In this document: piece after piece, positions 1-64,000 of the stretch | How the letters are laid out: every line of letters begins with the position of its first letter | Numbering within the stretch: the first letter of the stretch is position 1 | Origin: Mycobacteroides chelonae | Lineage (GTDB): Bacteria > Actinomycetota > Actinomycetes > Mycobacteriales > Mycobacteriaceae | Length of the DNA stretch: 64,000 nt | Reading direction: 5' to 3' | NCBI RefSeq assembly: GCF_016767715.1 | Contig: NZ_CP050145.1 | Span: 1,674,001-1,738,000, forward strand | Notes under the pieces: generated by a model | The model's input: only the letters and a program-made list of their open reading frames with translations | What the model was told of the DNA's origin: nothing | Databases searched by the model: none | Program-made: the position numbers and the translations under genes

Positions 1-440
<440 letters not shown>

Positions 441-541
441 ACCCCGAGCAACAGAGATCTATTTCAACAAGCCATCAAGAGCGGAACCTTCGGTGACCCG
501 CCTCTTGGTGGCTTGTTGGCATCTGTGCGTACCTTTCTTCC

Positions 542-1108
542 ATGAACCAACTCGCGGCGGTGGTGCTCACCGGCGGGGCGTCGCGCCGTATGGGGCGCGA
601 TAAGGCGGCCATCCGCTGGGGTGGGCAGACGCTGACACAATGCATCGTGCAGACGGTGGGTTCACGATGCGCACCGGTGATCGTGGTGCGCGCGCCGTTT
701 CAGGACATTGCCGATGTGGACGCGGTCATCATCGCCGACCGTGAGCCCGGCCAGGGTCCACTGGTGGCGCTGGGGCAGGGGCTACGGGCCGCCGCGCACG
801 TGGGCGCGCGCAGAGCCTTTGTCTGCGCCGTCGATATGCCGCTGGTGCGCGCGGCACTCATCGAGGAGCTCGCAACCGGCACCGGCCGCATCGTCCTTGC
901 CACTGCCGAGGGCCGGGATCACTACCTGGCCGCCGTCTACGACGTAGGCCTATGCGACACCATTGATGAATTGACCAATGCCGGGGAACGCCGACTCGGT
1001 GCACTCGTTGAGCACGTTGGTGCGCAACGAATTTCGATATCCGACCCGAATTGGGTCGTGAACGTGAACACAGAGGCGGAGCTGAACGCGTTGCCACCTC
1101 TACCCTGA
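542..1108 (+). CDS. mobA: Molybdenum cofactor guanylyltransferase
   Basis: Transfers GMP from GTP to molybdopterin to give the guanine dinucleotide form of the cofactor, in the cytosol. The 188-aa protein begins with the nucleotidyltransferase signature LTGGASRRMGRDKA (residues 9-22). It also has GPLVALGQGLRA and the metal-binding AVDMPLV segment near residue 98, typical of MobA. The length is normal for the family. The next gene starts 5 bases after the stop, so the two are probably cotranscribed although no functional link is evident. Confidence 0.93.
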   Translation: MNQLAAVVLTGGASRRMGRDKAAIRWGGQTLTQCIVQTVGSRCAPVIVVRAPFQDIADVDAVIIADREPGQGPLVALGQGLRAAAHVGARRAFVCAVDMPLVRAALIEELATGTGRIVLATAEGRDHYLAAVYDVGLCDTIDELTNAGERRLGALVEHVGAQRISISDPNWVVNVNTEAELNALPPLP

Positions 1109-1113
1109 CAGGC

Positions 1114-2373
1114 GTGTCGCATTCTCATAGCCATTCCCACGCGATGTCGACTGGGCCGGCGCCTCTCGGATCCAACGCGGCCCGGATCGTGGTGGGCCTG
1201 CTCGCCACGATGGGTGTCGCGGTTCTCATCGGGCTGGTGACGTTGTGGCCTGAGCACCGCACCGTGGACATTCCGCTGCCCTACCAAAACGCGCACGGTG
1301 GCGCGGTGACCACGGAGTCGGGAACGGTGCTCTCGACGCGCCTCGGCGAATGCGGCAGTCCATCCACCGGGCAGGTGCTGACCGCCGATCCCACCGGGGG
1401 ACAGACCCCCGAATCAACATGTGCGCTCGACCTGATCGCCATCACGTCCGGCCCGAATTCGGGTGCGAAGACCCAGCTGGAATTCACCTCTGGCGGGGGA
1501 CAACCGACTCTTGCCGCGGGCGAGCACATCCGGATCACCAGACAGGTCGACGCGCAGGGCGCCACCACCTACAGCTTCTACGACTACGAACGCACCTGGC
1601 CGCTGGTCGCTGTCGCCGCGGCGTTCGCGATCGTCATCTGCCTGGTGGCGCGCTGGCGTGGGCTCCGCGCGTTGGTGGGCATCCTGGTGGCGTTCCTGGT
1701 GCTGGCGGTGTTCCTGCTTCCGGCGCTGCGGGACGGCGGGCCCGCCTTGCCACTGGCCCTGGTCGCGTCGGCGACGATCCTGTTCGTGGTCATCTACCTT
1801 GCCCACGGTGTCAGCATGCGTACCAGTGCGGCGCTCCTGGGCACGCTCACCGCGATGCTTTTCGCGGCGGCCCTGTCCTGGGCCGTCATCGAGGTGACGC
1901 ACCTGACCGGTCTGTCCGACGAGCAGAACAACGAAGTCGCCGCGTACATGGGGGGAGTGTCGATATCGGGGCTGCTGCTGGCCGGGTTCATCATCGGTTC
2001 GCTGGGTGTCCTCAACGATGTGACCGTCACCCAGGCCTCAACGGTCTTCGAACTGGCAGAGCTGGGCGACGGTTCTACGCGCAAGGACGTGTTCCTCGGT
2101 GCCATGCGGGTGGGGCGCGATCACATCGCCAGTACGGTCTACACCCTCGTGCTCGCCTATGCGGGTAACTCGCTACCGCTCATGTTGTTGTTCAGTGTCG
2201 CCAATCGATCCCTGGGGGATGTGCTGACCAGTGAGGGTGTGGCGATCGAGATCGCCCGATCCGCGGTCGGTGGTATCGCCTTGGTGCTGTCTGTTCCGTT
2301 GACGACCGCGATCGCAGCGGCCCTGGCGACTCCGGGCAAGCGCACCCAACCGAAGGCGGGCATGGCGGCCTAA
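1114..2373 (+). CDS. YibE/F-family membrane protein
   Basis: Polytopic membrane protein (419 aa from GTG 1114) of the YibE/F family, whose function is unknown. It has an N-terminal TM near residues 23-43, an extracytoplasmic domain of about 110 residues, then about seven hydrophobic segments from residue 160 on. The conserved family core includes the segment around GVLNDVTVTQAS. The first ten residues are an unusual Ser-His alternation (VSHSHSHSHAM). The GTG lies 5 bases after the mobA stop; an ATG at 1144 would remove the His tract and is an alternative start. An in-frame ATG at 1051 lies inside mobA and is less likely. The stop codon lies in a 24-bp tandem duplication. Confidence 0.85.
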   Translation: MSHSHSHSHAMSTGPAPLGSNAARIVVGLLATMGVAVLIGLVTLWPEHRTVDIPLPYQNAHGGAVTTESGTVLSTRLGECGSPSTGQVLTADPTGGQTPESTCALDLIAITSGPNSGAKTQLEFTSGGGQPTLAAGEHIRITRQVDAQGATTYSFYDYERTWPLVAVAAAFAIVICLVARWRGLRALVGILVAFLVLAVFLLPALRDGGPALPLALVASATILFVVIYLAHGVSMRTSAALLGTLTAMLFAAALSWAVIEVTHLTGLSDEQNNEVAAYMGGVSISGLLLAGFIIGSLGVLNDVTVTQASTVFELAELGDGSTRKDVFLGAMRVGRDHIASTVYTLVLAYAGNSLPLMLLFSVANRSLGDVLTSEGVAIEIARSAVGGIALVLSVPLTTAIAAALATPGKRTQPKAGMAA

Positions 2374-2406
2374 CCGAAGGCGGGCATGGCGGCCTAACCG
2401 AAGGCG
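2348..2406. repeat. 24-bp tandem duplication across two convergent stop codons
   Basis: A 24-bp unit beginning aaccgaaggcgggcatggcg is present at 2348-2371 and 2372-2395, followed by a partial third copy (aaccgaaggcg, 2396-2406). The TAA of the YibE/F gene sits at the first junction (2371-2373). The TAG of the minus-strand glyoxalase-like gene sits at the second junction (complement of 2394-2396). Both stops come from the same CCTAAC string, so before duplication the two convergent genes would have shared overlapping stops. Confidence 0.95.
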
Positions 2407-3080
2407 CAGAACTCGTTTCCATCTGGGTCGGTCAGCACGGTCCAGCGGATATCGGTATCGGGACCGCGCAGCGCGCGGGCGCCGTCGTGCACCAATTCAG
2501 CGGCATCGGCGCGAACATCCCAGTGCCAGCGGTTCTTCACCACGCGCTCATCGGCAACCCGGACAAATTTCCAGATCAGCTCACCCCAGCCGGCGGCGCC
2601 ACGCAGCCACCGCAGTGTGCCGTCGGGCCCGGGTGTAATCGTTCCACCCACGAGCCCATGCCACCACTGAGCGATTTCGACGGGTTTGTCACTATCGGTG
2701 CACACCGCGAAAAGTTTTGCAGGCGTATCACTTTCGAGTTCGGGGTCCAGAAACGCACAGAACTCGTTGCCCTCTACGTCGGCCATCACGACCCATTCCG
2801 GCTCCTGCGTCAGCACCGTCGCGCCCAACGCGACGAGATCTTCGGCAGCACGGGCGTAGACATCGAAATGCACACGGTTCTTGACGGACTTGGCCTCCGG
2901 GACGCGATTGACCCAGATGTCCACGTCTTTGCCGCGCCGGATCAGCGCCTCACCGGCCTCGTCGATATCGGCCTCGCCGCCGATGGCCGCCGCCCAGAAC
3001 TTGGCGACGGGAACGGGCTGTATCGCGTCGATACAGAAGTCCTTGAGGCTGGCGCTGGGCGCGGGCTCGGGGTGGGACAC
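2394..3080 (-). CDS. Glyoxalase-like (VOC superfamily) two-domain protein
   Basis: A 228-aa soluble protein made of two glyoxalase-like halves. The first ends near residue 112 with VEGNEFCAFLDPE and the second ends at the C terminus with DPDGNEFCAFG. This shared ending is typical of the Glyoxalase_6-type VOC domains common in actinobacteria. Substrate and metal use are unknown; such proteins range from enzymes to drug-binding resistance proteins. It is convergent with the YibE/F gene. It lies 9 bases downstream of the minus-strand FAD monooxygenase gene, so the two probably form an operon. Confidence 0.85.
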   Translation of the reverse strand: MSHPEPAPSASLKDFCIDAIQPVPVAKFWAAAIGGEADIDEAGEALIRRGKDVDIWVNRVPEAKSVKNRVHFDVYARAAEDLVALGATVLTQEPEWVVMADVEGNEFCAFLDPELESDTPAKLFAVCTDSDKPVEIAQWWHGLVGGTITPGPDGTLRWLRGAAGWGELIWKFVRVADERVVKNRWHWDVRADAAELVHDGARALRGPDTDIRWTVLTDPDGNEFCAFG

Positions 3081-3089
3081 AAGGGAATC

Positions 3090-4244
3090 CTATGGGTGAA
3101 CCGTGATGTCAGATGCGTCATATCCCGCGATGTTCTGCAGCTGTCGCCAGAACAAGGAGGCGGGTATCCGTCCCGAAGCGCGCATCAACAACCCACTCAA
3201 CGCCGCGGGCCGTGCGTATGTCGCGTGTCCGATCTGGCGGCTACGGGCAACCACCGTGCGGGTGCGCGACTTTCGTCTGCGCGCGTACTCACGGAAAGCG
3301 CTGGGGAGAGAGGATCGTTCGGATACCGCCGCACCGAGTACCGCGGCATCCTCGAGCGCCTGGCATCCGCCCTGACCCAGGTGCGGTCGCATCGGATGCG
3401 CGGCGTCGCCCACCAGCACCACCCTGCCGCCGGTGATTCGCCGCAGTCGTCCGCGATCGTAGATATCGCCACGCAGCACCGAGGACTCGCCGCTCTGGCT
3501 CAGCAGGTCAGGTATGGGCTTCGCCCACTCGGCGAACTTTCCTGTCAGATAGTCGATTTCGCGGCCAGATGCGCGTTGTGCTTCGTGTGATCGTTCGCCC
3601 GCGAACCAGTAAGTGCGGCCGCCGGGCATCGGCAGGTGGCCGAACTCGATCCCCGGGCCTACGGTGATCCCGGCCAGCTCATCCGAAATCGCGATATCGG
3701 CGATGCCGCGCCACGCGGTGTATCCGGAGTATCGGAAGGACAGCGGCCCGTTGAGATACTGCGCGGCCAACGATCCGATTCCGTCGGCTCCGACGACCGC
3801 TGCGGCGGTCAGTGAATGACCGTCGGCAAGCTCGACAGAAGTTCCGTGCAGCCCATCCCGAACGTTGCTCACCCGGGCGCCGTAGCGCACCGTCCCGGGT
3901 GCCAGCCGGGCGGACAGAATCGCCAGGAGTTGATTGCGTTCGGTGACCGCCACCGGCTCGCCCACGGCTTTGGTGAGCTGTCCGTTCGGGGGCTCTCGCA
4001 GTATTCGTCCGTCGTGCCAGCGCACCATGCCGGCCTCCACGCGCGCGCTCACATCACGTACATCATCCCCGACGCCGAGGGCATCGCAGGCTGCTAGTGC
4101 GTTGGGCCACAAGGTAATCGCGTATCCGGCAGAGGAGCCGTCGCGGTCCTCGAGAACGACGGCATCACGTCCGGACTGTTGTAACGCGACTGCGGTGGCA
4201 AGGCCGGCGATACCGGCACCAACCACGACGATGTAGTCGCTCAT
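3090..4244 (-). CDS. FAD-dependent aromatic-type monooxygenase
   Basis: A 384-aa flavoprotein of the p-hydroxybenzoate hydroxylase group. The N terminus has the dinucleotide fold VVVGAGIAGLATAVALQQSG (residues 6-25). A DG motif follows in VVGADGIGS near residue 155, and the second FAD motif GDAAHPMRPHLGQGG lies near residue 277. Enzymes of this group usually hydroxylate small aromatic compounds with NAD(P)H; the substrate here cannot be inferred. It lies just upstream of the VOC protein in the same orientation, a pairing often seen in small catabolic units. Confidence 0.88.
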   Translation of the reverse strand: MSDYIVVVGAGIAGLATAVALQQSGRDAVVLEDRDGSSAGYAITLWPNALAACDALGVGDDVRDVSARVEAGMVRWHDGRILREPPNGQLTKAVGEPVAVTERNQLLAILSARLAPGTVRYGARVSNVRDGLHGTSVELADGHSLTAAAVVGADGIGSLAAQYLNGPLSFRYSGYTAWRGIADIAISDELAGITVGPGIEFGHLPMPGGRTYWFAGERSHEAQRASGREIDYLTGKFAEWAKPIPDLLSQSGESSVLRGDIYDRGRLRRITGGRVVLVGDAAHPMRPHLGQGGCQALEDAAVLGAAVSERSSLPSAFREYARRRKSRTRTVVARSRQIGHATYARPAALSGLLMRASGRIPASLFWRQLQNIAGYDASDITVHP

Positions 4245-4371
4245 AGCTCGACGTTATGGGTGGACCCCACAGCGGTAAAGGGTCTGGGGTTGTGATGTTC
4301 GGCATTCGTTCACTCGGGGCTGATCTGCTTGGCTAAGGTTTACCAAACCCCAGTTATCTAGGAGGAGACCC

Positions 4372-4983
4372 ATGGCCACACTCGACGAGCTGCTCAACGA
4401 GATTCCCACCGACCAGATCGCAGCGAAGCTCGGGGTCGACAGCGAGACGGCCGACAAGGCGATCAAATCCGTGGTTCCGCTGCTGGTCGGCGGTTTGCAG
4501 GCCAATGCGGACGATCCGGACAAGGCCGCCGATCTGCAGGCCAATGTCAGCAGCGCCCCGAGCACTCTCCTCGACGGCGGAGTCAACGTTGAGGACGTCG
4601 ACCAGAACGCGGGCAGCGCGGTGGTCGCCTCGCTGTTCGGCGACAACAACGCCGACGATGTCGCCCAGAAGCTGGCCGGTGCCGGTGCGGGTAACAGCGA
4701 CCTGATCAAGCAGCTGCTCCCGATTCTCGCCCCGATCGTCCTGGCCTTCGTGGCCAAGAAGCTCACCGGCGGCGGCGCCGCGCCCGCGCCCGCCGAGGCC
4801 CCCGCGGCCAGCGGTGGCATCGGTGACATCCTGGGGAACATCCTCGGCAGCGCCGTCGGTGGCGGGGCCGCCGCGGGCGGTAACAACCCGCTCGGCAGCA
4901 TCCTGGGCAGCGTGCTCGGCAGCAAGGGCGGCAGCGACGCCCTCGGCAGCATCCTGGGCGGGCTCCTCGGCGGCAAGAAGTAG
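4372..4983 (+). CDS. DUF937 domain protein
   Basis: A 203-aa protein with an N-terminal DUF937-type helical region (LLNEIPTDQIAAKLGVDSET, VVPLLVGGLQANA, about residues 7-60). A hydrophobic helix (LLPILAPIVLAFVAKKL) lies around 115-130, and the C-terminal third is Gly/Ala/Ser-rich with repeated LGSILG-type units ending LLGGKK. The function of the family is unknown. A strong ribosome-binding site (aggaggag, 4361-4368) precedes the ATG. The gene stands alone and is closed by a clear terminator. Confidence 0.85.
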   Translation: MATLDELLNEIPTDQIAAKLGVDSETADKAIKSVVPLLVGGLQANADDPDKAADLQANVSSAPSTLLDGGVNVEDVDQNAGSAVVASLFGDNNADDVAQKLAGAGAGNSDLIKQLLPILAPIVLAFVAKKLTGGGAAPAPAEAPAASGGIGDILGNILGSAVGGGAAAGGNNPLGSILGSVLGSKGGSDALGSILGGLLGGKK

Positions 4984-5007
4984 CCGCACCGCCGCACACC
5001 TTCACAC

Positions 5008-5042
5008 GAAACCACCCGGTGCGTTGTTCGCCGGGTGGTTTC
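5008..5042 (+). terminator. Terminator hairpin after the DUF937 gene
   Basis: Perfect 12-bp arms (gaaaccacccgg at 5008-5019 and ccgggtggtttc at 5031-5042) around an 11-nt loop, starting 25 bases after the stop. The 3' T tract is weak, as is usual in mycobacteria. Confidence 0.8.
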
Positions 5043-5108
5043 GTCATCTCTGGGCGTGTGAAAACGCCCGTGAAAATGGGCGCGACAGACAACCCTAGAA
5101 TCTGATGG

Positions 5109-7748
5109 GTGACCCAAAGCCCTGATACGAACGCCGCCAGCTCCCTGCCCACCTCATGGGACCCGGGAGCGGTAGAGGCGGATCTCTATCAGGGCTGGGT
5201 GGACGCCGGATACTTCACCGCCGATCCCACCAGCGACAAGCCTGGCTACTCGATTGTGCTGCCGCCCCCCAACGTCACCGGCAGCCTGCACATGGGCCAC
5301 GCGCTCGACCACACCCTCATGGACGCGTTGACCCGCCGCAAACGTATGCAGGGTTACGAGGTGCTGTGGTTGCCGGGCATGGATCATGCGGGGATCGCCA
5401 CCCAATCGGTGGTGGAAAAGCAGCTGGCCGCCGACGGCAAGACCAAAGAAGACTTCGGTCGCGAGCTGTTCATCGACAAGGTGTGGGACTGGAAACGTGA
5501 GTCCGGCGGCACCATCGGCGGGCAGATGCGTCGTCTCGGTGACGGTGTGGACTGGAGCCGCGATCGATTCACCATGGACGAGGGCCTGTCCCGCGCGGTG
5601 CGCACCATCTTCAAGAAGCTCTTCGACGCCGGGCTGATCTACCGGGCCGAGCGGCTGGTCAACTGGTCGCCCGAGCTGAAGACCGCGATATCGGACTTAG
5701 AGGTCAAGTACGACGAGGTCGAGGGCGAGCTGGTGTCCTTCCGATACGGCTCCCTCGACGACAATGAGCCGTACCTGGTGGTGGCGACCACGCGTCTGGA
5801 AACGATGCTGGGTGACACCGCGATCGCTGTGCATCCCGATGACGAGCGCTACCGGCATCTCGTCGGCACCGAGCTCCCGCATCCGTTCCAGGACCGCAGC
5901 ATCCCGATCGTCGCCGACACCCACGTCGACCCCGAATTCGGCACCGGCGCGGTCAAGGTCACGCCCGCCCACGACCCGAACGACTTCGAGATCGGCTTGC
6001 GACACGGCTTGCCGATGCCCACCATCATGGACATCCATGGCCGCATCTGCGACAGCGGAACGCAATTCGACGGGATGGACCGGTTCGAGGCGCGGGTGAA
6101 GGTGCGCGAGGCCCTGGCTGAGCAGGGGCGCATCGTTGCCGAGAAGCGCCCGTACCTACACAGCGTCGGCCACTCGGAACGCTCGGGTGAACCGATCGAG
6201 CCACGCCTTTCCCTGCAGTGGTGGGTCAAGGTCGAGTCGCTGGCCAAGGCCGCCGGCGATGCGGTCCGCAACCGTGACACCGTGATTCACCCGGCCAGCC
6301 TGGAGCCGCGCTGGTTCGCCTGGGTCGACGACATGCACGACTGGTGCATCTCTCGCCAGCTGTGGTGGGGCCACCGCATCCCCATCTGGCATGGCCCGGA
6401 CGGTGAGATCGTGTGTCTGGGACCCGACGAGACCGCGCCCGAAGGTTACGTGCAGGACCCCGATGTGCTCGACACCTGGTTCTCCTCGGCGCTGTGGCCG
6501 TTCTCCACCATGGGATGGCCCGATGCCACCCCGGAGCTGGAGAAGTTCTATCCCACAAGCGTTCTCGTCACCGGATACGACATCATCTTCTTCTGGGTGG
6601 CTCGGATGATGATGTTCGGCACCTTCGTGGCCGGCGACCCGGTGCTACACGGGGGCAAGGTGCCCTTCGACAACGTCTTCCTGCACGGTCTGATCCGCGA
6701 CCAGTTCGGCCAGAAGATGAGCAAGTCCAAGGGAAACGGTATCGACCCGCTGGACTGGGTGGAGATGTTCGGCGCGGATGCTTTGCGCTTCACTCTGGCC
6801 CGTGGCGCCAGCCCCGGCGGTGACCTGTCCATCGGCGAGGACGCGGCACGCGCCTCGCGCAACTTCACCACGAAGTTGTTCAATGCCACCCGATTTGCGT
6901 TGATGAACGGTGCCGCGCTGGGCGAGCTGCCCGACGCCGCCGAGCTCACCGACGCCGACCGGTGGATCCTGGGCCGCCTCGAACAGGTGCGGGCCGAGGT
7001 GGACACCGCGCTCGATCGCTACGAATTCAGCGTGGCCTGCGAGGGGCTGTATCACTTCGCCTGGGACGAGTTCTGTGACTGGTACCTGGAATTGGCTAAG
7101 GTGCAGTTGGCTGAGAAGCCCGACAGCACCCGCATTGTGCTGGCGACGGTGCTGGACACCCTGCTGCGGCTGCTGCATCCGGTGATTCCGTTCGTCACCG
7201 AGGTGCTGTGGAAGACGGTCACCGGCCGGGAGTCGGTGGTCATCGCTGAGTGGCCAACCGAATCCGGTATCGAGCTGGACGATGTTGCCGTGCAACGCAT
7301 CGCCGACATGCAGAAGCTGGTGACCGAGGTCCGCCGGTTCCGCAGCGATCAGGGTCTGGGCGACCGGCAGAAGGTCGCGGCCCGCCTCGCCGGTGTCTCG
7401 GCTGCCGGCCTGGACGGCCAGCTCGCCGCCGTGACGTCATTGGCCTGGCTGACCCCGGCCGAGGACGGTTTCAGCCCGACGGCCTCGGTGGAGGTCCGAC
7501 TGTCCGGCGCCACCGTGACCGTCGAGGTCGACACCTCCGGCACCGTCGACGTCGAGGCGGAACGGCGACGGTTGGAGAAGGATCTGGCTGCCGCGCGCAA
7601 GGAACTCGACGGCACCACAAGCAAACTGGGCAACGATGCGTTCCTGGCGAAGGCGCCTGACGCCGTCGTCGAGAAGATTCGGGCTCGTCAGCAGGTGGCC
7701 ACCGAGGAGGTCGAGCGGATCACCGCGCGTTTGGCAGGGCTGGCGTGA
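5109..7748 (+). CDS. valS: Valyl-tRNA synthetase
   Basis: Class I aminoacyl-tRNA synthetase of 879 aa that charges tRNA-Val in the cytosol. The HIGH-type motif is HMGH at residues 61-64 (after PPPNVTGSL), and the KMSKS loop is at 536-540. Between them lies the CP1 editing domain, which hydrolyses Thr-tRNA-Val. The C terminus has the anticodon-binding domain and a charged coiled-coil arm ([20 protein letters not shown]). The start is GTG 5109. The stop overlaps the folC start by 4 bases, indicating translational coupling. Confidence 0.97.
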
Positions 7749-9181
7749 GCGAGTCATTGGGCATCGAGCCCACTCCCGACGAGATCGCGGCCCTGCTGCA
7801 GATCGAGTATCTGCTTGACCAGCGCTGGCCCGAAACGAAGATCGAGCCGTCCACCGACCGCATCGTCGCGCTGATGGAACTGCTGGGTTCTCCCCAGCGG
7901 GCGTATCCGTGTATCCATGTCGCCGGGACCAATGGCAAGACGTCGGTGACGCGGATGATCGACGCGCTGCTGACGGCACTGCACCGGCGCACCGGACGCA
8001 CCACCAGCCCACATCTGCAGTCGGCTGTCGAACGCATCGCCATTGACGGTCAACCGATCTCACCGGCGAAGTACGTGGAGATCTATTCCGAGATCGAGCC
8101 GTTCGTGGAGTTGGTGGACAAGCGCTCGCAGGAGCAGGGCGGGCCCGCGATGAGCAAGTTCGAGGTGCTGGTCGCCATGGCGTTTGTGGCGTTCGCGGAC
8201 GCGCCCGTCGATATCGCCGTGGTGGAGGTCGGGCTTGGCGGGCGTTGGGATGCCACCAACATCATCGACGCCCCGGTCGCCGTCATCACTCCGATCGGTA
8301 TCGACCATGTCGAGTTCCTGGGCCCGGACCTTGCCTCCATTGCCAATGAAAAGGCCGGAATCATCAAGCGGCACAAGCTTGATGCGATGACCGGTGAAGC
8401 GGGTCCCGATACGGTTGCCGTTATCGCCCAGCAGGCCCCCGAGGCGATGGAGGTGCTGCTGCGCCAAACCGTGGAAGCGGATGCGGCCGTGGCTCGCGAA
8501 GGCTCTGAGTTCTCGGTGTTGTCGCGCCAGGTCGCCGTGGGCGGGCAGGTGCTCGAACTGCAGGGGCTCGGCGGGGTCTACCCGGAGATATTTCTGCCGC
8601 TGCACGGTGAGCATCAGGCGCATAACGCGGCCGTCGCGCTGGCCGCGGTGGAGGCGTTCTTCGGTGCGGGCAGCGACCGTCAGCTCGATATCGATGCGAT
8701 ACGAGCAGGATTCGCGTCGGTAATCGTTCCCGGGCGGCTTGAGCGAGTGCGCAGTGCGCCCGCGGTCTTCCTGGACGCCGCGCACAATCCCCATGGTGCG
8801 GCCGCGTTGGCGGACACCCTGCAGTCCGAGTTCGATTTCCGGCGTCTGGTCGGTGTGATCAGTGTGATGGCCGACAAGGACGTGCCCGGGATTCTCGCCG
8901 CCCTCGAGCCTGCGTTCGACGAGATCGTGGTGACACACAACGGTTCTCCGCGTGCATTGGAGACGGATGCCTTGGCCGGTATCGCTCTGGAACTCTTCGG
9001 AGAGGACCGCGTTGTCGTTGCGCCCACATTGCTCGACGCCATCGAAACCGCCACCGCGATGGTGGAGGAGGCTGCCGAAGATGGGGGAGCGGAAGGTTTT
9101 TCCGGCACCGGCATCGTCGTCACCGGGTCGGTCGTCACCGCGGGTGCGGCACGGACACTGTTCGGAAAGGACCCGCAGTGA
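7745..9181 (+). CDS. folC: Folylpolyglutamate/dihydrofolate synthase
   Basis: Mur-ligase-family enzyme (478 aa) that adds glutamate to folates and makes dihydrofolate from dihydropteroate. The P-loop is GTNGKTS (residues 61-67). Further motifs are [10 protein letters not shown], the lysine region NEKAGIIK, and [11 protein letters not shown] in the C-terminal domain. The start GTG overlaps the valS stop and the stop overlaps the DUF4233 gene start (4 bases each). valS-folC-DUF4233-ndk is the usual mycobacterial order. Confidence 0.96.
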
Positions 9182-9600
9182 GCAACCCCGAGGGCGAGGA
9201 TCAGGAGACCGACGGCCAAGCTCCGGTTGACCCTTGGCGGGGATTTCGTGGGGTGATGGCGGGCACGCTCATCCTGGAGACCATCGTGGTGTTGTTGGCG
9301 GTACCGGTGGTCAAGATGGTGGGCGGCGGGCTTTCGCCGCTGTCGCTGATCTACCTCATCGGGGTCGCCGTCGCCATGATCCTGCTCTCGGGCATGCAGG
9401 GCCGGCCGTGGGCGCTTCAGGCCAACTTGGCACTCCAGGTGGTGCTGGTGGCAGGTTTCTTCGTGCACGCCGCCATCGGCTTCGTCGGGCTGTTGTTTCT
9501 GGGTGTCTGGTTGCTGATCTGGTACATGCGCAACCAGGTTCGTGACCGTCAGGGCCGCGGGGAGCTGCCGGGTCAGCGGGGGACTACTACCGACCAGTAG
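9178..9600 (+). CDS. DUF4233 four-helix membrane protein
   Basis: A 140-aa integral membrane protein with about four hydrophobic helices (starting near residues 20, 50, 78 and 97) between charged ends. It matches the actinobacterial DUF4233 family found between folC and ndk (Rv2446c position). No function is established. The GTG start overlaps folC by 4 bases. Confidence 0.88.
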
Positions 9601-9610
9601 GCTGTCGCCC

Positions 9611-10021
9611 GTGACTGAGCGGACGCTGGTTTTGATCAAGCCCGATGGTGTGCGGCGGGGACTTGTCGGTGAGGTGCTGAACCGTATTGAGCGCAAGGGC
9701 CTGACGCTGGCTGCCCTCGAGCTCAAGAACGTCGATGAGTCGCTGGCAAGCGCGCACTATGCCGAGCACAAGGACAAGCCGTTCTTCGGCTCGCTACTGG
9801 AATTCATCACTTCGGGGCCCGTGGTGGCAGCCGTGCTGGAGGGGCCGCGTGCCATCGCCGCCTTCCGTCAGCTCGCCGGTGGCACCGATCCCGTCGAGAA
9901 GGCTGCGACCGGCAGCATCCGCGGCGACTTCGCCCTGGAGACCCAGGAGAACCTGGTGCACGGATCCGACTCACCTGAGTCGGCAGCGCGTGAGATCGCG
10001 CTCTGGTTCCCGGCCCTCTGA
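9611..10021 (+). CDS. ndk: Nucleoside diphosphate kinase
   Basis: A 136-aa enzyme that equilibrates (d)NTP pools by transferring the gamma phosphate through a phosphohistidine. The N terminus [15 protein letters not shown] and the active site NLVHGSDS with His117 are diagnostic. The GTG at 9611 gives the standard family length; an upstream in-frame ATG (9542) lies inside the preceding gene and adds unrelated residues. Confidence 0.97.
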
Positions 10022-10044
10022 CCCAATCCATCTGATCTGAATCC

Positions 10045-10102
10045 GCGAGTGTGCGGTTTGCGCCGGTTTCTCCTGAAATCTCGACGTAAATCGCACACTC
10101 GC
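10045..10102. repeat. Palindromic intergenic element, copy 1
   Basis: Inverted arms gcgagtgtgcg (10045-10055) and cgcacactcgc (10092-10102) flank a 36-nt centre. The 56-bp core (10046-10101) has the same length and ends as a second copy at 45041-45096, and the centres share a TGAA.T.TCGAC-type segment. It starts 24 bases after the ndk stop, so it could act as a 3'-end or terminator structure. Confidence 0.85.
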
Positions 10103-10346
10103 TTCGTTTTGTGACCCTGCGGATCGCGCGGGTTCCAGGCTTGGTGCCCACCGTCTGATTCGTATGGGATACTGAGTGTGGGCCACGGCACTTCGACCCC
10201 AATAGGGGCCGGCCGGAAGCCCGAATGACGACACGGCGAGCGCGATTACCATTGCAGCACGTCAAGCCATCATTCCAGCCAGGCACTGGGTGGGTTCGGA
10301 ACTGCGGCATCGCAGCTACGGATCGCTCGGAGCAAGACCCCCACAA

Positions 10347-10426
10347 ACCCGGACCTAGCCCGGGTACATAGAGAGAAAAGCCCTCGCGTGGCCGCGTCTG
10401 AAGGACGCGCCCGGGGGCTTGAGGAG
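10347..10426 (+). promoter_or_regulatory. Structured leader of rne
   Basis: The ndk-rne gap (10022-10431, 410 bp) holds the palindromic element and then a long rne leader. Just before the start are two hairpins: acccgg/ccgggt (10347-10352/10360-10365), and a nested stem with outer arms aagccc/gggctt (10378-10383/10415-10420) and inner arms cgcgtc/gacgcg (10393-10398/10404-10409). The ribosome-binding site gaggag (10421-10426) follows directly. RNase E mRNAs in other bacteria autoregulate through their leaders; such a role here is inference. I see no convincing promoter in 10103-10346. Confidence 0.45.
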
Positions 10427-10431
10427 AATAA

Positions 10432-13272
10432 GTGGCCGATTATGAGCTACCAGAAGACCTACACACCAGCGCTCCAGAAGGGGACAACGCCGCGCTAGCG
10501 CCGGACACCCCGCAAGCCCCTGCTGAGCAGGGAGAATTACCCGAGAAGCTGAGGGTGCACACCCTGGCGCGAGTGCTCGGGACCTCCACCCGCCGCGTGC
10601 TCGACGCGCTGTCCAAGCTGGACGGGCGCGCCCGCAGCCCCCATTCGAACGTCGACAAGCAGGACGCCGCGAAGGTTCGTGAGGCGCTTGCCGGCGAGGC
10701 GGAACCGACCGCTGCCGCGGAGACCGTGGCACCGGCACAGACCGAGGCCCCGGCGAAGGTTGTCGCCGAAAGCCCGGCCGAGGACCCCGACAACCCACCG
10801 ACCGCGCCGATCCTGGTCGCGGAGCCGACCATCATCGAGGCCGCGGCAGTACCGGCACCGGCGACCGCGGGACCCACCGCGTACGACTACGGGCCGCTCT
10901 TCGTGGCCCCACAGGCTCCCGAGCCGCAGGAGGATCGCCCCGCGCCCGCCGTAGCGGCGAGCGCCGAGGATGTCGATGAGGACTCCGGTGACGGAGACGA
11001 TCCCGAGGCCGAGGGCGACGGTGACCGCCCGGCCAACCGGCGCAGGCGGCGCGGACGTCGCGGGCGCGGACGCGGCCGTGGTGAGCAGGCCGGTGGCGAC
11101 GGTTCCGACGAATCCTCGGAGGACTCCGCAGCCGAGGGTGGCGAGAGCGCCGACGACGAGGACGCTGCCGACAACGCTGATGGCGATGTCGCTGCGGCAG
11201 ACGCCGATGAATCGAATGCCGAGGACGGCGACACGCCCGAGGGCGCCAGCCGTCGGCGGCGTCGCCGGCGCCGGCGCAAGGCCGGAAGTGGTGACGAGGG
11301 TGACAGCGCATCGGAAGACGATCCGCCGAACACCGTGGTGCATGAGCGCAAACCCCGCGCCGAGCGAGGCGACGAGATTCAGGGTATTTCCGGGTCGACC
11401 CGCCTGGAGGCCAAGCGTCAGCGCCGCCGCGACGGACGGGATGCCGGACGGCGCCGTCCACCGATCCTGACCGAGGCGGAGTTCCTGGCCCGGCGTGAGG
11501 CCGTCGACCGGGTGATGGTGGTTCGGGACAAGACCCGTACCGAGTCGCCGCACGAGGGCGCCCGGTACACACAGATCGCCGTCCTGGAGGACGGTGTGCT
11601 CGTCGAGCACTTCGTGACGTCGGCGGCGTCCGCCTCGCTGGTGGGCAACATCTACCTCGGTGTGGTGCAGAACGTACTTCCCTCGATGGAGGCCGCCTTC
11701 GTCGACATCGGCCGTGGTCGCAACGGCGTGCTGTACGCCGGTGAGGTCAACTGGGACGCTGCCGGTCTGGGCGGTTCGAACCGCAAGATCGAACAGGCAC
11801 TCAAGTCGGGCGACTACGTCCTGGTCCAGGTCAGCAAGGACCCGGTGGGGCACAAGGGCGCCCGACTGACCACCCAGATCTCGCTGGCGGGTCGCTACCT
11901 GGTGTACGTGCCGGGTGCGTCCTCGACCGGAATCAGCCGCAAGCTCCCGGACACCGAACGGCAGCGTCTCAAGGAGATCCTGCGCGATATTGTCCCCTCG
12001 GATGCCGGCGTCATCATTCGCACCGCATCAGAAGGCGTGCGCGAAGAGGACATTCGCGCCGACGTGCAGCGGCTGCAAGAACAGTGGCAGGGCATCGAGC
12101 AGAGCTCGGCGGACCTTTCCGCTAAAGCATCCGGTGCCGCCATGGCGCTCTACGAGGAGCCCGATGTACTGGTCAAGGTGGTCCGCGACCTGTTCAACGA
12201 GGACTTCTCCAAGCTCATCATCGAAGGTGATGAGGCGTGGGGAACCATCGACGAATACGTGAAAACCGTTGCTCCAGATCTTCTTTCGCGTATCAACCGG
12301 TATGAGCCCGCCGACGGTCCGGATGTCTTCGCGGTGCACCGCATCGACGAGCAGCTGGCCAAGGCGCTTGACCGCAAGGTGTGGTTGCCCTCCGGCGGCA
12401 CGCTCGTCATCGACCGCACCGAGGCCATGACGGTTGTCGACGTCAACACCGGAAAGTTCACGGGTGCCGGCGGCAACCTGGAGGAGACGGTCACCCGCAA
12501 CAACCTGGAAGCGGCCGAGGAAACCGTTCGGCAATTGCGCCTGCGCGACGTCGGCGGGATCGTCGTCATCGACTTCATCGACATGGTGCTGGAATCGAAC
12601 CGAGATCTGGTGCTTCGGCGCCTGACCGAGGCGCTGGGCCGCGATCGCACCCGCCACCAGGTGTCGGAAGTGACATCGCTGGGCCTGGTGCAGCTGACTC
12701 GTAAGAAACTCGGCACGGGCCTCATCGAGGCGTTCTCGTCGACCTGCGCGCACTGCGCGGGGCGCGGCATCGTGCTGCATGTCGACCCGGTCGATAACGC
12801 CGGCACCGCGGCGACCGGCGCCAAGAAGCCTGAGACCGGGCGGCGTGCCAAGCGTTCCCGCAAGGGCAAGGCGGATGAGCCCGAAGTAGTGGTCGCCCGC
12901 ACCCCACCGCACCCGCAGGGCGAGCACCCGATGTTCAAGGCGATGGCGGCGGCGAACGGCCACCACGAGGACGACGAAGAGGGCGCCTCGGCGGAGGACG
13001 TGCCGGATAACGACGTGATCGACGAGGTCGACGAGATTGTCGAGATCGTCCAGAGCGCGCCGACTCCGGGCGATCCGGAAACGACGCCCGAGCCCGCCGA
13101 CAGTGACGTCGCGGAGGACACCGAGGCCGAAGACGTGCCCGAGGTTTCTTCCGAAGACTCAGATGAGCCCGCGGTGGCCGAAGCCAAACCCGAGCCCGCT
13201 GCCAAGGCGCCCACCCGGCCCCGTCGCAGGCGTTCCGCCGCACGTGCGGCTGGGCCTCCGGTCGAGCACTAG
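10432..13272 (+). CDS. rne: Ribonuclease E/G
   Basis: Central endoribonuclease of mRNA decay and rRNA processing (946 aa). In the actinobacterial arrangement the catalytic core sits in the middle, flanked by long low-complexity arms. Residues 1-340 are Ala/Glu/Asp-rich with Arg-rich blocks (RRRRGRRGRGRGRG near 203-216). The S1-like RNA-binding part includes MEAAFVDIGRGRNGVLY near 420. The DNase I-like catalytic segment has LVIDRTEAMTVVDVNTGKF, and the zinc-link CAHCAGRG lies near 770. The C-terminal arm is acidic and ends in a basic patch. The arms probably bind RNA and partners. Start GTG 10432 follows gaggag. Confidence 0.95.
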   Translation: MADYELPEDLHTSAPEGDNAALAPDTPQAPAEQGELPEKLRVHTLARVLGTSTRRVLDALSKLDGRARSPHSNVDKQDAAKVREALAGEAEPTAAAETVAPAQTEAPAKVVAESPAEDPDNPPTAPILVAEPTIIEAAAVPAPATAGPTAYDYGPLFVAPQAPEPQEDRPAPAVAASAEDVDEDSGDGDDPEAEGDGDRPANRRRRRGRRGRGRGRGEQAGGDGSDESSEDSAAEGGESADDEDAADNADGDVAAADADESNAEDGDTPEGASRRRRRRRRRKAGSGDEGDSASEDDPPNTVVHERKPRAERGDEIQGISGSTRLEAKRQRRRDGRDAGRRRPPILTEAEFLARREAVDRVMVVRDKTRTESPHEGARYTQIAVLEDGVLVEHFVTSAASASLVGNIYLGVVQNVLPSMEAAFVDIGRGRNGVLYAGEVNWDAAGLGGSNRKIEQALKSGDYVLVQVSKDPVGHKGARLTTQISLAGRYLVYVPGASSTGISRKLPDTERQRLKEILRDIVPSDAGVIIRTASEGVREEDIRADVQRLQEQWQGIEQSSADLSAKASGAAMALYEEPDVLVKVVRDLFNEDFSKLIIEGDEAWGTIDEYVKTVAPDLLSRINRYEPADGPDVFAVHRIDEQLAKALDRKVWLPSGGTLVIDRTEAMTVVDVNTGKFTGAGGNLEETVTRNNLEAAEETVRQLRLRDVGGIVVIDFIDMVLESNRDLVLRRLTEALGRDRTRHQVSEVTSLGLVQLTRKKLGTGLIEAFSSTCAHCAGRGIVLHVDPVDNAGTAATGAKKPETGRRAKRSRKGKADEPEVVVARTPPHPQGEHPMFKAMAAANGHHEDDEEGASAEDVPDNDVIDEVDEIVEIVQSAPTPGDPETTPEPADSDVAEDTEAEDVPEVSSEDSDEPAVAEAKPEPAAKAPTRPRRRRSAARAAGPPVEH

Positions 13273-13286
13273 GCCCGGGCCTGCGA

Positions 13287-13619
13287 CTACTTGCAGCGCT
13301 CCCGGAAATCGCCGAGGGGCTGACGGATCTCCTGTAAATCCGCCTTGACCTGCGGATTTTCGTCGAGGTACTGCCGTGCCTTGTCGCGGACCTGGTCCTT
13401 GGGCTGGCCCTTGAGGCTCGTGAAGAACTCGTTCACGTCGGGGTGTGTGAACAGGTATGTCGACGTGGCCGCCGATACCCCCGTTGCGACACCTGCCATG
13501 TCGGCGGCGGTGCAGTTGGGCGGTGGATCGGCCGCGGCGATGGCGGGTCCGCCCAGCGCCAGCGCGGCGACCCCGCCGAGTACCACCACGGCTGCCCTGC
13601 CCGCGGTCCATGCTGTCAT
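13287..13619 (-). CDS. Secreted haemophore-related protein (Rv0203-like family)
   Basis: A 110-aa exported protein: signal peptide 1-30 (cleaved near AIAAADPPP), then a helical domain with one Cys early (PPNCTAADMAG) and one at the end (FRERCK). It also carries the motif YLFTHPDVNEFF. This layout matches the mycobacterial haemophore-related family whose founder, Rv0203, binds haem; haem binding by this member is inferred. ATG 13619 follows a good ribosome-binding site (agaggagtcacg) and starts the signal peptide, so longer upstream frames are rejected. It is convergent with rne. Confidence 0.8.
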   Translation of the reverse strand: MTAWTAGRAAVVVLGGVAALALGGPAIAAADPPPNCTAADMAGVATGVSAATSTYLFTHPDVNEFFTSLKGQPKDQVRDKARQYLDENPQVKADLQEIRQPLGDFRERCK

Positions 13620-13665
13620 CGTGACTCCTCTGCAATCGAATTCTTCACTGCGAGAACAATATTGA

Positions 13666-14013
13666 TCAACGTGGACCGACGATGCCGCCTCCTCCACCAC
13701 CGCCTCCCGGTCGGCCGGGGCGCCCGAAATCGGGGGGTGGCGACGGATTGACGGTGGGGGGTCTGTATTCGGATCCGAGGATGACGTCCATTCCCCAGTT
13801 GTCGCAGTACCAGTCGTTTTCGCAGGGGTAGGGGACATACGGCGTCGACGATGTGGTGCTGCCACCACCGCGCACATCGCCTTGTGCGCACAAGGTGGTG
13901 CCGTTGGCGTTCACGCAGTCGGCGACGGAGGGCGGTGCCGCGGTCAGGCTCAATGCGGGCAGGGCTGCCACCAGGGCGGCCGAGAGATAGGGCCGGATCA
14001 TGCGCACCGTCAT
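13666..14013 (-). CDS. Small secreted Pro/Gly-rich protein
   Basis: A 115-aa protein with a signal peptide (residues 1-31, cut near SVADC). A compact four-Cys region follows (CVNANGTTLC, PCENDWYC), then a Pro-rich linker and a Gly-rich C terminus. Similar small Cys-containing secreted proteins are common in mycobacteria without known function. It lies upstream of the haemophore-like gene on the same strand. Met5 (14001) is an alternative start. Confidence 0.7.
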   Translation of the reverse strand: MTVRMIRPYLSAALVAALPALSLTAAPPSVADCVNANGTTLCAQGDVRGGGSTTSSTPYVPYPCENDWYCDNWGMDVILGSEYRPPTVNPSPPPDFGRPGRPGGGGGGGGIVGPR

Positions 14014-14157
14014 TACCTCCGCACTCAGAGGAGCTGATCGCCGGCTGACCTATAGGCTGATCAGCGGCATCCCGGGCTCGGTGAGGTGAGTGTAGTTCCG
14101 ATCACGGCCCGTGAGAGTGCAAACGGGTTGCGAGAGCGCTGCGCGGAGGGTGTCGGT

Positions 14158-14187
14158 TTGACCCTTAGCCCGCTGGTCACGTAGCCT
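14158..14187 (+). promoter_or_regulatory. Candidate promoter of rplU-rpmA-obg-proB
   Basis: In the 310-bp gap between the secreted-protein gene and rplU, ttgacc (14158-14163) and tagcct (14182-14187) form a SigA-like pair with an 18-bp spacer. This predicts transcription from about 14194 and a 130-nt leader before rplU. Nothing else in the gap is clear. Confidence 0.45.
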
Positions 14188-14323
14188 TGAGCAGTTGTCG
14201 CGAGGCTTCCGGCCCGCGGCATGTGGCCCAGTGGAACAACCGAGCGGGCCCACCCCACGATCCAGATGCGTCAGCCGACCTGGTTGCGCGCGTCCGAACA
14301 GCAGAGCAGAGGTAGACGCAACG

Positions 14324-14635
14324 ATGGCGACCTACGCAATCGTCAAGACCGGCGGCAAGCAGTACAAGGTTGCCGTTGGTGACCTGGTCAAGGTCGAGAA
14401 GATCGAGTCGGAGCCCGGCTCCTCGGTGCAGCTGCCCGTCGCCCTGGTCGTGGACGGCGCCACCGTCACCACCGATGCCGACAAGCTGGCCAAGGTCTCG
14501 GTGACCGGCGAGATCGTCGAGCACACCAAGGGCCCGAAGATCCGCATCCACAAGTTCAAGAACAAGACCGGCTACCACAAGCGGCAGGGTCACCGTCAGC
14601 GGCTGACCGTGCTCAAGGTCACCGGAATCAAGTAG
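14324..14635 (+). CDS. rplU: 50S ribosomal protein L21
   Basis: A 103-aa large-subunit protein that binds 23S rRNA. The sequence [20 protein letters not shown] and the C-terminal [17 protein letters not shown] are characteristic. The ATG at 14324 gives the usual length and is chosen over an in-frame GTG-rich extension to 14195. It heads a conserved rplU-rpmA-obg-proB operon. Confidence 0.97.
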
Positions 14636-14648
14636 GAGCGTCTGACAC

Positions 14649-14906
14649 ATGGCACACAAGAAGGGCGCGTCCAGCTCGCGCAACGGTCGTGACTCCGCCG
14701 CACAGCGGCTTGGCGTCAAGCGGTTCGGTGGCCAGCTCGTCAAGGCCGGCGAGATCCTGGTCCGTCAGCGCGGCACCCACTTCCACCCGGGCGTGAATGT
14801 CGGGCGTGGCGGCGATGACACCCTGTTCGCGACCTCTGCGGGCACCGTCGAGTTCGGCGCTCGCCGCGGTCGCCGGGTCGTCAACATCCTCCCGGTCGAC
14901 GCTTAA
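14649..14906 (+). CDS. rpmA: 50S ribosomal protein L27
   Basis: An 85-aa protein whose N-terminal tail reaches the peptidyl-transferase centre. It shows [16 protein letters not shown], then [11 protein letters not shown] and [10 protein letters not shown], as expected for L27. It starts immediately with the mature tail (no Firmicutes-type cleaved extension). It lies 13 bases after rplU. Confidence 0.97.
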
Positions 14907-14961
14907 TTGGTGTTCTGTGTTCGGTGTATGACCGGACGCAGAACAGTGTGAAGGAGGCTTC

Positions 14962-16410
14962 ATGCCTCGTTTTGTTGACCGCGTTGTCATCCATGCCAAG
15001 GCAGGTACCGGTGGTCACGGCTGTGCTTCGGTGCACCGTGAGAAGTTCAAACCACTCGGCGGGCCCGACGGTGGTAACGGCGGTCGCGGCGGCAGCGTGA
15101 TTCTGGAAGTGGACCCGCAGGTGCATACCCTGCTGGACTTCCACTTTCATCCGCACGTGCAGGCACCCAACGGATCGCAGGGCATGGGTGGCCACCGCAG
15201 CGGCGCCAACGGCGACGACCTGATTCTCAAGGTGCCCGACGGCACCGTGGTGCTCGACGATGACGGCCGTATCCTCGCGGACTTGGTCGGGGCCGGTACA
15301 CGTTTCGACGCGGTCGCTGGTGGCCGGGGCGGATTGGGAAACGCCGCATTGGCGTCCCGCGCCCGGAAGGCCCCCGGATTTGCCCTGCTCGGTGAGGCCG
15401 GTGCCGAAGCCGATCTCACCCTCGAACTGAAAACCGTCGCCGACGTCGGGCTGGTCGGATTTCCGTCGGCCGGTAAGTCCTCGCTGGTCTCGGTCCTTTC
15501 GGCGGCCAAGCCAAAGATCGCCGACTATCCGTTCACGACATTGGTGCCCAACCTGGGCGTGGTCACCACCGGCGAGCACTCCTTTGTGATGGCCGATGTC
15601 CCCGGCTTGATTCCCGGCGCTGCCGACGGGCGCGGACTGGGTCTGGAGTTCCTGCGGCACATCGAGCGCTGCGCGGTGCTGGTTCACGTCGTCGACTGCG
15701 CGACACTGGAACCGGGCCGTGACCCCGTCTCCGATATCGACGCCCTGGAAAATGAATTGGCGCGGTACCAGCCGACGTTGCAAGCTGATTCTGTGCTGGG
15801 TGATCTGGCCGACCGGCCTCGCGCGGTGGTGCTCAACAAGGTTGACGTGCCCGAAGCTGCTGAGCTTGCCGACTTCGTCACCGAAGAGGTCTCCAAGCGT
15901 GGTTGGCCGGTGTTCAAGGTGTCCACGCTGACCCGTGATGGATTGCGTCCGTTGACCTTCGCGCTGTGGGAGATGATCGAGGCGGCCCGTGCGGCACAGC
16001 CCGCGCCGGTGAAGACCCGCCCCGTCATTCGGCCTATCCCGGTCGACGAGAGTGGCTTCTCGGTGACTCCCGACCCGCAGAACCCCGGTGGGTTCGTGGT
16101 CCGCGGAGTGCGTCCCGAGCGTTGGATCCGTCAGACCAACTTCGAAAACGACGAGGCCGTCGGCTATCTCGGTGACCGGCTGGCACGCCTGGGAGTGGAA
16201 GACAAGCTGCTCAAGCTGGGGGCACAGCCCGGCTGCGCGGTGACCATCGGCGATATGACCTTTGACTGGGAGCCACAGACCCCGGCGGGTGTCGATGTGA
16301 CCATGAGTGGGCGCGGCACCGATGCCCGTATCGACAAGACCGACCGTGTGGGCGCGGCCGAGCGCCGACAGGCCCGGAGGGTACGCCGCGGGCAGGTGGA
16401 GCCGGAGTGA
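14962..16410 (+). CDS. obg: Obg-family GTPase (ObgE/CgtA)
   Basis: Essential ribosome-associated GTPase (482 aa) involved in 50S maturation and stress control. The Gly-rich Obg fold (residues 1-158; [16 protein letters not shown]) is followed by the G domain: [11 protein letters not shown] near 168, switch [16 protein letters not shown] and NKVD. A C-terminal Obg-specific domain (about 350-430) and a basic tail complete it. The ATG has a near-consensus ribosome-binding site (aaggagg). The stop overlaps the proB start by 4 bases. Confidence 0.96.
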
Positions 16411-17513
16411 CCACAGGTGTGCACGCGCGCCAGGCAATTCAGGCGGCACGCACCGTCGTGGTGAAGGTCGGCACCGCTGCCCTCACCGATGCGACCGGAA
16501 CATTCAGTGCCGACCGGATGGAATACCTCGTCGAGGCCATCGAGGGCCGGATGAAGGCCGGATCCGATGTGGTGATCGTTTCTTCGGGAGCCATAGCGGC
16601 CGGCATGGTTCCGCTTGGACTGACCAAGCGCCCAACAGATCTGGCGACCAAACAGGCGGCGGCCAGCGCGGGACAGGTTGCGCTCATCAGTGCCTGGAGC
16701 GCGGCGTTCGCGCGCTATCAGCGCACCGTGGGCCAGGTGCTGTTGACGGCACACGACATTTCGATGCGCGTGCATCACACCAACGCGCAGCGCACGCTCG
16801 ACAAGCTGCGCGCGCTGCACGCGGTCGCTGTCGTGAACGAGAACGACACCGTGGCCACCAACGAGATTCGCTTCGGTGACAACGATCGGCTGTCGGCGCT
16901 CGTCGCCCATCTCGTGGGTGCCGACGCGCTCATCTTGCTCTCCGATATCGACGGGCTTTACGACTCTGATCCTCGAAAGGGGAACGCCCGCTTCATTTCT
17001 GAGGTAGCCGATCCGGAAGATCTGGACGGTGTGATCGCCGGGCCGGGTGGTTCCCGTGGCACCGGCGGAATGGCCTCGAAACTTTCCTCGGCGTTACTGG
17101 CCGCCGACGCCGGTGTCCCGGTGCTGCTGGCTTCGGCGACCGAGGCGGCGGCCGCGTTGGGCGACGGCTCCTGCGGAACGGTCTTCGCCGCGCGACCGCA
17201 ACGCATGTCGTCGCGCAAGTTCTGGGTGCGGTACGCGGCCGAGGCGACCGGATCGCTGACCCTGGACGAGGGCGCCGTGCGTGCGGTGGTGGCCTCACGA
17301 CGTTCGTTGCTGCCCGCCGGGATCACCGAGGTATCCGGGCGTTTCCACGGCGGCGATGTCGTCGAACTTCGCGATGCTGAGGGCGCCATGGTCGGCCGTG
17401 GCGTGGTGGCCTATGACGCGGCCGAATTGGCGACCATGCTGGGCCGATCCAGCGGTGAGCTGCCCGAGGACCTGCGGCGCCCGGCAGTACACGCCGACGA
17501 CCTCGTCACCTGA
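16407..17513 (+). CDS. proB: Glutamate 5-kinase
   Basis: First enzyme of proline synthesis: ATP plus glutamate gives glutamyl 5-phosphate. The 368-aa protein has the amino-acid-kinase domain ([40 protein letters not shown]) and a C-terminal PUA domain (from about residue 275) typical of full-length ProB. The GTG start overlaps obg. proA lies separately about 3.7 kb downstream, as in other mycobacteria. Confidence 0.96.
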
Positions 17514-17602
17514 GCGCTTCGCGCATTTGCTCCAAAGAGTGGCGCATTGCAACCGCGCCTGATAGAACTTGTCAGCTGGTTCACAGCTTGGGGAGGCTAT
17601 CG

Positions 17603-18241
17603 ATGGCTAGGCGATTCACCGGATTCGTGAGTGCGGTGGCACTCGTGCTTGGAGTGCTGAGCCCGCCGGCAGTGGCCGCCGCGACATCGACGGACGAAAG
17701 CCAGATCCGGCAGGTTGTCGCCGCCGAGCTGACCGCGCTGCGGGCGCTCGATCCTGCCGCCTACGCGCAGAGTTTCTGCGCCGAGCACCGCGACGCATAC
17801 GAAGCGTGGATGCAACGCAACATCACGCCGCCGCCTTTTGAGGACCTTGAGGGCGCCAACTCGAAGCGTCTGACGTCGGTGCTGCGCAAGAACTTCCCGT
17901 CGGTGTCGGATGCCGCGATCAATGCTTTCGTCGACGCCGTCGCCGACGGCGACCGCGACGCGTATCTCCGGACGTGGCTGGGGATTCTTCGGGAAGAGTT
18001 CTCCCACTACTCCTATCGGGTGCGACAGGTGGAGATCACCGGCGACCAGGCGGACGTGACGGTTCAAGCCAGATTGGGCAGGGCCTCGGGCACGGTCCAA
18101 TGGCAGTTCCTTCGCGAGGACGGCGACTGGAAGGACTGCACGGCGCCTCCTGTCGAATCCGACTCGGCGGTGCCGTCATTGAAGGGCGAAGCGCCCCAAG
18201 GGCTTCTCGGTGCGATCGACGATGTGCGTGCCGCGGGATAG
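17603..18241 (+). CDS. Secreted two-Cys protein, paralogue 1 of 4
   Basis: A 212-aa exported protein of unknown function, the first of four tandem diverged paralogues. A signal peptide covers residues 1-26. The mature part has SFCAEHRD (Cys59) early and GDWKDCTAP (Cys179) late, a spacing shared by the paralogues that suggests a disulfide. The overall pattern (helical start, VEITGDQADVTVQA strand, W..C near the end) resembles small NTF2-like/DUF4878-type folds. ATG 17603 is chosen because ggggagg lies 7 bases upstream; an ATG at 17588 precedes that site. Confidence 0.75.
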   Translation: MARRFTGFVSAVALVLGVLSPPAVAAATSTDESQIRQVVAAELTALRALDPAAYAQSFCAEHRDAYEAWMQRNITPPPFEDLEGANSKRLTSVLRKNFPSVSDAAINAFVDAVADGDRDAYLRTWLGILREEFSHYSYRVRQVEITGDQADVTVQARLGRASGTVQWQFLREDGDWKDCTAPPVESDSAVPSLKGEAPQGLLGAIDDVRAAG

Positions 18242-18269
18242 GGACCAGAAAATTCCAGATCGGAGGACA

Positions 18270-18893
18270 ATGATCGTGTCAAGGAGCGTCTTCACATGGT
18301 TGGCCGCGTTTTTCGTAGCCATCGGGCTGGTCGCACAGACCGCGGTCGCAAGTGCCGCGCCGGCCGATGAGACCGAGATCCGGGATGTCACCGCCGGACG
18401 GCTTTCGGCATTGCAGGCGGTAGATGCGATCCAGTACGCGTCGTTCTTCTGCGCCGATGTCCGGGACAAGATCGAATCGGATTGGGAGCAGTCCTTCACC
18501 CCGCCGGAGGTCGGCCGGTTGGAGGGGGCCAACCTCAAGAAGCTGCGCGCGAAGGTTCACGAGGTGTTCCCGCTCGCCTCGGATACCGCCGTCGAGGACT
18601 TTGTGACCGCGGTGGACAACCAGGACCAGCAGGCGTTGTCGGCGGCCTGGCACCGCTTCTGGGTGGAGACTTTCGCGCACCTGACCTTCAAGGTCAGCAA
18701 GGTGACGGTGACCGGCGATACCGCCAAGGCGACCATCGCGTTCCGTAACACCGTTGGACGCGGGAACGAGCCGAGGAAGTTCGTGCACGAGGACGGCTTC
18801 TGGAAGGACTGCACACCCGAAGCGACGCAGACTGAGACTGCGATCGGTAACGATGAGCCTCTGCTGGAGGCTCTAACCGGCGCCGAGGGCTAA
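18270..18893 (+). CDS. Secreted two-Cys protein, paralogue 2 of 4
   Basis: A 207-aa exported protein, closest in the group to the preceding gene. It has a signal peptide to about residue 29, then FFCADVRDK (Cys61), LEGANLKKLRAKV (compare LEGANSKRL in paralogue 1), a VTVTGDTAKATIAF strand and FWKDCTPE (Cys181). A ribosome-binding site (cggagg, 18261-18266) directly precedes ATG 18270. It starts 28 bases after paralogue 1 and is likely in the same transcript. Function unknown. Confidence 0.75.
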   Translation: MIVSRSVFTWLAAFFVAIGLVAQTAVASAAPADETEIRDVTAGRLSALQAVDAIQYASFFCADVRDKIESDWEQSFTPPEVGRLEGANLKKLRAKVHEVFPLASDTAVEDFVTAVDNQDQQALSAAWHRFWVETFAHLTFKVSKVTVTGDTAKATIAFRNTVGRGNEPRKFVHEDGFWKDCTPEATQTETAIGNDEPLLEALTGAEG

Positions 18894-19037
18894 GAAGCTC
18901 CCGCTCGGTCGGGGCGCCCATGAGCACGATCCGCGCACCGTATTCACTGGTAAGTTTGCTCGGTGAGGGTGCACGAGCTGATCTGTACTGATAGAAATTA
19001 GCTCGGAGACGAGTGGGCGATACGAGCGAGGGTTGTC

Positions 19038-19658
19038 ATGGTTTGCCGGAGATGGACCGGAGCGGTGCTGTTGGTGGCACTGTTGTTCGGTGGTGTGGGG
19101 TGTACGCAAACGGTGGACGGAGACGGTCAGCCCAACGCTGAGGCGCTCGCGACCGCGCGCGACGAGAATCAGATCAAGGCGCTGATTGCGCAGCAGAACA
19201 CCTACACCGCCAGCTTTGACTTCGCGAAGCTGGCCGAGACCAAGTGCGCCAAGTATCGGGATGCGACCGCCCAGAGCGGACCGCCCATCCCGCCCATGAG
19301 CGAAATCGCACCGCCTGAGATCGCCACGGTGCCCGGTGCGGGGGATGCGTTGCGGGGGTTGCTGGCCCAGAAGTTCCCGACGGTGCCGCAAGATGTCATC
19401 AACGCAGTGGTCGACAGCCTCGTCGCCCAGGATGAGCAGGCCTATCAAGCGGCGATGCGCAATCTGCTGAAATCGCTCATCACCGTCAAGGTCACCGATG
19501 TCCAGAACATCGAAGTCAAGGGCGACCAGGCCACCGCGGACATCACGATCACCACCACCTCCGGGAACAAGACACCTTCCGAGGAGAAGCAGACCGTCAA
19601 GTACGTCAAGGAAGACGGAAAGTGGCTGGACTGCGCGCCGCCGACCGGCGGTGCCTAG
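19038..19658 (+). CDS. Lipoprotein two-Cys protein, paralogue 3 of 4
   Basis: A 206-aa protein with the same Cys framework as its neighbours (TKCAKYRD, Cys70; KWLDCAPP, Cys199) but anchored as a lipoprotein: the signal ends GGVGC with Cys22 as the lipidation site. The strand VEVKGDQATADITI-type region (near residue 155-168) mirrors the NTF2-like ending of the others. A 144-bp gap precedes it, containing the inverted arms cgagct/agctcg (18974-18979/19000-19005), so it may have its own promoter. Function unknown. Confidence 0.75.
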   Translation: MVCRRWTGAVLLVALLFGGVGCTQTVDGDGQPNAEALATARDENQIKALIAQQNTYTASFDFAKLAETKCAKYRDATAQSGPPIPPMSEIAPPEIATVPGAGDALRGLLAQKFPTVPQDVINAVVDSLVAQDEQAYQAAMRNLLKSLITVKVTDVQNIEVKGDQATADITITTTSGNKTPSEEKQTVKYVKEDGKWLDCAPPTGGA

Positions 19659-19728
19659 CCCACACGTAACGGACCCGGTGTCCTGCGGCGATAACGTCAT
19701 GAAGTACTGCCAACCAGGGGAGGGAACC

Positions 19729-20271
19729 GTGAAGCGCACGCTCGTCGTCACCGCAGCGGCTGCCGCACTGGCAACTTTCGTCGTTCCCATTGCCGATGCG
19801 GCACCCAACCGCGACGCGGTGACAGAACATGTGCGGGCCTGGGAAAAGGCCTACAACGATGTCGACACCAACAAGATCGGTGACCTGACCTGCGATAAGT
19901 ATCGCGATCGCGAAATGGCGAACAACGAGTCGCGAATCCCCACCTGGGACGACTTCGTCAAGCCGTCGGACCTGTACGCCAAGTTCCCCAAGCTCTCGCA
20001 AGGGACTCTCGACCAATTGCTCGACGCCGCCAAGCGCAAGGACGCCGCCGCCTTCCGGCAGGCATCGGTGCAGGTAGTGCGCGAGAACGCGCACCTGACA
20101 GTCACCAACATCGACAAGATCAACGTCATCGAGGCCAAGAACGCGACGGCGACGGTGACCACGTCGTCGGTGTGGGGCAACGACGCGCCCAAGACCGCCA
20201 CCTCCGACTGGTACCTGACCTACGAGCGTGACGCCTGGCGCTACTGCAACCCCGTGCTGACGGTCCGCTGA
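19729..20271 (+). CDS. Secreted two-Cys protein, paralogue 4 of 4
   Basis: A 180-aa exported protein with signal peptide MKRTLVVTAAAAALATF..ADA (cut near residue 24). LTCDKYRD (Cys55) corresponds to TKCAKYRD of paralogue 3, and WRYCNPV (Cys173) is the late Cys. GTG 19729 is chosen because ggggagg lies 5-6 bases upstream. It is the most diverged of the four. Its stop is one base from the stop of the convergent ribokinase gene. Confidence 0.75.
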   Translation: MKRTLVVTAAAAALATFVVPIADAAPNRDAVTEHVRAWEKAYNDVDTNKIGDLTCDKYRDREMANNESRIPTWDDFVKPSDLYAKFPKLSQGTLDQLLDAAKRKDAAAFRQASVQVVRENAHLTVTNIDKINVIEAKNATATVTTSSVWGNDAPKTATSDWYLTYERDAWRYCNPVLTVR

Positions 20272-20272
20272 C

Positions 20273-21139
20273 TCAGGCTCCTTTGAGCGACAGCTCGATC
20301 CTGGCGGCCGACGGCGCGCAGTTCCCGGCGCCCGACCGCAGGGTCGCAAGTGCACCGGCGACATTGGCCCGGCGCAGTGCCGTCTCGGCTCCGTGCGGCC
20401 ACCAGGCCGCCAGCACACCGGCGAACACATCGCCGGCGCCGGTAGTGTCCAGGGGGCGCACCGGATACGACGGAACCGTGATCTCACCCTGAGGGCTGCG
20501 GTAGCGCGATCCCTCGTCGCCCAGCGTGGTCACCAGGTGCCGCGACGGGTACAGCCAGGATTTGGCCTCGGTCTCGTTGACGACGACCACGCTCGCGCGA
20601 AAGGCCAGCTCGGCCAGGTCCGGTGAGCGCACGGGGGCTGGCGAGGCGTTGAGTACGAATTGCTTTCCGGCCTCGGCGGCCCACCGCGCCGCGGTCAGCG
20701 CGACCTGCACCGGGATCTCCAGCTGGCACAGCAACACATCGTGCGAACAGATGATGTCCTTGTGCAGCTTCTCGTCCAAGGTGAACGCGCTGTTGGCGCC
20801 GGGGGCCACCACGATGCTGTTCTCGCCGGAGTCCTCCACGGTGATGGCGGCCATTCCGCTGGGCCCGTCGACTTCGACGAGCCCGTCGAGGCCAATGTTG
20901 TTGTCTGCCAGGTGAGATCGCAGCATCGGTGCGGCACCGTCAGAGCCCACTGCGCCGATGAACTGCACCGAGGCGCCCGCGCGAGCCGCGGCAACGGCTT
21001 GATTGGCGCCCTTACCGCCCGGAGCGGGCAAGGCCGACGTCGCCAGCACCGTCGCGCCCGGGGCGGGCAGCTCCTCCACCCGCAACGTCAAATCCATGTT
21101 GACGCTGCCGAGGACACATACCGTGGCTAACTCAGTCAC
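20273..21139 (-). CDS. rbsK: Ribokinase (PfkB family)
   Basis: A 288-aa sugar kinase that phosphorylates ribose at O5. N-terminal GSVNMDLTLRV and APGGKGANQAVAAARAG contact the sugar. The C-terminal PLDTTGAGDVFAG holds the catalytic Asp and anion hole. Synteny with Rv2436 supports rbsK. No ribose transporter is nearby. It is read divergently from proA across a 56-bp gap. Confidence 0.88.
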   Translation of the reverse strand: MTELATVCVLGSVNMDLTLRVEELPAPGATVLATSALPAPGGKGANQAVAAARAGASVQFIGAVGSDGAAPMLRSHLADNNIGLDGLVEVDGPSGMAAITVEDSGENSIVVAPGANSAFTLDEKLHKDIICSHDVLLCQLEIPVQVALTAARWAAEAGKQFVLNASPAPVRSPDLAELAFRASVVVVNETEAKSWLYPSRHLVTTLGDEGSRYRSPQGEITVPSYPVRPLDTTGAGDVFAGVLAAWWPHGAETALRRANVAGALATLRSGAGNCAPSAARIELSLKGA

Positions 21140-21195
21140 CCGACTAGGCTAGTCCTGGCGCAGCTACATTTCGGGCACCCGGATACCCTGACACG

Positions 21196-22500
21196 ATGAG
21201 CGTTTCAACCAACGAGTTGGCCGCACCCACGGCGGACGTCTCCGGCGTCGCCACGGATCTGCGCGCGGACGTTCATGATGCCGCCCGGCGGGCACGGGTC
21301 GCGGCCCGCGACCTGGCCAGGCTGACCGCCGATACGAAGAATTCCGCACTGCTGGCGGCGGCCGACGCGATCGTGGGCGCCACCGCCTCGATCATCGCGG
21401 CCAATGCCGATGACCTGCGGCGCGCACGCGATGCCGGTATCGGTGAGGCCATGCTTGATCGGCTCGCGCTGGACGATCGCCGGATCGTCGGTATTGCCGA
21501 GGGACTGCGTCAGGTCGCGGGCCTGCCGGACCCCGTCGGCGAGGTGCTGCGGGGCTCCACCCGGCCCAATGGATTGCGGCTGCGTCAGGTCAGAGTGCCG
21601 CTCGGGGTGGTCGGCATGGTCTACGAAGGGCGCCCGAACGTCACGGTCGACGCATTCGGCTTGACGCTCAAGTCGGGCAACGCGGTGCTGCTGCGTGGCA
21701 GCTCCTCGGCCGCAACCTCCAATACCGAACTCGTGCGGGTGCTGCGTGAATCGCTGATCGCCAGTGGGCTGCCCGCCGATACCGTGCAGCTGCTCGACAG
21801 CCGGGACCGGGCGACGGTGACCCACCTCATCCAGGCCCGCGGCCTTGTCGACGTGGTGATTCCGCGCGGCGGAGCGGGTCTCATCGATGCCGTGGTCCGT
21901 GACGCGCAGGTGCCCACCATCGAAACCGGGGTCGGCAACTGCCACGTGTACGTGCATGCCGATGCCGATCTCGACCTGGCCGAGCGCATCCTGTTGAACT
22001 CCAAGACCCGTCGGCCCAGCGTGTGCAACGCCGCGGAGACGCTTCTGATCGACCGGACCATCGCCGAGGTCGCGGTGCCGCGACTGGTCGGCGCACTGCA
22101 GGCCGCCGGGGTCACGGTTCACGCCGATCTTGCGGTACCGGGTGTCGTTCCGGTGACGGCGGAGGACTTCGACACCGAATACCTGTCCCTGGATATCGCG
22201 GCCGCCGTCGTCGATGACCTTGACGCTGCGATCCGTCACATCGAGCGGCATTCCAGCGGCCACACAGATGCCATCGTCACCGCGAATCTTGGTGCGGCCC
22301 AGGAGTTCACCGACCGTGTCGATAGCGCGGCCGTGATGGTCAACGCCTCCACCGCGTTCACCGATGGCGAGCAGTTCGGGTTCGGTGCCGAGATCGGCAT
22401 CTCCACCCAGAAGTTGCATGCCCGTGGCCCCATGGGGCTGCCCGAACTGACCACCACCAAGTGGATCGTCCTCGGAGACGGTCAGATCCGCCCCGCCTAA
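21196..22500 (+). CDS. proA: Gamma-glutamyl phosphate reductase
   Basis: Second proline-synthesis enzyme (434 aa): reduces glutamyl 5-phosphate with NADPH to glutamate semialdehyde. An aldehyde-dehydrogenase-fold protein with [20 protein letters not shown], the catalytic Cys277 in [13 protein letters not shown], and the C-terminal [13 protein letters not shown]. The length is standard. Confidence 0.96.
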
Positions 22501-22514
22501 CACCTGGAGTACGA

Positions 22515-23387
22515 GTGGACCGAACGCAGACCGCGCCGATGTTCAGCAGCATCGACGACGTGACCGCCCGGCTGGCCGAGACCGGATACCTTGCCGACAC
22601 TGCCACGGCGACAGCGGTATTCCTTGCCGACCGGCTCGGCAAGCCCCTCCTGGTGGAGGGCCCCGCGGGTGTCGGCAAGACCGAATTGGCCAGGGCGGTG
22701 GCACAAACCACCGGCTCGGGTCTGGTACGTCTGCAGTGCTACGAGGGTGTCGACGAGGCACGTGCCCTGTACGAGTGGAACCACGCCAAGCAGATTCTGC
22801 GTATCCAGGCCGGATCCGGTGACTGGGATGAGACCAAGACCGATGTCTTCGCCGAGGAGTTCCTGCTTTCACGGCCGCTGTTGACGGCGATCCGCCGCGA
22901 GGATCCGACGGTTCTGCTCATCGACGAGACCGACAAGGCCGATATCGAAGTCGAGGGCCTGCTCTTGGAGGTGCTCAGCGACTTCGCCGTCACGGTTCCC
23001 GAACTGGGCACCATCAAGGCCAGCAGGCAGCCCTTCGTGCTGCTGACCTCCAACGCCACCCGCGAGCTTTCCGAGGCCCTCAAGCGGCGCTGCTTGTTCC
23101 TGCATATCGACTTTCCCGATGCCGAACTGGAGCGGCGCATCCTGCTCAAGAGGGTGCCCGAGCTGCCGGCCGCGCTGGCCGAGGAGCTGGTGCGCATCAT
23201 CGGTGTGCTGCGCAACATGCAGCTCAAGAAGGTCCCCTCGGTGGCCGAGACCATCGACTGGGGGCGCACCATCTTGGCGCTCGGCCTGGACACCCTCGAC
23301 GACGCCGTCATCGCGTCGACGCTCGGTGTGATTCTCAAACATCACTCCGACCAGCAGCGGGCCGCGGGAGAGCTGAGGCTGAACTGA
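22515..23387 (+). CDS. MoxR-type AAA+ ATPase
   Basis: A 290-aa AAA+ protein with Walker A GPAGVGKT (residues 49-56), Walker B VLLIDETDKAD and sensor-like LTSNATRELSEAL. MoxR ATPases act with VWA-domain proteins as metal- or complex-insertion chaperones. Here the VWA partner follows after a 10-codon mini-ORF, the arrangement also found at Rv2426c-Rv2425c and next to CoxE-type genes. GTG 22515 follows cctggag; the earlier in-frame ATG lies within proA. Confidence 0.9.
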   Translation: MDRTQTAPMFSSIDDVTARLAETGYLADTATATAVFLADRLGKPLLVEGPAGVGKTELARAVAQTTGSGLVRLQCYEGVDEARALYEWNHAKQILRIQAGSGDWDETKTDVFAEEFLLSRPLLTAIRREDPTVLLIDETDKADIEVEGLLLEVLSDFAVTVPELGTIKASRQPFVLLTSNATRELSEALKRRCLFLHIDFPDAELERRILLKRVPELPAALAEELVRIIGVLRNMQLKKVPSVAETIDWGRTILALGLDTLDDAVIASTLGVILKHHSDQQRAAGELRLN

Positions 23388-23419
23388 TGAGCGCTCGAGC
23401 GAAGAAGAGACGGCACTAA
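23387..23419 (+). CDS. Possible 10-codon bridging mini-ORF
   Basis: Reads MSARAKKRRH and stops. Its ATG overlaps the MoxR stop (TGATG) and its TAA overlaps the ATG of the VWA gene (TAATG), so a ribosome could terminate and restart at both points. It may simply serve to couple translation; no evidence that the basic peptide has a function. Confidence 0.3.
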   Translation: MSARAKKRRH

Positions 23420-24831
23420 TGCCCGCGCGTAAGCCCGCGAAGGTGGTGCTGCCCCTGGCGCCGCACGGTCTGCCGGGGCATCTGGTGGGTTTCGTGGAAG
23501 CGTTACGCGAACAAGGCATCTCGGTGGGTCCGTCGGAGACGGTGGACGCGGGCCGAGTCATGACGGTGCTGGGGCTGCAGAGCCGCACGGAACTGCGCGA
23601 AGGGCTGGCATGTGCGGTGCTGCGCCGCGCCGATCACCGGCCCACATTCGATGTGTTGTTCGACCTGTGGTTCCCGCCCGCGCTCGGTGCCCGTTTCGTC
23701 GAGGTCGACGACGACAGCGTTGATATTCAGGACATCGATCAGGTGCGTGATCAGCTCGTGGACCTGTTGGCCTCCGATGCCGGCGACCTGCCACTGAATT
23801 CGTTGATCGCGCAGATCGTGGAGGCCTACGGCAAGTACAACTCCACCCGGGGAACGTCGTACTCGGCGTACCAGGCCATGAAGTCGCTGTCCCTGGACCA
23901 GATCGAGGCCAAGCTGCTGCTGGGCCTGCTCGGCAGTGGCGACGATGCATCACCCTCGGATGAAGCCGTCGCGAAAGCGATTGCCAAACAACGTATCTCG
24001 AAGGTGCGTCAGCTCGTCGAGGCGGAGACCAAGCGTCGCACCGCCGAACAGCTGGGGCGCGAGCGCGTGACCGCATACGGGGTGCCGCAACTGGCCGAGA
24101 ACGTGGAGTTCCTGCGTGCTTCGGGGGAGCAGCTGCGCAACATGCGCCGAGTGGTGCACCCGTTGGCACGGATGCTGGCCAGCCGGCTGGCGGCACGGCG
24201 CCGGCGTGCGCACACCGGTCAGATCGATCTGCGTCGCACGCTGCGTAAGTCCATGTCCACCGGCGGTGTGCCCATCGATGTCGTGCAGAAGAAGCCACGC
24301 CCGGCGCGGCCCGAGCTGGTAGTGCTGTGCGATGTGTCCGGGTCGGTGGCAGGGTTTTCGCATTTCACGCTGCTTCTTGTGCACGCATTGCGTCAGCAGT
24401 TCTCGCGGGTGCGCGTCTTCGCGTTCATCGACACCACCGACGAGGTGACCCACCTGTTCACGCCCGATACCGACCTGGCCGAGGCCATTGTGCGGATCAC
24501 CCGGGAGGCCCAGGTGTTCACCGGCGACGGGCATAGCGACTATGGGCACGCGTTCAAGACGTTTGTCGAGAAGTTCCCGACGGTCCTTTCCCCGCGCAGT
24601 GCGTTGCTCATCCTGGGGGACGCACGCACCAACTACCGCAATCCGGCCGTCGAGGTGCTCTCGACGATGGTTTCTTCCAGCCGGCACGCCCATTGGCTCA
24701 ACCCCGAGCCCAAGAACCACTGGGGAACCGGTGATTCGGCCGCCACGCGGTACCAGGACGCCATCGCCATGCACGAATGCCGATCGGCCAAGCAGCTGGC
24801 CACGGTGATCGACAACCTGCTGCCGGTCTAG
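23419..24831 (+). CDS. VWA-domain (CoxE-like) protein
   Basis: A 470-aa cytosolic protein. The C-terminal half is a von Willebrand factor A domain with the MIDAS motif [13 protein letters not shown] near residue 305, plus [11 protein letters not shown] and a LGDARTNY segment. The N-terminal half is helical and conserved with CoxE-like proteins. Partner of the upstream MoxR ATPase in a presumed chaperone pair with unknown client. Confidence 0.88.
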
Positions 24832-24863
24832 CTCCGGTCGTTGGTCCAGTAAGCTGGCAATTC

Positions 24864-25532
24864 GTGCAATCTGACCCCGACGTTCCTGGCGCAAGCGGCT
24901 CAGTGCAGCGGCGCCGGCTCGGGGTGATGGGCGGGACATTCGATCCCATCCACAATGGTCACTTGGTTGCCGCCAGCGAGGTCGCCGACCGATTCGAGCT
25001 CGACGAGGTCATCTTCGTGCCGACGGGTCAGCCGTGGCAGAAGCAGGGGCGCAAGGTCAGCGCCGCCGAGCACCGGTATCTGATGACCGTTATCGCCACG
25101 GCGTCGAATCCGCGGTTCACCGTCAGCCGGGCCGATATCGACCGGGGCGGCGCGACCTACACCGTCGATACGCTCGTCGATCTGCGTGACGCGCATCCCG
25201 ATGCGGACCTGTACTTCATCACCGGTGCGGATGCGTTGGCATCGATCCTGTCGTGGGAGAACTGGGAGCAGCTGTTCACCTTGGCCAAGTTCATCGGGGT
25301 CAGTCGGCCAGGGTACGAACTGAGCTCCGATCACATCGCCCATGCCGAGCTGCCGCCCGACGGGCTCTCGCTCGTCGAGGTGCCCGCGCTCGCCATTTCG
25401 TCGACCGACTGCAGAATCCGGGCTGGGCAGGCTCGCCCGATCTGGTACCTGGTGCCCGACGGCGTGGTGCAGTACGTCGCCAAACATCGCCTTTACGGCG
25501 GAAACAAGGAAGATCGAGGAGTCCACGCATGA
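24864..25532 (+). CDS. nadD: Nicotinate-nucleotide adenylyltransferase
   Basis: Adenylates nicotinate mononucleotide in NAD synthesis. The nucleotidyltransferase motif [11 protein letters not shown] starts at residue 23 of this 222-aa reading; the C-terminal [11 protein letters not shown] motif replaces the classical ISSTxxR. GTG 24903 would give 209 aa, beginning at the [12 protein letters not shown] segment, close to the length usual in mycobacteria; the sequence does not decide between the starts. The stop overlaps rsfS by 4 bases, forming a tight nadD-rsfS-gpgP-octT unit. Confidence 0.93.
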
Positions 25533-25942
25533 CCGCCGCAACAGACGCCGTTGAGCTGGCGACGCTGGCCGCACAGGCCGCCGCCTCCAAGCTCGCCACC
25601 GACGTCGTCGTCATAGACGTCTCCGAACAGTTGGTCATCACCGACTGTTTCGTCATCGCATCCGCCTCCAACGAGCGTCAGGTGAACGCGATCGTCGACC
25701 AGGTCGAGGAGGTGCTGCGTCGGGCCGGACAGAAGCCGGTGCGCCGCGAAGGTGGCCGCGAGGGGCGCTGGACACTTCTGGACTATGTGGACGTGGTGGT
25801 GCATGTCCAGCATGAAGACGAACGTAATTACTATGCACTGGAACGGCTTTGGCGTGACTGCCCGACCATTGCGGTGGACCTGGACGCGTTGCCGGCGGAT
25901 CTTTCCGTCGATGGCGACGCCGATGCGGAGGACGGCGCATGA
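25529..25942 (+). CDS. rsfS: Ribosomal silencing factor RsfS
   Basis: A 137-aa protein that binds L14 on the 50S subunit and blocks joining with 30S under nutrient limitation. The core [19 protein letters not shown] and [15 protein letters not shown] match the RsfS/DUF143 family. The C-terminal acidic tail ([10 protein letters not shown]) is a mycobacterial-type extension. ATG 25529 overlaps nadD and follows gatcgaggag; the stop overlaps gpgP. Confidence 0.93.
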
Positions 25943-26604
25943 TCCGCCGGTTGGTGTTACTGCGGCACGGGCAAACGACCTTCAACGCCGATAGCCGAAT
26001 GCAGGGGCAGCTGGATACCGGGCTGTCGGATCTGGGCCGGGCGCAGGCAGTGGCTGCGGCCGAGGTGCTGGCCAAGAGGCTCCCGCTGGTGATTGTGTCC
26101 TCGGATCTGCAGCGGGCGTACGACACCGCGACTGCCCTCGCGGACCGCTGCCATGTGGGGGTATCCGTCGATGAGCGGCTGCGCGAAACACATCTCGGCG
26201 ATTGGCAGGGCCTGACCCATCACGAGGTCGACGCCATTGCCCCCGGTGCCCGGGCCGAGTGGCGCGATGACGCGACGCTGGCTCCGCACGGCGGCGAGAG
26301 CCGCATCGATGTGGCCAATCGCAGCGTACCCCTGGTCGCCGAACTTGTTGAGTCGGTGACGGAATGGGGAACAGACGAGCGCGATCACCCGGTGGTTCTT
26401 GTCGCTCACGGTGGTCTGATCGCTGCGCTGACCGCCGCACTGCTGCGGCTGGACGTCAGCAATTGGCCGGTGCTCGGCGGGATGGGCAATGCGAGCTGGG
26501 TTCAGCTGGGCGGACATTCGGCCGACGGCGCCGGATTCGAGGACATCCGGTGGCGCCTGGATGTGTGGAACGCCTCGGCGCAGGTGACCAATGACGTCCT
26601 CTGA
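25939..26604 (+). CDS. gpgP: Glucosyl-3-phosphoglycerate phosphatase
   Basis: A 221-aa histidine-phosphatase-family enzyme. The LLRHGQT motif contains the phospho-accepting His10; [12 protein letters not shown] and the second catalytic His in VLVAHGG are present. The position between rsfS and the octT-like gene matches Rv2419c, shown to remove phosphate from glucosyl-3-phosphoglycerate in methylglucose lipopolysaccharide (MGLP) synthesis. Without that context it would be called only a phosphoglycerate-mutase-like phosphatase. Confidence 0.85.
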
Positions 26605-27334
26605 GGAAGGTGCAGGGCGTAAGAAGCTACTGATCTTCGCGGACTCGTTGTCCTATTACGGGCCCACCGGGGGCCTACCCGCGGATGACCCCAGAATTTG
26701 GCCCAATATCGTTGGGCGGTATCTCGATTGGGATGTCGAACTGATCGCGCGCATCGGCTGGACCTGCCGGGACGTGTGGTGGGCGGCCATCCAGGACCCA
26801 CGCGCGTGGGCGGCGGTCCCGCATGCCGGGGCCGTCATCTTTGCGACCAGCGGCATGGATTCCCTGCCCTCCCCGCTCCCGACGGCGCTGCGCGAGTCGA
26901 TCAGACTGATCCGTCCACCGCGGCTGCGGAGCTGGGTCCGTGACGGTTATGGCTGGTTGCAGCCGCGGCTTTCACCGATCGCGCGGGTGGCGCTGCCACC
27001 CAAGCTCACCGTGGAGTATCTCGAAAAGACCCGTGGTGCACTCGATTTTAATCGCCCCGGGCTGCCCATGATCGCCTCGCTGCCATCGGTGCACATCGCC
27101 GAGTCGTACGGTCGTGTGCACTCCGGCAGGGAAGCCACCGCGACCGCGATCCAGACCTGGGCGGCCGAACACGAGCTGCCCGTGGTGGACCTCAAGGAGG
27201 CCGTCGGCGAGGAGATCTTCTCAGGCCGGGGAAACCCGGACGGGATCCACTGGAACTTTGTCGCACATGAGCGCGTTGCCGAATTGATGATCAACGCATT
27301 ACGGAGTGTGCTGCCCGAGCTTGGGGTTCGGTGA
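26591..27334 (+). CDS. octT: Octanoyltransferase of MGLP synthesis (OctT-like, SGNH fold)
   Basis: A 247-aa SGNH-hydrolase-type protein. The nucleophile block is [10 protein letters not shown] (Ser19) and the C-terminal catalytic pair lies in NPDGIHWN. Its Rv2418c orthologue was identified as the enzyme that octanoylates diglucosylglycerate, the step after GpgP. The start overlaps gpgP by 14 bases, consistent with a coupled pathway pair. The assignment depends on synteny and the family fold. Confidence 0.8.
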
Positions 27335-27337
27335 CCC

Positions 27338-28174
27338 ATGCCGGTCGTGGTGGTGACGGATTCAGGGGCGCGACTGCAGCCGCAAGATGCCGGCATGCTG
27401 GGTATTCGGCTAGTGCCGTTGCACGTGTTGACCGGTGAGCAGGATCTGCGCGACGGTGTGGATCCGATCCCCGCCTCGGTGTACGAGAAGGGCCGTGCCA
27501 CCACCGCTGGCGCCTCGCCCGCCGAGCTCAGCGAGGTGTATCGGCAGGCCTTGATCGACAGCGGCGGTGACGGCGTCGTCGCGGTCCATCTGTCCGGCAG
27601 ACTGTCCAGCACATTCGAGGCTGCCGAACATGCCGCCCGTGAGTACGGCGATCGCGTGCATGTCGTTGATTCGCGGTCGGCCGCGATGGGCAGTGGTTTC
27701 GTCGCGCTGGCCGCGGCGCGGGCCGCGGCGGCCGGTGCCGATCTGAGTGCGGCATACCAGGCGGCACGGGATGCGGTCGGGCGCAGTCGATGCGTCATGG
27801 TGGTGCACAAGCTGGATCATCTGCGGCGTAGCGGGCGTATCAGCGCCACCTCGTCGTGGTTGGGCACCGCGCTGGCGCTCAAGCCGGTGCTGCAGATCGA
27901 CGATGACGGCAAGCTGGTGCTGGCGCAGCGTGTTCGCACCGCCACCAAGGCGATCGGGGCGATGGTCGACAACATCGTCGAGTTCGTGGGGGAGCGCCGT
28001 GTCTCGGTGACGATCCACCATGTCGACAACACCGAAACCGCGGAGAAGGTCAACGAGCTGGTGTGCTCGCGATTGCTCACCGCTCATGATCCGGTGATCT
28101 CGGAGATGGGGCCGGTGCTGGCGGTGCATGTGGGCCCTGGTGCCGTCGGGGTGTGCGCCGAACCTGTGGATTGA
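27338..28174 (+). CDS. DegV-family fatty-acid-binding protein
   Basis: A 278-aa DegV protein. Proteins of this family bind fatty acids, and in Firmicutes the FakB members present them to the kinase FakA. Motifs: VVVTDSGA at the N terminus, VHLSGRLSSTFEAAE, and RVHVVDSRSAAMG. No fakA is visible here. It follows octT by 3 bases, so a link to acylated-saccharide synthesis is possible but unproven. Confidence 0.87.
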   Translation: MPVVVVTDSGARLQPQDAGMLGIRLVPLHVLTGEQDLRDGVDPIPASVYEKGRATTAGASPAELSEVYRQALIDSGGDGVVAVHLSGRLSSTFEAAEHAAREYGDRVHVVDSRSAAMGSGFVALAAARAAAAGADLSAAYQAARDAVGRSRCVMVVHKLDHLRRSGRISATSSWLGTALALKPVLQIDDDGKLVLAQRVRTATKAIGAMVDNIVEFVGERRVSVTIHHVDNTETAEKVNELVCSRLLTAHDPVISEMGPVLAVHVGPGAVGVCAEPVD

Positions 28175-28210
28175 CGCCGTCCGGTTTCCACAGTTCCGTA
28201 TTCATCCACA
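28165..28210. promoter_or_regulatory. Cluster of three DnaA-box-like sites
   Basis: Three TCCACA cores lie in 46 bp around the end of degV and the gap before comEA: tgtgga (28165-28170, reverse), tccaca (28187-28192) and tccaca (28205-28210, in ttcatccacag). The last is one base from the mycobacterial-type DnaA box. They could bind DnaA upstream of comEA; chance clustering is not excluded. Confidence 0.35.
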
Positions 28211-28261
28211 GATCACGCGTCGTCCCTGGCCGGATGCATGGGCGCTTTCTAGCGTCGAGAT

Positions 28262-29056
28262 ATGGATTCCGAGCTGCTGCACCGACGCCTCGCACCGCCC
28301 GGGCGCGAGCCCGATGAGGATGACGACGACGTGGGGGCGGCGACAGGTGCGGAACCGGATTCCGCGTTGCGTTGGCTTCCGGATTCACTGACGACAGACG
28401 GTGCGCGGAGTTGGCTGGAGTCCGTCCGTACCGACCCTGGTCGTGCCGGGGTCGTCGCCCTGGGCGCGATCGGCGTGCTGGCAGTGCTGGTCACCGTCTT
28501 CACCGTGATGCGTCAGCCGCCGCCTCCGGTGAGTGCACATCTGCCTCCGGTGCAACCGGTTTCATCGAGTTCTGTGTCGGCACCTAGTTCGTTGGTCATC
28601 AGTGTGGCCGGTTTGGTGACAAGACCGGGCCTGGTCACGTTGACCAGCGGCGCACGGGTCGCCGACGCGGTGACGGCGGCCGGCGGGGCGGCCAACGGCG
28701 CCGATATCGTGACGCTGAACATGGCTCGGCCGGTTGCCGATGGCGACCAGATAGTGGTCGGCCTGGCCCCGGCAGCAGGTCAGCCCGCGGGGATGGCGAG
28801 TTCCATCATCGCCGCCGGGCAATCGCCATCTGCCGGTAGCGCAGCCAGCGGGGCGGCACCGCCGGGGCGGGTAAACCTCAACACGGCAACGGAATCCGAG
28901 CTGGATGAGTTGCCCGGCGTGGGGCCGGTCATGGCGGCGTCGATTGTGCGGTGGCGATCCGAGCATGGCAAGTTCACCAGCATCGACCAGCTCTCGGAAG
29001 TAGACGGGATAGGCCCCTCGCGTCTGGACAAGCTGCGCGCCCTCGTCGTGCTGTGA
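28262..29056 (+). CDS. comEA: ComEA-like DNA-binding membrane protein
   Basis: A 264-aa protein with a cytoplasmic N terminus, one TM near 62-82, an SLBB-like domain (VISVAGLVTRPGLVTL), an Ala/Ser/Pro linker and a C-terminal helix-hairpin-helix domain (RVNLNTATESELDELPGVGP). ComEA proteins bind transforming DNA outside the membrane and pass it to ComEC. Natural competence is not generally established in mycobacteria. The stop overlaps the comEC start (GTGA). Confidence 0.87.
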   Translation: MDSELLHRRLAPPGREPDEDDDDVGAATGAEPDSALRWLPDSLTTDGARSWLESVRTDPGRAGVVALGAIGVLAVLVTVFTVMRQPPPPVSAHLPPVQPVSSSSVSAPSSLVISVAGLVTRPGLVTLTSGARVADAVTAAGGAANGADIVTLNMARPVADGDQIVVGLAPAAGQPAGMASSIIAAGQSPSAGSAASGAAPPGRVNLNTATESELDELPGVGPVMAASIVRWRSEHGKFTSIDQLSEVDGIGPSRLDKLRALVVL

Positions 29057-30588
29057 CTCAAACCAATCCGGTGAACGAGGTTCAGCCCGAAGACACTGTC
29101 CTGGATCTGCGGCTGGTACCTCCCGCGCTCGCCGCTTGGGCGGCGACCGCCGCGGGAATCATGTGGCCAATAGGGTATTTCAGTGCTGCCGTACTGGGAG
29201 TCGGGGCACTCGCGGTGCACGTGTCCCGCCACCGCCTGAACAAGGCCTTCGCCGGTGCGGCGCTCGTCGTCCTGGTTGCCGGTGTTGGATTCTCGGTGGC
29301 CGCGGGCATACGGCGCGACGGAGTGCAGAGCCATCCTTTGCGCTCGCGCGTGGGAGATGTTGTGGCGGTGCAGTTGCGGGTCTCCGATGACCCGAGGTCG
29401 ATCGCCGGGGGCCGGGCGATGCTGCGCGCCGACCTTGTCGCACTGGGGGATCCCGCACTGCCGAGCGCCGGGCCCGTGATCGTCTTCGGGTCGGTGTCGC
29501 TACTGGGTGCGATGGCCGTCGGTGACACCGTACAGCTGCGTGCGGTGGTCACGCGCCCCACCCGCCGTGACCTGACTGTCGCGATGCTCAACGCCACGGG
29601 AGAGCCTAGGATTATCGATCGCTCACCAATTCATGGGGCGGCCAATGGTGTTCGCGATCGATTTGTCGAGGTGGCACGAACTGTACTGCCCGCCGACCAA
29701 GCCGCATTGCTGCCGGCTCTCGTGCTCGGGGACACCGGTGCGCTCGACGCGGGCACCGTGGCGATGTTCCGGACATCGGGACTCACCCATCTGATGGCGG
29801 TATCCGGGGCCAACGTGTCAATCGTGTGCGGGGCCATGTTGCTGCTGGGACGGCTGATCGGGCTGCGTGCCTCGGTGGTGTTGGCGGGGCTCGTCCTGGT
29901 TGGCTTCGTCATCCTCGTCAGGCCCTCACCGAGTGTGTTGCGTGCCGCGGTAATGGGCGCCATCGGGCTGCTCGGCGTGTTGACCGCGCGGCGCCGACAA
30001 GCGATACCCGCCTTGGCGGCAACGACTTTGATTCTGCTGACCATGTCACCCGGTCTTGCCGTCGATATCGGTTTTGCCCTGTCGGTGGTCGCCACGGCCG
30101 CATTGGTGGTGTTGGCGCCGCGCTGGTCGCTACGTCTGACCGCGCGGGGCTGGCCCAAGCCCTTGGCCGACGCGTTGTGCATCGCGGTGGCCGCACAGGT
30201 GGTTACCGCACCGCTGATCGCCGCGATATCGGGAAGTGTCAGCGTGGCGTCCATCGCGGCGAATCTGGTCGCCGGGTGCGTGATCGCGCCCATCACCATC
30301 CTCGGCACCGCAGCTGCGGGGCTTGCCGTCATCTCACCGCCGACCGCAGGTGTGCTGCTGCGGTTCTGTGGCCCGGAACTATGGTGGCTGCTGCGCGTCG
30401 CCGATTACGCGGCCGCGGGTGGATCGACGGCGATTCCGGTGCCCTCGGGAGCGGTTGGCTTCATTATGATTGCTGTGCTGCTTGGTATTTCGGTATGGCT
30501 GTGGCGCCGAAGGTGGTTTCGAGCGTTGGCCTGGTCCGCAGCGCTGTGCGTATTCGCGTTGGTTATCTCGGCAAGATTGTCGGGTTGA
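29053..30588 (+). CDS. comEC: ComEC/Rec2-type membrane channel protein, short form
   Basis: A 511-aa polytopic protein with an N-terminal DUF4131-like region and a competence domain carrying the conserved LMAVSGANVSIV, with about ten hydrophobic segments. The C-terminal metallo-beta-lactamase-like nuclease domain found in many ComEC proteins (around 750 aa) is absent; the stop follows the last membrane segments directly. Mycobacterial homologues are also short. GTG 29053 overlaps comEA. Confidence 0.88.
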   Translation: MTQTNPVNEVQPEDTVLDLRLVPPALAAWAATAAGIMWPIGYFSAAVLGVGALAVHVSRHRLNKAFAGAALVVLVAGVGFSVAAGIRRDGVQSHPLRSRVGDVVAVQLRVSDDPRSIAGGRAMLRADLVALGDPALPSAGPVIVFGSVSLLGAMAVGDTVQLRAVVTRPTRRDLTVAMLNATGEPRIIDRSPIHGAANGVRDRFVEVARTVLPADQAALLPALVLGDTGALDAGTVAMFRTSGLTHLMAVSGANVSIVCGAMLLLGRLIGLRASVVLAGLVLVGFVILVRPSPSVLRAAVMGAIGLLGVLTARRRQAIPALAATTLILLTMSPGLAVDIGFALSVVATAALVVLAPRWSLRLTARGWPKPLADALCIAVAAQVVTAPLIAAISGSVSVASIAANLVAGCVIAPITILGTAAAGLAVISPPTAGVLLRFCGPELWWLLRVADYAAAGGSTAIPVPSGAVGFIMIAVLLGISVWLWRRRWFRALAWSAALCVFALVISARLSG

Positions 30589-30595
30589 GTAGTCG

Positions 30596-31330
30596 TCATT
30601 CGATCAGATCGTTGCGCGGCGGCCGGATGGACTCGTTACCGAGGGTGGCCAGAAGATCCCCCGGATCTCCATGCCAGGGGAGGGCCGACAGTTGTCGCAC
30701 GCTACGTCGCCCGCCAAAGGCGCGGAGCGCCTCGAAGTCCGGAATCGAGAGGGTGAGTCTATCTGTGGCCGTGGCGGGTTCGCCGAGTTGTACGGAACCG
30801 GTCGTCGGGGTGTTCAGCATGAGAGTCAGTCCCCCGTTCTGTCGAGCCATTCCGTCGAATCTCATCATCAGGAATTCCAGGGTGACGGCGAAGACCGGAT
30901 CCTCGGTGCGGTTGCCAGGTTGACCGAGTGCGCCGCGGATGTCGTGCTCATGGGTGAGGGAATCGAAGACGAGTTGGGCGGCTGGCGCTTCGAGTCCATC
31001 CTGGCCCACCCGCTCGATCACCGTGTCGATCGCCTCGCTCCAGAGATCGAGCAACTCATCGATAGTCTTACCTGCCAGGCGATCAACCTGCGCGCGGGTC
31101 CACGCCTCGGTACCTATACCTTCCAGATTGAACGACACGATGTCTTGCGCGAGTCCAGCGAGGTGAGCGAGCGTCTGGCGCACGGTCCAGGCCGGGCATG
31201 CGGGCACAGGCAGTTCGGCGATCTGGGCGCGCTCTCGAAGAAGTGCGTCAATACGTTGGTAGACAAGGCGGTACGCGGCGACCGCCTCACCACCCGGCCG
31301 TAGTGCCGGCGGCCGCTCGTCGGTGGGCAC
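30596..31330 (-). CDS. DinB/maleylpyruvate-isomerase N-terminal-domain protein
   Basis: A 244-aa protein of the mycothiol-dependent maleylpyruvate isomerase N-terminal-domain family. It has the helical metal-binding pattern: a His in VRQTLAHLAGLAQD and Glu/His in FDSLTHEHDIRGAL. Family members are mycothiol-dependent transferases or isomerases; the substrate here is unknown. It is convergent with comEC and lies 6 bases downstream of the flavin oxidoreductase gene on the same strand, so probably cotranscribed. Confidence 0.78.
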   Translation of the reverse strand: MPTDERPPALRPGGEAVAAYRLVYQRIDALLRERAQIAELPVPACPAWTVRQTLAHLAGLAQDIVSFNLEGIGTEAWTRAQVDRLAGKTIDELLDLWSEAIDTVIERVGQDGLEAPAAQLVFDSLTHEHDIRGALGQPGNRTEDPVFAVTLEFLMMRFDGMARQNGGLTLMLNTPTTGSVQLGEPATATDRLTLSIPDFEALRAFGGRRSVRQLSALPWHGDPGDLLATLGNESIRPPRNDLIE

Positions 31331-31336
31331 CGCGGG

Positions 31337-32752
31337 CTACGTCCCGGCAAGGACGAGTTGACGCTCGGGTGCCGTCGTTACGTGTGTGTCGTGACGACGC
31401 CAGCAGTGACGCAGTACCCGTACTAGGAACGCGGGCCGCCGCATCAACAACGGTGAATCGTGCATGTTGTTAACACGCAGAATCGTTTCGGTGATCTGAA
31501 TGTCGTTGCGCGCTGCGATCATGACCCTGTCCGACCACCACGCCGTCAGCTTCCACAGCACGCGCTGGGTGAGGGGGATGTCGGCAGGCATTGCGGTGAA
31601 CAGCGGTGCCGATAGCTTGTTGTGCTGCCACACCGTGTTGATGTGCCGACCGACGGTGCGGAAGTACCGGCGGGCCAGCTGGGCGTCGCCCTCGAAGAGG
31701 CAGTCCCGAAGCGCGACCGCTTCCAGCAGCGCCATGGTCATGCCCTGGCCCTTGATGGGGTCCAGACTGCAAATCGCGTCACCTATCACCAGCAGGCCCT
31801 CGGGGAACTGCTCCATCTGGTCGTAGCGTCGCCAGAGCGCCTCGCGGTACCTAAAGACGTGCACATCACCTATCGGTACCGCCGAGCGGATGGTGTCCAG
31901 GAGTCTTTCGGGCACGAATTGTGCTGCAAAAGAGATCATTTCATCGAAAGTGCTGGGCGGTTCGTCCAGATTGAACTTGCCCAGGGTCAGCATCACGGTG
32001 CCGTTCTCGCAGCGCGCAATGGCTCCGCCGTACGGGCGTCTGGGCGCCGGGTTGAAGAAGGTGAGCTTGTCCATGTCGGTGTCGTCGGAGACATGCAGCA
32101 GTTGGCTCGCGTACGTCACCGGTGATTCCGCGCGGACCGTGGCCGGCCGGGGGTAGCCGAGCCGATCGAGGAAGGTTTGGGTCCGCGGCGTGCGCCCGGT
32201 GGCATCGATTACCAGGTCCGAGATCAACGTCGTCACCAGGCCGGTGGATCGCCGCGCCACCCGAACGCCGGTCACGCGATGCCCTTCGGTCATCGGCTCG
32301 ATGACGTCGTGGCCGTCCAGGAATTTCACGTTGTCCAGGCGTTGAACACGTTGCCGTACATGCATTTCCAGAAACGGTCGGGTCGCGAGGTAGAGCCGCA
32401 GTGTTTCTGGGTCGCGGAACTTCCCTGATCGAGGGAAGATCTCGCGAGATCCGATCAGCATCGTGATGCGTGACAGGTCACCCTCGTCGCACACCGTGGC
32501 GCCGTTGGTCTGGAGCTCGTCGCGGATTCCGGGAAACAACCGCTCCAGTCCTTGCGTGCCGGAGCTCATGAACATGTGAATGTGCCGCCCCTGGGGCACC
32601 CCGCTGCGTGCGGCGGCGGTCTTAAGGTCGTCGCGCTCGACCACGGTGACCATTTCGTACGACTCCGACAGCACCCTGGCTGCCAGTAGTCCGGCCATCC
32701 CGGCCCCGAGGACTACCGCGTGATCTCTGTGTTCCCGCTTGTCAGGTGTCAT
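31337..32752 (-). CDS. FAD-dependent oxidoreductase (halogenase/epoxidase-like)
   Basis: A 471-aa flavoprotein: N-terminal VVLGAGMAGLLAARVLSESY, and second FAD motif VIGDAICSLDPIKGQGMTMA near residue 316. The GQGM form and length resemble the tryptophan-halogenase / geranylgeranyl-reductase-like group common in actinobacterial secondary metabolism. The halogenase WxWxIP motif is not seen, so halogenation is unlikely. An AT-rich stretch (about 32765-32830) just upstream probably holds the promoter. Substrate unknown. Confidence 0.75.
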   Translation of the reverse strand: MTPDKREHRDHAVVLGAGMAGLLAARVLSESYEMVTVVERDDLKTAAARSGVPQGRHIHMFMSSGTQGLERLFPGIRDELQTNGATVCDEGDLSRITMLIGSREIFPRSGKFRDPETLRLYLATRPFLEMHVRQRVQRLDNVKFLDGHDVIEPMTEGHRVTGVRVARRSTGLVTTLISDLVIDATGRTPRTQTFLDRLGYPRPATVRAESPVTYASQLLHVSDDTDMDKLTFFNPAPRRPYGGAIARCENGTVMLTLGKFNLDEPPSTFDEMISFAAQFVPERLLDTIRSAVPIGDVHVFRYREALWRRYDQMEQFPEGLLVIGDAICSLDPIKGQGMTMALLEAVALRDCLFEGDAQLARRYFRTVGRHINTVWQHNKLSAPLFTAMPADIPLTQRVLWKLTAWWSDRVMIAARNDIQITETILRVNNMHDSPLLMRRPAFLVRVLRHCWRRHDTHVTTAPERQLVLAGT

Positions 32753-32836
32753 CGCCGATCCTTTCGTCCCGATGCACCCTACTCTTACTAACCTCTTAAT
32801 TTCTTAGAAAAGCCTTAGATTTGAATGAGCCGGCCG

Positions 32837-34162
32837 TTAGCCACCGAACAGCAGGTACAGCCCGGTGAAGGTGTAGCCCACCATCACCAGCATCATCGCG
32901 AGCTGGCCCGTCACCTGGTGTTTCTTGGGCAGGACACGCAGCGCCCGGTCATGGGCGGCGACCACACCCGCGATGTGCCCGGCCAGTACGAATCCCACCT
33001 TGAGAGTGGAAAGCACCGCGGGGTGCATCGACAAGACGTAGGAGACGTCGACATCGGAGAGCCATCTGCGCCCGAGAGGGTCGGCGAGCCGCAGCAGCGT
33101 CTGCTGACCCCGCTCCACGAGATAAGTCAGATAGTGAGCGAACACGTATCCGATCACGATCGGGATCAATGAATGTGCCAGCAGGCCCGGCAGAGCGCGG
33201 CGAGTGGACGCATCGACGCCGCCGGTCGCGCGCGCGGCGAGCCAGAAGGTGGTGGCAACGGTGGCCACGAAGACCGCCAGCCCGACGGTTCGGATCGTCA
33301 CGGCCGCAACTGTCGAGTCACCGGCGAGTTCGTCGACAAACGCGCGCCAGCCGGGCATGGCCGAGAAACTGTCGAACGCGGTCGAACCCAGCAGCACGGC
33401 GAGCACCGCCACGATGCCCGGCCGAATCGGCAGTGACGGCAGATGATCGAACGGATTGCCGACAGCGATGCGGCCATCGGCGTTGCGCCGCAACGGTGAC
33501 AACCGCGAGGCCACCATGCTGTAGACCTCGAACGGATCGGCCCGCGCACACCAGCGGGTACCGCAGGCCAGCGCGCCGGCGAGGGTTATCGCCACGTATA
33601 CCAGGAGCCAGATCTTCACCGCACCAAGCGATCCGGGGTCGGTACTGGCCAGCTCGAGCCAGACAAACATGTACAGACCCGCAGCCGCGGGCCAATATCC
33701 CCATCGCTGTGGGTAATCGGCGGGTGGCGGCCGGCGCGAGAACGGTAGTACTCGGTACACGGCGCGCACGGGTGACAGCACCCGCCAGGCGGGCCCGCAC
33801 AGCAGCGACAGCGCGACCACGCCGACCCACAGCAGAACGTAGAAGACACCGGGCAGCGGATTCGTGGCGTCCTGTGGGCCGAGTGTCGCGGCCACGCCGA
33901 TCCACGCGGTTGCCAGGAGCACCAGCGCGGTGCCGGCCCGGCGGGTGACCGGGCTATCGGCGGCGGCGGTGACCCAGTCGGGCAGCGGTCGCCCGGGCCG
34001 ACTCGCGTCGAACCGGGGCTTTTTCCAGGCCAGTGCGACCACGGCGAAGGTGAACGTCAACGCCCACGCCGCGCCAATCAGTGCGTAGGAGTAGGGGATC
34101 GGAAGATCGGACGAACCGCCCAGTCCGTGGGCGAGTACCGCCGTCGACCGATCGGCCGTCAC
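32837..34162 (-). CDS. Locus A: polytopic membrane protein, fenitrothion-hydrolase (FedA)-like
   Basis: A 441-aa membrane protein with about ten hydrophobic helices and in-membrane histidines (LAHSLIPIVIGYVFAHYLTYL near 335-355; VLAGHIAGVVAAH near 400). It starts VTADRSTAVLAHGLGGSSDL, a beginning I associate with proteins annotated as fenitrothion hydrolase; that is recognition from memory, and the enzymatic role in this organism is unknown. GTG 34162 overlaps the cupredoxin-like lipoprotein by 4 bases, so it is the last gene of a tightly coupled four-gene unit. The much longer upstream frame (to 34774) is read through other genes and rejected. Confidence 0.75.
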   Translation of the reverse strand: MTADRSTAVLAHGLGGSSDLPIPYSYALIGAAWALTFTFAVVALAWKKPRFDASRPGRPLPDWVTAAADSPVTRRAGTALVLLATAWIGVAATLGPQDATNPLPGVFYVLLWVGVVALSLLCGPAWRVLSPVRAVYRVLPFSRRPPPADYPQRWGYWPAAAGLYMFVWLELASTDPGSLGAVKIWLLVYVAITLAGALACGTRWCARADPFEVYSMVASRLSPLRRNADGRIAVGNPFDHLPSLPIRPGIVAVLAVLLGSTAFDSFSAMPGWRAFVDELAGDSTVAAVTIRTVGLAVFVATVATTFWLAARATGGVDASTRRALPGLLAHSLIPIVIGYVFAHYLTYLVERGQQTLLRLADPLGRRWLSDVDVSYVLSMHPAVLSTLKVGFVLAGHIAGVVAAHDRALRVLPKKHQVTGQLAMMLVMVGYTFTGLYLLFGG

Positions 34163-34530
34163 GGCTGGACGGAGATCGTCGCGATCGTCTTCTTGAGTTT
34201 GTGAAGTTCGACATCGACCTTTCCGGGCACACTGACGCTGAACTGGAACGTCTGGCCGCTCTTCGGCTCGATCTCGAAGCTGTGGTCGGGAGTCGAGTGA
34301 ACGTGCAACTCGTCGGCGGTATCGCTGTCTACGCGGATCACGATGGGTTCGGCGACGCGCGTCTGCAGCGTGGCATTGGTTGGCGTGACGACTCCGTTCT
34401 TGATGGTGACGCTGACGGTCAGCGGTGCCGGCGGCGCACTGGAGTCGGTGGCCGGAGCCTTCGTCGAAGTGGTGCACCCGGCACACGCCAGCACTGCGAT
34501 GGTGATCGCGGTCAGGGCTCTCATCGTCAT
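34159..34530 (-). CDS. Locus A: cupredoxin-like lipoprotein with HxH
   Basis: A 123-aa lipoprotein: signal ends VLACAGC (lipidated Cys16 or Cys19), then a Ser/Pro linker and an all-beta domain from about residue 37. ADELHVHSTPDHSFEI contains an HxH pair (His76, His78) and His83; another His (110) lies in the last strand region. The pattern fits a small cupredoxin-fold domain that could bind copper or another metal; ligands are not the classical blue-copper set. It sits between two membrane-protein genes and overlaps the downstream one. Confidence 0.7.
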   Translation of the reverse strand: MTMRALTAITIAVLACAGCTTSTKAPATDSSAPPAPLTVSVTIKNGVVTPTNATLQTRVAEPIVIRVDSDTADELHVHSTPDHSFEIEPKSGQTFQFSVSVPGKVDVELHKLKKTIATISVQP

Positions 34531-34542
34531 CCTTGATTCCTC

Positions 34543-34701
34543 CTAATCGGGGTGTTCTTCCTCGCCGAGCGGATCGTCCTCGTCGGCCTGGCGCCGGTCT
34601 CGCATCGCCACCCAGATGACGACACCCGCCACCACAACCGCGGGTGCGAACGCGGGCAACGCCAACAGCAGTGAGTGGTCGGCCAGGTATTCGACGGTCA
34701 T
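34543..34701 (-). CDS. Locus A: 52-aa single-TM protein
   Basis: MTVEYLADHSLLLALPAFAP begins the protein; one TM helix (about residues 10-33) is followed by a basic stop-transfer (MRDRRQ) and an acidic tail (DEDDPLGEEEHPD). The ATG overlaps the stop of the upstream 617-aa membrane protein (ATGA). Its size and tight coupling suggest a small accessory subunit of the locus A membrane complex. Confidence 0.75.
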   Translation of the reverse strand: MTVEYLADHSLLLALPAFAPAVVVAGVVIWVAMRDRRQADEDDPLGEEEHPD

Positions 34702-36551
34702 GGGCCGTGAGACACCGGCTCCTTGGGATCCGGAGTCGGCAATGCGTCACTGGCGCTGCGAGTTTCGGTGCCATTGATACGCCCGGCGCCCCAGCTCAAG
34801 GCGGCGATGAGCACCAGCGTGCAGAACAGCACCACCAGTGATGCCACGTTGAACAGCCACGAGGGATGGTTTTGGTTGCGTTCACGTTGCAGGATCGTCA
34901 GCTCCTGGGTGAACGGACGGGTGCTTGACGTCAACGCCGGTGTCTCCGGTGCGCCGATGCCGGGATCGGCGGGAAGGAAGATCGGCACCCCGGTCATGGT
35001 GGTGCCGTCCTGCACGCGCAGCAGCGTCTTCCACGACCCATACACCGGAATGGGCTGTGTCGAACGGTAGTGGCCCTCACTGATCTTCTGCAGCCTGTTG
35101 ATGGCCAGACCATGATCATTGGCCAGGCCGCCCTGCCAGGACAGAATTGTCACCCATTCGGGATCGTCACTGATGAGGTCGCGCGGGTTGATCACTACGT
35201 CCGCCGACACCATCCGCTTACCGCCGTCGTTGGACAGTTCGCTCAATGTGATTGTCGCGGTGGCATGTTCGGGCACCTCGGTGCGCAGGCCGTTGGCCAC
35301 CGCGGCACCCAGCGCCAGCACCGTCAGCACGACTGCCGTGATGCTCACCGATCGTTTCGGCAGCTTCTGGCCGGTGAGCACCATGCCCAGCAGCGCGCCG
35401 CAGACGCCCATGGCGATGGCGGCAGGCACCGACATCGCCAGCGCTTCCGGCCACATGCTCAGTGGCCACGGGTAACGATAGACAGCCCCGATCCAGAGCG
35501 ATTCCAGCCACAGGCCGGCGGTGCCCACCCCGAGGCCCGCAATGGCGCCGAACAGGATGGGGCGCTTGATGAGCGGGGTTAGTGCGATGAGTTCGACGAC
35601 CAGGGCCGGCCCGAGATACAGCGCGAACCAACTCGTCGGTCCGCCGAGGATGGGTCCGGCGAGTAGTGAGACCGCCGCACGCAGGACGATGGCGAGCAGG
35701 GCGCCGATGATGGCCGCGCCGCGTCCCATCACGGTCCGCGCGCATACCGCGGCGAAGGCGGCGGCCGCGGCGATCATCATGGGCTGCTGGACCAGCCGGA
35801 ACTGTTCGACACCGAAGTCGTACTCGATCTGGAACACCGACAGCCCGATGAACAAGCCACCGAAGGACAAGTAACGCAAGAACTTCACGAAATTGGTGTC
35901 GTCATCTGCATTGAAGCCGATGGCACGCCGGCCTTCGTATTCCAGGATCAGCACGGAGACCAGCGACAGTCCGGCACCACCGATCAGCATCAGGTGCGTG
36001 GGACCCCACAGCGTGACGTCCTGGCCGAAGATGCGGTGCCAGATGTCATCCAGCGGGAACCCGATCAACGCATACAGGCCGCACATCGCCATCAGCAGTC
36101 CGCCCACCGGCGCGTACCAGGTGCGGGTGATGCGCACCGCCGCCGAACCGGGCCTGTCATAGGGCAGAACTATCGCCAGCGTGCCCGCGATGAACAGCAG
36201 GAACAACCCGAACAGGATGAAGTAATGCGCGGGGTTGGCCAGCGGGCCCGCGTCGCGGCCCTTGCCGATGTGCAGGCTGACGTCCCAGATGAAACCGAAC
36301 AGCGCGGCGACGATGGTCGAGACGAACAGGCAGATCTGCAGGGCCACCCAGGGTGGTCGATTGAACTTGTTGCCGATCTTGTCTGCCAGGTTCTGGAGCC
36401 AGGTGATGCGTCGCTGGCGGTGCAGGTACCCGATCCACAGCAGGCCGCCCGAGACGATCGTGGCGGCCACCGACATGCCGATCACCTGGTCGAGCGCGGC
36501 GCCACCGCCTTCGTCGGCAGCAGCGATGATGTGCAGAGACTCCGTTGTCAT
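34698..36551 (-). CDS. Locus A: polytopic membrane protein with two D-x3-H...H motifs
   Basis: A 617-aa protein of unknown function with about twelve hydrophobic segments. An early TM pair carries WD90VSLH94 with His109, and the next pair carries D168DIWH172 with Asp178 and His186 (GPTH). The second set has exactly the spacing (4, 6, 8) of D135/H139/D145/H153 in the locus B protein, so the two are related. Residues about 440-560 form an extracytoplasmic beta domain (EGHYRSTQPIPVYGSWKTLL) like the separate FixH/YtkA-like protein of locus B, followed by a last TM near 576-596. ATG 36551 is preferred over a 33-residue extension. The motif spacing suggests PmoC-type copper sites. Confidence 0.75.
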   Translation of the reverse strand: MTTESLHIIAAADEGGGAALDQVIGMSVAATIVSGGLLWIGYLHRQRRITWLQNLADKIGNKFNRPPWVALQICLFVSTIVAALFGFIWDVSLHIGKGRDAGPLANPAHYFILFGLFLLFIAGTLAIVLPYDRPGSAAVRITRTWYAPVGGLLMAMCGLYALIGFPLDDIWHRIFGQDVTLWGPTHLMLIGGAGLSLVSVLILEYEGRRAIGFNADDDTNFVKFLRYLSFGGLFIGLSVFQIEYDFGVEQFRLVQQPMMIAAAAAFAAVCARTVMGRGAAIIGALLAIVLRAAVSLLAGPILGGPTSWFALYLGPALVVELIALTPLIKRPILFGAIAGLGVGTAGLWLESLWIGAVYRYPWPLSMWPEALAMSVPAAIAMGVCGALLGMVLTGQKLPKRSVSITAVVLTVLALGAAVANGLRTEVPEHATATITLSELSNDGGKRMVSADVVINPRDLISDDPEWVTILSWQGGLANDHGLAINRLQKISEGHYRSTQPIPVYGSWKTLLRVQDGTTMTGVPIFLPADPGIGAPETPALTSSTRPFTQELTILQRERNQNHPSWLFNVASLVVLFCTLVLIAALSWGAGRINGTETRSASDALPTPDPKEPVSHGP

Positions 36552-36682
36552 TGGCCGGCCATCCTGTCCGCTGAGTGGGGGAGCAACAGTGCTACTGGTC
36601 GGTAATGTTTCCAGAATTTCTCGGCTCAAACAGGAGTACGTGCTAATCACTCACTGTCCCCGCGGCATGGGACGATCGTCCC

Positions 36683-37633
36683 GTGACCGATGCGCTGCAC
36701 CTGATCCTGGGGGACGAAGAACTACTGATCGAGCGTGCGGTGACCTCGGTGCTGCACGCGGTGCGCGGTAAGGCGGGTGCGGACATCCCCGTCAATCGGC
36801 TGCGTGCGGGGCAGGTCGACGTGGCGGAGCTGGCCGAGTTGCTGAGCCCCTCGCTGTTCTCCGATGAAAGAGTCATCGTCGTGGAGGCCGCTGCCGAGGC
36901 GGGCAAGGACTCCGTCACCCTCATCGAGCAGGCGGCTGCCGATCTTCCACCGGGAACCTTTCTGCTCGTTCAACATTCGGGGGGTGGACGTGCGAAGGCG
37001 CTCGCCGCCACGTTGCAGAAGCTCGGTGCCGCGGTTCACGACTGCGCGCGGATCACCAAGGCCGCCGAGCGAGCCGACTTCGTGCACAAGGAATTCCGCC
37101 GCCTGGGGCAGAAGGTGGACGCCGATGTGGTCGCGATCGTGATCGATGCCGTCGGCTCCGATATTCGTGAACTAGCCGCCGCGTGCTCTCAGTTGGTATC
37201 GGACACCGACGGCAACGTCGATGAGGCCGCGGTGCGCCGCTACCACTCCGGACGTGCGGAGGTCTCCGGATTCGATATCGCCGACAAGGCGGTCGTGGGT
37301 GATGTCGCCGGCTCGACGGAGGCGCTGCGCTGGGCGATGCAGCAGGGTGTTCCGCATGTGCTGTTGGCCGATGCGCTCGCCGAGGCGGTGCACACCATCG
37401 CCCGGGTGGGGCCGATCAAACAGAACGCCTACGCGGCCGCGTCCGAACTCGGGATGCCGCCCTGGCGTATCGAAAAGGCACAGAAGCAAGCGCGCCGGTG
37501 GTCGCGTGACGCGGTGGCCGAGGCCATCCGGGTGGTGGCCGCGCTCAACGCCGATGTGAAGGGGGTGGCGGCCGATGCCGACTACGCCCTGGAATCGGCG
37601 GTGCGCAAGGTGGCCGAGCTGGTGAACACCTGA
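36683..37633 (+). CDS. holA: DNA polymerase III delta subunit
   Basis: Clamp-loader subunit (316 aa) that opens the sliding clamp. It matches mycobacterial Rv2413c: N-terminal [17 protein letters not shown], a modified AAA+ fold without a functional Walker A, and the C-terminal helical collar domain. Start GTG 36683. The 131-bp gap to locus A holds the divergent promoters. Confidence 0.9.
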
Positions 37634-37661
37634 GCCCGCGGGGCTGCCTCACGACACGAAA

Positions 37662-37691
37662 AACGCCGAGCGCGCTCGCGCGCTCGGCGTT
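37662..37691 (-). terminator. Terminator of rpsT
   Basis: Arms aacgccgagcgcg (37662-37674) and cgcgctcggcgtt (37679-37691) with a 4-nt loop. On the minus strand the stem is followed by a run of five T (complement of the aaaaa around 37659-37663), so it terminates rpsT. It lies between convergent holA and rpsT and may stop both. Confidence 0.8.
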
Positions 37692-37706
37692 GATCGGAAA
37701 ATTAGA

Positions 37707-37967
37707 TCAGAGCTTGTTCAGAGCCAGGGCGAGCGCCGACTTCTTGTTGGCGGCCTGGTTCTTGTGGATGACACCCTTGGTGACGGCCTTGTCCAGCTTG
37801 CGGCTGGTCGAGACGAGCAGCTCGCCCGCCTTCTCCTTGTCACCCTCGGCGAGCGCGTCGCGGAAACCGCGGACGGCCGTGCGCAGGGATGACTTGGTCG
37901 CCTGGTTGCGCAACCGGGCACGCTCGTTGGTGCGGATGCGCTTTTCCTGCGACTTGATATTGGCCAC
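37707..37967 (-). CDS. rpsT: 30S ribosomal protein S20
   Basis: An 86-aa helical small-subunit protein that binds 16S r[23 protein letters not shown] and SALRTAVR-type segments are characteristic. It is convergent with holA, as at Rv2413c/Rv2412. A 226-bp gap separates it from the divergent ATP-grasp gene; I saw no distinct regulatory structure there. Confidence 0.97.
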
Positions 37968-38193
37968 GCGTCTAAGTCCTTCGGTAAATCGTCTGGTAGG
38001 GCGGCGGCCTCCAGATCATTGGATCCGGGGCAGCTGAGCAGCGCCGCAAGGGAAGAGACTACCAGGAGTCTGGCCGAAACCTGAAACCGGCGGGTGGCCG
38101 CACAACGCCAGATTGCGTCCAGGTATCCAGCAAGTATCGGCGATACGCGCGCACGCACTGCCGAATCCGGCGAGTTGGTGCAGCATAGGCAAG

Positions 38194-39867
38194 GTGAGCC
38201 TGCGAACAGTGATGCCGAACTCGGGGCGACCCACACGCACGGCGGCAACGCCACGGCTAACCCGGCGAGATGACCAGATATTCGGCGGTTACCGCGAACT
38301 GGTGTCCGAGAAGGGTGCTTACGCCAAGGCCTTCGACGAGATGTTCGACGCCGATGGCAACGTGCGCGGGCCGTATAAGGGGATCTACGCCGAGCTGGCG
38401 CCCACCGATGCCGCCGACCTTGCCGCGCGTGCCGACGCGCTGGGCAGAGCATTCATCGACCAGGGGATCACCTTCTCGCTGTCGGGGCAGGAACGCCCGT
38501 TTCCGCTGGACCTGGTGCCGCGCGTCATCGCCGCGGCCGAATGGTCACGGCTGGAGCGGGGCATCGCTCAGCGGGTCCGCGCACTGGAGATGTACCTGGC
38601 CGACATCTACGGCGATCAGGAGATCCTGCGAGACGGGGTGATCCCGCGCGCCCTGGTCACGTCCTGCGAGCACTTCCACCGCGAGGCCGCCGGAATCAAT
38701 CCGCCCAACGGGGTGCGTATCCACGTCGCGGGTATCGACCTGGTGCGCGACGCGCAAGGCACCTTCCGGGTACTCGAAGACAATCTGCGGTCCCCGTCCG
38801 GGGTGTCGTACGTGATGGAGAACCGTCGCACCATGGCGCGGGTCTTCCCGGACCTGTTCGCCACCCACCGGGTGCGCGCGGTGGACGACTACTCCTCACA
38901 TCTGCTGCGCGCCCTGCGTAAGTCGGCGGCCACCAATGAGGCGGACCCGACCGTGGTGGTTCTCACACCGGGTGTCGCGAACTCGGCCTATTTCGAGCAC
39001 TCCCTGCTGGCCCGCCAGATGGGAGTGGAGCTTGTCGAGGGACGCGACCTGTTCTGCCGCGACAACCAGGTCTACATGCGCACCACCGAGGGTGAGCGTC
39101 AGGTCGACGTCATCTACCGCCGCATCGACGACACCTTCCTGGACCCCATGCAGTTCCGTCCCGATTCGGTGCTCGGTGTCGCGGGTCTGCTCAACGCCGC
39201 ACGCGCTGGGAACGTCGTCATCTCCAGCGCCGTCGGCAATGGAGTGGGCGACGACAAGCTCGTCTACACCTACGTGCCGACCATCATCGAGTACTACCTC
39301 GGCGAGAAACCCATAGTCGCGAACGTGGATACCTACCGATGTTGGCTCGACGACGAGCGCGAGGAAGTGCTTGACCGCATCGACGCGCTCGTCATCAAGC
39401 CGGTGGAGGGGTCCGGCGGGTACGGCATCGTCTTCGGCCCCGACGCCACCGAGAAGGAACGCGCCGCGATCGCCAAGAAGATCAGAGCTGACCCGCGCGG
39501 CTGGGTGGCCCAGCCCGTGGTCCAGTTGTCCACGGTGCCCACAAAGGTCGGCGACCAACTGGTGCCGCGGCACGTGGACCTGCGCCCATTCGCGGTCAAT
39601 GACGGTGACGACGTCTGGGTGCTACCCGGTGGTCTCACCCGGGTGGCATTGCCGGAAGGCTCGCTGGTGGTCAACTCCAGTCAGGGTGGCGGCTCCAAGG
39701 ACACCTGGGTGCTGGCCTCGCGTGCTTCTGTCGCCGAGCGTGAGCTCTCGGGGGCCGAGGTGGTCCCGGAGCTGCCGAAGGCGGCGGAGGTGGAACAGGG
39801 GCCCGAGGCGGCCACCGCGGGTCTGCAGGTGCAACAGCAGCAACAACAACAGCAGGTGATGTCCTAA
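38194..39867 (+). CDS. Circularly permuted ATP-grasp type 2 protein
   Basis: A 557-aa protein of the circularly permuted ATP-grasp family (Rv2411c position). Segments include DQIFGGYRELVSEKGAYAKAFDEMF at the start (numbering from about residue 26), VLEDNLRSPSGVSYVMENR, and IKPVEGSGGYGIVFG. With the following alpha-E and transglutaminase-like genes it forms a conserved set predicted to make or modify a peptide-type product. The C terminus is a Gln tract (eight Q, 39832-39855) from mixed CAA/CAG codons. GTG 38194 is chosen; ATG 38212 is possible and 38113 is less likely. Confidence 0.85.
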   Translation: MSLRTVMPNSGRPTRTAATPRLTRRDDQIFGGYRELVSEKGAYAKAFDEMFDADGNVRGPYKGIYAELAPTDAADLAARADALGRAFIDQGITFSLSGQERPFPLDLVPRVIAAAEWSRLERGIAQRVRALEMYLADIYGDQEILRDGVIPRALVTSCEHFHREAAGINPPNGVRIHVAGIDLVRDAQGTFRVLEDNLRSPSGVSYVMENRRTMARVFPDLFATHRVRAVDDYSSHLLRALRKSAATNEADPTVVVLTPGVANSAYFEHSLLARQMGVELVEGRDLFCRDNQVYMRTTEGERQVDVIYRRIDDTFLDPMQFRPDSVLGVAGLLNAARAGNVVISSAVGNGVGDDKLVYTYVPTIIEYYLGEKPIVANVDTYRCWLDDEREEVLDRIDALVIKPVEGSGGYGIVFGPDATEKERAAIAKKIRADPRGWVAQPVVQLSTVPTKVGDQLVPRHVDLRPFAVNDGDDVWVLPGGLTRVALPEGSLVVNSSQGGGSKDTWVLASRASVAERELSGAEVVPELPKAAEVEQGPEAATAGLQVQQQQQQQQVMS

Positions 39868-40844
39868 TGCTGGCGCGAAACGCGGAGTCGCTCTACTGGA
39901 TTGGCCGATACGTCGAGCGTGCCGATGACACCGCGCGCATCCTCGATGTCACGGTGCACCAGCTGCTCGAGGATGCCAGCGTGGATCCCGATCATGCCTC
40001 CCGCGTGCTGCTGCGCGTGCTGGGCATCGACGCGCCGGACACCGTGCTCGATGTGTGGTCACTCACCGAGCTGGTCGCGTTCAGCAGGGGAGTGCAGGGT
40101 GGGTCGATCGTCGACTCCATCTCCGAGGCGCGTGAAAATGCGCGCGGCGCACGGGAAGTGACGTCCACCGAGATGTGGGAGTGCCTCAACACCACCTACA
40201 ACGCGCTGGCCGATCGCGAGCGCGCCGCCCGCAGACTCGGACCCCACGAGTTCTTCACCTACGTGGAGGGGCGCGCCGCGCAATTCGCGGGGCTCGCCGA
40301 CTCCACACTCAGCCGTGACGACGGGTACCGATTCCTGGTGCTGGGCCGGTCCATCGAGCGGGTGGATATGACGGTGCGGCTGCTGCTGTCCCGTGTTGGT
40401 GACCGTGCGTCCTCACCCGCCTGGGTCACGCTGTTGCGTAGCGCGGGCGCGCACGACACCTACCTGCGCACCTATCGCGGGGTCCTGGACGCGAGCCGGG
40501 TCGTCGAGTTCATGCTGCTGGACCGGCTGTTCCCGCGCTCGGTGTTCCACTCGCTGCGCCAGGCCGAGCTGAGCCTGGAGGAGCTGGATCACCAGCCGCA
40601 CAGCCGAGTCGGTGCGCGTGCCGAGGCGCAGCGGTTGCTGGGGCGGGCCCGCAGTGAGTTGGAGTTCATGCGTCCCGGAGTGCTGCTGGAGGATCTGCCG
40701 ACACGACTGGCCGGCCTGCAACAGACCTGCCGGGAACTGGGTGAGGCGGTGGCGCTGCAGTACTTCCACGCCGCGCCGTGGGTGGCGTGGACCGATGCCG
40801 GTGGCCGCCACGATGTGGATCCCATTGAAGAAGGCGAGATCTGA
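39867..40844 (+). CDS. Alpha-E domain protein
   Basis: A 325-aa helical protein of the alpha-E family: MLARNAESLYWIGRYVERAD, then SIERVDMTVRLLLSRV. Always found beside circularly permuted ATP-grasp proteins; molecular function unknown. Its ATG overlaps the ATP-grasp stop by one base (TAATG), so the two are translationally coupled. Corresponds to Rv2410c. Confidence 0.88.
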   Translation: MLARNAESLYWIGRYVERADDTARILDVTVHQLLEDASVDPDHASRVLLRVLGIDAPDTVLDVWSLTELVAFSRGVQGGSIVDSISEARENARGAREVTSTEMWECLNTTYNALADRERAARRLGPHEFFTYVEGRAAQFAGLADSTLSRDDGYRFLVLGRSIERVDMTVRLLLSRVGDRASSPAWVTLLRSAGAHDTYLRTYRGVLDASRVVEFMLLDRLFPRSVFHSLRQAELSLEELDHQPHSRVGARAEAQRLLGRARSELEFMRPGVLLEDLPTRLAGLQQTCRELGEAVALQYFHAAPWVAWTDAGGRHDVDPIEEGEI

Positions 40845-40846
40845 CG

Positions 40847-40900
40847 ATGTGGCCCCCACCCGCGGGAGGTACCCCCAACGTGCGCGAAGAGGAGAAGTAG
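40847..40900 (+). CDS. Possible 17-codon bridging mini-ORF / intergenic motif
   Basis: ATG 40847 opens 17 codons (MWPPPAGGTPNVREEEK) that stop directly before the ATG of the transglutaminase gene. The DNA contains cccgcgggaggtaccccc (40859-40876), which resembles a GGGGGTACCTCCCGC-type motif I have seen repeatedly between mycobacterial genes, so this may be a degraded dispersed element rather than a gene. A good ribosome-binding site (gaagaggagaag) for the next gene lies inside it. Confidence 0.25.
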   Translation: MWPPPAGGTPNVREEEK

Positions 40901-41740
40901 ATGTGGCGCTTGCGAGTCGTCCACGCCACCGGTTACGCCTACAAGACGCCGGTGACCGCCTCCTACAACGAGGCGCGGCTGACACCGCGCAGTGACGGTC
41001 GCCAGAACGTCATTCTCAATCGCGTGGAGACGGTGCCGGCCACCCGCTCGTATCGGTACGTCGACTACTGGGGTACCGCCGTCACGACATTCGACCTGCA
41101 CGCACCCCATACCGAACTGGAGGTGACAGGTCTGTCGGTGGTGGAGACCGATGTCGCGGAGAAGCCGGAGGAAACGGTGAGCTGGGATGACATCCACGCC
41201 GACGCCGTCATCGACCGATTCGACGAGTATCTGTCGCCCAGCGCGTACGTCCCACACAGCAAGAAGGTGCAGTCGGTGGGCAAGCGGATCGCCAAGGATG
41301 CCAGTCCCGCCGAGGCCATTGTCGCGGCATCGAAATGGGTGCACTCGGAGCTCGACTACGTGCCCGGAACCACCGGTGTACATTCGTCGGCGCTGGATGC
41401 GTTGCGTGAGAGAAAAGGTGTATGCCAGGACTACGCGCACCTGACCTTGGTCCTGCTGCGCAGCATGGGGATCCCGGCGCGCTACGTCTCGGGATACCTG
41501 CACCCCAAGGGCGACGCGGCGGTGGGCGAGACGGTGGACGGACAGAGCCACGCCTGGATCCAGGGCTGGGCCGGCGCGTGGTGGGATTACGACCCCACCA
41601 ATGACAGCGAGATCAACGAGCAGTACATCACCGTGGGCGTCGGCCGGGACTACTCGGACGTCAGCCCCCTCAAGGGCATCTACTCGGGGGGTGGCTCGAC
41701 CGATTTGGACGTCGTGGTCGAAGTCACACGACTCGCCTAA
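40901..41740 (+). CDS. Transglutaminase-like cysteine protease-fold protein
   Basis: A 279-aa protein with an N-terminal bacterial transglutaminase-associated beta region (MWRLRVVHATGYAYKTPV) and a transglutaminase core. The catalytic triad is visible as Cys in GVCQDYAHL, His in SHAWIQGW and Asp in WWDYDPTND. Third gene of the ATP-grasp/alpha-E/transglutaminase set (Rv2409c); predicted to hydrolyse or form amide bonds in the set's product. Confidence 0.9.
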   Translation: MWRLRVVHATGYAYKTPVTASYNEARLTPRSDGRQNVILNRVETVPATRSYRYVDYWGTAVTTFDLHAPHTELEVTGLSVVETDVAEKPEETVSWDDIHADAVIDRFDEYLSPSAYVPHSKKVQSVGKRIAKDASPAEAIVAASKWVHSELDYVPGTTGVHSSALDALRERKGVCQDYAHLTLVLLRSMGIPARYVSGYLHPKGDAAVGETVDGQSHAWIQGWAGAWWDYDPTNDSEINEQYITVGVGRDYSDVSPLKGIYSGGGSTDLDVVVEVTRLA

Positions 41741-41761
41741 ACACCGCAGAAAAGCCAGTTA

Positions 41762-41793
41762 TTGCACAGGTGTCTGGCAAGAAGAGTAATAAT
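41762..41793 (+). promoter_or_regulatory. Candidate promoter of the TetR gene
   Basis: ttgcac (41762-41767) and taataat (41787-41793) with a 19-bp spacer in a short AT-richer stretch. Transcription would begin almost at ATG 41803, so the message may be leaderless. The spacer is slightly long. Confidence 0.4.
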
Positions 41794-41802
41794 GCGTAGA
41801 CC

Positions 41803-42450
41803 ATGGTGACCAAACAAGCTACCGGGCTATACGGCGGACGAACGGCAGACGAGCGCCGCGCGGAGCGGAGGCGACGCCTTCTTGAGGCGGGGCTCGAGGT
41901 GATGGCCAGCTCCGGCTGGGCTGCGACAACGGTTCGGGAGATCTGCAAGACCGCCGGACTGAACACCCGTTACTTCTACGAGTGCTTCGACGGCCTCGAC
42001 GAGCTACTGGTCGCCGTTTTCGACTGGATCATCGAGGACAGCATCGCCACCGCAGGGTCGGCGATGGCCGCTGCCGAGAAGGACTCACGCTCGCAGGTGC
42101 ATGCCGGTGTCGTGGGTGCGGTGACCGCACTGACCGCCGATCCCCGGCGCGCCCGCGTGATCGCCACCGAGGCGATGGGCAGCCAGCGGCTCACTCGTCG
42201 CCGCATGCGGTTGACGCACTACATGGCGTTGATGCTCGGTGCCGCGCGCGCCGAGTTCGATCCGGATGCCGACCCCAACTACACCGCTGTGCAGGCCGAA
42301 GCCCTGGCTGCCGGTGTCGCGGGCACCGTGCTGGCATGGCTCGACGGACGGCTGCGTCTTGAGCGTGAAGAACTGGCTGAGTACACCGCACAGTTCGTTG
42401 ACCAGGCCATGTTCACGCCGTTGCCGGTGCGCAACTCCGTAGAGCACTGA
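41803..42450 (+). CDS. TetR-family transcriptional regulator
   Basis: A 215-aa repressor-type protein: helix-turn-helix near residues 20-65 (RRRLLEAGLEVMASSGWAAT, TVREICKTAGLNTRYFYECF) and a helical ligand-binding C-terminal part. Target and ligand are unknown; the transglutaminase operon just upstream and its own promoter are candidates. Confidence 0.9.
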   Translation: MVTKQATGLYGGRTADERRAERRRRLLEAGLEVMASSGWAATTVREICKTAGLNTRYFYECFDGLDELLVAVFDWIIEDSIATAGSAMAAAEKDSRSQVHAGVVGAVTALTADPRRARVIATEAMGSQRLTRRRMRLTHYMALMLGAARAEFDPDADPNYTAVQAEALAAGVAGTVLAWLDGRLRLEREELAEYTAQFVDQAMFTPLPVRNSVEH

Positions 42451-42469
42451 GCTGCGCTGATCGGTTCGA

Positions 42470-43069
42470 TCAGCTCCAGGAGAAGTGCGTGCGCAGGCGC
42501 ATCGCAACGATGTTGAATCGCTCCACGTCCAAAATGGCGCCCTCGCGCCGGATTCCTTCTTCGGGAACATCGAGCACGCGATCCAGGCGCACCCAGCTGG
42601 GGCGACCGTCGTAATCCCAGCTGCCGCTGCCGAGCGCCACCCAGTCCGGGTCGGTGTCGTGGCGCTCCTGGCTCGAGAGCATCAGGCCCAATAGCACCGA
42701 GCCATCCCGTCCCACCACGAGCACCGGACGATCCTTGCCCTGTGACGGGTCATCCTCATAGACCACCCAGGTCCAGACGATTTCGCCGGGATCGGCGCGA
42801 CCGTCCAGGTCGGGCGTGTATTCGATGCGACGGGCCCGATGGGCCGTGGGCACGCTGCGGTTGGTGACCGGACGCCCGGGAATGGCGGTCTGCTGCTCTG
42901 TCTCCACGACGCCGATCGCTTCCAGCCCGCGCTGCAGCCCCCGCTGAACGAATTCCGACCCCTGTAGTTGCCGCAGCACCTTCGGGCCTTCGCGGAACAC
43001 GACTTGTTCAAGAGTGTCCACCGCGATCTTCCCGAGCTTCCGCCCGAGCGTCTGCCACTGTGACGCCAT
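42470..43069 (-). CDS. PemK/MazF-fold protein (Rv2405-like)
   Basis: A 199-aa protein. An N-terminal helical part (WQTLGRKLGKIAVDTLEQVV) precedes a PemK/MazF-like domain (GEIVWTWVVYEDDPSQGKDRPVLVVGRDG) and a C-terminal segment ending HFSWS. No antitoxin gene is adjacent and the size exceeds a MazF toxin, so it is probably not a classical toxin. It sits next to lepA, as Rv2405 does. Confidence 0.75.
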   Translation of the reverse strand: MASQWQTLGRKLGKIAVDTLEQVVFREGPKVLRQLQGSEFVQRGLQRGLEAIGVVETEQQTAIPGRPVTNRSVPTAHRARRIEYTPDLDGRADPGEIVWTWVVYEDDPSQGKDRPVLVVGRDGSVLLGLMLSSQERHDTDPDWVALGSGSWDYDGRPSWVRLDRVLDVPEEGIRREGAILDVERFNIVAMRLRTHFSWS

Positions 43070-43146
43070 GCTGCGAGCATACTGACCGGTAGTCCCTCAC
43101 GACGTGTGTGTCAGGAGCATGGCGCGCGGCATGGGAGCATGGTGCC

Positions 43147-45000
43147 GTGCCAAGTTTTGCCGACACGACGTTCACGGACCCGGCGCTTATCCGTAACTTC
43201 TGCATCATCGCCCATATCGACCACGGGAAGTCGACCCTGGCCGACCGGATGCTGCAGTTGACGGGCGTGGTCGATGAGCGGTCCATGCGTGCCCAGTATC
43301 TGGACCGCATGGATATCGAGCGTGAGCGCGGCATCACCATCAAGGCACAGAATGTGCGGCTGCCCTGGCAGCTCAAGGGCGAGAACGGGCCCGAGGACTA
43401 TGTCCTGCACCTCATCGATACCCCCGGGCACGTGGACTTCACCTACGAGGTCTCGCGGGCGCTGGAGGCGTGCGAGGGCGCGGTGCTGCTCGTGGACGCC
43501 GCGCAGGGCATCGAGGCGCAGACGCTGGCCAACCTGTACCTGGCACTGGACAAGGACCTGACCATCATTCCGGTCCTCAACAAGATTGACTTGCCCGCGG
43601 CCGACCCCGAGCGCTACTCCGAGGAGATCGCGCACATCATCGGCTGCGAGCCCTCCGATGTGCTGCGGGTCTCCGGCAAGACCGGCGAGGGCGTCGAGGC
43701 ACTGCTGAACGAGGTGGTGCGGCTCATTCCTGCGCCACAGGGTGATCCGGATGCTCCGGCGCGCGCGATGATCTTCGACTCGGTGTACGACATCTACCGG
43801 GGCGTCGTCACCTACGTCCGCGTCGTCGACGGCAAGATCACCCCGCGCGAGAAGATCGCGATGATGTCAACGGGCGCCACCCATGAGCTGCTGGAGGTGG
43901 GCATCGTCTCACCCGACCCCAAACCCTCTGCGGGCCTTGGGGTGGGCGAGGTGGGCTACCTGATCACCGGCGTGAAGGACGTGCGCCAATCCAAGGTCGG
44001 TGACACCGTCACCTCTGCGCGCAAGGGTGCGACCGAACCGCTCACCGGTTATCGCGAACCGCGGCCGATGGTGTACTCCGGGTTGTATCCGGTGGACGGA
44101 TCCGACTACCCGAATCTTCGTGAGGCGCTGGACAAGCTGCAGCTCAACGACGCGGCGCTCACCTATGAGCCGGAGACGTCGGTGGCGCTGGGCTTCGGAT
44201 TCCGTTGCGGCTTCCTGGGATTGCTCCACATGGAGATCACCCGTGAGCGGCTGGAACGTGAGTTCAACCTCGACCTGATCTCGACCGCACCCAACGTGGT
44301 GTACCGCGTGGTCAAGGAGGACGGCACCGAAATGATGGTGACCAACCCGTCCATCTGGCCCGAGGGCAAGATCCGTTCGGTGTTCGAGCCCGTCGTCAAG
44401 ACGACTGTCATCGCACCGAGCGAGTTTATCGGTTCGATCATGGAGCTGTGCCAGTCACGACGCGGTGAACTCGGCGGCATGGATTACCTCTCGCCGGAGC
44501 GTGTCGAGCTGCGTTACACAATGCCGTTGGGCGAGATCATCTTCGACTTCTTCGACTCGCTGAAATCGCGCACTCGCGGCTACGCCAGCCTGGACTACGA
44601 AGAGGCCGGCGAGCAGGAAGCCGACCTGGTCAAGGTCGACATCCTGCTGCAGGGTGAGGCGGTCGACGCGTTCAGTGCCATCGTGCACAAGGACGGCGCC
44701 TCGGCGTACGGCAACAAGATGACCGTCAAGCTCAAGGAGCTCATTCCGCGCCAGCAGTTCGAAGTGCCGGTGCAAGCCGCTGTTGGCTCGAGAATCATTG
44801 CGCGTGAGAACATTCGGGCCATCCGTAAGGACGTGCTCTCCAAGTGCTACGGCGGTGACATCACCCGTAAGCGCAAGCTGCTGGAGAAGCAGAAGGAGGG
44901 CAAGAAGCGCATGAAGACCATCGGACGGGTCGAGGTGCCGCAGGAGGCCTTCGTGGCGGCGCTGTCCACCGAGTCCACGGCGGACAAACCGAAGAAGTAG
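43147..45000 (+). CDS. lepA: Elongation factor 4 (LepA)
   Basis: A 617-aa translational GTPase that acts on paused or mistranslocated ribosomes. The G domain has [22 protein letters not shown] and NKIDLP; the C-terminal LepA-specific domain ends [20 protein letters not shown] and [14 protein letters not shown] 43147 gives the usual N terminus close to [15 protein letters not shown]; an in-frame ATG at 43108 would add 13 residues. Confidence 0.96.
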
Positions 45001-45040
45001 TCCTGGCGCAGGCTTCTCGCGGAGGGTGACCCAACCTCGC

Positions 45041-45096
45041 CGAGTGTGCGAATAGTGTCGATATTTCCGTGAATTTCGACCGTATCGGCACACTCG
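45041..45096. repeat. Palindromic intergenic element, copy 2
   Basis: Arms cgagtgtgc (45041-45049) and gcacactcg (45088-45096). It has the same 56-bp length as the core of copy 1 at 10046-10101, the same ends, and a partly conserved centre (TGAATTTCGAC here, TGAAATCTCGAC there). It starts 41 bases after the lepA stop and ends 4 bases before the stop of the convergent DUF899 gene, so again it lies at gene ends. Confidence 0.85.
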
Positions 45097-45099
45097 GGC

Positions 45100-45864
45100 T
45101 CAGTGCTCGCAGTCCTGACTCGGCATCCCGACGACGGCCCCGCCCTGCGGCCAGCCCGCGGGCGATTCCTCCCACGGCTCCTGACGCCCATACGGTGTCA
45201 GGTCCAAGAACGGATACCCGACCGCGGAATGATCCAGCCCGCGCGCGAAGGCCGAATAGGTGTGAAATACCTCGGCTCCACGGCGCAGGAAGACACTGGC
45301 GCCGGGCCAATCCCCGCGCAGGTCTTCCTCGCTGAATCCGTCGGCGTGTAACTCCTCGAGCGACTTGTAGTTGTACTCGATCGGCGCGCGCGACGGGTCG
45401 AGCGTGACGTGGAAGTCGTAGCTGAAATCGCCGTCGTTGGTGGAGTACCACGGGAACGTCCACCCGTGTTCGTCGCGGTAACGGGCGATGCTGGCATACG
45501 GCGCACGGGACACGCAGGCGAAGGTGACGCCCTTGTCGGTCAACAACGCGCGATCTCGTTCGGTGAACGTCATATCGGCCGCGCCGGTGCAGCTGGGGCA
45601 TCCGCGGTCGGCGGCGTCGATCCACATGAAATGGTGGATGTACAGGGTGTGACGGCCCTCGAACATGTCCAGCAGCCGCACCGGCCCGTCAGGGCCTTCG
45701 AAGAGGTAGTCCTTCTCGACTTTCACCATGGGAAGGCGTCGGCGTTCGGCATTGACGGCATCGCGCAGATGGGTGACCTCGCGCTCGCGGGCCAGCAGTT
45801 GCTTGCGGGCCGTCAGCCATTCCTCGCGGGTGACGGCGGTGGGATAGGCGGATGAGGTTGTCAT
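45100..45864 (-). CDS. DUF899 thioredoxin-like protein
   Basis: A 254-aa protein of the DUF899 family. The N-terminal REEWLTARKQLLAREREVTHLRD-type helix (about residues 13-35) leads into a thioredoxin-like fold (YLFEGPDGPVRLLDMFEG; HHFMWIDAADRGCPSCTGAA). CPSC gives a CxxC pair in the expected region. Function unknown; a redox role is plausible. It is divergent from the nitronate monooxygenase gene. Confidence 0.87.
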   Translation of the reverse strand: MTTSSAYPTAVTREEWLTARKQLLAREREVTHLRDAVNAERRRLPMVKVEKDYLFEGPDGPVRLLDMFEGRHTLYIHHFMWIDAADRGCPSCTGAADMTFTERDRALLTDKGVTFACVSRAPYASIARYRDEHGWTFPWYSTNDGDFSYDFHVTLDPSRAPIEYNYKSLEELHADGFSEEDLRGDWPGASVFLRRGAEVFHTYSAFARGLDHSAVGYPFLDLTPYGRQEPWEESPAGWPQGGAVVGMPSQDCEH

Positions 45865-45919
45865 ACCGATACCGACCCACCCCGGCCGGAAAACTCATCG
45901 CGTCGATACGCTGAGCGGC

Positions 45920-46930
45920 ATGAGTACCGTGCTTGCCGGGCTTCGTCTTCCAGTCGTCGGCGCCCCGATGGCCGGCGGTATCACCGTTCCCGCGGTGGCG
46001 CGCGGGGTGAGTGCGGCCGGCGGTTTCGGTCTGTTGCCTGCGGGGTACCGCAGCGTCGAGCAGCTGGACCAGGACCGCGAGGCGATGGGCGGTCTTCCCT
46101 TCGGTTTCAACGTCTTCGTTCCCACGCCAGACCTCGGGGCCGACCTGGGTGAGTACCTGGACAAGCTGAAGATCTGGGCCGACAAACTCGAGGTGGCTCC
46201 GGGCGATCCGGTCTGGCACGACGACGCGTATGCCGACAAGATCGAGTATCTGGTGGCCAATCCTGTCCCGGTGGTGTCGTTCACGTTTGGCGTGCCGTCC
46301 GCGCAGGACGCGCACCGGCTGCGCGAGGCCGGATCCGAGGTGTGGATCACCGTCACCAGTGCCGTCGAGGCCACGATCGCCGAAGGCATCGGTGCCGACG
46401 CGCTGGTTGTCCAGGGCCCCGAGGCCGGCGGTCACCGCAGCAGTTTCGATGCCGGTGCCCCCGAAGAACCGCTGGCCGATCTGATCGCGAACGTGCGGGC
46501 GGTCACCGCGTTACCGCTGGTGGCAGCGGGCGGAATCATGGACGGCGCCGACATCGCCCGGGTACTCGCCGCGGGAGCCTCGGCCGCCCAGTTGGGCACC
46601 GCGCTGGTGGTCACCGACGAGTCGGGTGCCAAACAGGTCTACAAAGACGCCCTGCTGCAACCGGCCGAAACGGTGGTGACGCGGGTCTTCTCGGGCCGCC
46701 CGGCGCGAAGCATCTCGAATGCGTTCCAGCGGGATATGGAATCGGTTGCCCCGGTGAGCTTCCCGGCGCTGAACTCGGCGACCAAGGAGCTGCGGGCAAG
46801 CGGAGATCCGGACGTGATGTCGCTGTGGGCTGGCACCGAACATCATCGGGCCCGGGCCCTGCCGGTGGCGGAACTGATGTCGGTATTGGCCGGCGAACTG
46901 GACGCGGCACGGGGTCAGGAGACAGCATGA
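45920..46930 (+). CDS. Nitronate monooxygenase
   Basis: A 336-aa FMN enzyme with a TIM barrel, related to 2-nitropropane dioxygenase, that oxidises alkyl nitronates such as propionate 3-nitronate. GAPMAGGITVPAVARGVSAAG at the N terminus (residues 14-34), VQGPEAGGHRSSF, and the FMN phosphate-binding VAAGGIMDGADIARVLAAGA are typical. ATGA overlap with the next small gene. Confidence 0.87.
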   Translation: MSTVLAGLRLPVVGAPMAGGITVPAVARGVSAAGGFGLLPAGYRSVEQLDQDREAMGGLPFGFNVFVPTPDLGADLGEYLDKLKIWADKLEVAPGDPVWHDDAYADKIEYLVANPVPVVSFTFGVPSAQDAHRLREAGSEVWITVTSAVEATIAEGIGADALVVQGPEAGGHRSSFDAGAPEEPLADLIANVRAVTALPLVAAGGIMDGADIARVLAAGASAAQLGTALVVTDESGAKQVYKDALLQPAETVVTRVFSGRPARSISNAFQRDMESVAPVSFPALNSATKELRASGDPDVMSLWAGTEHHRARALPVAELMSVLAGELDAARGQETA

Positions 46931-47109
46931 AACCGACCACCCTGATCTGGACCGCACTTGTCGCCGCATGCCTGCTAGTCGGCATCGACCTGGTGATCTA
47001 CCTGGCAGGTCCGCGTAGCGGAGGGTCCACCGGTGTCCTTGTGTCGCTCTTGGTGTTCAACCTGCTGCTCTTCGGTGGACTCGGCATCTACCTGCTTCGC
47101 AGGCGCTAA
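46927..47109 (+). CDS. 60-aa two-TM protein
   Basis: Two hydrophobic helices (about residues 5-26 and 36-56), a short Gly/Ser turn and a basic C terminus (LRRR). The ATG overlaps the nitronate monooxygenase stop by 4 bases. No known family; an accessory role is conceivable only from coupling. Confidence 0.7.
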   Translation: MKPTTLIWTALVAACLLVGIDLVIYLAGPRSGGSTGVLVSLLVFNLLLFGGLGIYLLRRR

Positions 47110-47149
47110 TGAGCCGGGCGGGTAGCCAGATCGCACCTACGATGGTCGG

Positions 47150-49120
47150 ATGGTGTCGTCTCTTGATCCCGAGCTGTCGCTAGAAGGACTGCTTTCCAGT
47201 CAGTCTCCTGTTCAGCGGCGCGGCCCGTTTCCGCCCATCGCCGACTACGCATTTCTCTCGGATTGGGAGAACACCTGCCTGATCGCCGCCAACGGATCGG
47301 TGGAGTGGATGTGCGTTCCGCGGCCGGATTCGCCGAGCATCTTCGGGGCGATCCTTGATCGTGGGGCGGGGCATTTCCGGATCGCGCCATACGGGCACAA
47401 CGTGCCGGCCTCGCGCCGCTACCTGCCGGGCAGCCTGATGGTGGAAACCACGTGGCAGACCAAGACCGGATGGCTGACCGTCCGCGACGCGTTGGTGCTG
47501 GGGCCCTGGCACGACGTCGATTCCCGGTCGAAAACCCATAAGCGCACCCCGACGGATTGGGATGCCGAGCACATCTTGCTACGCACCGTGCGCTGTGTGA
47601 GCGGGACGGTCGAAGTGCTCATGAACTGCGAGCCCGCGTTCGACTATCACCGTGAGGGTGCCTCCTGGGAGTACTCCGGCGACGGCTACGGCGAGGCGAC
47701 CTGCCGGGCCACCAAGAACCCCGACGCCAATCCGACGCTGAAGCTGACCACGAATCTTCGGCTGGGGCTGGAGGGCCGGGAAGCGCGTGCCCGCACCCGG
47801 CTCACCGAGGGCGACAACGTGTTCGTCGCGTTGAGTTGGTCCAAACATCCTGTGCCGCAGACATATGCGGAGGCCGCCGACAAAATGTGGAAGACCGCCG
47901 AGGCCTGGCGGCAATGGATCAACATCGGTGAATTTCCCGACCATCCGTGGCGCTCGTACCTGCAGAGCAGCGCGCTGGTCCTCAAGGGCCTGGCGTACTC
48001 GCCGACCGGCGCGCTGCTGGCAGCCTCGACCACATCGCTACCGGAAACCCCTGGGGGAGTGCGTAACTGGGACTATCGCTATTCGTGGGTGAGAGATTCC
48101 ACCTTCGCGCTGTGGGGTCTCTACACGCTGGGTCTGGACCGTGAGGCCGACGACTTCTTCTCATTCATCGCCGATGCTTCGGGTGCGAACAATGGCGAGA
48201 AACATCCGCTGCAGGTCATGTACGGCGTGGGTGGCGAACGCACCCTGACCGAGGGGGAGCTGCCCCACCTGTCCGGGTACGACGGGGCACGGCCGGTGCG
48301 CATTGGTAACGGTGCCTTTGATCAGATCCAGCACGACATCTGGGGCACCATGCTCGATTCGGTGTACGTGCACGCCAGGTCGCGGGAGCAGATTCCTGCG
48401 ACGCTGTGGCCGATCCTGAAGAACCAGGCCGAAGAGGCGGCACGGCATTGGCGTGAGCCCGACCGTGGCATCTGGGAAGTACGCGGGGAGCCACAGCATT
48501 TCACCTCGTCCAAGATCATGTGTTGGGTCGCTATGGACCGCGGCGCGAAACTTGCCGAAATGCATGGTGAGAAGAGTTATGCCCAGCAGTGGCGTGCTGT
48601 CGCCGACGAGATCAAGGACGACATCCTGGAGAATGGCGTCGATGAACGCGGGGTGTTGGTACAGCGTTACGGCTCAACGGCTTTGGATGCCTCGCTGCTG
48701 CTCGCGGTGCTGAACCGTTTCCTGCCGTCCGACGATCCGCGGATTCGGGCGACGGTGCTGGCGATCGCCGATGAGCTGACCCATGACGGCCTGGTGCTGC
48801 GTTACCGGGTGGAGGAGACCGACGACGGACTCTCGGGTGAGGAAGGAACCTTCACCATCTGTTCGTTCTGGCTGGTGTCGGCGTTGGTGGAGATCGGTGA
48901 GGTACGCCGGGCTCGCCACCTGTGCGAGCGACTGCTGTCCTTCGCCAGCCCGCTGCAGCTCTACGCCGAGGAGATCGACCCGCGTACCGGTCGGCATCTG
49001 GGCAACTTCCCGCAGGCCTTCACCCACCTGGCGTTGATCAACGCGGTCGTGCACGTCATCCGGGCCGAGGAGGAAGCGGACATGAGCGGCACCTTCCAGC
49101 CTGCGAACGCGCCCACGTGA
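47150..49120 (+). CDS. Glycoside hydrolase family 15, trehalase-type
   Basis: A 656-aa enzyme corresponding to Rv2402, whose mycobacterial family includes the trehalase that splits trehalose to two glucoses. The N-terminal beta-sandwich (IADYAFLSDWENTCLIAANG) leads to the (alpha/alpha)6 barrel with RNWDYRYSWVRDSTFALWGL, WEVRGEPQHFTSSK and the catalytic-acid region EEGTFTICSFWL. No signal peptide, so it is cytosolic. The following lipoprotein gene overlaps by 4 bases (GTGA). Confidence 0.88.
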   Translation: MVSSLDPELSLEGLLSSQSPVQRRGPFPPIADYAFLSDWENTCLIAANGSVEWMCVPRPDSPSIFGAILDRGAGHFRIAPYGHNVPASRRYLPGSLMVETTWQTKTGWLTVRDALVLGPWHDVDSRSKTHKRTPTDWDAEHILLRTVRCVSGTVEVLMNCEPAFDYHREGASWEYSGDGYGEATCRATKNPDANPTLKLTTNLRLGLEGREARARTRLTEGDNVFVALSWSKHPVPQTYAEAADKMWKTAEAWRQWINIGEFPDHPWRSYLQSSALVLKGLAYSPTGALLAASTTSLPETPGGVRNWDYRYSWVRDSTFALWGLYTLGLDREADDFFSFIADASGANNGEKHPLQVMYGVGGERTLTEGELPHLSGYDGARPVRIGNGAFDQIQHDIWGTMLDSVYVHARSREQIPATLWPILKNQAEEAARHWREPDRGIWEVRGEPQHFTSSKIMCWVAMDRGAKLAEMHGEKSYAQQWRAVADEIKDDILENGVDERGVLVQRYGSTALDASLLLAVLNRFLPSDDPRIRATVLAIADELTHDGLVLRYRVEETDDGLSGEEGTFTICSFWLVSALVEIGEVRRARHLCERLLSFASPLQLYAEEIDPRTGRHLGNFPQAFTHLALINAVVHVIRAEEEADMSGTFQPANAPT

Positions 49121-49881
49121 GCATCCGGGGCGCCGCCGCGGTCGCTGTGGTGATGTGCGTGGTCGCGTCCGGATGCGGACGCGCCGCCGATACGGATGCG
49201 CAGGCTCCCACCACAACCGAGCCTTCCTCGGGGACAACGTCATCGGCGACTCCGGCGAGCCCCGCCCCGGCCTTTGGATACACGCCGGTGTTGGAGCCGG
49301 TCAAGGGTGCCGAGGGGATGGTGACCTATGACGTGCCACTGCCGCAGCTCTCCGGCGGAGTACCCGCCGTCCGCGATCGATTCAACGACGGGATGCGCAG
49401 CGCGCTGCGCGACGTGATCGACACGTTGTCCGGTCCCGCCAAGAGCCAGCAGGTATCGATCAGCGAGGGCGATATCGGTCCTGAGCGGGAGAGCACTCGT
49501 GTCGCGATGATCGGACCGCACGTGGTGGCGGGCATCCAGGTGTATCTCTGGTACGCGGGCGGTGCACATCCGAATCAGTCGGTCTCGACGTTCGTCGTCA
49601 ACAGCGATACCGCGCAACCGATTACCTATGACGATCTGTTCCCCAACCAATATGCCGCCCTGGAACGGCTGCGGCAGGTGCTACCCGATCTGGACCCGAC
49701 CGCGCGGGTGCGCCAGGAGACCGTCAACGGGCGGCTCGAACAATGGATACCCGTGCCGGCCGGGTTGCGGTTCTACGTTCCGGTGTCACATGCTGCCGGT
49801 GATTTCGTTCCGATTACCGTGCCGTGGGAAAAGATTCGTGATCAGGTGGCGCCTGAAATCATTCCGGTGCTGAGCCAGTAA
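49117..49881 (+). CDS. DUF3298/RsiV-like lipoprotein, paralogue 1
   Basis: A 254-aa lipoprotein (VVASGC lipobox, Cys20), then a Thr/Ser/Pro linker and a domain with YDVPLPQLSGG, DRFNDGMRSALRD and STFVVNSDTAQPITYDDLF. The domain resembles the DUF3298/RsiV type found in lysozyme-sensing or secreted mycobacterial proteins. The C terminus FVPITVPWEKIRDQVAP is shared with the next gene. Function unknown. GTG 49117 overlaps the GH15 stop. Confidence 0.78.
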   Translation: MSIRGAAAVAVVMCVVASGCGRAADTDAQAPTTTEPSSGTTSSATPASPAPAFGYTPVLEPVKGAEGMVTYDVPLPQLSGGVPAVRDRFNDGMRSALRDVIDTLSGPAKSQQVSISEGDIGPERESTRVAMIGPHVVAGIQVYLWYAGGAHPNQSVSTFVVNSDTAQPITYDDLFPNQYAALERLRQVLPDLDPTARVRQETVNGRLEQWIPVPAGLRFYVPVSHAAGDFVPITVPWEKIRDQVAPEIIPVLSQ

Positions 49882-49896
49882 CAAGGGGGGCGGCTT

Positions 49897-50682
49897 GTGA
49901 GATGTGGTCTTGCGTTGATGCTGGTGGTGACCTGCGGCGTGGCTGCCGGTTGCCTCAAACCACCCGACCAACCCACGCAGACGCCCGAGGCTCCGCCGTC
50001 CACCACGACCCCATCCACACCGGTTGTGTCCGTTACCCCGGCGCAAGCACCGCCGACCGCGAAGCCTGCCTTCGGTTTTGGTCCCACGCTGCAGCAGGAG
50101 AGCGGAAAGCAAGGCAAGGTCGACTACAACGTCAAACTGCCTCAGGTCACCGGCGATAAGGCCGGTGCCCGAGACCGATTCAACGACGGCATGCGCGTGG
50201 CGCTGAAAGACGTCGTGCGCAGCCTGGACGATCCGAAGGCGGCGAAGCCCGCGACGGTGGGTGACGGGCAGCTGCAGGCGGGGGAATCGAGTCGGGTCGT
50301 GTTCATCGGTCCGCATGTGTTGTCGGGAGTCGCCGTGTTCCTTTCGAACAGCGGCGGCCCGTACCCCAGCAACAGGGTCGCGACCATCACGATCAACACC
50401 GATACGGCGCAGCCGATCATGTTCGGCGATGTGTTCGCGGACCAGGGGGCGGCACGGGAGCAGTTACGGAAGTTGGTTCAGGAGCTTGGGCCGCCCGATC
50501 GGATCAAGGCGGCCGGGGATATGAAGTCTGAGCAGTTTTTGCATTGGCTTCCCGTACCTACCGGTCTGACTTTCTATGTCTCCGTTCCCCACGTCGCCGG
50601 AGATTATGTGCCGGTTACCGTGCCGTGGGCGAAGATTCGCGATCGGGTGGCTCCCGGGATGCAGACGATTCTTAGCCAGTAG
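49897..50682 (+). CDS. DUF3298/RsiV-like lipoprotein, paralogue 2
   Basis: A 261-aa tandem paralogue of the preceding gene: lipobox GVAAGC (Cys19), Pro/Thr-rich linker, then DRFNDGMRVALKD, TITINTDTAQPIMFGDVF and YVPVTVPWAKIRDRVAPG, each matching its neighbour. GTG 49897 follows aaggggggcgg. Its end overlaps the end of the convergent locus B flavoprotein by 11 bases. Confidence 0.78.
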   Translation: MRCGLALMLVVTCGVAAGCLKPPDQPTQTPEAPPSTTTPSTPVVSVTPAQAPPTAKPAFGFGPTLQQESGKQGKVDYNVKLPQVTGDKAGARDRFNDGMRVALKDVVRSLDDPKAAKPATVGDGQLQAGESSRVVFIGPHVLSGVAVFLSNSGGPYPSNRVATITINTDTAQPIMFGDVFADQGAAREQLRKLVQELGPPDRIKAAGDMKSEQFLHWLPVPTGLTFYVSVPHVAGDYVPVTVPWAKIRDRVAPGMQTILSQ

Positions 50683-51925
50683 GCGGACGCCGCGCGAAAT
50701 CCGGTGCGTGTTCGGGCAGCGGCCCGATCGCCACCCCGTAGGCGGGAACTGCCTGTAGCCATGGATATTTGGTGGCAACGGACAACACCGATGCCACTCT
50801 GCTGCTGGGAGTGACGGTGGTGTTCGACCCCACTGCCGAGAACACTCGCCGGTGAACGGCGCGCTGCACCCGCTGGATCAGTGCGGTGGGGGCCCACCGG
50901 CGCAGCTGTACCTTGCGAAGATCGGCGGTGGTCAGAGATCCGGTGCGCAGCGGCTCGGCAAGGATGCGGGCAGTCGCCACCGCATCGGCGATCGCGAGGT
51001 TGATACCGACCCCGCCGACGGGAGACATGGCGTGGGCGGCATCGCCGATGAACAGTAGGCCTTCGCGATACCACTTGCGAAGTCTGTTGAGCTGTACATC
51101 AAGCAGTTTCACGTCATCCCAGGTGGTGATGGCATCGGTGCGGTCAGCCAGCCACGGCACCATTTCGGCGATTCGGTCGCGCAACACCTGCACGTCGCCG
51201 CTGCGCATCTGCGAGTCGGTGCCCTTTCCGATCAGATACCCGCACTGGAAATAGTCGCCACGATCGAGCATCACCATGAATCGGTTGGTACCCACCCGGG
51301 CGCGTGGTCCCTGAGGGTCGTCGGGATGCTTGGGAAGGCGGAACCACCAGACGTCGATGGGCACACCGAACTGCCGCGGCCGCATGCCCGCGGCGGCGCG
51401 CAGTACCGACCCGCGACCGTCGCAGGCCACTGTCAGGTCCGCCTTGAGCTGCCCGGTTTCTCCTGTAGCGGTGCGATATTCGACGCCGGTGATGCGGTCG
51501 CCGGCGCGCAGGAGCCCGGTCACCTCGGTGCTGCGGAGCAAGGTGAAGGTGGGCTCGGTGGCCGCGGCACTGGCCAGCATCTCCAGGAAGTCCCATTGGG
51601 GTGCCATCGCGATGTGTTTGTGCGGTCCCGGAAGTCGGTTGAGATCGCCCAGGCGATATGTCTGCTCCCCGAGGTCGACGGTGACTTGCTCGACCAAGTT
51701 GTGGGGCATGGCCGCGAATTTCGGGCCGAGCCCCAGTTCATCCAGCAGATTTAGTGTGCTGGCGTGCACCGTGTCTCCACGGAAGTCGCGCAGGAAATCG
51801 GGATGCTTCTCGAGCACCGTGACGTCGACTCCGCCGCGTGCGAGCAGCAGCGCCAGCATCATTCCGGCCGGTCCGCCGCCGGCGATAGCGCAGGTGGTGC
51901 TTTGCGAGGGTTCAGGTTTGGTCAC
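50672..51925 (-). CDS. Locus B: FAD-dependent monooxygenase
   Basis: A 417-aa flavoprotein of the p-hydroxybenzoate hydroxylase group: AIAGGGPAGMMLALLLARGG (residues 13-32), VACDGRGSVLRAAAG near 168, and FIGDAAHAMSPVGGVGINLA near 292. GTG 51925 lies 14 bases inside the preceding gene, so the flavoprotein is translationally linked to the membrane/beta-domain genes of locus B. The substrate is unknown; cotranscription suggests that it works on a compound related to that cluster, but it could be a passenger. Confidence 0.85.
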   Translation of the reverse strand: MTKPEPSQSTTCAIAGGGPAGMMLALLLARGGVDVTVLEKHPDFLRDFRGDTVHASTLNLLDELGLGPKFAAMPHNLVEQVTVDLGEQTYRLGDLNRLPGPHKHIAMAPQWDFLEMLASAAATEPTFTLLRSTEVTGLLRAGDRITGVEYRTATGETGQLKADLTVACDGRGSVLRAAAGMRPRQFGVPIDVWWFRLPKHPDDPQGPRARVGTNRFMVMLDRGDYFQCGYLIGKGTDSQMRSGDVQVLRDRIAEMVPWLADRTDAITTWDDVKLLDVQLNRLRKWYREGLLFIGDAAHAMSPVGGVGINLAIADAVATARILAEPLRTGSLTTADLRKVQLRRWAPTALIQRVQRAVHRRVFSAVGSNTTVTPSSRVASVLSVATKYPWLQAVPAYGVAIGPLPEHAPDFARRPPTG

Positions 51926-52433
51926 GAGTTCTCCTCCACGCCACGATCAAAACTGCTGCCAACGCGAACACCGGTATCAACGAGACGATCCAACTCAGGG
52001 CCAGCGGTGGTCCCGGTTGGGGCAGCACCTCCAGATCAAGGATGCCCTGCCCGGGCCCCTGTGGTCCGGTGATATCGAAGATGAACTGGTGACGGCCTTC
52101 TTCCTGCAGTGCCCGGACATCCAGCCCCCAGACCTCCCGCTTGCGCGGATGGCGTGCCAGCCGTTCGGCATGCCCTTGCTTCCCGTCGGGCGACACAATG
52201 GTGAGCGTGCCCGATTTATCGGCGATCCCGCCGGCGGGGATGAACGTGAAGTCCAGTGATTGCATGGCGCGCAGCGGCCAGGTCGAGAACCCGACGGTCA
52301 GGGGATAGGGGCCGACGGTGACCTGTTCGGTGTGCACCACATTTACGGGTGCGTAGGCGTTGGCAGGGACGCTAAGGCCCAGGGACAGGCCGATGACTGT
52401 GATGAGTGACAACAGGATTCGAATGTGTCTCAC
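51912..52433 (-). CDS. Locus B: exported beta-domain protein with C-terminal TM
   Basis: A 173-aa protein: signal peptide to about residue 26 (VPANA|YAP), a beta-rich extracytoplasmic domain (NVVHTEQVTVGPYPLTVGF; FTFIPAGGIADKSGTLTIVS), and a TM helix near 144-165 with a basic tail (WRRTR). His34 lies close to the mature N terminus. Topology resembles YcnI/CopC-like copper-handling proteins but I recognise no confirmed family. GTG 52433 overlaps the upstream membrane-protein stop (GTGA). Confidence 0.72.
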   Translation of the reverse strand: MRHIRILLSLITVIGLSLGLSVPANAYAPVNVVHTEQVTVGPYPLTVGFSTWPLRAMQSLDFTFIPAGGIADKSGTLTIVSPDGKQGHAERLARHPRKREVWGLDVRALQEEGRHQFIFDITGPQGPGQGILDLEVLPQPGPPLALSWIVSLIPVFALAAVLIVAWRRTRDQT

Positions 52434-53587
52434 GCGGCTACCCCCGCAGTCTCGGCATCGCTTCCGGGCACCCGCAACATCAGTGCGATGCGCTGCGCCA
52501 GAAATCCGGCGAGTGCGCCCAACACCAGTCCCGCCACGCCGACGGTGACGTAGTTGCTCGCGGTTTCGGTGCCCTGCCGATACAGCATTGCGCCCTGCAG
52601 CAGATAGCCCATGCCCGCCACCGAACCCAGGATCGCGCCGATGACGGTGGTCGGCCACCGCTGCCATTTCCGGTCCCCGGCCAGGTGCAGCATCCCTGCG
52701 GCGAGTACTGCGAAGATCGCGAGGAACATGGGCATCATTCCCGGGATTGTGGGTGGCCCGCCCCAGAGATCGTCGCGCAACGGCAACCCGACTGCCGCGG
52801 CGTATTCGTGTGCGGCCCAGGGAGAAAACCACCAGAAGATGGCTTGAATGGCACCCATGATCACCGCGACCCCGAGCGGCGCCAGCGTCGAGCGTACGAC
52901 GCCCGCGATGAGCAGCAGCACGAGCGGAACGATGAACGCCGAGCCCAGCGAAATCGGGTTGAAATCGAACTTGAAGAGGAACAGCGCCGTGAACGGAATG
53001 GCAGTCATCGCCGCCACCAGTGAGGCTTGGGCCATCAAACCCACCACACCCCAACGGAATCGGCGTGCCGCCGCAAAGGTCACGATACTGCCGAGGTCGG
53101 TGACGGTTCCGGACACGAACAATGCGAAATGTGGGGGAGAGGCCAGGACGGCGTCGAACCCGTAGACCGTATGCCACCACAGATCCAACAGCCCGTACAT
53201 GAGAAACGAGGCCGCGCCACAGCCGGAGAGCAGGAAGCCCAGGGGAGCGGTGAATCTGCCCCCGAACACCCGGATCGGTACGCCGCCCACCCAGCGGGGT
53301 ACTTCCTCACCCGCGCGCTGTGCGGCCGTGACCATCAAAACCATGACGAGGCTGGTGATTCCGCCGATCGCGCTACCCGAGTACAGGAACAGATGTGGCA
53401 GCGTGAAGAACGTATCGGGACCCACATCGTCGTGCCATTCGACATCCCAGGTGGTCCCCACCGCGCCTACCACGCTGCCCAGCAGCACGCCGTAGGCACC
53501 CAATGGCGCGTACTTCTCGATGACGGCGTGGGTGATCCGCGGCGTCTGTTCGGCGTCGGTGCCTGCGGTGCTCGTCTCGGCGTTCAT
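52430..53587 (-). CDS. Locus B: polytopic membrane protein with PmoC-like D-x3-H-x12-H
   Basis: A 385-aa membrane protein with about nine hydrophobic helices. The first motif is TTWD48VEWH52 with His65 (LPH); the second is D135LWWH139 with Asp145 and His153 (SPPH). Spacings D-4-H-13-H and D-4-H-14-H equal those recalled for the Cu_C and Cu_D sites of PmoC in particulate methane monooxygenase (second site Asn in PmoC, Asp here). The protein is related to the 617-aa locus A protein. ATG 53587 has ggagg 5 bases upstream; GTG 53599 would add four residues. The upstream gene stops one base before this ATG. Confidence 0.75.
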   Translation of the reverse strand: MNAETSTAGTDAEQTPRITHAVIEKYAPLGAYGVLLGSVVGAVGTTWDVEWHDDVGPDTFFTLPHLFLYSGSAIGGITSLVMVLMVTAAQRAGEEVPRWVGGVPIRVFGGRFTAPLGFLLSGCGAASFLMYGLLDLWWHTVYGFDAVLASPPHFALFVSGTVTDLGSIVTFAAARRFRWGVVGLMAQASLVAAMTAIPFTALFLFKFDFNPISLGSAFIVPLVLLLIAGVVRSTLAPLGVAVIMGAIQAIFWWFSPWAAHEYAAAVGLPLRDDLWGGPPTIPGMMPMFLAIFAVLAAGMLHLAGDRKWQRWPTTVIGAILGSVAGMGYLLQGAMLYRQGTETASNYVTVGVAGLVLGALAGFLAQRIALMLRVPGSDAETAGVAA

Positions 53588-53588
53588 G

Positions 53589-54002
53589 TCAACCTCCACT
53601 CACCCATAGTGGCATCGTCGTGCGTTCATCGGGATCGCCGGAGGGTGGCGTGACGGTCACGATGATGTCCCAGGGTCCCGCCATCGACAGCATCACCTGG
53701 TCGAACTTCGTGCGGCCCGATATCACCTCGCGCAGCGGCGGCATGGCGTGGCCCATCAGTGGTATCGCCAATTCAACTGATACCGATTGAGATTCGGGGT
53801 AACCGTCATCCTCTCTTTTGGTGATGGCGACTTCCAGAGCGGTCATCCCGACGCGGGGGTTATCCACCGTCACGGCGACGACATAGTGCTCGGTACCCGA
53901 GTGCAGCGTGACGGTCTCGGGGGCGCTGGGCCAGGCAATCCACGCCAGCCCCAGCACGGCGGCAACGATCAGCGCGAGCCCTGCCCACACCTGACGGGTC
54001 AT
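53589..54002 (-). CDS. Locus B: FixH/YtkA-like membrane-anchored protein
   Basis: A 137-aa protein with one N-terminal TM (about residues 5-25) and an extracytoplasmic beta domain: SVSVELAIPLMGHAMPPL (residues 73-90) contains a Met-x-His-x-Met group (Met83/His85/Met87), and MLSMAGPWDIIVTVTPP is the usual FixH/YtkA ending. Such domains often accompany copper proteins. ATG 54002 overlaps the upstream stop by 4 bases. The locus A membrane protein carries a similar domain fused at its C terminus. Confidence 0.75.
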   Translation of the reverse strand: MTRQVWAGLALIVAAVLGLAWIAWPSAPETVTLHSGTEHYVVAVTVDNPRVGMTALEVAITKREDDGYPESQSVSVELAIPLMGHAMPPLREVISGRTKFDQVMLSMAGPWDIIVTVTPPSGDPDERTTMPLWVSGG

Positions 54003-55549
54003 GAGATGTCCAGTCGTACCGGGATCGTCAGCACCCGGTAGTCGCGCTGTGCCTGAATCCAGGCGAGGTACCGACCCGGCTTGGGAAACGTAAAGGTGAA
54101 CGGCACGTCCGGGCCGAAGGCGGCCACTGTCTCGTCGGGTGGACTGTCACCGTTGAGCGGTGGTGCCCCCACCATGGGTGGCATCGCATCATCTTGCGTG
54201 GGCACATGACCGGTGCTGTGGTCCATGCCGGGCATGTCGGTACCGCCATGCCCGCCCATGGAATGAGCGTGGGCCCATACCGCCGAATCCTGCACCGCTG
54301 TACCGAGTTCACCGGCGGGGACATCGCGCGGGATGGGGCCGGCGATCACCAGATGGCCGAGCATGCCCAGCCACGGTTGCAGAACGGGATCGGCCCCGAT
54401 GGTCACCGAGAGCGTTGTCGGCCGTCCCGCACGCAGTCCGACGGCGCTCACGTGCACATGCTGCCCGTCGAGCATGCGCATACCGGGACCCTCGAATGGC
54501 GCCGGAGCCGTGGGTTTTCCGCCACGTGACGTCAGTCCACCCGGCAGGCGTACCGTCTGTACGCCACCCCCGCGCCGCACGAACTCTGCCGAGACCGCGT
54601 ACCTGCCGGCCACCTCGGGTGACAACTGCACCGAATAGCGTCCCGGTGCAACCCTTATCGGATGTAGGTGAGATAGCCGCCCATCCGGGGCCACCACCAG
54701 CAGATGGATCAACGCGCTGTCGTGGATGACAAGGTCATCGGCGGCCAGTCCAGTCGCGGTGTCGATCAGGGAGAAATCGATGTCCGTCGTGCGTCCCGAA
54801 TCCACGTCCGGCCGTTCGGCGATGAGCGTGGCCGAAGGCCGCGAATAGTCGGTGACCGCGGGGCGGTCAAGGCGGTAGGGGTTGGCGGCGTTGTCGACAG
54901 TGGGATCGCGTTGCGGGCCCGGCTCGGGCGGTGGCGGGGCGGACGTGGACAGCACCGCCGCAGTGATGGCGATCGCCAGGGCCGTCACGGTCGCGGTCAC
55001 GGGCACCGCGATCCATATCCCGCGGCGCACCCGGGTCGCGACCACCAGCGAGACCACCAGTAGCAGTCCGGTGGCCGCCAGCCCCAGATAGGCCACCCGC
55101 TCGGGTGGCGACATCGCCTGACCGACCAGGACCAACGGGATCCGGGCGGTGTGGACACCGTCACTGATGGTGAGGTCGGTGGGCCCTGGGCGGTCCACGT
55201 CGAGAGTCGCGCCGTACGGGCCGGGTTTCTCACCGAGCACGACCAGCGCCGTTGCGGTGGGCACACCCGGCGCGGGCTGGTATTCATCGGTGCTGGCGCC
55301 CGTGGGCACGAGCTGCACGCGCAGTGGACCGGCCGCGGTGCCCCGGTGAGCGATCAGATCGACACGTAGCGGGCCGGGAATGCTGGTCACCCGGCGGGCC
55401 ACCACGGTGAGCTCGCGGTCACCCAGGCTCTGTGCGACCTGCACGTCCGCGCCCGCGACGGCGGAGTCCGCCGCCGCGATGTGGGCCCCGCTGAACAGTG
55501 CGGAGAATGCGAGCACCAAGAACAGGCACTTCGCGCGCAAATGACTCAT
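53999..55549 (-). CDS. Locus B: exported beta/TM-hairpin/beta protein with HxH and His/Met-rich tract
   Basis: A 516-aa protein: signal peptide 1-27, beta-rich domain about 30-145, two TM helices (152-172, 178-200), then a second long beta region. That region has IHDSALIHLLVVAPDGRLSH followed by L-His-P (His276, 282, 294, 296), a motif of metal-associated HLHP domains. A His/Met-rich loop (residues 426-448: seven His, three Met) and a final beta domain (FTFPKPGRYLAWIQA) follow. The beta/TM-hairpin/beta layout is that of PmoB, though the HxH lies in the second domain. Start 55549 begins the signal peptide; ATG 55588 is an alternative. First gene of the locus B operon. Confidence 0.72.
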   Translation of the reverse strand: MSHLRAKCLFLVLAFSALFSGAHIAAADSAVAGADVQVAQSLGDRELTVVARRVTSIPGPLRVDLIAHRGTAAGPLRVQLVPTGASTDEYQPAPGVPTATALVVLGEKPGPYGATLDVDRPGPTDLTISDGVHTARIPLVLVGQAMSPPERVAYLGLAATGLLLVVSLVVATRVRRGIWIAVPVTATVTALAIAITAAVLSTSAPPPPEPGPQRDPTVDNAANPYRLDRPAVTDYSRPSATLIAERPDVDSGRTTDIDFSLIDTATGLAADDLVIHDSALIHLLVVAPDGRLSHLHPIRVAPGRYSVQLSPEVAGRYAVSAEFVRRGGGVQTVRLPGGLTSRGGKPTAPAPFEGPGMRMLDGQHVHVSAVGLRAGRPTTLSVTIGADPVLQPWLGMLGHLVIAGPIPRDVPAGELGTAVQDSAVWAHAHSMGGHGGTDMPGMDHSTGHVPTQDDAMPPMVGAPPLNGDSPPDETVAAFGPDVPFTFTFPKPGRYLAWIQAQRDYRVLTIPVRLDIS

Positions 55550-55609
55550 CGGTATCCAGTCTGCCCTGCGCCGAAAGGCCCGCGGCATGGTCCGCCTAAA
55601 CTGGCCCGC

Positions 55610-55870
55610 GTGAACAGCGACAGCGTGATCGGCCTCCTGAGTTGGTGGGACGGCGTGGAGCTGTGGCTCAGCGGACGCGGGTTCATCCTTCAAACAATCA
55701 TCGTGATGCCGGTTGTGCTGGTGCTGGCTTACGCGATGGCCGTGGCCGGTGACAAGGTCTTGTTTCTGCTGCTCAGCCTGTCGAATCGGCTCGGTCGGTG
55801 GTACCGGGCCGCGCGTCGCCACGCCGCGGAAAATCGGGTAGCCCCGGCCACCCAGGCGGACCTTTCATGA
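55610..55870 (+). CDS. 86-aa single-TM protein
   Basis: GTG 55610 starts a short protein with an amphipathic N terminus (LLSWWDGVELWLSGRGF), one long TM helix (about residues 27-57) and a basic tail (RYRAARRHAAENR-like region, RAARRHAAE). No known family. It is read divergently from locus B across about 60 bp, so the two could share regulation. The stop overlaps the next 28-aa gene. Confidence 0.6.
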   Translation: MNSDSVIGLLSWWDGVELWLSGRGFILQTIIVMPVVLVLAYAMAVAGDKVLFLLLSLSNRLGRWYRAARRHAAENRVAPATQADLS

Positions 55871-55953
55871 GCGGCATGCCGCAGTCGCGCGTCACGTTGG
55901 CGCTGGTTGCGCTGGCCGTTCTGGTCATAGTCGCCTGGCTGTTGAGCCGGTAG
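55867..55953 (+). CDS. 28-aa single-TM micro-protein
   Basis: MSGMPQSRVTLALVALAVLV, then IVAWLLSR: a short polar start and one TM helix. The ATG overlaps the previous stop (ATGA). Too small for routine annotation; coupling and clean TM character are the only support. Confidence 0.5.
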   Translation: MSGMPQSRVTLALVALAVLVIVAWLLSR

Positions 55954-56024
55954 TTACTGACTGTTGACGCAATAGTGCTTCTACCTGCCGATTCAGCCGT
56001 AAAGACGGCATTAAGGGGCTCTGC

Positions 56025-56030
56025 TACGCT
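56025..56030 (+). promoter_or_regulatory. Candidate -10 of the sulfate-uptake operon
   Basis: tacgct (TANNNT) lies 7 bases before the ATG of the leader peptide, which would make the message leaderless at that ORF, as is common in mycobacteria. No clear -35 is seen. The 312-bp gap 55954-56265 otherwise holds the leader ORF and the subI leader. Confidence 0.45.
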
Positions 56031-56037
56031 TCCGCTC

Positions 56038-56133
56038 ATGCATTCCGCCGCCCGGGGTAACCGCGTGCGCCACATCCTGGCGCTCATCGCGGTCGGTACA
56101 TGCGCGGTCGCTGACGTTCACTGTTGTCGCTAG
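56038..56133 (+). CDS. Cys-rich leader peptide (cysteine attenuator uORF)
   Basis: A 31-codon ORF upstream of subI: starts MHSAARGNRVRHILALIAVG, has Cys22, and ends VHCCR with adjacent TGT TGT codons before CGC TAG. Mycobacteria carry paralogous small ORFs with C-terminal cysteine runs before sulfur-assimilation operons, including subI. There, ribosome stalling at Cys codons when cysteine is scarce raises downstream expression. The gene position, length and Cys-Cys-Arg-stop ending match that group. Mechanism here is inferred by homology. Confidence 0.8.
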   Translation: MHSAARGNRVRHILALIAVGTCAVADVHCCR

Positions 56134-56265
56134 ACCCATCCCGTCCGCGGTTTGGTGTCGGTAGCGGCTAGTTTGAAGCCCACTGGCTGTTTCGCTGCCT
56201 TTCTGTCGTCACGGGATTCCATGAGATATCTGTCCCAGGTAATCGTCATCCCACGAAAGGTCCTC
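56134..56265 (+). promoter_or_regulatory. uORF-subI leader segment
   Basis: 132 nt between the leader-peptide stop and subI. It should contain the RNA structure that responds to ribosome stalling on the leader peptide. I cannot single out a strong hairpin by eye; the subI ribosome-binding site (gaaagg, 56253-56258) is modest. An in-frame ATG at 56221 without a ribosome-binding site is a less likely subI start. Confidence 0.4.
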
Positions 56266-57309
56266 ATGCTCAAGATCGCGAAGACGGTAGGTGCCCGCCG
56301 GTGGCACCACATCGGAGTTCTTGCCACAGCGGCAACAGTTCTCGCCGCCTGCGGTGGGGGATCCAGTGATGTCGCCGGGGGCGAGTCGCATTCCGATGCC
56401 GACACCACCTTGACTCTCGTCGCCTATGCGGTGCCGGAGCCAGGCTGGAAGAAGATCATTCCGGCATTCGCGAACACCGCCGAGGGCAAGGGTGTCGCGG
56501 TCACTACTTCTTACGGTGCGTCCGGCGATCAGTCCAGGGCCGTGGTCGACGGTAAGCCGGCCGACATCGTCAACTTCTCGGTGGAGCCCGATGTGAGCCG
56601 CTTGGTCAAGGCGGGCAAGGTTTCCGAGGATTGGAATGCCGACGCCACCAAGGGTGTGCCGTTCGGCTCGGTCGTTTCTCTGGTGGTGCGCAAGGGCAAC
56701 CCGAAGAACATCAAGGACTGGGATGACCTGCTTCAGCCTGGTATCACGGTCATCACGCCCAGCCCGTTGAGCTCGGGCTCGGCCAAGTGGAACCTGCTGG
56801 CTCCCTATGCGGCCAAGAGCAATGGCGGCCGCGATGAGCAGGCGGGCATCGACTACGTCAGCAAGCTCGTCGGCGAGCACATCAAGCAGCGTCCCGGTTC
56901 CGGGCGCGAGGCCACCGACGTCTTCCTACAGGGCAGCGGTGACGTGTTGATCAGCTACGAGAACGAGGCCATCAACGTCGAACGTCAGGGCAAGGACGTC
57001 GAGCACGTCAACCCGCCGCAGACGTTCAAGATCGAGAACCCTGTCGCCGTGGTCAAGGGCAGCGCACACCAGGACAAGGTGAACGCCCTGAAGAACTTCC
57101 TGTACACCCCGGAGGCACAGAAGCTCTGGGCTGAGGCAGGTTTCCGCCCCGTCGATCCGGCCGTTACGGCAGAATTCGCCAAGGACTTCCCGACGCCTGA
57201 GAAGCTGTGGACCATCGCCGAGCTGGGTGGCTGGAAGACAGTTGACCCCGCGTTGTTCGACAAGGAAAACGGCAGCATCACAAAGATCTACAAGAAGGCC
57301 ACCGGATGA
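56266..57309 (+). CDS. subI: Sulfate-binding lipoprotein of the sulfate ABC transporter
   Basis: A 347-aa extracytoplasmic solute-binding protein for sulfate/thiosulfate. Lipobox VLAAC gives lipidated Cys29. The mature part has TLTLVAYAVPEPGWKKIIPA, SYGASGDQSRAVVDGKPADI, and TPSPLSSGSAKWNLLAPYAA, diagnostic of the Sbp/CysP family. ATG 56266 is preferred because it starts the signal peptide after gaaaggtcctc. It overlaps cysT by 4 bases; order subI-cysT-cysW-cysA matches Rv2400c-Rv2397c. Confidence 0.95.
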   Translation: MLKIAKTVGARRWHHIGVLATAATVLAACGGGSSDVAGGESHSDADTTLTLVAYAVPEPGWKKIIPAFANTAEGKGVAVTTSYGASGDQSRAVVDGKPADIVNFSVEPDVSRLVKAGKVSEDWNADATKGVPFGSVVSLVVRKGNPKNIKDWDDLLQPGITVITPSPLSSGSAKWNLLAPYAAKSNGGRDEQAGIDYVSKLVGEHIKQRPGSGREATDVFLQGSGDVLISYENEAINVERQGKDVEHVNPPQTFKIENPVAVVKGSAHQDKVNALKNFLYTPEAQKLWAEAGFRPVDPAVTAEFAKDFPTPEKLWTIAELGGWKTVDPALFDKENGSITKIYKKATG

Positions 57310-58202
57310 CAGCGACCGAACAATCGACGGAACCGGCCTCCGAGCCGAAATCGTCTGCCCGGCCCGACCGTAAGGTCGGTGCCGGGCAGATGGGGGGATT
57401 GTTGACTCGCCGCTACGGCAGCACCTCGCTGCGGGTCGGTGCGGCATCGATCTGGCTCAGCATCATCGTGCTGCTACCCCTGGCCGCAATTGTCTGGCAG
57501 TCGGCCGGTGGCGGATGGACCGCGTTCTGGAACGCGATCACCTCCAATGCCGCGGTGAGCTCGTTCAAGGTGACCCTGGGGGTCTCCTTCGGGGTGGCCG
57601 TCATCAACCTGTTCTTCGGGCTGTTGGTGGCCTGGGTGCTGACTCGTGACGACTTCCCGGGCAAGCGGCTGGTTGACGCCGTGATCGACCTGCCCTTCGC
57701 GTTGCCGACGATCGTGGCGAGTCTGGTGATGCTCGCGCTGTACGGCCCGGGCAGCCCGGTAGGCATCCACATCCAACACACCAAGTGGGGTATCGGGATT
57801 GCGCTGCTGTTCGTCACCCTGCCGTTCGTGGTGCGGTCCGTGCAGCCGGTCCTCTTGGAACTCGACCAGTCCGTCGAGGAGGCCGCCGCTTCTCTAGGAG
57901 CCGACAACTGGACGATCTTCCGCGCGGTGATCCTTCCGGCACTGCTCCCGTCGCTGTTATCGGGTGCGGGACTGGCGTTCTCGCGCGCTATCGGCGAATA
58001 CGGTTCGGTGGTGCTGATTGGCGGTGCGGTGCCCGGCGAGACGGAGGTGTCCTCGCAGTGGATCAGGACGCTCATCGAGAACGACGACCGCACCGGTGCC
58101 GCGGCGATCTCGATTGTGCTGCTGATCATTTCGTTTGTCGTGTTGTTTGTCCTACGCACCATTGGTTCGCGTGCGGCCAAGCGAGAGGAGCTGGCGCAGT
58201 GA
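57306..58202 (+). CDS. cysT: Sulfate ABC transporter permease CysT
   Basis: A 298-aa permease with about six TM helices and the EAA loop (EEAAASLGADNWTIFRAVILP) that docks on CysA. A Thr/Glu/Ser-rich N-terminal tail of about 40 residues precedes TM1. The ATG overlaps subI and the stop overlaps cysW, consistent with equal expression of the transporter parts. Confidence 0.95.
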   Translation: MTATEQSTEPASEPKSSARPDRKVGAGQMGGLLTRRYGSTSLRVGAASIWLSIIVLLPLAAIVWQSAGGGWTAFWNAITSNAAVSSFKVTLGVSFGVAVINLFFGLLVAWVLTRDDFPGKRLVDAVIDLPFALPTIVASLVMLALYGPGSPVGIHIQHTKWGIGIALLFVTLPFVVRSVQPVLLELDQSVEEAAASLGADNWTIFRAVILPALLPSLLSGAGLAFSRAIGEYGSVVLIGGAVPGETEVSSQWIRTLIENDDRTGAAAISIVLLIISFVVLFVLRTIGSRAAKREELAQ

Positions 58203-59014
58203 CGCCGTCACCGCTCGTCAAATATGTGGCCCGCTATGCGGCGCTGCTGTATATCGGCATCCTGGTGATCGTTCCGGTGGGCCTCATTTTGTGGCGCACG
58301 TTCGAGCCCGGAGTCGGTGCGTTCTTCGAGTCGATCGCCACCCCCGCCGCGATATCGGCTTTGCAGCTGTCGCTGCTGGTGGTCGCGATTGTGGTGCCGC
58401 TCAACGTCATCTTCGGCATTCCCACGGCGCTGGTTCTGGCGCGGAACAAGTTCCGCGGTAAGGCCGTGCTGCAGGCGATCATCGACCTTCCGTTCGCCGT
58501 CTCACCCGTGGTGGTGGGTGTCGCGCTGATCCTGTTGTGGGGATCGGCGGGCGTCTTCGGGTTTGTCGAGAACGATTTCGGACTCAAGGTCATCTTTGGG
58601 TTCCCGGGCATCGTGCTCGCCAGCATCTTCGTCACGATTCCGTTCATCATTCGTGAGGTCGAGCCGGTGCTGCATGAGCTGGGCACCGAGCAGGAAGAGG
58701 CCGCTGCCACGCTGGGAGCCACTGCGTGGCAGACGTTCTGGCGTATCACGTTGCCGTCGATTCGCTGGGGGTTGACCTACGGCATCGTGCTCACCATCGC
58801 GCGCACGCTCGGTGAGTACGGCGCGGTGATCATGGTGTCGTCGAACCTGCCGGGGACGTCGCAGACCCTGACCCTGCTCGTGTCCGATCGTCATCAGCGC
58901 GGTGCCGAGTACGGCGCCTATGCCATCTCGGCGCTACTGATGGCTGTTGCGGTGATCGTCCTGGTAGTCCAGGTCGTCATCGATGCGCGACGAGCAAAAG
59001 CCAATAGCGAATAG
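58199..59014 (+). CDS. cysW: Sulfate ABC transporter permease CysW
   Basis: A 271-aa second permease: six TM helices, EAA loop [24 protein letters not shown] 58199 overlaps cysT by 4 bases; the long upstream frame lies inside cysT and is rejected. Pairs with CysT to form the channel. Confidence 0.95.
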
Positions 59015-59028
59015 CAAGGAGCCACAGA

Positions 59029-60048
59029 ATGACTGACGCGATTACCGTTCGCGGCGCGAACAAGCATTACGGCGACTTCGCCGCGCTGGACAATATCGAT
59101 TTCGAGGTGCCGTCGGGTTCGCTGACCGCACTGCTGGGGCCCAGTGGTTCGGGCAAGTCGACGTTGTTGCGGGCCATCGCCGGGCTGGACCAGCCCGATA
59201 CCGGCACCATCACCATCAACGGGCGTGATGTCACTGGCGTGCCGCCACAGCGGCGCGGCATCGGTTTCGTGTTCCAGCATTACGCCGCCTTCAAGCACCT
59301 GACCGTGCGTGAAAACGTCGGGTTCGGACTAAAGATTCGCAAGAAGCCGAAGGCCGAGATCAAGGAAAAGGTCGACAACCTGCTGGAAGTGGTGGGGCTG
59401 GCAGGTTTTCACACCCGTTACCCCAACCAGCTCTCCGGTGGTCAACGTCAACGCATGGCGCTGGCCCGAGCGCTTGCCGTCGATCCGGAAGTGCTGCTCC
59501 TGGATGAGCCGTTCGGTGCGCTCGATGCCAAGGTGCGCGAGGACCTGCGGGCCTGGCTGCGCCGGCTACACGAGGAGGTGCACGTCACCACGGTGCTGGT
59601 GACCCATGACCAGGCCGAGGCCCTCGATGTCGCGGACCGGATCGCGGTGCTCAACAAGGGGCGCATTGAGCAGGTGGGTTCTCCTGACGACCTGTACGAC
59701 CGTCCGGCGAACAGCTTCGTGATGTCCTTTCTGGGGCCGGTGGCCAAGCTGAACGGAATCCTGGTGCGCCCGCACGATATTCGTGTGGGGCGCAACGCCG
59801 ACCTCTCCCGCGCCGCGGCGGAGGGTACCGGCGAGACCACCGGGGTGACGAAGGCGACGGTGGGACGCGTCGTGCACCTCGGTTTCGAGGTGCGGGTCGA
59901 GTTGACCAGTGCCGCGACCGGGGAACAGTTCACCGCGCAGATCACCCGCGGAGACGCTGAGGCACTCGGGTTGCACGAAGGCGACCAGGTGTATGTGCGC
60001 GTGACTCGCGTTCCCGATCTGGGCGATCTGGCCGAGGTCGCGTCCTAG
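59029..60048 (+). CDS. cysA: Sulfate ABC transporter ATPase CysA
   Basis: A 339-aa ATPase that powers sulfate import: Walker [10 protein letters not shown] (37-45), signature [15 protein letters not shown], Walker [13 protein letters not shown], and H-loop [12 protein letters not shown]. The C-terminal TOBE-like domain (from about 240) may sense ligand. Ribosome-binding site aaggag precedes the ATG; the gene ends the operon before a strong terminator. Confidence 0.95.
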
Positions 60049-60078
60049 GGCGTCCCCGCGTTTTCGAAAGCTGACACG

Positions 60079-60110
60079 AAAATGGCCCCCGGTTCTCCGG
60101 GGGCCATTTT
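60079..60110 (+). terminator. Terminator of the sulfate-uptake operon
   Basis: Arms aaaatggcccccgg (60079-60092) and ccgggggccatttt (60097-60110) with a 4-nt loop, ending in T4 on the plus strand; on the minus strand the same palindrome also ends in T4, so it can serve the convergent His-rich gene as well. Confidence 0.88.
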
Positions 60111-60122
60111 GTCTATCGCGCT

Positions 60123-60275
60123 CTAGTGCTCGTCGTAGTGATCGCCGTGCGGGGCGTGGCGGTGCCCGTCGTGGATGTAATCCACGTGGTCCTCGTGAGC
60201 AACTGCCTCGTGGCCGCAGTCAGGGCCGTGAACGTGGTCGGGGTGGTCGTGGGTCTTGTGCTCGGTGCTGGTCAC
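60123..60275 (-). CDS. 50-aa His-rich protein
   Basis: GTG 60275 starts VTSTEHKTHDHPDHVHGPDC, followed by GHEAVAHEDHVDYIHDGHRH and APHGDHYDEH: 15 histidines in 50 residues. The HGDHVDYxHDGHxHxxHGDHYDEH pattern recurs in a widespread family of short proteins, sometimes annotated as zinc-transporter-related, with no proven function. Metal binding (Zn, Ni or Cu) is likely. The extension to 60311 is less likely because it lacks the family pattern. Confidence 0.72.
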   Translation of the reverse strand: MTSTEHKTHDHPDHVHGPDCGHEAVAHEDHVDYIHDGHRHAPHGDHYDEH

Positions 60276-60302
60276 ACATTCGACCCTACGGCAGACATGC
60301 GC

Positions 60303-60308
60303 ATATAA
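60303..60308 (-). promoter_or_regulatory. Candidate -10 of the His-rich gene with a palindrome
   Basis: On the minus strand TTATAT (complement of 60303-60308) lies about 28 bases before the GTG. It is embedded in an inverted repeat cgcat/atgcg (60300-60304 and 60311-60315), which could be an operator. No match to a known Zur or Fur box is claimed. Confidence 0.35.
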
Positions 60309-60353
60309 CAATGCGTTCGTCCGGGGTGTGGCGCGGACGTGCTGTGGGTTTTG

Positions 60354-61049
60354 TCAGTGCGCTACCGGGACCGGTGCCGCGGCCGCCGACGCGTACCGAT
60401 GCACCACGACCTCGGCGACCAGCCGGTTCGAGCCCAGAGGTGCTGCCACGGGGATACCCGCGTCTGCGGCCTCGGTGCGCACCCGGTCCAGTAGCAGGCC
60501 GGAGGACAGGAACCACGGCGCCACAACGATTTCCGTGGCGCCCCGGGAACGCAGCGAGTCCGCGGCGCCGGCAAGGGTGGTCGATTCGCCGGTGGCGAAA
60601 ACTGTCGTTGAGATCTCCCACTGCAGAGCGAGCGAGCGGGTGCGGTCGTTGGCTGTGGAGTCCGAGGATCCGACCGCGGACAGGATCACGCCGGGGTTAT
60701 CGTTGCCGAGTTCGGCCACCCGGCGCCGGGCCAGGCGCAGCAGCCGGTGATCTGCCCCGAGCACGGGAGCCTGGGTGACTCGCAACCGCGAGGGCGCCGA
60801 GGACAGCACCGTCGGCAGGTCGATGCGGGCGTGGTAGGCGTCGGACAGCAACAGCGGCACCACCACCGCCTCGCCGCTCAGATCGCCTAGCACGTCAACC
60901 AGATTCGGCTCGGAGAGCTCCAGAAACGCCAGCCGAACATCAAGGTCGGGCCGGAGCAGCCGCACCTGCGCTACCAGTCGGCGCGCATTCTCCGCGAACC
61001 GTGGGTCGCGGCTTCCGTGCGCGACGGCAAGGAGCGTCGGATTAGGCAC
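60354..61049 (-). CDS. Sirohydrochlorin chelatase-type (CbiX/SirB-like) protein
   Basis: A 231-aa CbiX-family chelatase with two related halves: AVAHGSRDPRFAENARRLV (His11) with LLLSDAYHARID in the first, and APWFLSSGLLLDRVRTEA in the second. Located downstream of cysH-cysD-cysN (Rv2393 position), it likely inserts iron into sirohydrochlorin to supply sirohaem for the sulfite reductase encoded upstream. It overlaps the end of cysN by 8 bases. Confidence 0.85.
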   Translation of the reverse strand: MPNPTLLAVAHGSRDPRFAENARRLVAQVRLLRPDLDVRLAFLELSEPNLVDVLGDLSGEAVVVPLLLSDAYHARIDLPTVLSSAPSRLRVTQAPVLGADHRLLRLARRRVAELGNDNPGVILSAVGSSDSTANDRTRSLALQWEISTTVFATGESTTLAGAADSLRSRGATEIVVAPWFLSSGLLLDRVRTEAADAGIPVAAPLGSNRLVAEVVVHRYASAAAAPVPVAH

Positions 61050-62322
61050 GATTCAGTTCGACGGCGCGTAGCGCGTCGCCGACCAGTCCCGCCGCCAGCG
61101 TGTTGCCGCTCGACGGATCGATCAGCAGGAAGCTCCCCGCGGTCCGGTCATCGACGTACTCGTCCACACTGATCGCTTCCGCGAGGCGAATGCTGATCTG
61201 TCCGATGTCGTTGAGCTTCAACGATTCCGGTGCGGGATCGGCCGATAGGTTCTGCTCGTCGAAGCGCTCCACCAGCTCGCCGACGATCGCGGGAACGGTG
61301 CGGGTGCCATGCTTGAGCAGCAGGCGCGCCCCGGCCGTCAGTGGCTTGTCGGCCAGCCAGCACACGGTGCCTTCGATCTCCGACACCGGCTCGGACACGT
61401 CGGGAGCTGCGATCAGATCGCCCCGTGAGGCATCCACATCGTCGGCCAGGATCAATGTCACGCTGCGGCCTGCCTCGGCGACCTCGAGCGGCCCATCGGC
61501 GGTGTCGATGCCCGCCACCGTGGTGCGCTGCCCGGCGGGGGATATGACCACCTCGTCGCCCACCCGCACCACACCGGCGGCGACCTGCCCGGCGTAACCG
61601 CGGTAGTCGGGGTACTCGGCGGTACGCGGACGGATCACATACTGGACCGGGAAACGCAGGCCTACGGTGCTCGACTCCTCATGTGCCGGAATCGATTCCA
61701 GATATTCGATGAGGGTGGGCCCGCTGTAGAAACCGGTCCGCTCGCTGCGGGTGGCGATGTTGTCACCATGCAGCGCCGAGACCGGGATCTCCACGACGTT
61801 CTCGGGCTTCCAGCCCAGCGAGCTGGTCAGCTCGTTGAACTCGGCGCTGATCGCTTCGAAGATGCGGGCGCTATCGGCCACCAGGTCGATCTTGTTGACC
61901 GCCAACACCAGTCGTGGCACCCCCAACAGTGCCAGCACCGCCGCGTGACGGCGGGTCTGCTCGATGACACCCTTGCGGGCGTCGACGAGAAGGATCACCA
62001 GCTGTGCGGTCGACGCCCCCGACACCGTGTTTCGGGTGTACTGCACGTGCCCGGGGGTGTCGGCGAGGATGAACGAACGCTTCGGGGTGGCGAAGTACCG
62101 ATACGCCACGTCAATGGTGATGCCCTGCTCGCGCTCGGCGCGCAGGCCGTCGACAAGCAGCGAGAGGTCGGGGGCATCGAGCCCACGTGACTCGGAAGCC
62201 TTTGTGACGGCATCGAATTGGTCGATGAGTACCGACTTTGTGTCGTACAGCAGCCGGCCCACCAGGGTGGACTTACCGTCGTCGACACTGCCGGCGGTGG
62301 CAATGCGCAGAAGATCGCTCAT
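61042..62322 (-). CDS. cysN: Sulfate adenylyltransferase large subunit (GTPase), CysN only
   Basis: A 426-aa EF-Tu-like GTPase that activates CysD for making APS from sulfate and ATP. P-loop AGSVDDGKSTLVGRLLYDTK (residues 10-29), DTPGHVQYTRN and NKIDLV are visible. The protein ends after the C-terminal barrel domain; the APS-kinase (CysC) domain of M. tuberculosis CysNC is absent. That fits an operon feeding APS directly to CysH. Starts 2 bases after cysD. Confidence 0.94.
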   Translation of the reverse strand: MSDLLRIATAGSVDDGKSTLVGRLLYDTKSVLIDQFDAVTKASESRGLDAPDLSLLVDGLRAEREQGITIDVAYRYFATPKRSFILADTPGHVQYTRNTVSGASTAQLVILLVDARKGVIEQTRRHAAVLALLGVPRLVLAVNKIDLVADSARIFEAISAEFNELTSSLGWKPENVVEIPVSALHGDNIATRSERTGFYSGPTLIEYLESIPAHEESSTVGLRFPVQYVIRPRTAEYPDYRGYAGQVAAGVVRVGDEVVISPAGQRTTVAGIDTADGPLEVAEAGRSVTLILADDVDASRGDLIAAPDVSEPVSEIEGTVCWLADKPLTAGARLLLKHGTRTVPAIVGELVERFDEQNLSADPAPESLKLNDIGQISIRLAEAISVDEYVDDRTAGSFLLIDPSSGNTLAAGLVGDALRAVELNRA

Positions 62323-62324
62323 GA

Positions 62325-63254
62325 TCAGAAGTAGCCCTCTCGCTTGCGGTCTTCCATGGCCGCCTCGGACACTCGGTCATCGCCGCGGGTCGCGCCGCGT
62401 TCGGTGATCCGCGATGCGGCCACCTCGGCGAGCACGGCATGGACGTCGGCGGCATCCGAGAGCACCGCGCCGGTGGTCGAGCCGTCGCCCACGGTGCGGT
62501 ATCGCACCGAAAGTGTTTGCAGTTCTTCGCCGTCGCGTGGTCCACCCCAGGGTCCGGGGGTCAGCAGCATGCCGTCGCGGTTGAATACCTCGCGCTCGTG
62601 GGCGTAGTAGAGGTCGGCCAGCTGTACGTTTTCGCGAGCGATGTAGCGCCACACGTCCAACTCGGTCCAGTTGCTGATCGGGAACACCCGGACGTGCTCG
62701 CCCGGGGCGTGCCGGCCGTTGTAGAGGCTCCACAGCTCGGGACGCTGCTTCTTGGGATCCCACTGGCCGAACGCGTTGCGCAGACTGAAGATGCGCTCCT
62801 TGGCGCGCGAGCGCTCCTCGTCGCGACGTCCTCCACCGAGCACCGCGTCGAACTTGTTGTCGGTGATGGCCTCGAGCAGCGGGATGGTCTGCAACGGATT
62901 GCGGATTCCGTCGGGCCGCTCGGTCAGGCGGCCGTCGGCCAGGTAGTCCTCTACTTTCGCGACGACCAGGCGCAAGTTGTGGCGTTCGACGATCTCGTCG
63001 CGGAAGTCCAGCACCTCGGGCAGGTTGTGTCCGGTGTCGACGTGCAGCAGCGCGAAGGGAAGCGGTGCGGGCCAGAAGGCCTTGAGCGCGGTGTGCAACA
63101 GCACCGTCGAATCCTTGCCGCCGGAGAACAGCAGCACCGGGCGCTCGAACTCGCCGGCCACCTCACGAATGATGTGAATCGACTCGGATTCGAGGTCGGT
63201 CAGTGTTTCCGTCTGATTCAACACAGACTCCATTTCGGTCTCCGTTGTCGTCAT
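62325..63254 (-). CDS. cysD: Sulfate adenylyltransferase small subunit
   Basis: A 309-aa PP-loop ATP pyrophosphatase: LLFSGGKDSTVLL (motif 44-49) and ISNWTELDVWRYIARENVQL, with the typical C-terminal MEDRKREGYF. Forms APS with CysN. ATG 63254 overlaps the cysH stop (ATGA); a 96-residue upstream frame lies within cysH and is rejected. Confidence 0.95.
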   Translation of the reverse strand: MTTTETEMESVLNQTETLTDLESESIHIIREVAGEFERPVLLFSGGKDSTVLLHTALKAFWPAPLPFALLHVDTGHNLPEVLDFRDEIVERHNLRLVVAKVEDYLADGRLTERPDGIRNPLQTIPLLEAITDNKFDAVLGGGRRDEERSRAKERIFSLRNAFGQWDPKKQRPELWSLYNGRHAPGEHVRVFPISNWTELDVWRYIARENVQLADLYYAHEREVFNRDGMLLTPGPWGGPRDGEELQTLSVRYRTVGDGSTTGAVLSDAADVHAVLAEVAASRITERGATRGDDRVSEAAMEDRKREGYF

Positions 63255-63964
63255 GAGGCGTGCAGCCCACATTCGGTCTTGGCCATGCCTTGCCAGCGGC
63301 CGCTGCGCGCGTCGGCGCCCAGTGCCGGTTTGGCCGTGCACGGGGCACAGCCGATCGACGGATAGCCCTCGTCCACAAGCGGATTCACCAGGGTGCCGTG
63401 CTCGTCGATGTACTTCTGCATGTCCTCGTCGGTCCATGCGGCGATCGCGTTGATCTTCACCAGCCCGAACGCCTCGTCGAAGCTGATCAGCGGTGCGTTC
63501 GCGCGCGTCGGGGCGTCGACGCGGCGCAACCCGGTCACCCACGCGGAGTATCCGGAGAGCGACTTGCGCAGCGGCACAACCTTACGGAGACGGCAGCATT
63601 CGCCGGGGTTGCTCGCGAACAGGTCCTTTCCCACTAGCTCGTTCTGCTGCGCCACCGTCTGCTCGGGAGCCACATTGACGATGTGGATGTCGTACACCGA
63701 TTCCACGGCGTCGCGTGTGCCGATCGTCTCGGCGAAGTGGTATCCGGTGTCCAGGAACAAGACGTCGACGCCCGGACGCACTTGTACGGCAAGGTCGATG
63801 AGTACGGCGTCCTGCATGTTGGAGGCGACGACGTACTCGCCGCTGAAGTTCTCGTCGGTCCAGCGCAGCAGTTCCTCGGCAGAGGCATCCTGCAGTTCGG
63901 CAGCGCCGCGCTCGGCCAGCTCGCGCAGCTGGTCGAGGTTCTTCTGGCCCTCCAGCACGCTCAT
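63251..63964 (-). CDS. cysH: APS reductase
   Basis: A 237-aa adenylyl-sulfate reductase that makes sulfite from APS with thioredoxin. Cysteine pairs Cys123-Cys124 (ECCRLRK) and Cys206/Cys209 (CAPC) bind a [4Fe-4S] cluster, which marks APS rather than PAPS specificity; catalytic Cys232 is in TECGLH near the C terminus. ATG 63964 overlaps the upstream gene's stop by 4 bases. Corresponds to Rv2392. Confidence 0.95.
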   Translation of the reverse strand: MSVLEGQKNLDQLRELAERGAAELQDASAEELLRWTDENFSGEYVVASNMQDAVLIDLAVQVRPGVDVLFLDTGYHFAETIGTRDAVESVYDIHIVNVAPEQTVAQQNELVGKDLFASNPGECCRLRKVVPLRKSLSGYSAWVTGLRRVDAPTRANAPLISFDEAFGLVKINAIAAWTDEDMQKYIDEHGTLVNPLVDEGYPSIGCAPCTAKPALGADARSGRWQGMAKTECGLHAS

Positions 63965-64000
63965 CGCAGATCCGCCTCCTCGGCCCGAACTGCCCACTGC
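63961..64000 (-). CDS. nirA: C-terminal end of probable ferredoxin-sulfite reductase (partial)
   Basis: The frame ending in the TGA that overlaps the cysH ATG reads QWAVRAEEADLR and runs off the window. Position directly before cysH, tight ATGA coupling and the acidic C-terminal helix suit NirA/SirA (Rv2391 position), the sirohaem enzyme that reduces sulfite to sulfide. Only 12 residues are visible, so identity rests on synteny. Confidence 0.5.
   Translation of the reverse strand, partial: QWAVRAEEADLR

Follow-up and report, generated by a model that had tools for sequence, protein, structure and literature searches.

Genes at the locus

The window, a stretch of 64,000 nucleotides from Mycobacteroides chelonae, contains on its minus strand a compact cassette built around P0001 (52430..53587), a membrane protein of 385 aa. 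This protein resembles the C subunits of copper membrane monooxygenases (CuMMO-C) in having twin hairpins: both putative metal sites lie in helices 1-4 and are followed by a second helical half. Its ATG start at 53587 is preceded by GGAGG, and it ends with TGA at 52432-52430; the preliminary description of the gene had the coordinates right and left out the strand. Upstream lie g137 (53589..54002, minus strand; 137 aa), a YtkA/FixH-like protein whose N-terminus forms a hydrophobic helix and which contains an MGH motif, and P0004 (53999..55549, minus strand; about 516 aa from a presumed ATG). Downstream lies P0003 (51912..52433, minus strand; about 173 aa from a presumed GTG), which is overlapped over 14 nt by a gene for an FAD-dependent monooxygenase-type protein (50672..51925, minus strand). 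The joints are tight: P0004 and g137 overlap in ATGA, P0001 and P0003 overlap in GTGA, and g137 is joined to P0001 by TGA-c-ATG. A scan for promoters and terminators gave no signal above chance. Further along, two plus-strand ORFs (48922-49881 and 49897-50682) share the C-terminal stretch PVPxGLxFYVxVxHxAGDxVPxTVPWxKIRDxVAP and, from their sequences, look like a tandem duplication.

The composition of the cassette is nearly constant. P0004, g137, P0001 and P0003 occur together on one strand in 54 of the 55 loci of this type, called B-type (53 distinct family proteins, as two loci were fetched twice), and the 55th, L086, begins at a contig end. The order by 3-prime end is the same in 53/54; in the exception, L114, g137 is matched within a longer frame that extends across the short ORF of the family, and the matched segment is correctly placed. 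These counts come from targeted profiles, a first-pass clustering of neighbours having been swamped by shadow frames. The flavin monooxygenase was not accepted as a constant component, since it adjoins only 9/55 cassettes (E<=1e-20), all of the Mycobacteroides type.

The partner proteins resemble copper-type extracytoplasmic proteins. Homologues of g137 match YtkA in 33/38 cases (E<=0.01, best 4.3e-16) and FixH in 24/38; the copy in the window stays under the cut-off against YtkA (PF13115; E 0.034), and the family profile matches PDB 9ll2, a 'Copper resistance protein', with E 1.4e-8. P0004 consists of a signal peptide, a beta domain, two membrane helices and more beta domains, with several invariant His. 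YtkA is found in 21/39 of its homologues, and the window copy gives no YtkA match at E 0.01. Its domain order resembles that of PmoB. The candidate homology with PmoB was nevertheless rejected: hhalign against XmoB gave p 0.38, the fold searches returned generic Ig-like domains only, and neither PmoB nor AmoC/PmoC is among the matches listed in either P0004 fold search. P0003 has a signal peptide, a beta-type domain and a C-terminal membrane helix; H30, E32, D57 and H91 (numbered from 52421) are invariant, and the searches run gave no usable profile match. XmoA and XmoB are not found in the cassette, which consists of these other proteins.

Predicted structure and the two putative metal sites

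The AlphaFold2 model of P0001 (pLDDT 91.3, pTM 0.90) contains about ten long helices, so that the nine helices counted earlier are an approximation. Site 1, D48-x3-H52-x5-D58-x6-H65 (53393..53446, minus strand), aligns with CuC of PmoC; site 2, D135-x3-H139-x5-D145-x7-H153 (53129..53185, minus strand), aligns with CuD, with Asp in place of Asn. The six ligands D48, H52, H65, D135, H139 and H153, which the preliminary description had named, are all present when checked singly, and their proposed location at helix boundaries is borne out in the model: D48/H52 end helix 20-54 and H65 begins helix 63-91, while D135/H139 end helix 116-142 and H153 begins helix 151-173. From the positive-inside pattern, both sites would face outward. 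The PmoC ligands given for comparison, D156/H160/H173 and N227/H231/H245 with steps of 4/13 and 4/14, agree with PDB 1yew_C, whose residues 154-266 are identical to the PmoC fragment used here. The same six residues are given as CuC and CuD ligands in PMC12576850.

Both spacings in this order appeared in 0/200,000 shuffles of P0001. They are also present in 7/1,599 non-family ORFs of at least 300 aa from the fetched loci, non-coding frames included, and spacing alone is therefore modest evidence. It is because of the conservation of the ligands among relatives that the motif is counted as real and not as luck.

Conservation and distribution of the family

Conservation was assessed in a set of loci picked by overall similarity and not by motif, which comprises 57 ORFs, 50 of them distinct, including the two from the window. 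In this set D48, H52, D58 and H65 are kept in 49/49 covering sequences (a contig end truncates one more), and D135, W138, H139, G143, D145, P151 and H153 in 50/50. All six ligands are thus invariant wherever they are covered, at an identity to P0001 over aligned columns of 15-26% in 46/50 sequences (36, 37, 88 and 100% in the remainder). In the larger alignment A6 (76 rows) the sole invariant columns are D48, H52, D58, H65, D135, W138, H139, G143, D145 and H153, an invariance that is illustrative only, as the rows were chosen with the motif. The motif regex missed 3/135 family ORFs: one is truncated, and the two others lack the Pro ahead of the last His and still hold the ligands.

Weaker profile matches led to 16 further stretches. 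The twin D-x3-H...H pattern is present in 14/14 ORFs that cover both sites; one ORF covers site 1 only and keeps the pattern, and two correspond to the C-terminal half only. In these sequences the last His does not stand at a fixed distance (L158, for example, has 13 and 16). At site 1, the acidic position six residues after the first His (H+6) is occupied by Glu in L151, L152, L154 and L156, and the acid is shifted in L158-L161. The ligands therefore appear firmer than the second-shell acid. Four of the stretches (L158, L159, L160 and L161) carry twin sites with other spacing, along with FTPWH/FSPWH and SPTH/SPSH motifs that resemble the FTPSH of PmoC, and possibly form a further subfamily, to judge from their sequences.

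The family has a patchy and wide distribution. Relatives of P0001 are present in 7/60 genomes of the genus, the own genome counted, and relatives of P0002, the second member encoded in the window, in 24/81 genomes of the taxonomic family; a joint 12-row profile matches 38/296 genomes of the phylum. P0001 and P0002 are the two family members of the own genome at E<=10. P0001 shares 89-90% identity with proteins from three 'Mycobacterium sp. D16' genomes and 79-87% with those from four named Mycobacteroides. A scan of a species-genome collection yielded 78 named family loci, in Mycobacteroides, Mycolicibacterium, Nocardia, Nonomuraea, Streptosporangium, Actinokineospora, Kutzneria, Pseudonocardia and others. 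Outside the Actinomycetota, members occur in metagenome-assembled genomes of Chloroflexi (L118) and Truepera type (L117, L121), and in two that are labelled Thaumarchaeota (L122, L123), a label that needs care since the contigs measure only 8.8 and 5.0 kb. These last two are short members (L122:1262-2473 and L123:208-1353) with both sites present. The literature searched, a scope that excludes most subscription papers and preprints, holds no account of a family of the P0001 type, which is widespread and apparently undescribed.

Relation to the C subunits of CuMMOs

P0001 could not be accommodated in an ordinary known family, as there is no Pfam or NCBIfam model that accounts for it; a PIG-F match (E 0.0028, residues 304-326), found in 1/76 members, was set aside as a chance hit. 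The preliminary description had proposed a relative of AmoC/PmoC. In eight real CuMMO C subunits taken from plasmids (A2), site C consists in 8/8 of D, H, R at H+5, D at H+6 and H, and site D in 8/8 of N, H, E at H+6 and H. The acids D58 and D145 of P0001 occupy the same H+6 places. At H+5 of site 1, the rows of A6 have Arg (45/76), Pro (29/76, the P0001 type) or Val (2/76), so that the R165-D166 pair of PmoC site C has an R-D counterpart in 45/76 rows.

Profile comparisons connect the two families as wholes. With hhalign, the alignment of A6 to the eight CuMMO-C sequences brings the two sites into register (p 2.1e-5), as does that of profile A1 to profile A2 (p 3.1e-5). With trimmed alignments, A6 scores 46.9 against CuMMO-C, compared with a maximum of 20.4 in 100 column shuffles, 16.0 for the reversed control and 15.4 for the family against CuMMO-A. 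When the six ligand columns are masked the score is 39.2, and with eight columns masked it is 30.0, the register being held. Single subfamilies score less: B-type rows alone are weak (p 0.01), the 486-aa type described below gives p 0.013, then 0.022 after trimming, with 1/100 shuffles equal, and the locus A type gives p 0.13 with site C only.

Searches with hidden Markov models point in the same direction. Among 8,589 ORFs, a small database, the CuMMO-C model finds 19 family ORFs and 0 others at E<=0.1, and 24 and 1 at E<=1; with 19 found out of 135, most family ORFs are beyond its reach. The best match is L123 (8.5e-7), which is why the Thaumarchaeota-labelled members, judged by sequence, may lie closest to the point where the CuMMOs branch off. 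Conversely, the family model ranks the eight XmoC on top of the 266 ORFs of their loci, likewise a small database, with E between 7.9e-8 and 0.015 against 0.07 for the best non-XmoC ORF. Of 24,736 Pfam models, AmoC is the one that A6 members match most often (8/76, best 1.1e-3), TIGR03078 is the commonest match in NCBIfam (10/76, best 1.6e-3), and AmoC comes first in a PDB profile search with the family (E 0.0049, around site C). The AmoC bit scores shown for family members, 15.4-17.1, fall far short of the curated cut-offs of 26.7 (Pfam) and 280.6 (NCBIfam), and P0001 itself matches neither PF04896 nor TIGR03078. Foldseek with the P0001 model returned no significant fold match, AmoC/PmoC being absent from the best 50.

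Family site 2 has Asp in 50/50 sequences where CuMMO-C has Asn in 8/8, while the spacing and both His agree. Asn at site D may not define the whole XmoC family, as the archaeal sequences treated in PMC9038741 show no D site, according to that paper. Taken together, P0001 is very likely a remote homologue of XmoC by its sequence, and we are similarly confident that its family has two metal sites. The proposed kinship stands in this remote form; membership in AmoC/PmoC does not, because the scores are below the cut-offs, site D lacks Asn and the XmoA/XmoB partners are missing from the cassette. A search of the own genome gave no AmoC match, with controls weak or silent; the XmoB model found nothing there and likewise nothing in 14 control genomes. 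A search of phages with the PmoC fragment was negative.

Internal duplication and the second half

The two hairpins are copies of each other. Residues 22-100 and 108-190 of P0001, compared as halves in A6, align with a probability of 97.6% and p 4.3e-12, in a test that is favoured by the motif-selected rows of A6. The like test in the eight CuMMO-C sequences gave nothing (p 0.069, 7 columns). If the homology with XmoC holds, CuC and CuD would be descendants of one duplicated hairpin, an origin of which there is no mention in the literature searched (most subscription papers and preprints lay outside its scope).

Two candidates for the second helical half were rejected. A PmoA-like half rested on one high VIA row with an rmsd of 7.3 and has no profile link. 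An Insig-like half was suggested by a weak, composition-biased profile match (E 0.018) between the family's C-terminal half and PDB 4xu4-4xu6, presumably a mycobacterial Insig homologue; no second test supported it, and there is one homologue in 61 genomes. A separate observation concerns the comparison of the P0001 model with PDB 9cl2 chain Ca, in which PmoA appears beside PmoC among the top six structural rows, a possible hint of kinship between these two subunits.

Locus A and the sister subfamily

A separate second cassette of the same family, locus A (32837-36650, minus strand), consists of P0002, cupA and memA. P0002 (34698..36650, minus strand; 650 aa) carries the twin motifs as D123/H127/H142, with x14 spacing, and D201/H205/H219, and has an extracytoplasmic-type domain at its C-terminus. 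Downstream of it, cupA (34159..34530, minus strand) encodes a lipoprotein-like, cupredoxin-like protein with an invariant E-x-H-x-H and a second His; 3/14 members of its family match Cupredoxin_1 at E<=0.01 (best 1.3e-4). The third gene, memA (32837..34162, minus strand), encodes a polytopic membrane protein with no Pfam or NCBIfam match. All relatives of cupA and memA, 22 and 27 ORFs found within short flanks, lie near a family gene on the same strand. A link of P0002 with Rv1678 (NCBIfam, E 0.0032) was dropped after a search that found nothing and in which the controls were also silent.

The sister subfamily of 486-aa type accounts for 19/78 named loci. Its C-terminal domain, after a membrane helix, opens with AHDPG-x-G, which is invariant in 15/15 rows; the junction occurs in L005-L007, L118-L121, L124, L125, L127-L134, L136-L138, L142 and L143. 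In PmoB and CopC an N-terminal His is freed by cleavage, and by analogy the junction is a possible signal-peptidase site with the same outcome. Genes with a copper signature are frequent around this subfamily: a P1B-type ATPase lies within the fetched flanks (10 kb at most) at 6/19 sister loci versus 0/51 B-type loci, and any copper regex at 9/19 versus 1/51, the regexes being crude and written after some loci were viewed. Pfam confirmed a heavy-metal ATPase with an HMA domain (L130), a multicopper oxidase (L142), SCO1/SenC (L120), a Penicillinase_R-type repressor (L143) and an HMA protein (L136).

Proposed role and alternative explanations

We propose that the P0001 family is a remote XmoC homologue with duplicated D-H-H hairpins, whose cassette serves copper handling; a rough probability of 0.45 is assigned to this reading as a whole. 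The metal itself is probably copper. Each hairpin would form one D-H-H metal site with a second-shell acid. The YtkA/FixH-like g137, together with P0004 and P0003, could capture extracytoplasmic copper and would then load it onto the twin sites of P0001, where it might be retained or redox-cycled at the surface of the membrane. The role would be one of copper transfer or cuprous oxidation, and not of growth on methane or ammonia. Neither methane nor ammonia oxidation is known from the host mycobacterium.

Copper handling is slightly favoured over substrate oxidation. It is conceivable, though we lean against it, that the protein is a true copper-dependent oxidase or monooxygenase, in which O2 is activated at the twin sites and a hydrophobic substrate is oxidised within the membrane; the additional helices of P0001 would then stand in for XmoA, and P0004/P0003 for XmoB/XmoD. 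Against such an assembly, P0004 shows no sequence link to PmoB in the comparisons given above (hhalign, fold searches), the neighbour analysis, noisy as it is, gave no substrate pathway common to the genera, the flavin gene stands beside few cassettes, and the genome holds no AmoC or XmoB match, in searches with weak or silent controls.

A membrane enzyme or sensor without copper is unlikely. It would be XmoC kin by descent, with zinc, iron or manganese in the D-H-H sites; several metals accept Asp/His ligands, and in both sites an Asp takes the position of the Asn in CuD. The partners or fused domains of the three subfamilies are, however, copper-like (YtkA/FixH; weak FixH and cupredoxin matches), and the sister subfamily is often found near copper exporters.

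We give equally little credence to a copper insertion factor for haem-copper oxidase, like YtkA/CtaK or Caa3_CtaG. YtkA (CtaK) is termed a cytochrome c oxidase biosynthesis factor in the title of a work cited in PMC9145763, which fits such a function. So does the SCO1/SenC gene upstream of the sister-subfamily gene of L120. On the other hand, the core haem-copper oxidase is expected in all genomes of the genus, while P0001 homologues are confined to the few noted above, and the CtaG family is absent from the Pfam matches. Convergence, in which the two hairpins of type D-x3-H-x12/13-H have an origin separate from XmoC and the motif is all that the alignment reflects, would accommodate the weak scores of single subfamilies, the spacings seen in other ORFs and the Foldseek result, but is the least probable of all, since both masked scores exceed all 100 shuffles, non-ligand residues are shared (the acid at H+6, an Arg at H+5 in the majority of rows and a Pro close to the last His), and site order and helix-end placement are the same as in XmoC.

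Significance and comparison with known systems

The catalytic copper site of pMMO and the origin of CuMMOs are long-standing questions. The family could offer a simpler system for D/N-H-H sites, as both sites are kept in duplicated hairpins with XmoA/XmoB not adjacent, and many actinobacteria gain one unannotated probable copper protein. Likeness to AmoC at the level of the motif is not to be equated with methane or ammonia oxidation. It is tempting to speculate, with less assurance than for copper handling, that the family represents an ancient branch of the CuMMO-C superfamily outside the methanotrophs, one that kept the ancestral duplicated hairpin of CuC/CuD and, together with YtkA-like partners, provides Actinomycetota, Chloroflexota, Trueperaceae and some archaea with working copper redox enzymes.

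Among known systems, Caa3_CtaG-type proteins are similarly polytopic and, according to PMC9145763, carry conserved His and a single Asp as possible metal ligands; the P0001 family has no profile match to them. The g137 and P0004 families match the profiles of YtkA-like and FixH-like proteins (PF13115, PF05751) and of PDB 9ll2; the window copies differ in falling under the cut-offs, and here such proteins belong to a fixed cassette with an XmoC-like protein. Compared with AmoC/PmoC/HmoC (PF04896, TIGR03078), the P0001 family has extra C-terminal helices, scores under every curated cut-off and shows an evident internal duplication that is not apparent in CuMMO-C, whereas the order of the sites, the ligand spacings and the H+6 acid at both sites are alike. 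P0001 and the copper module of XmoC therefore probably share an ancestor, and they may work alike.
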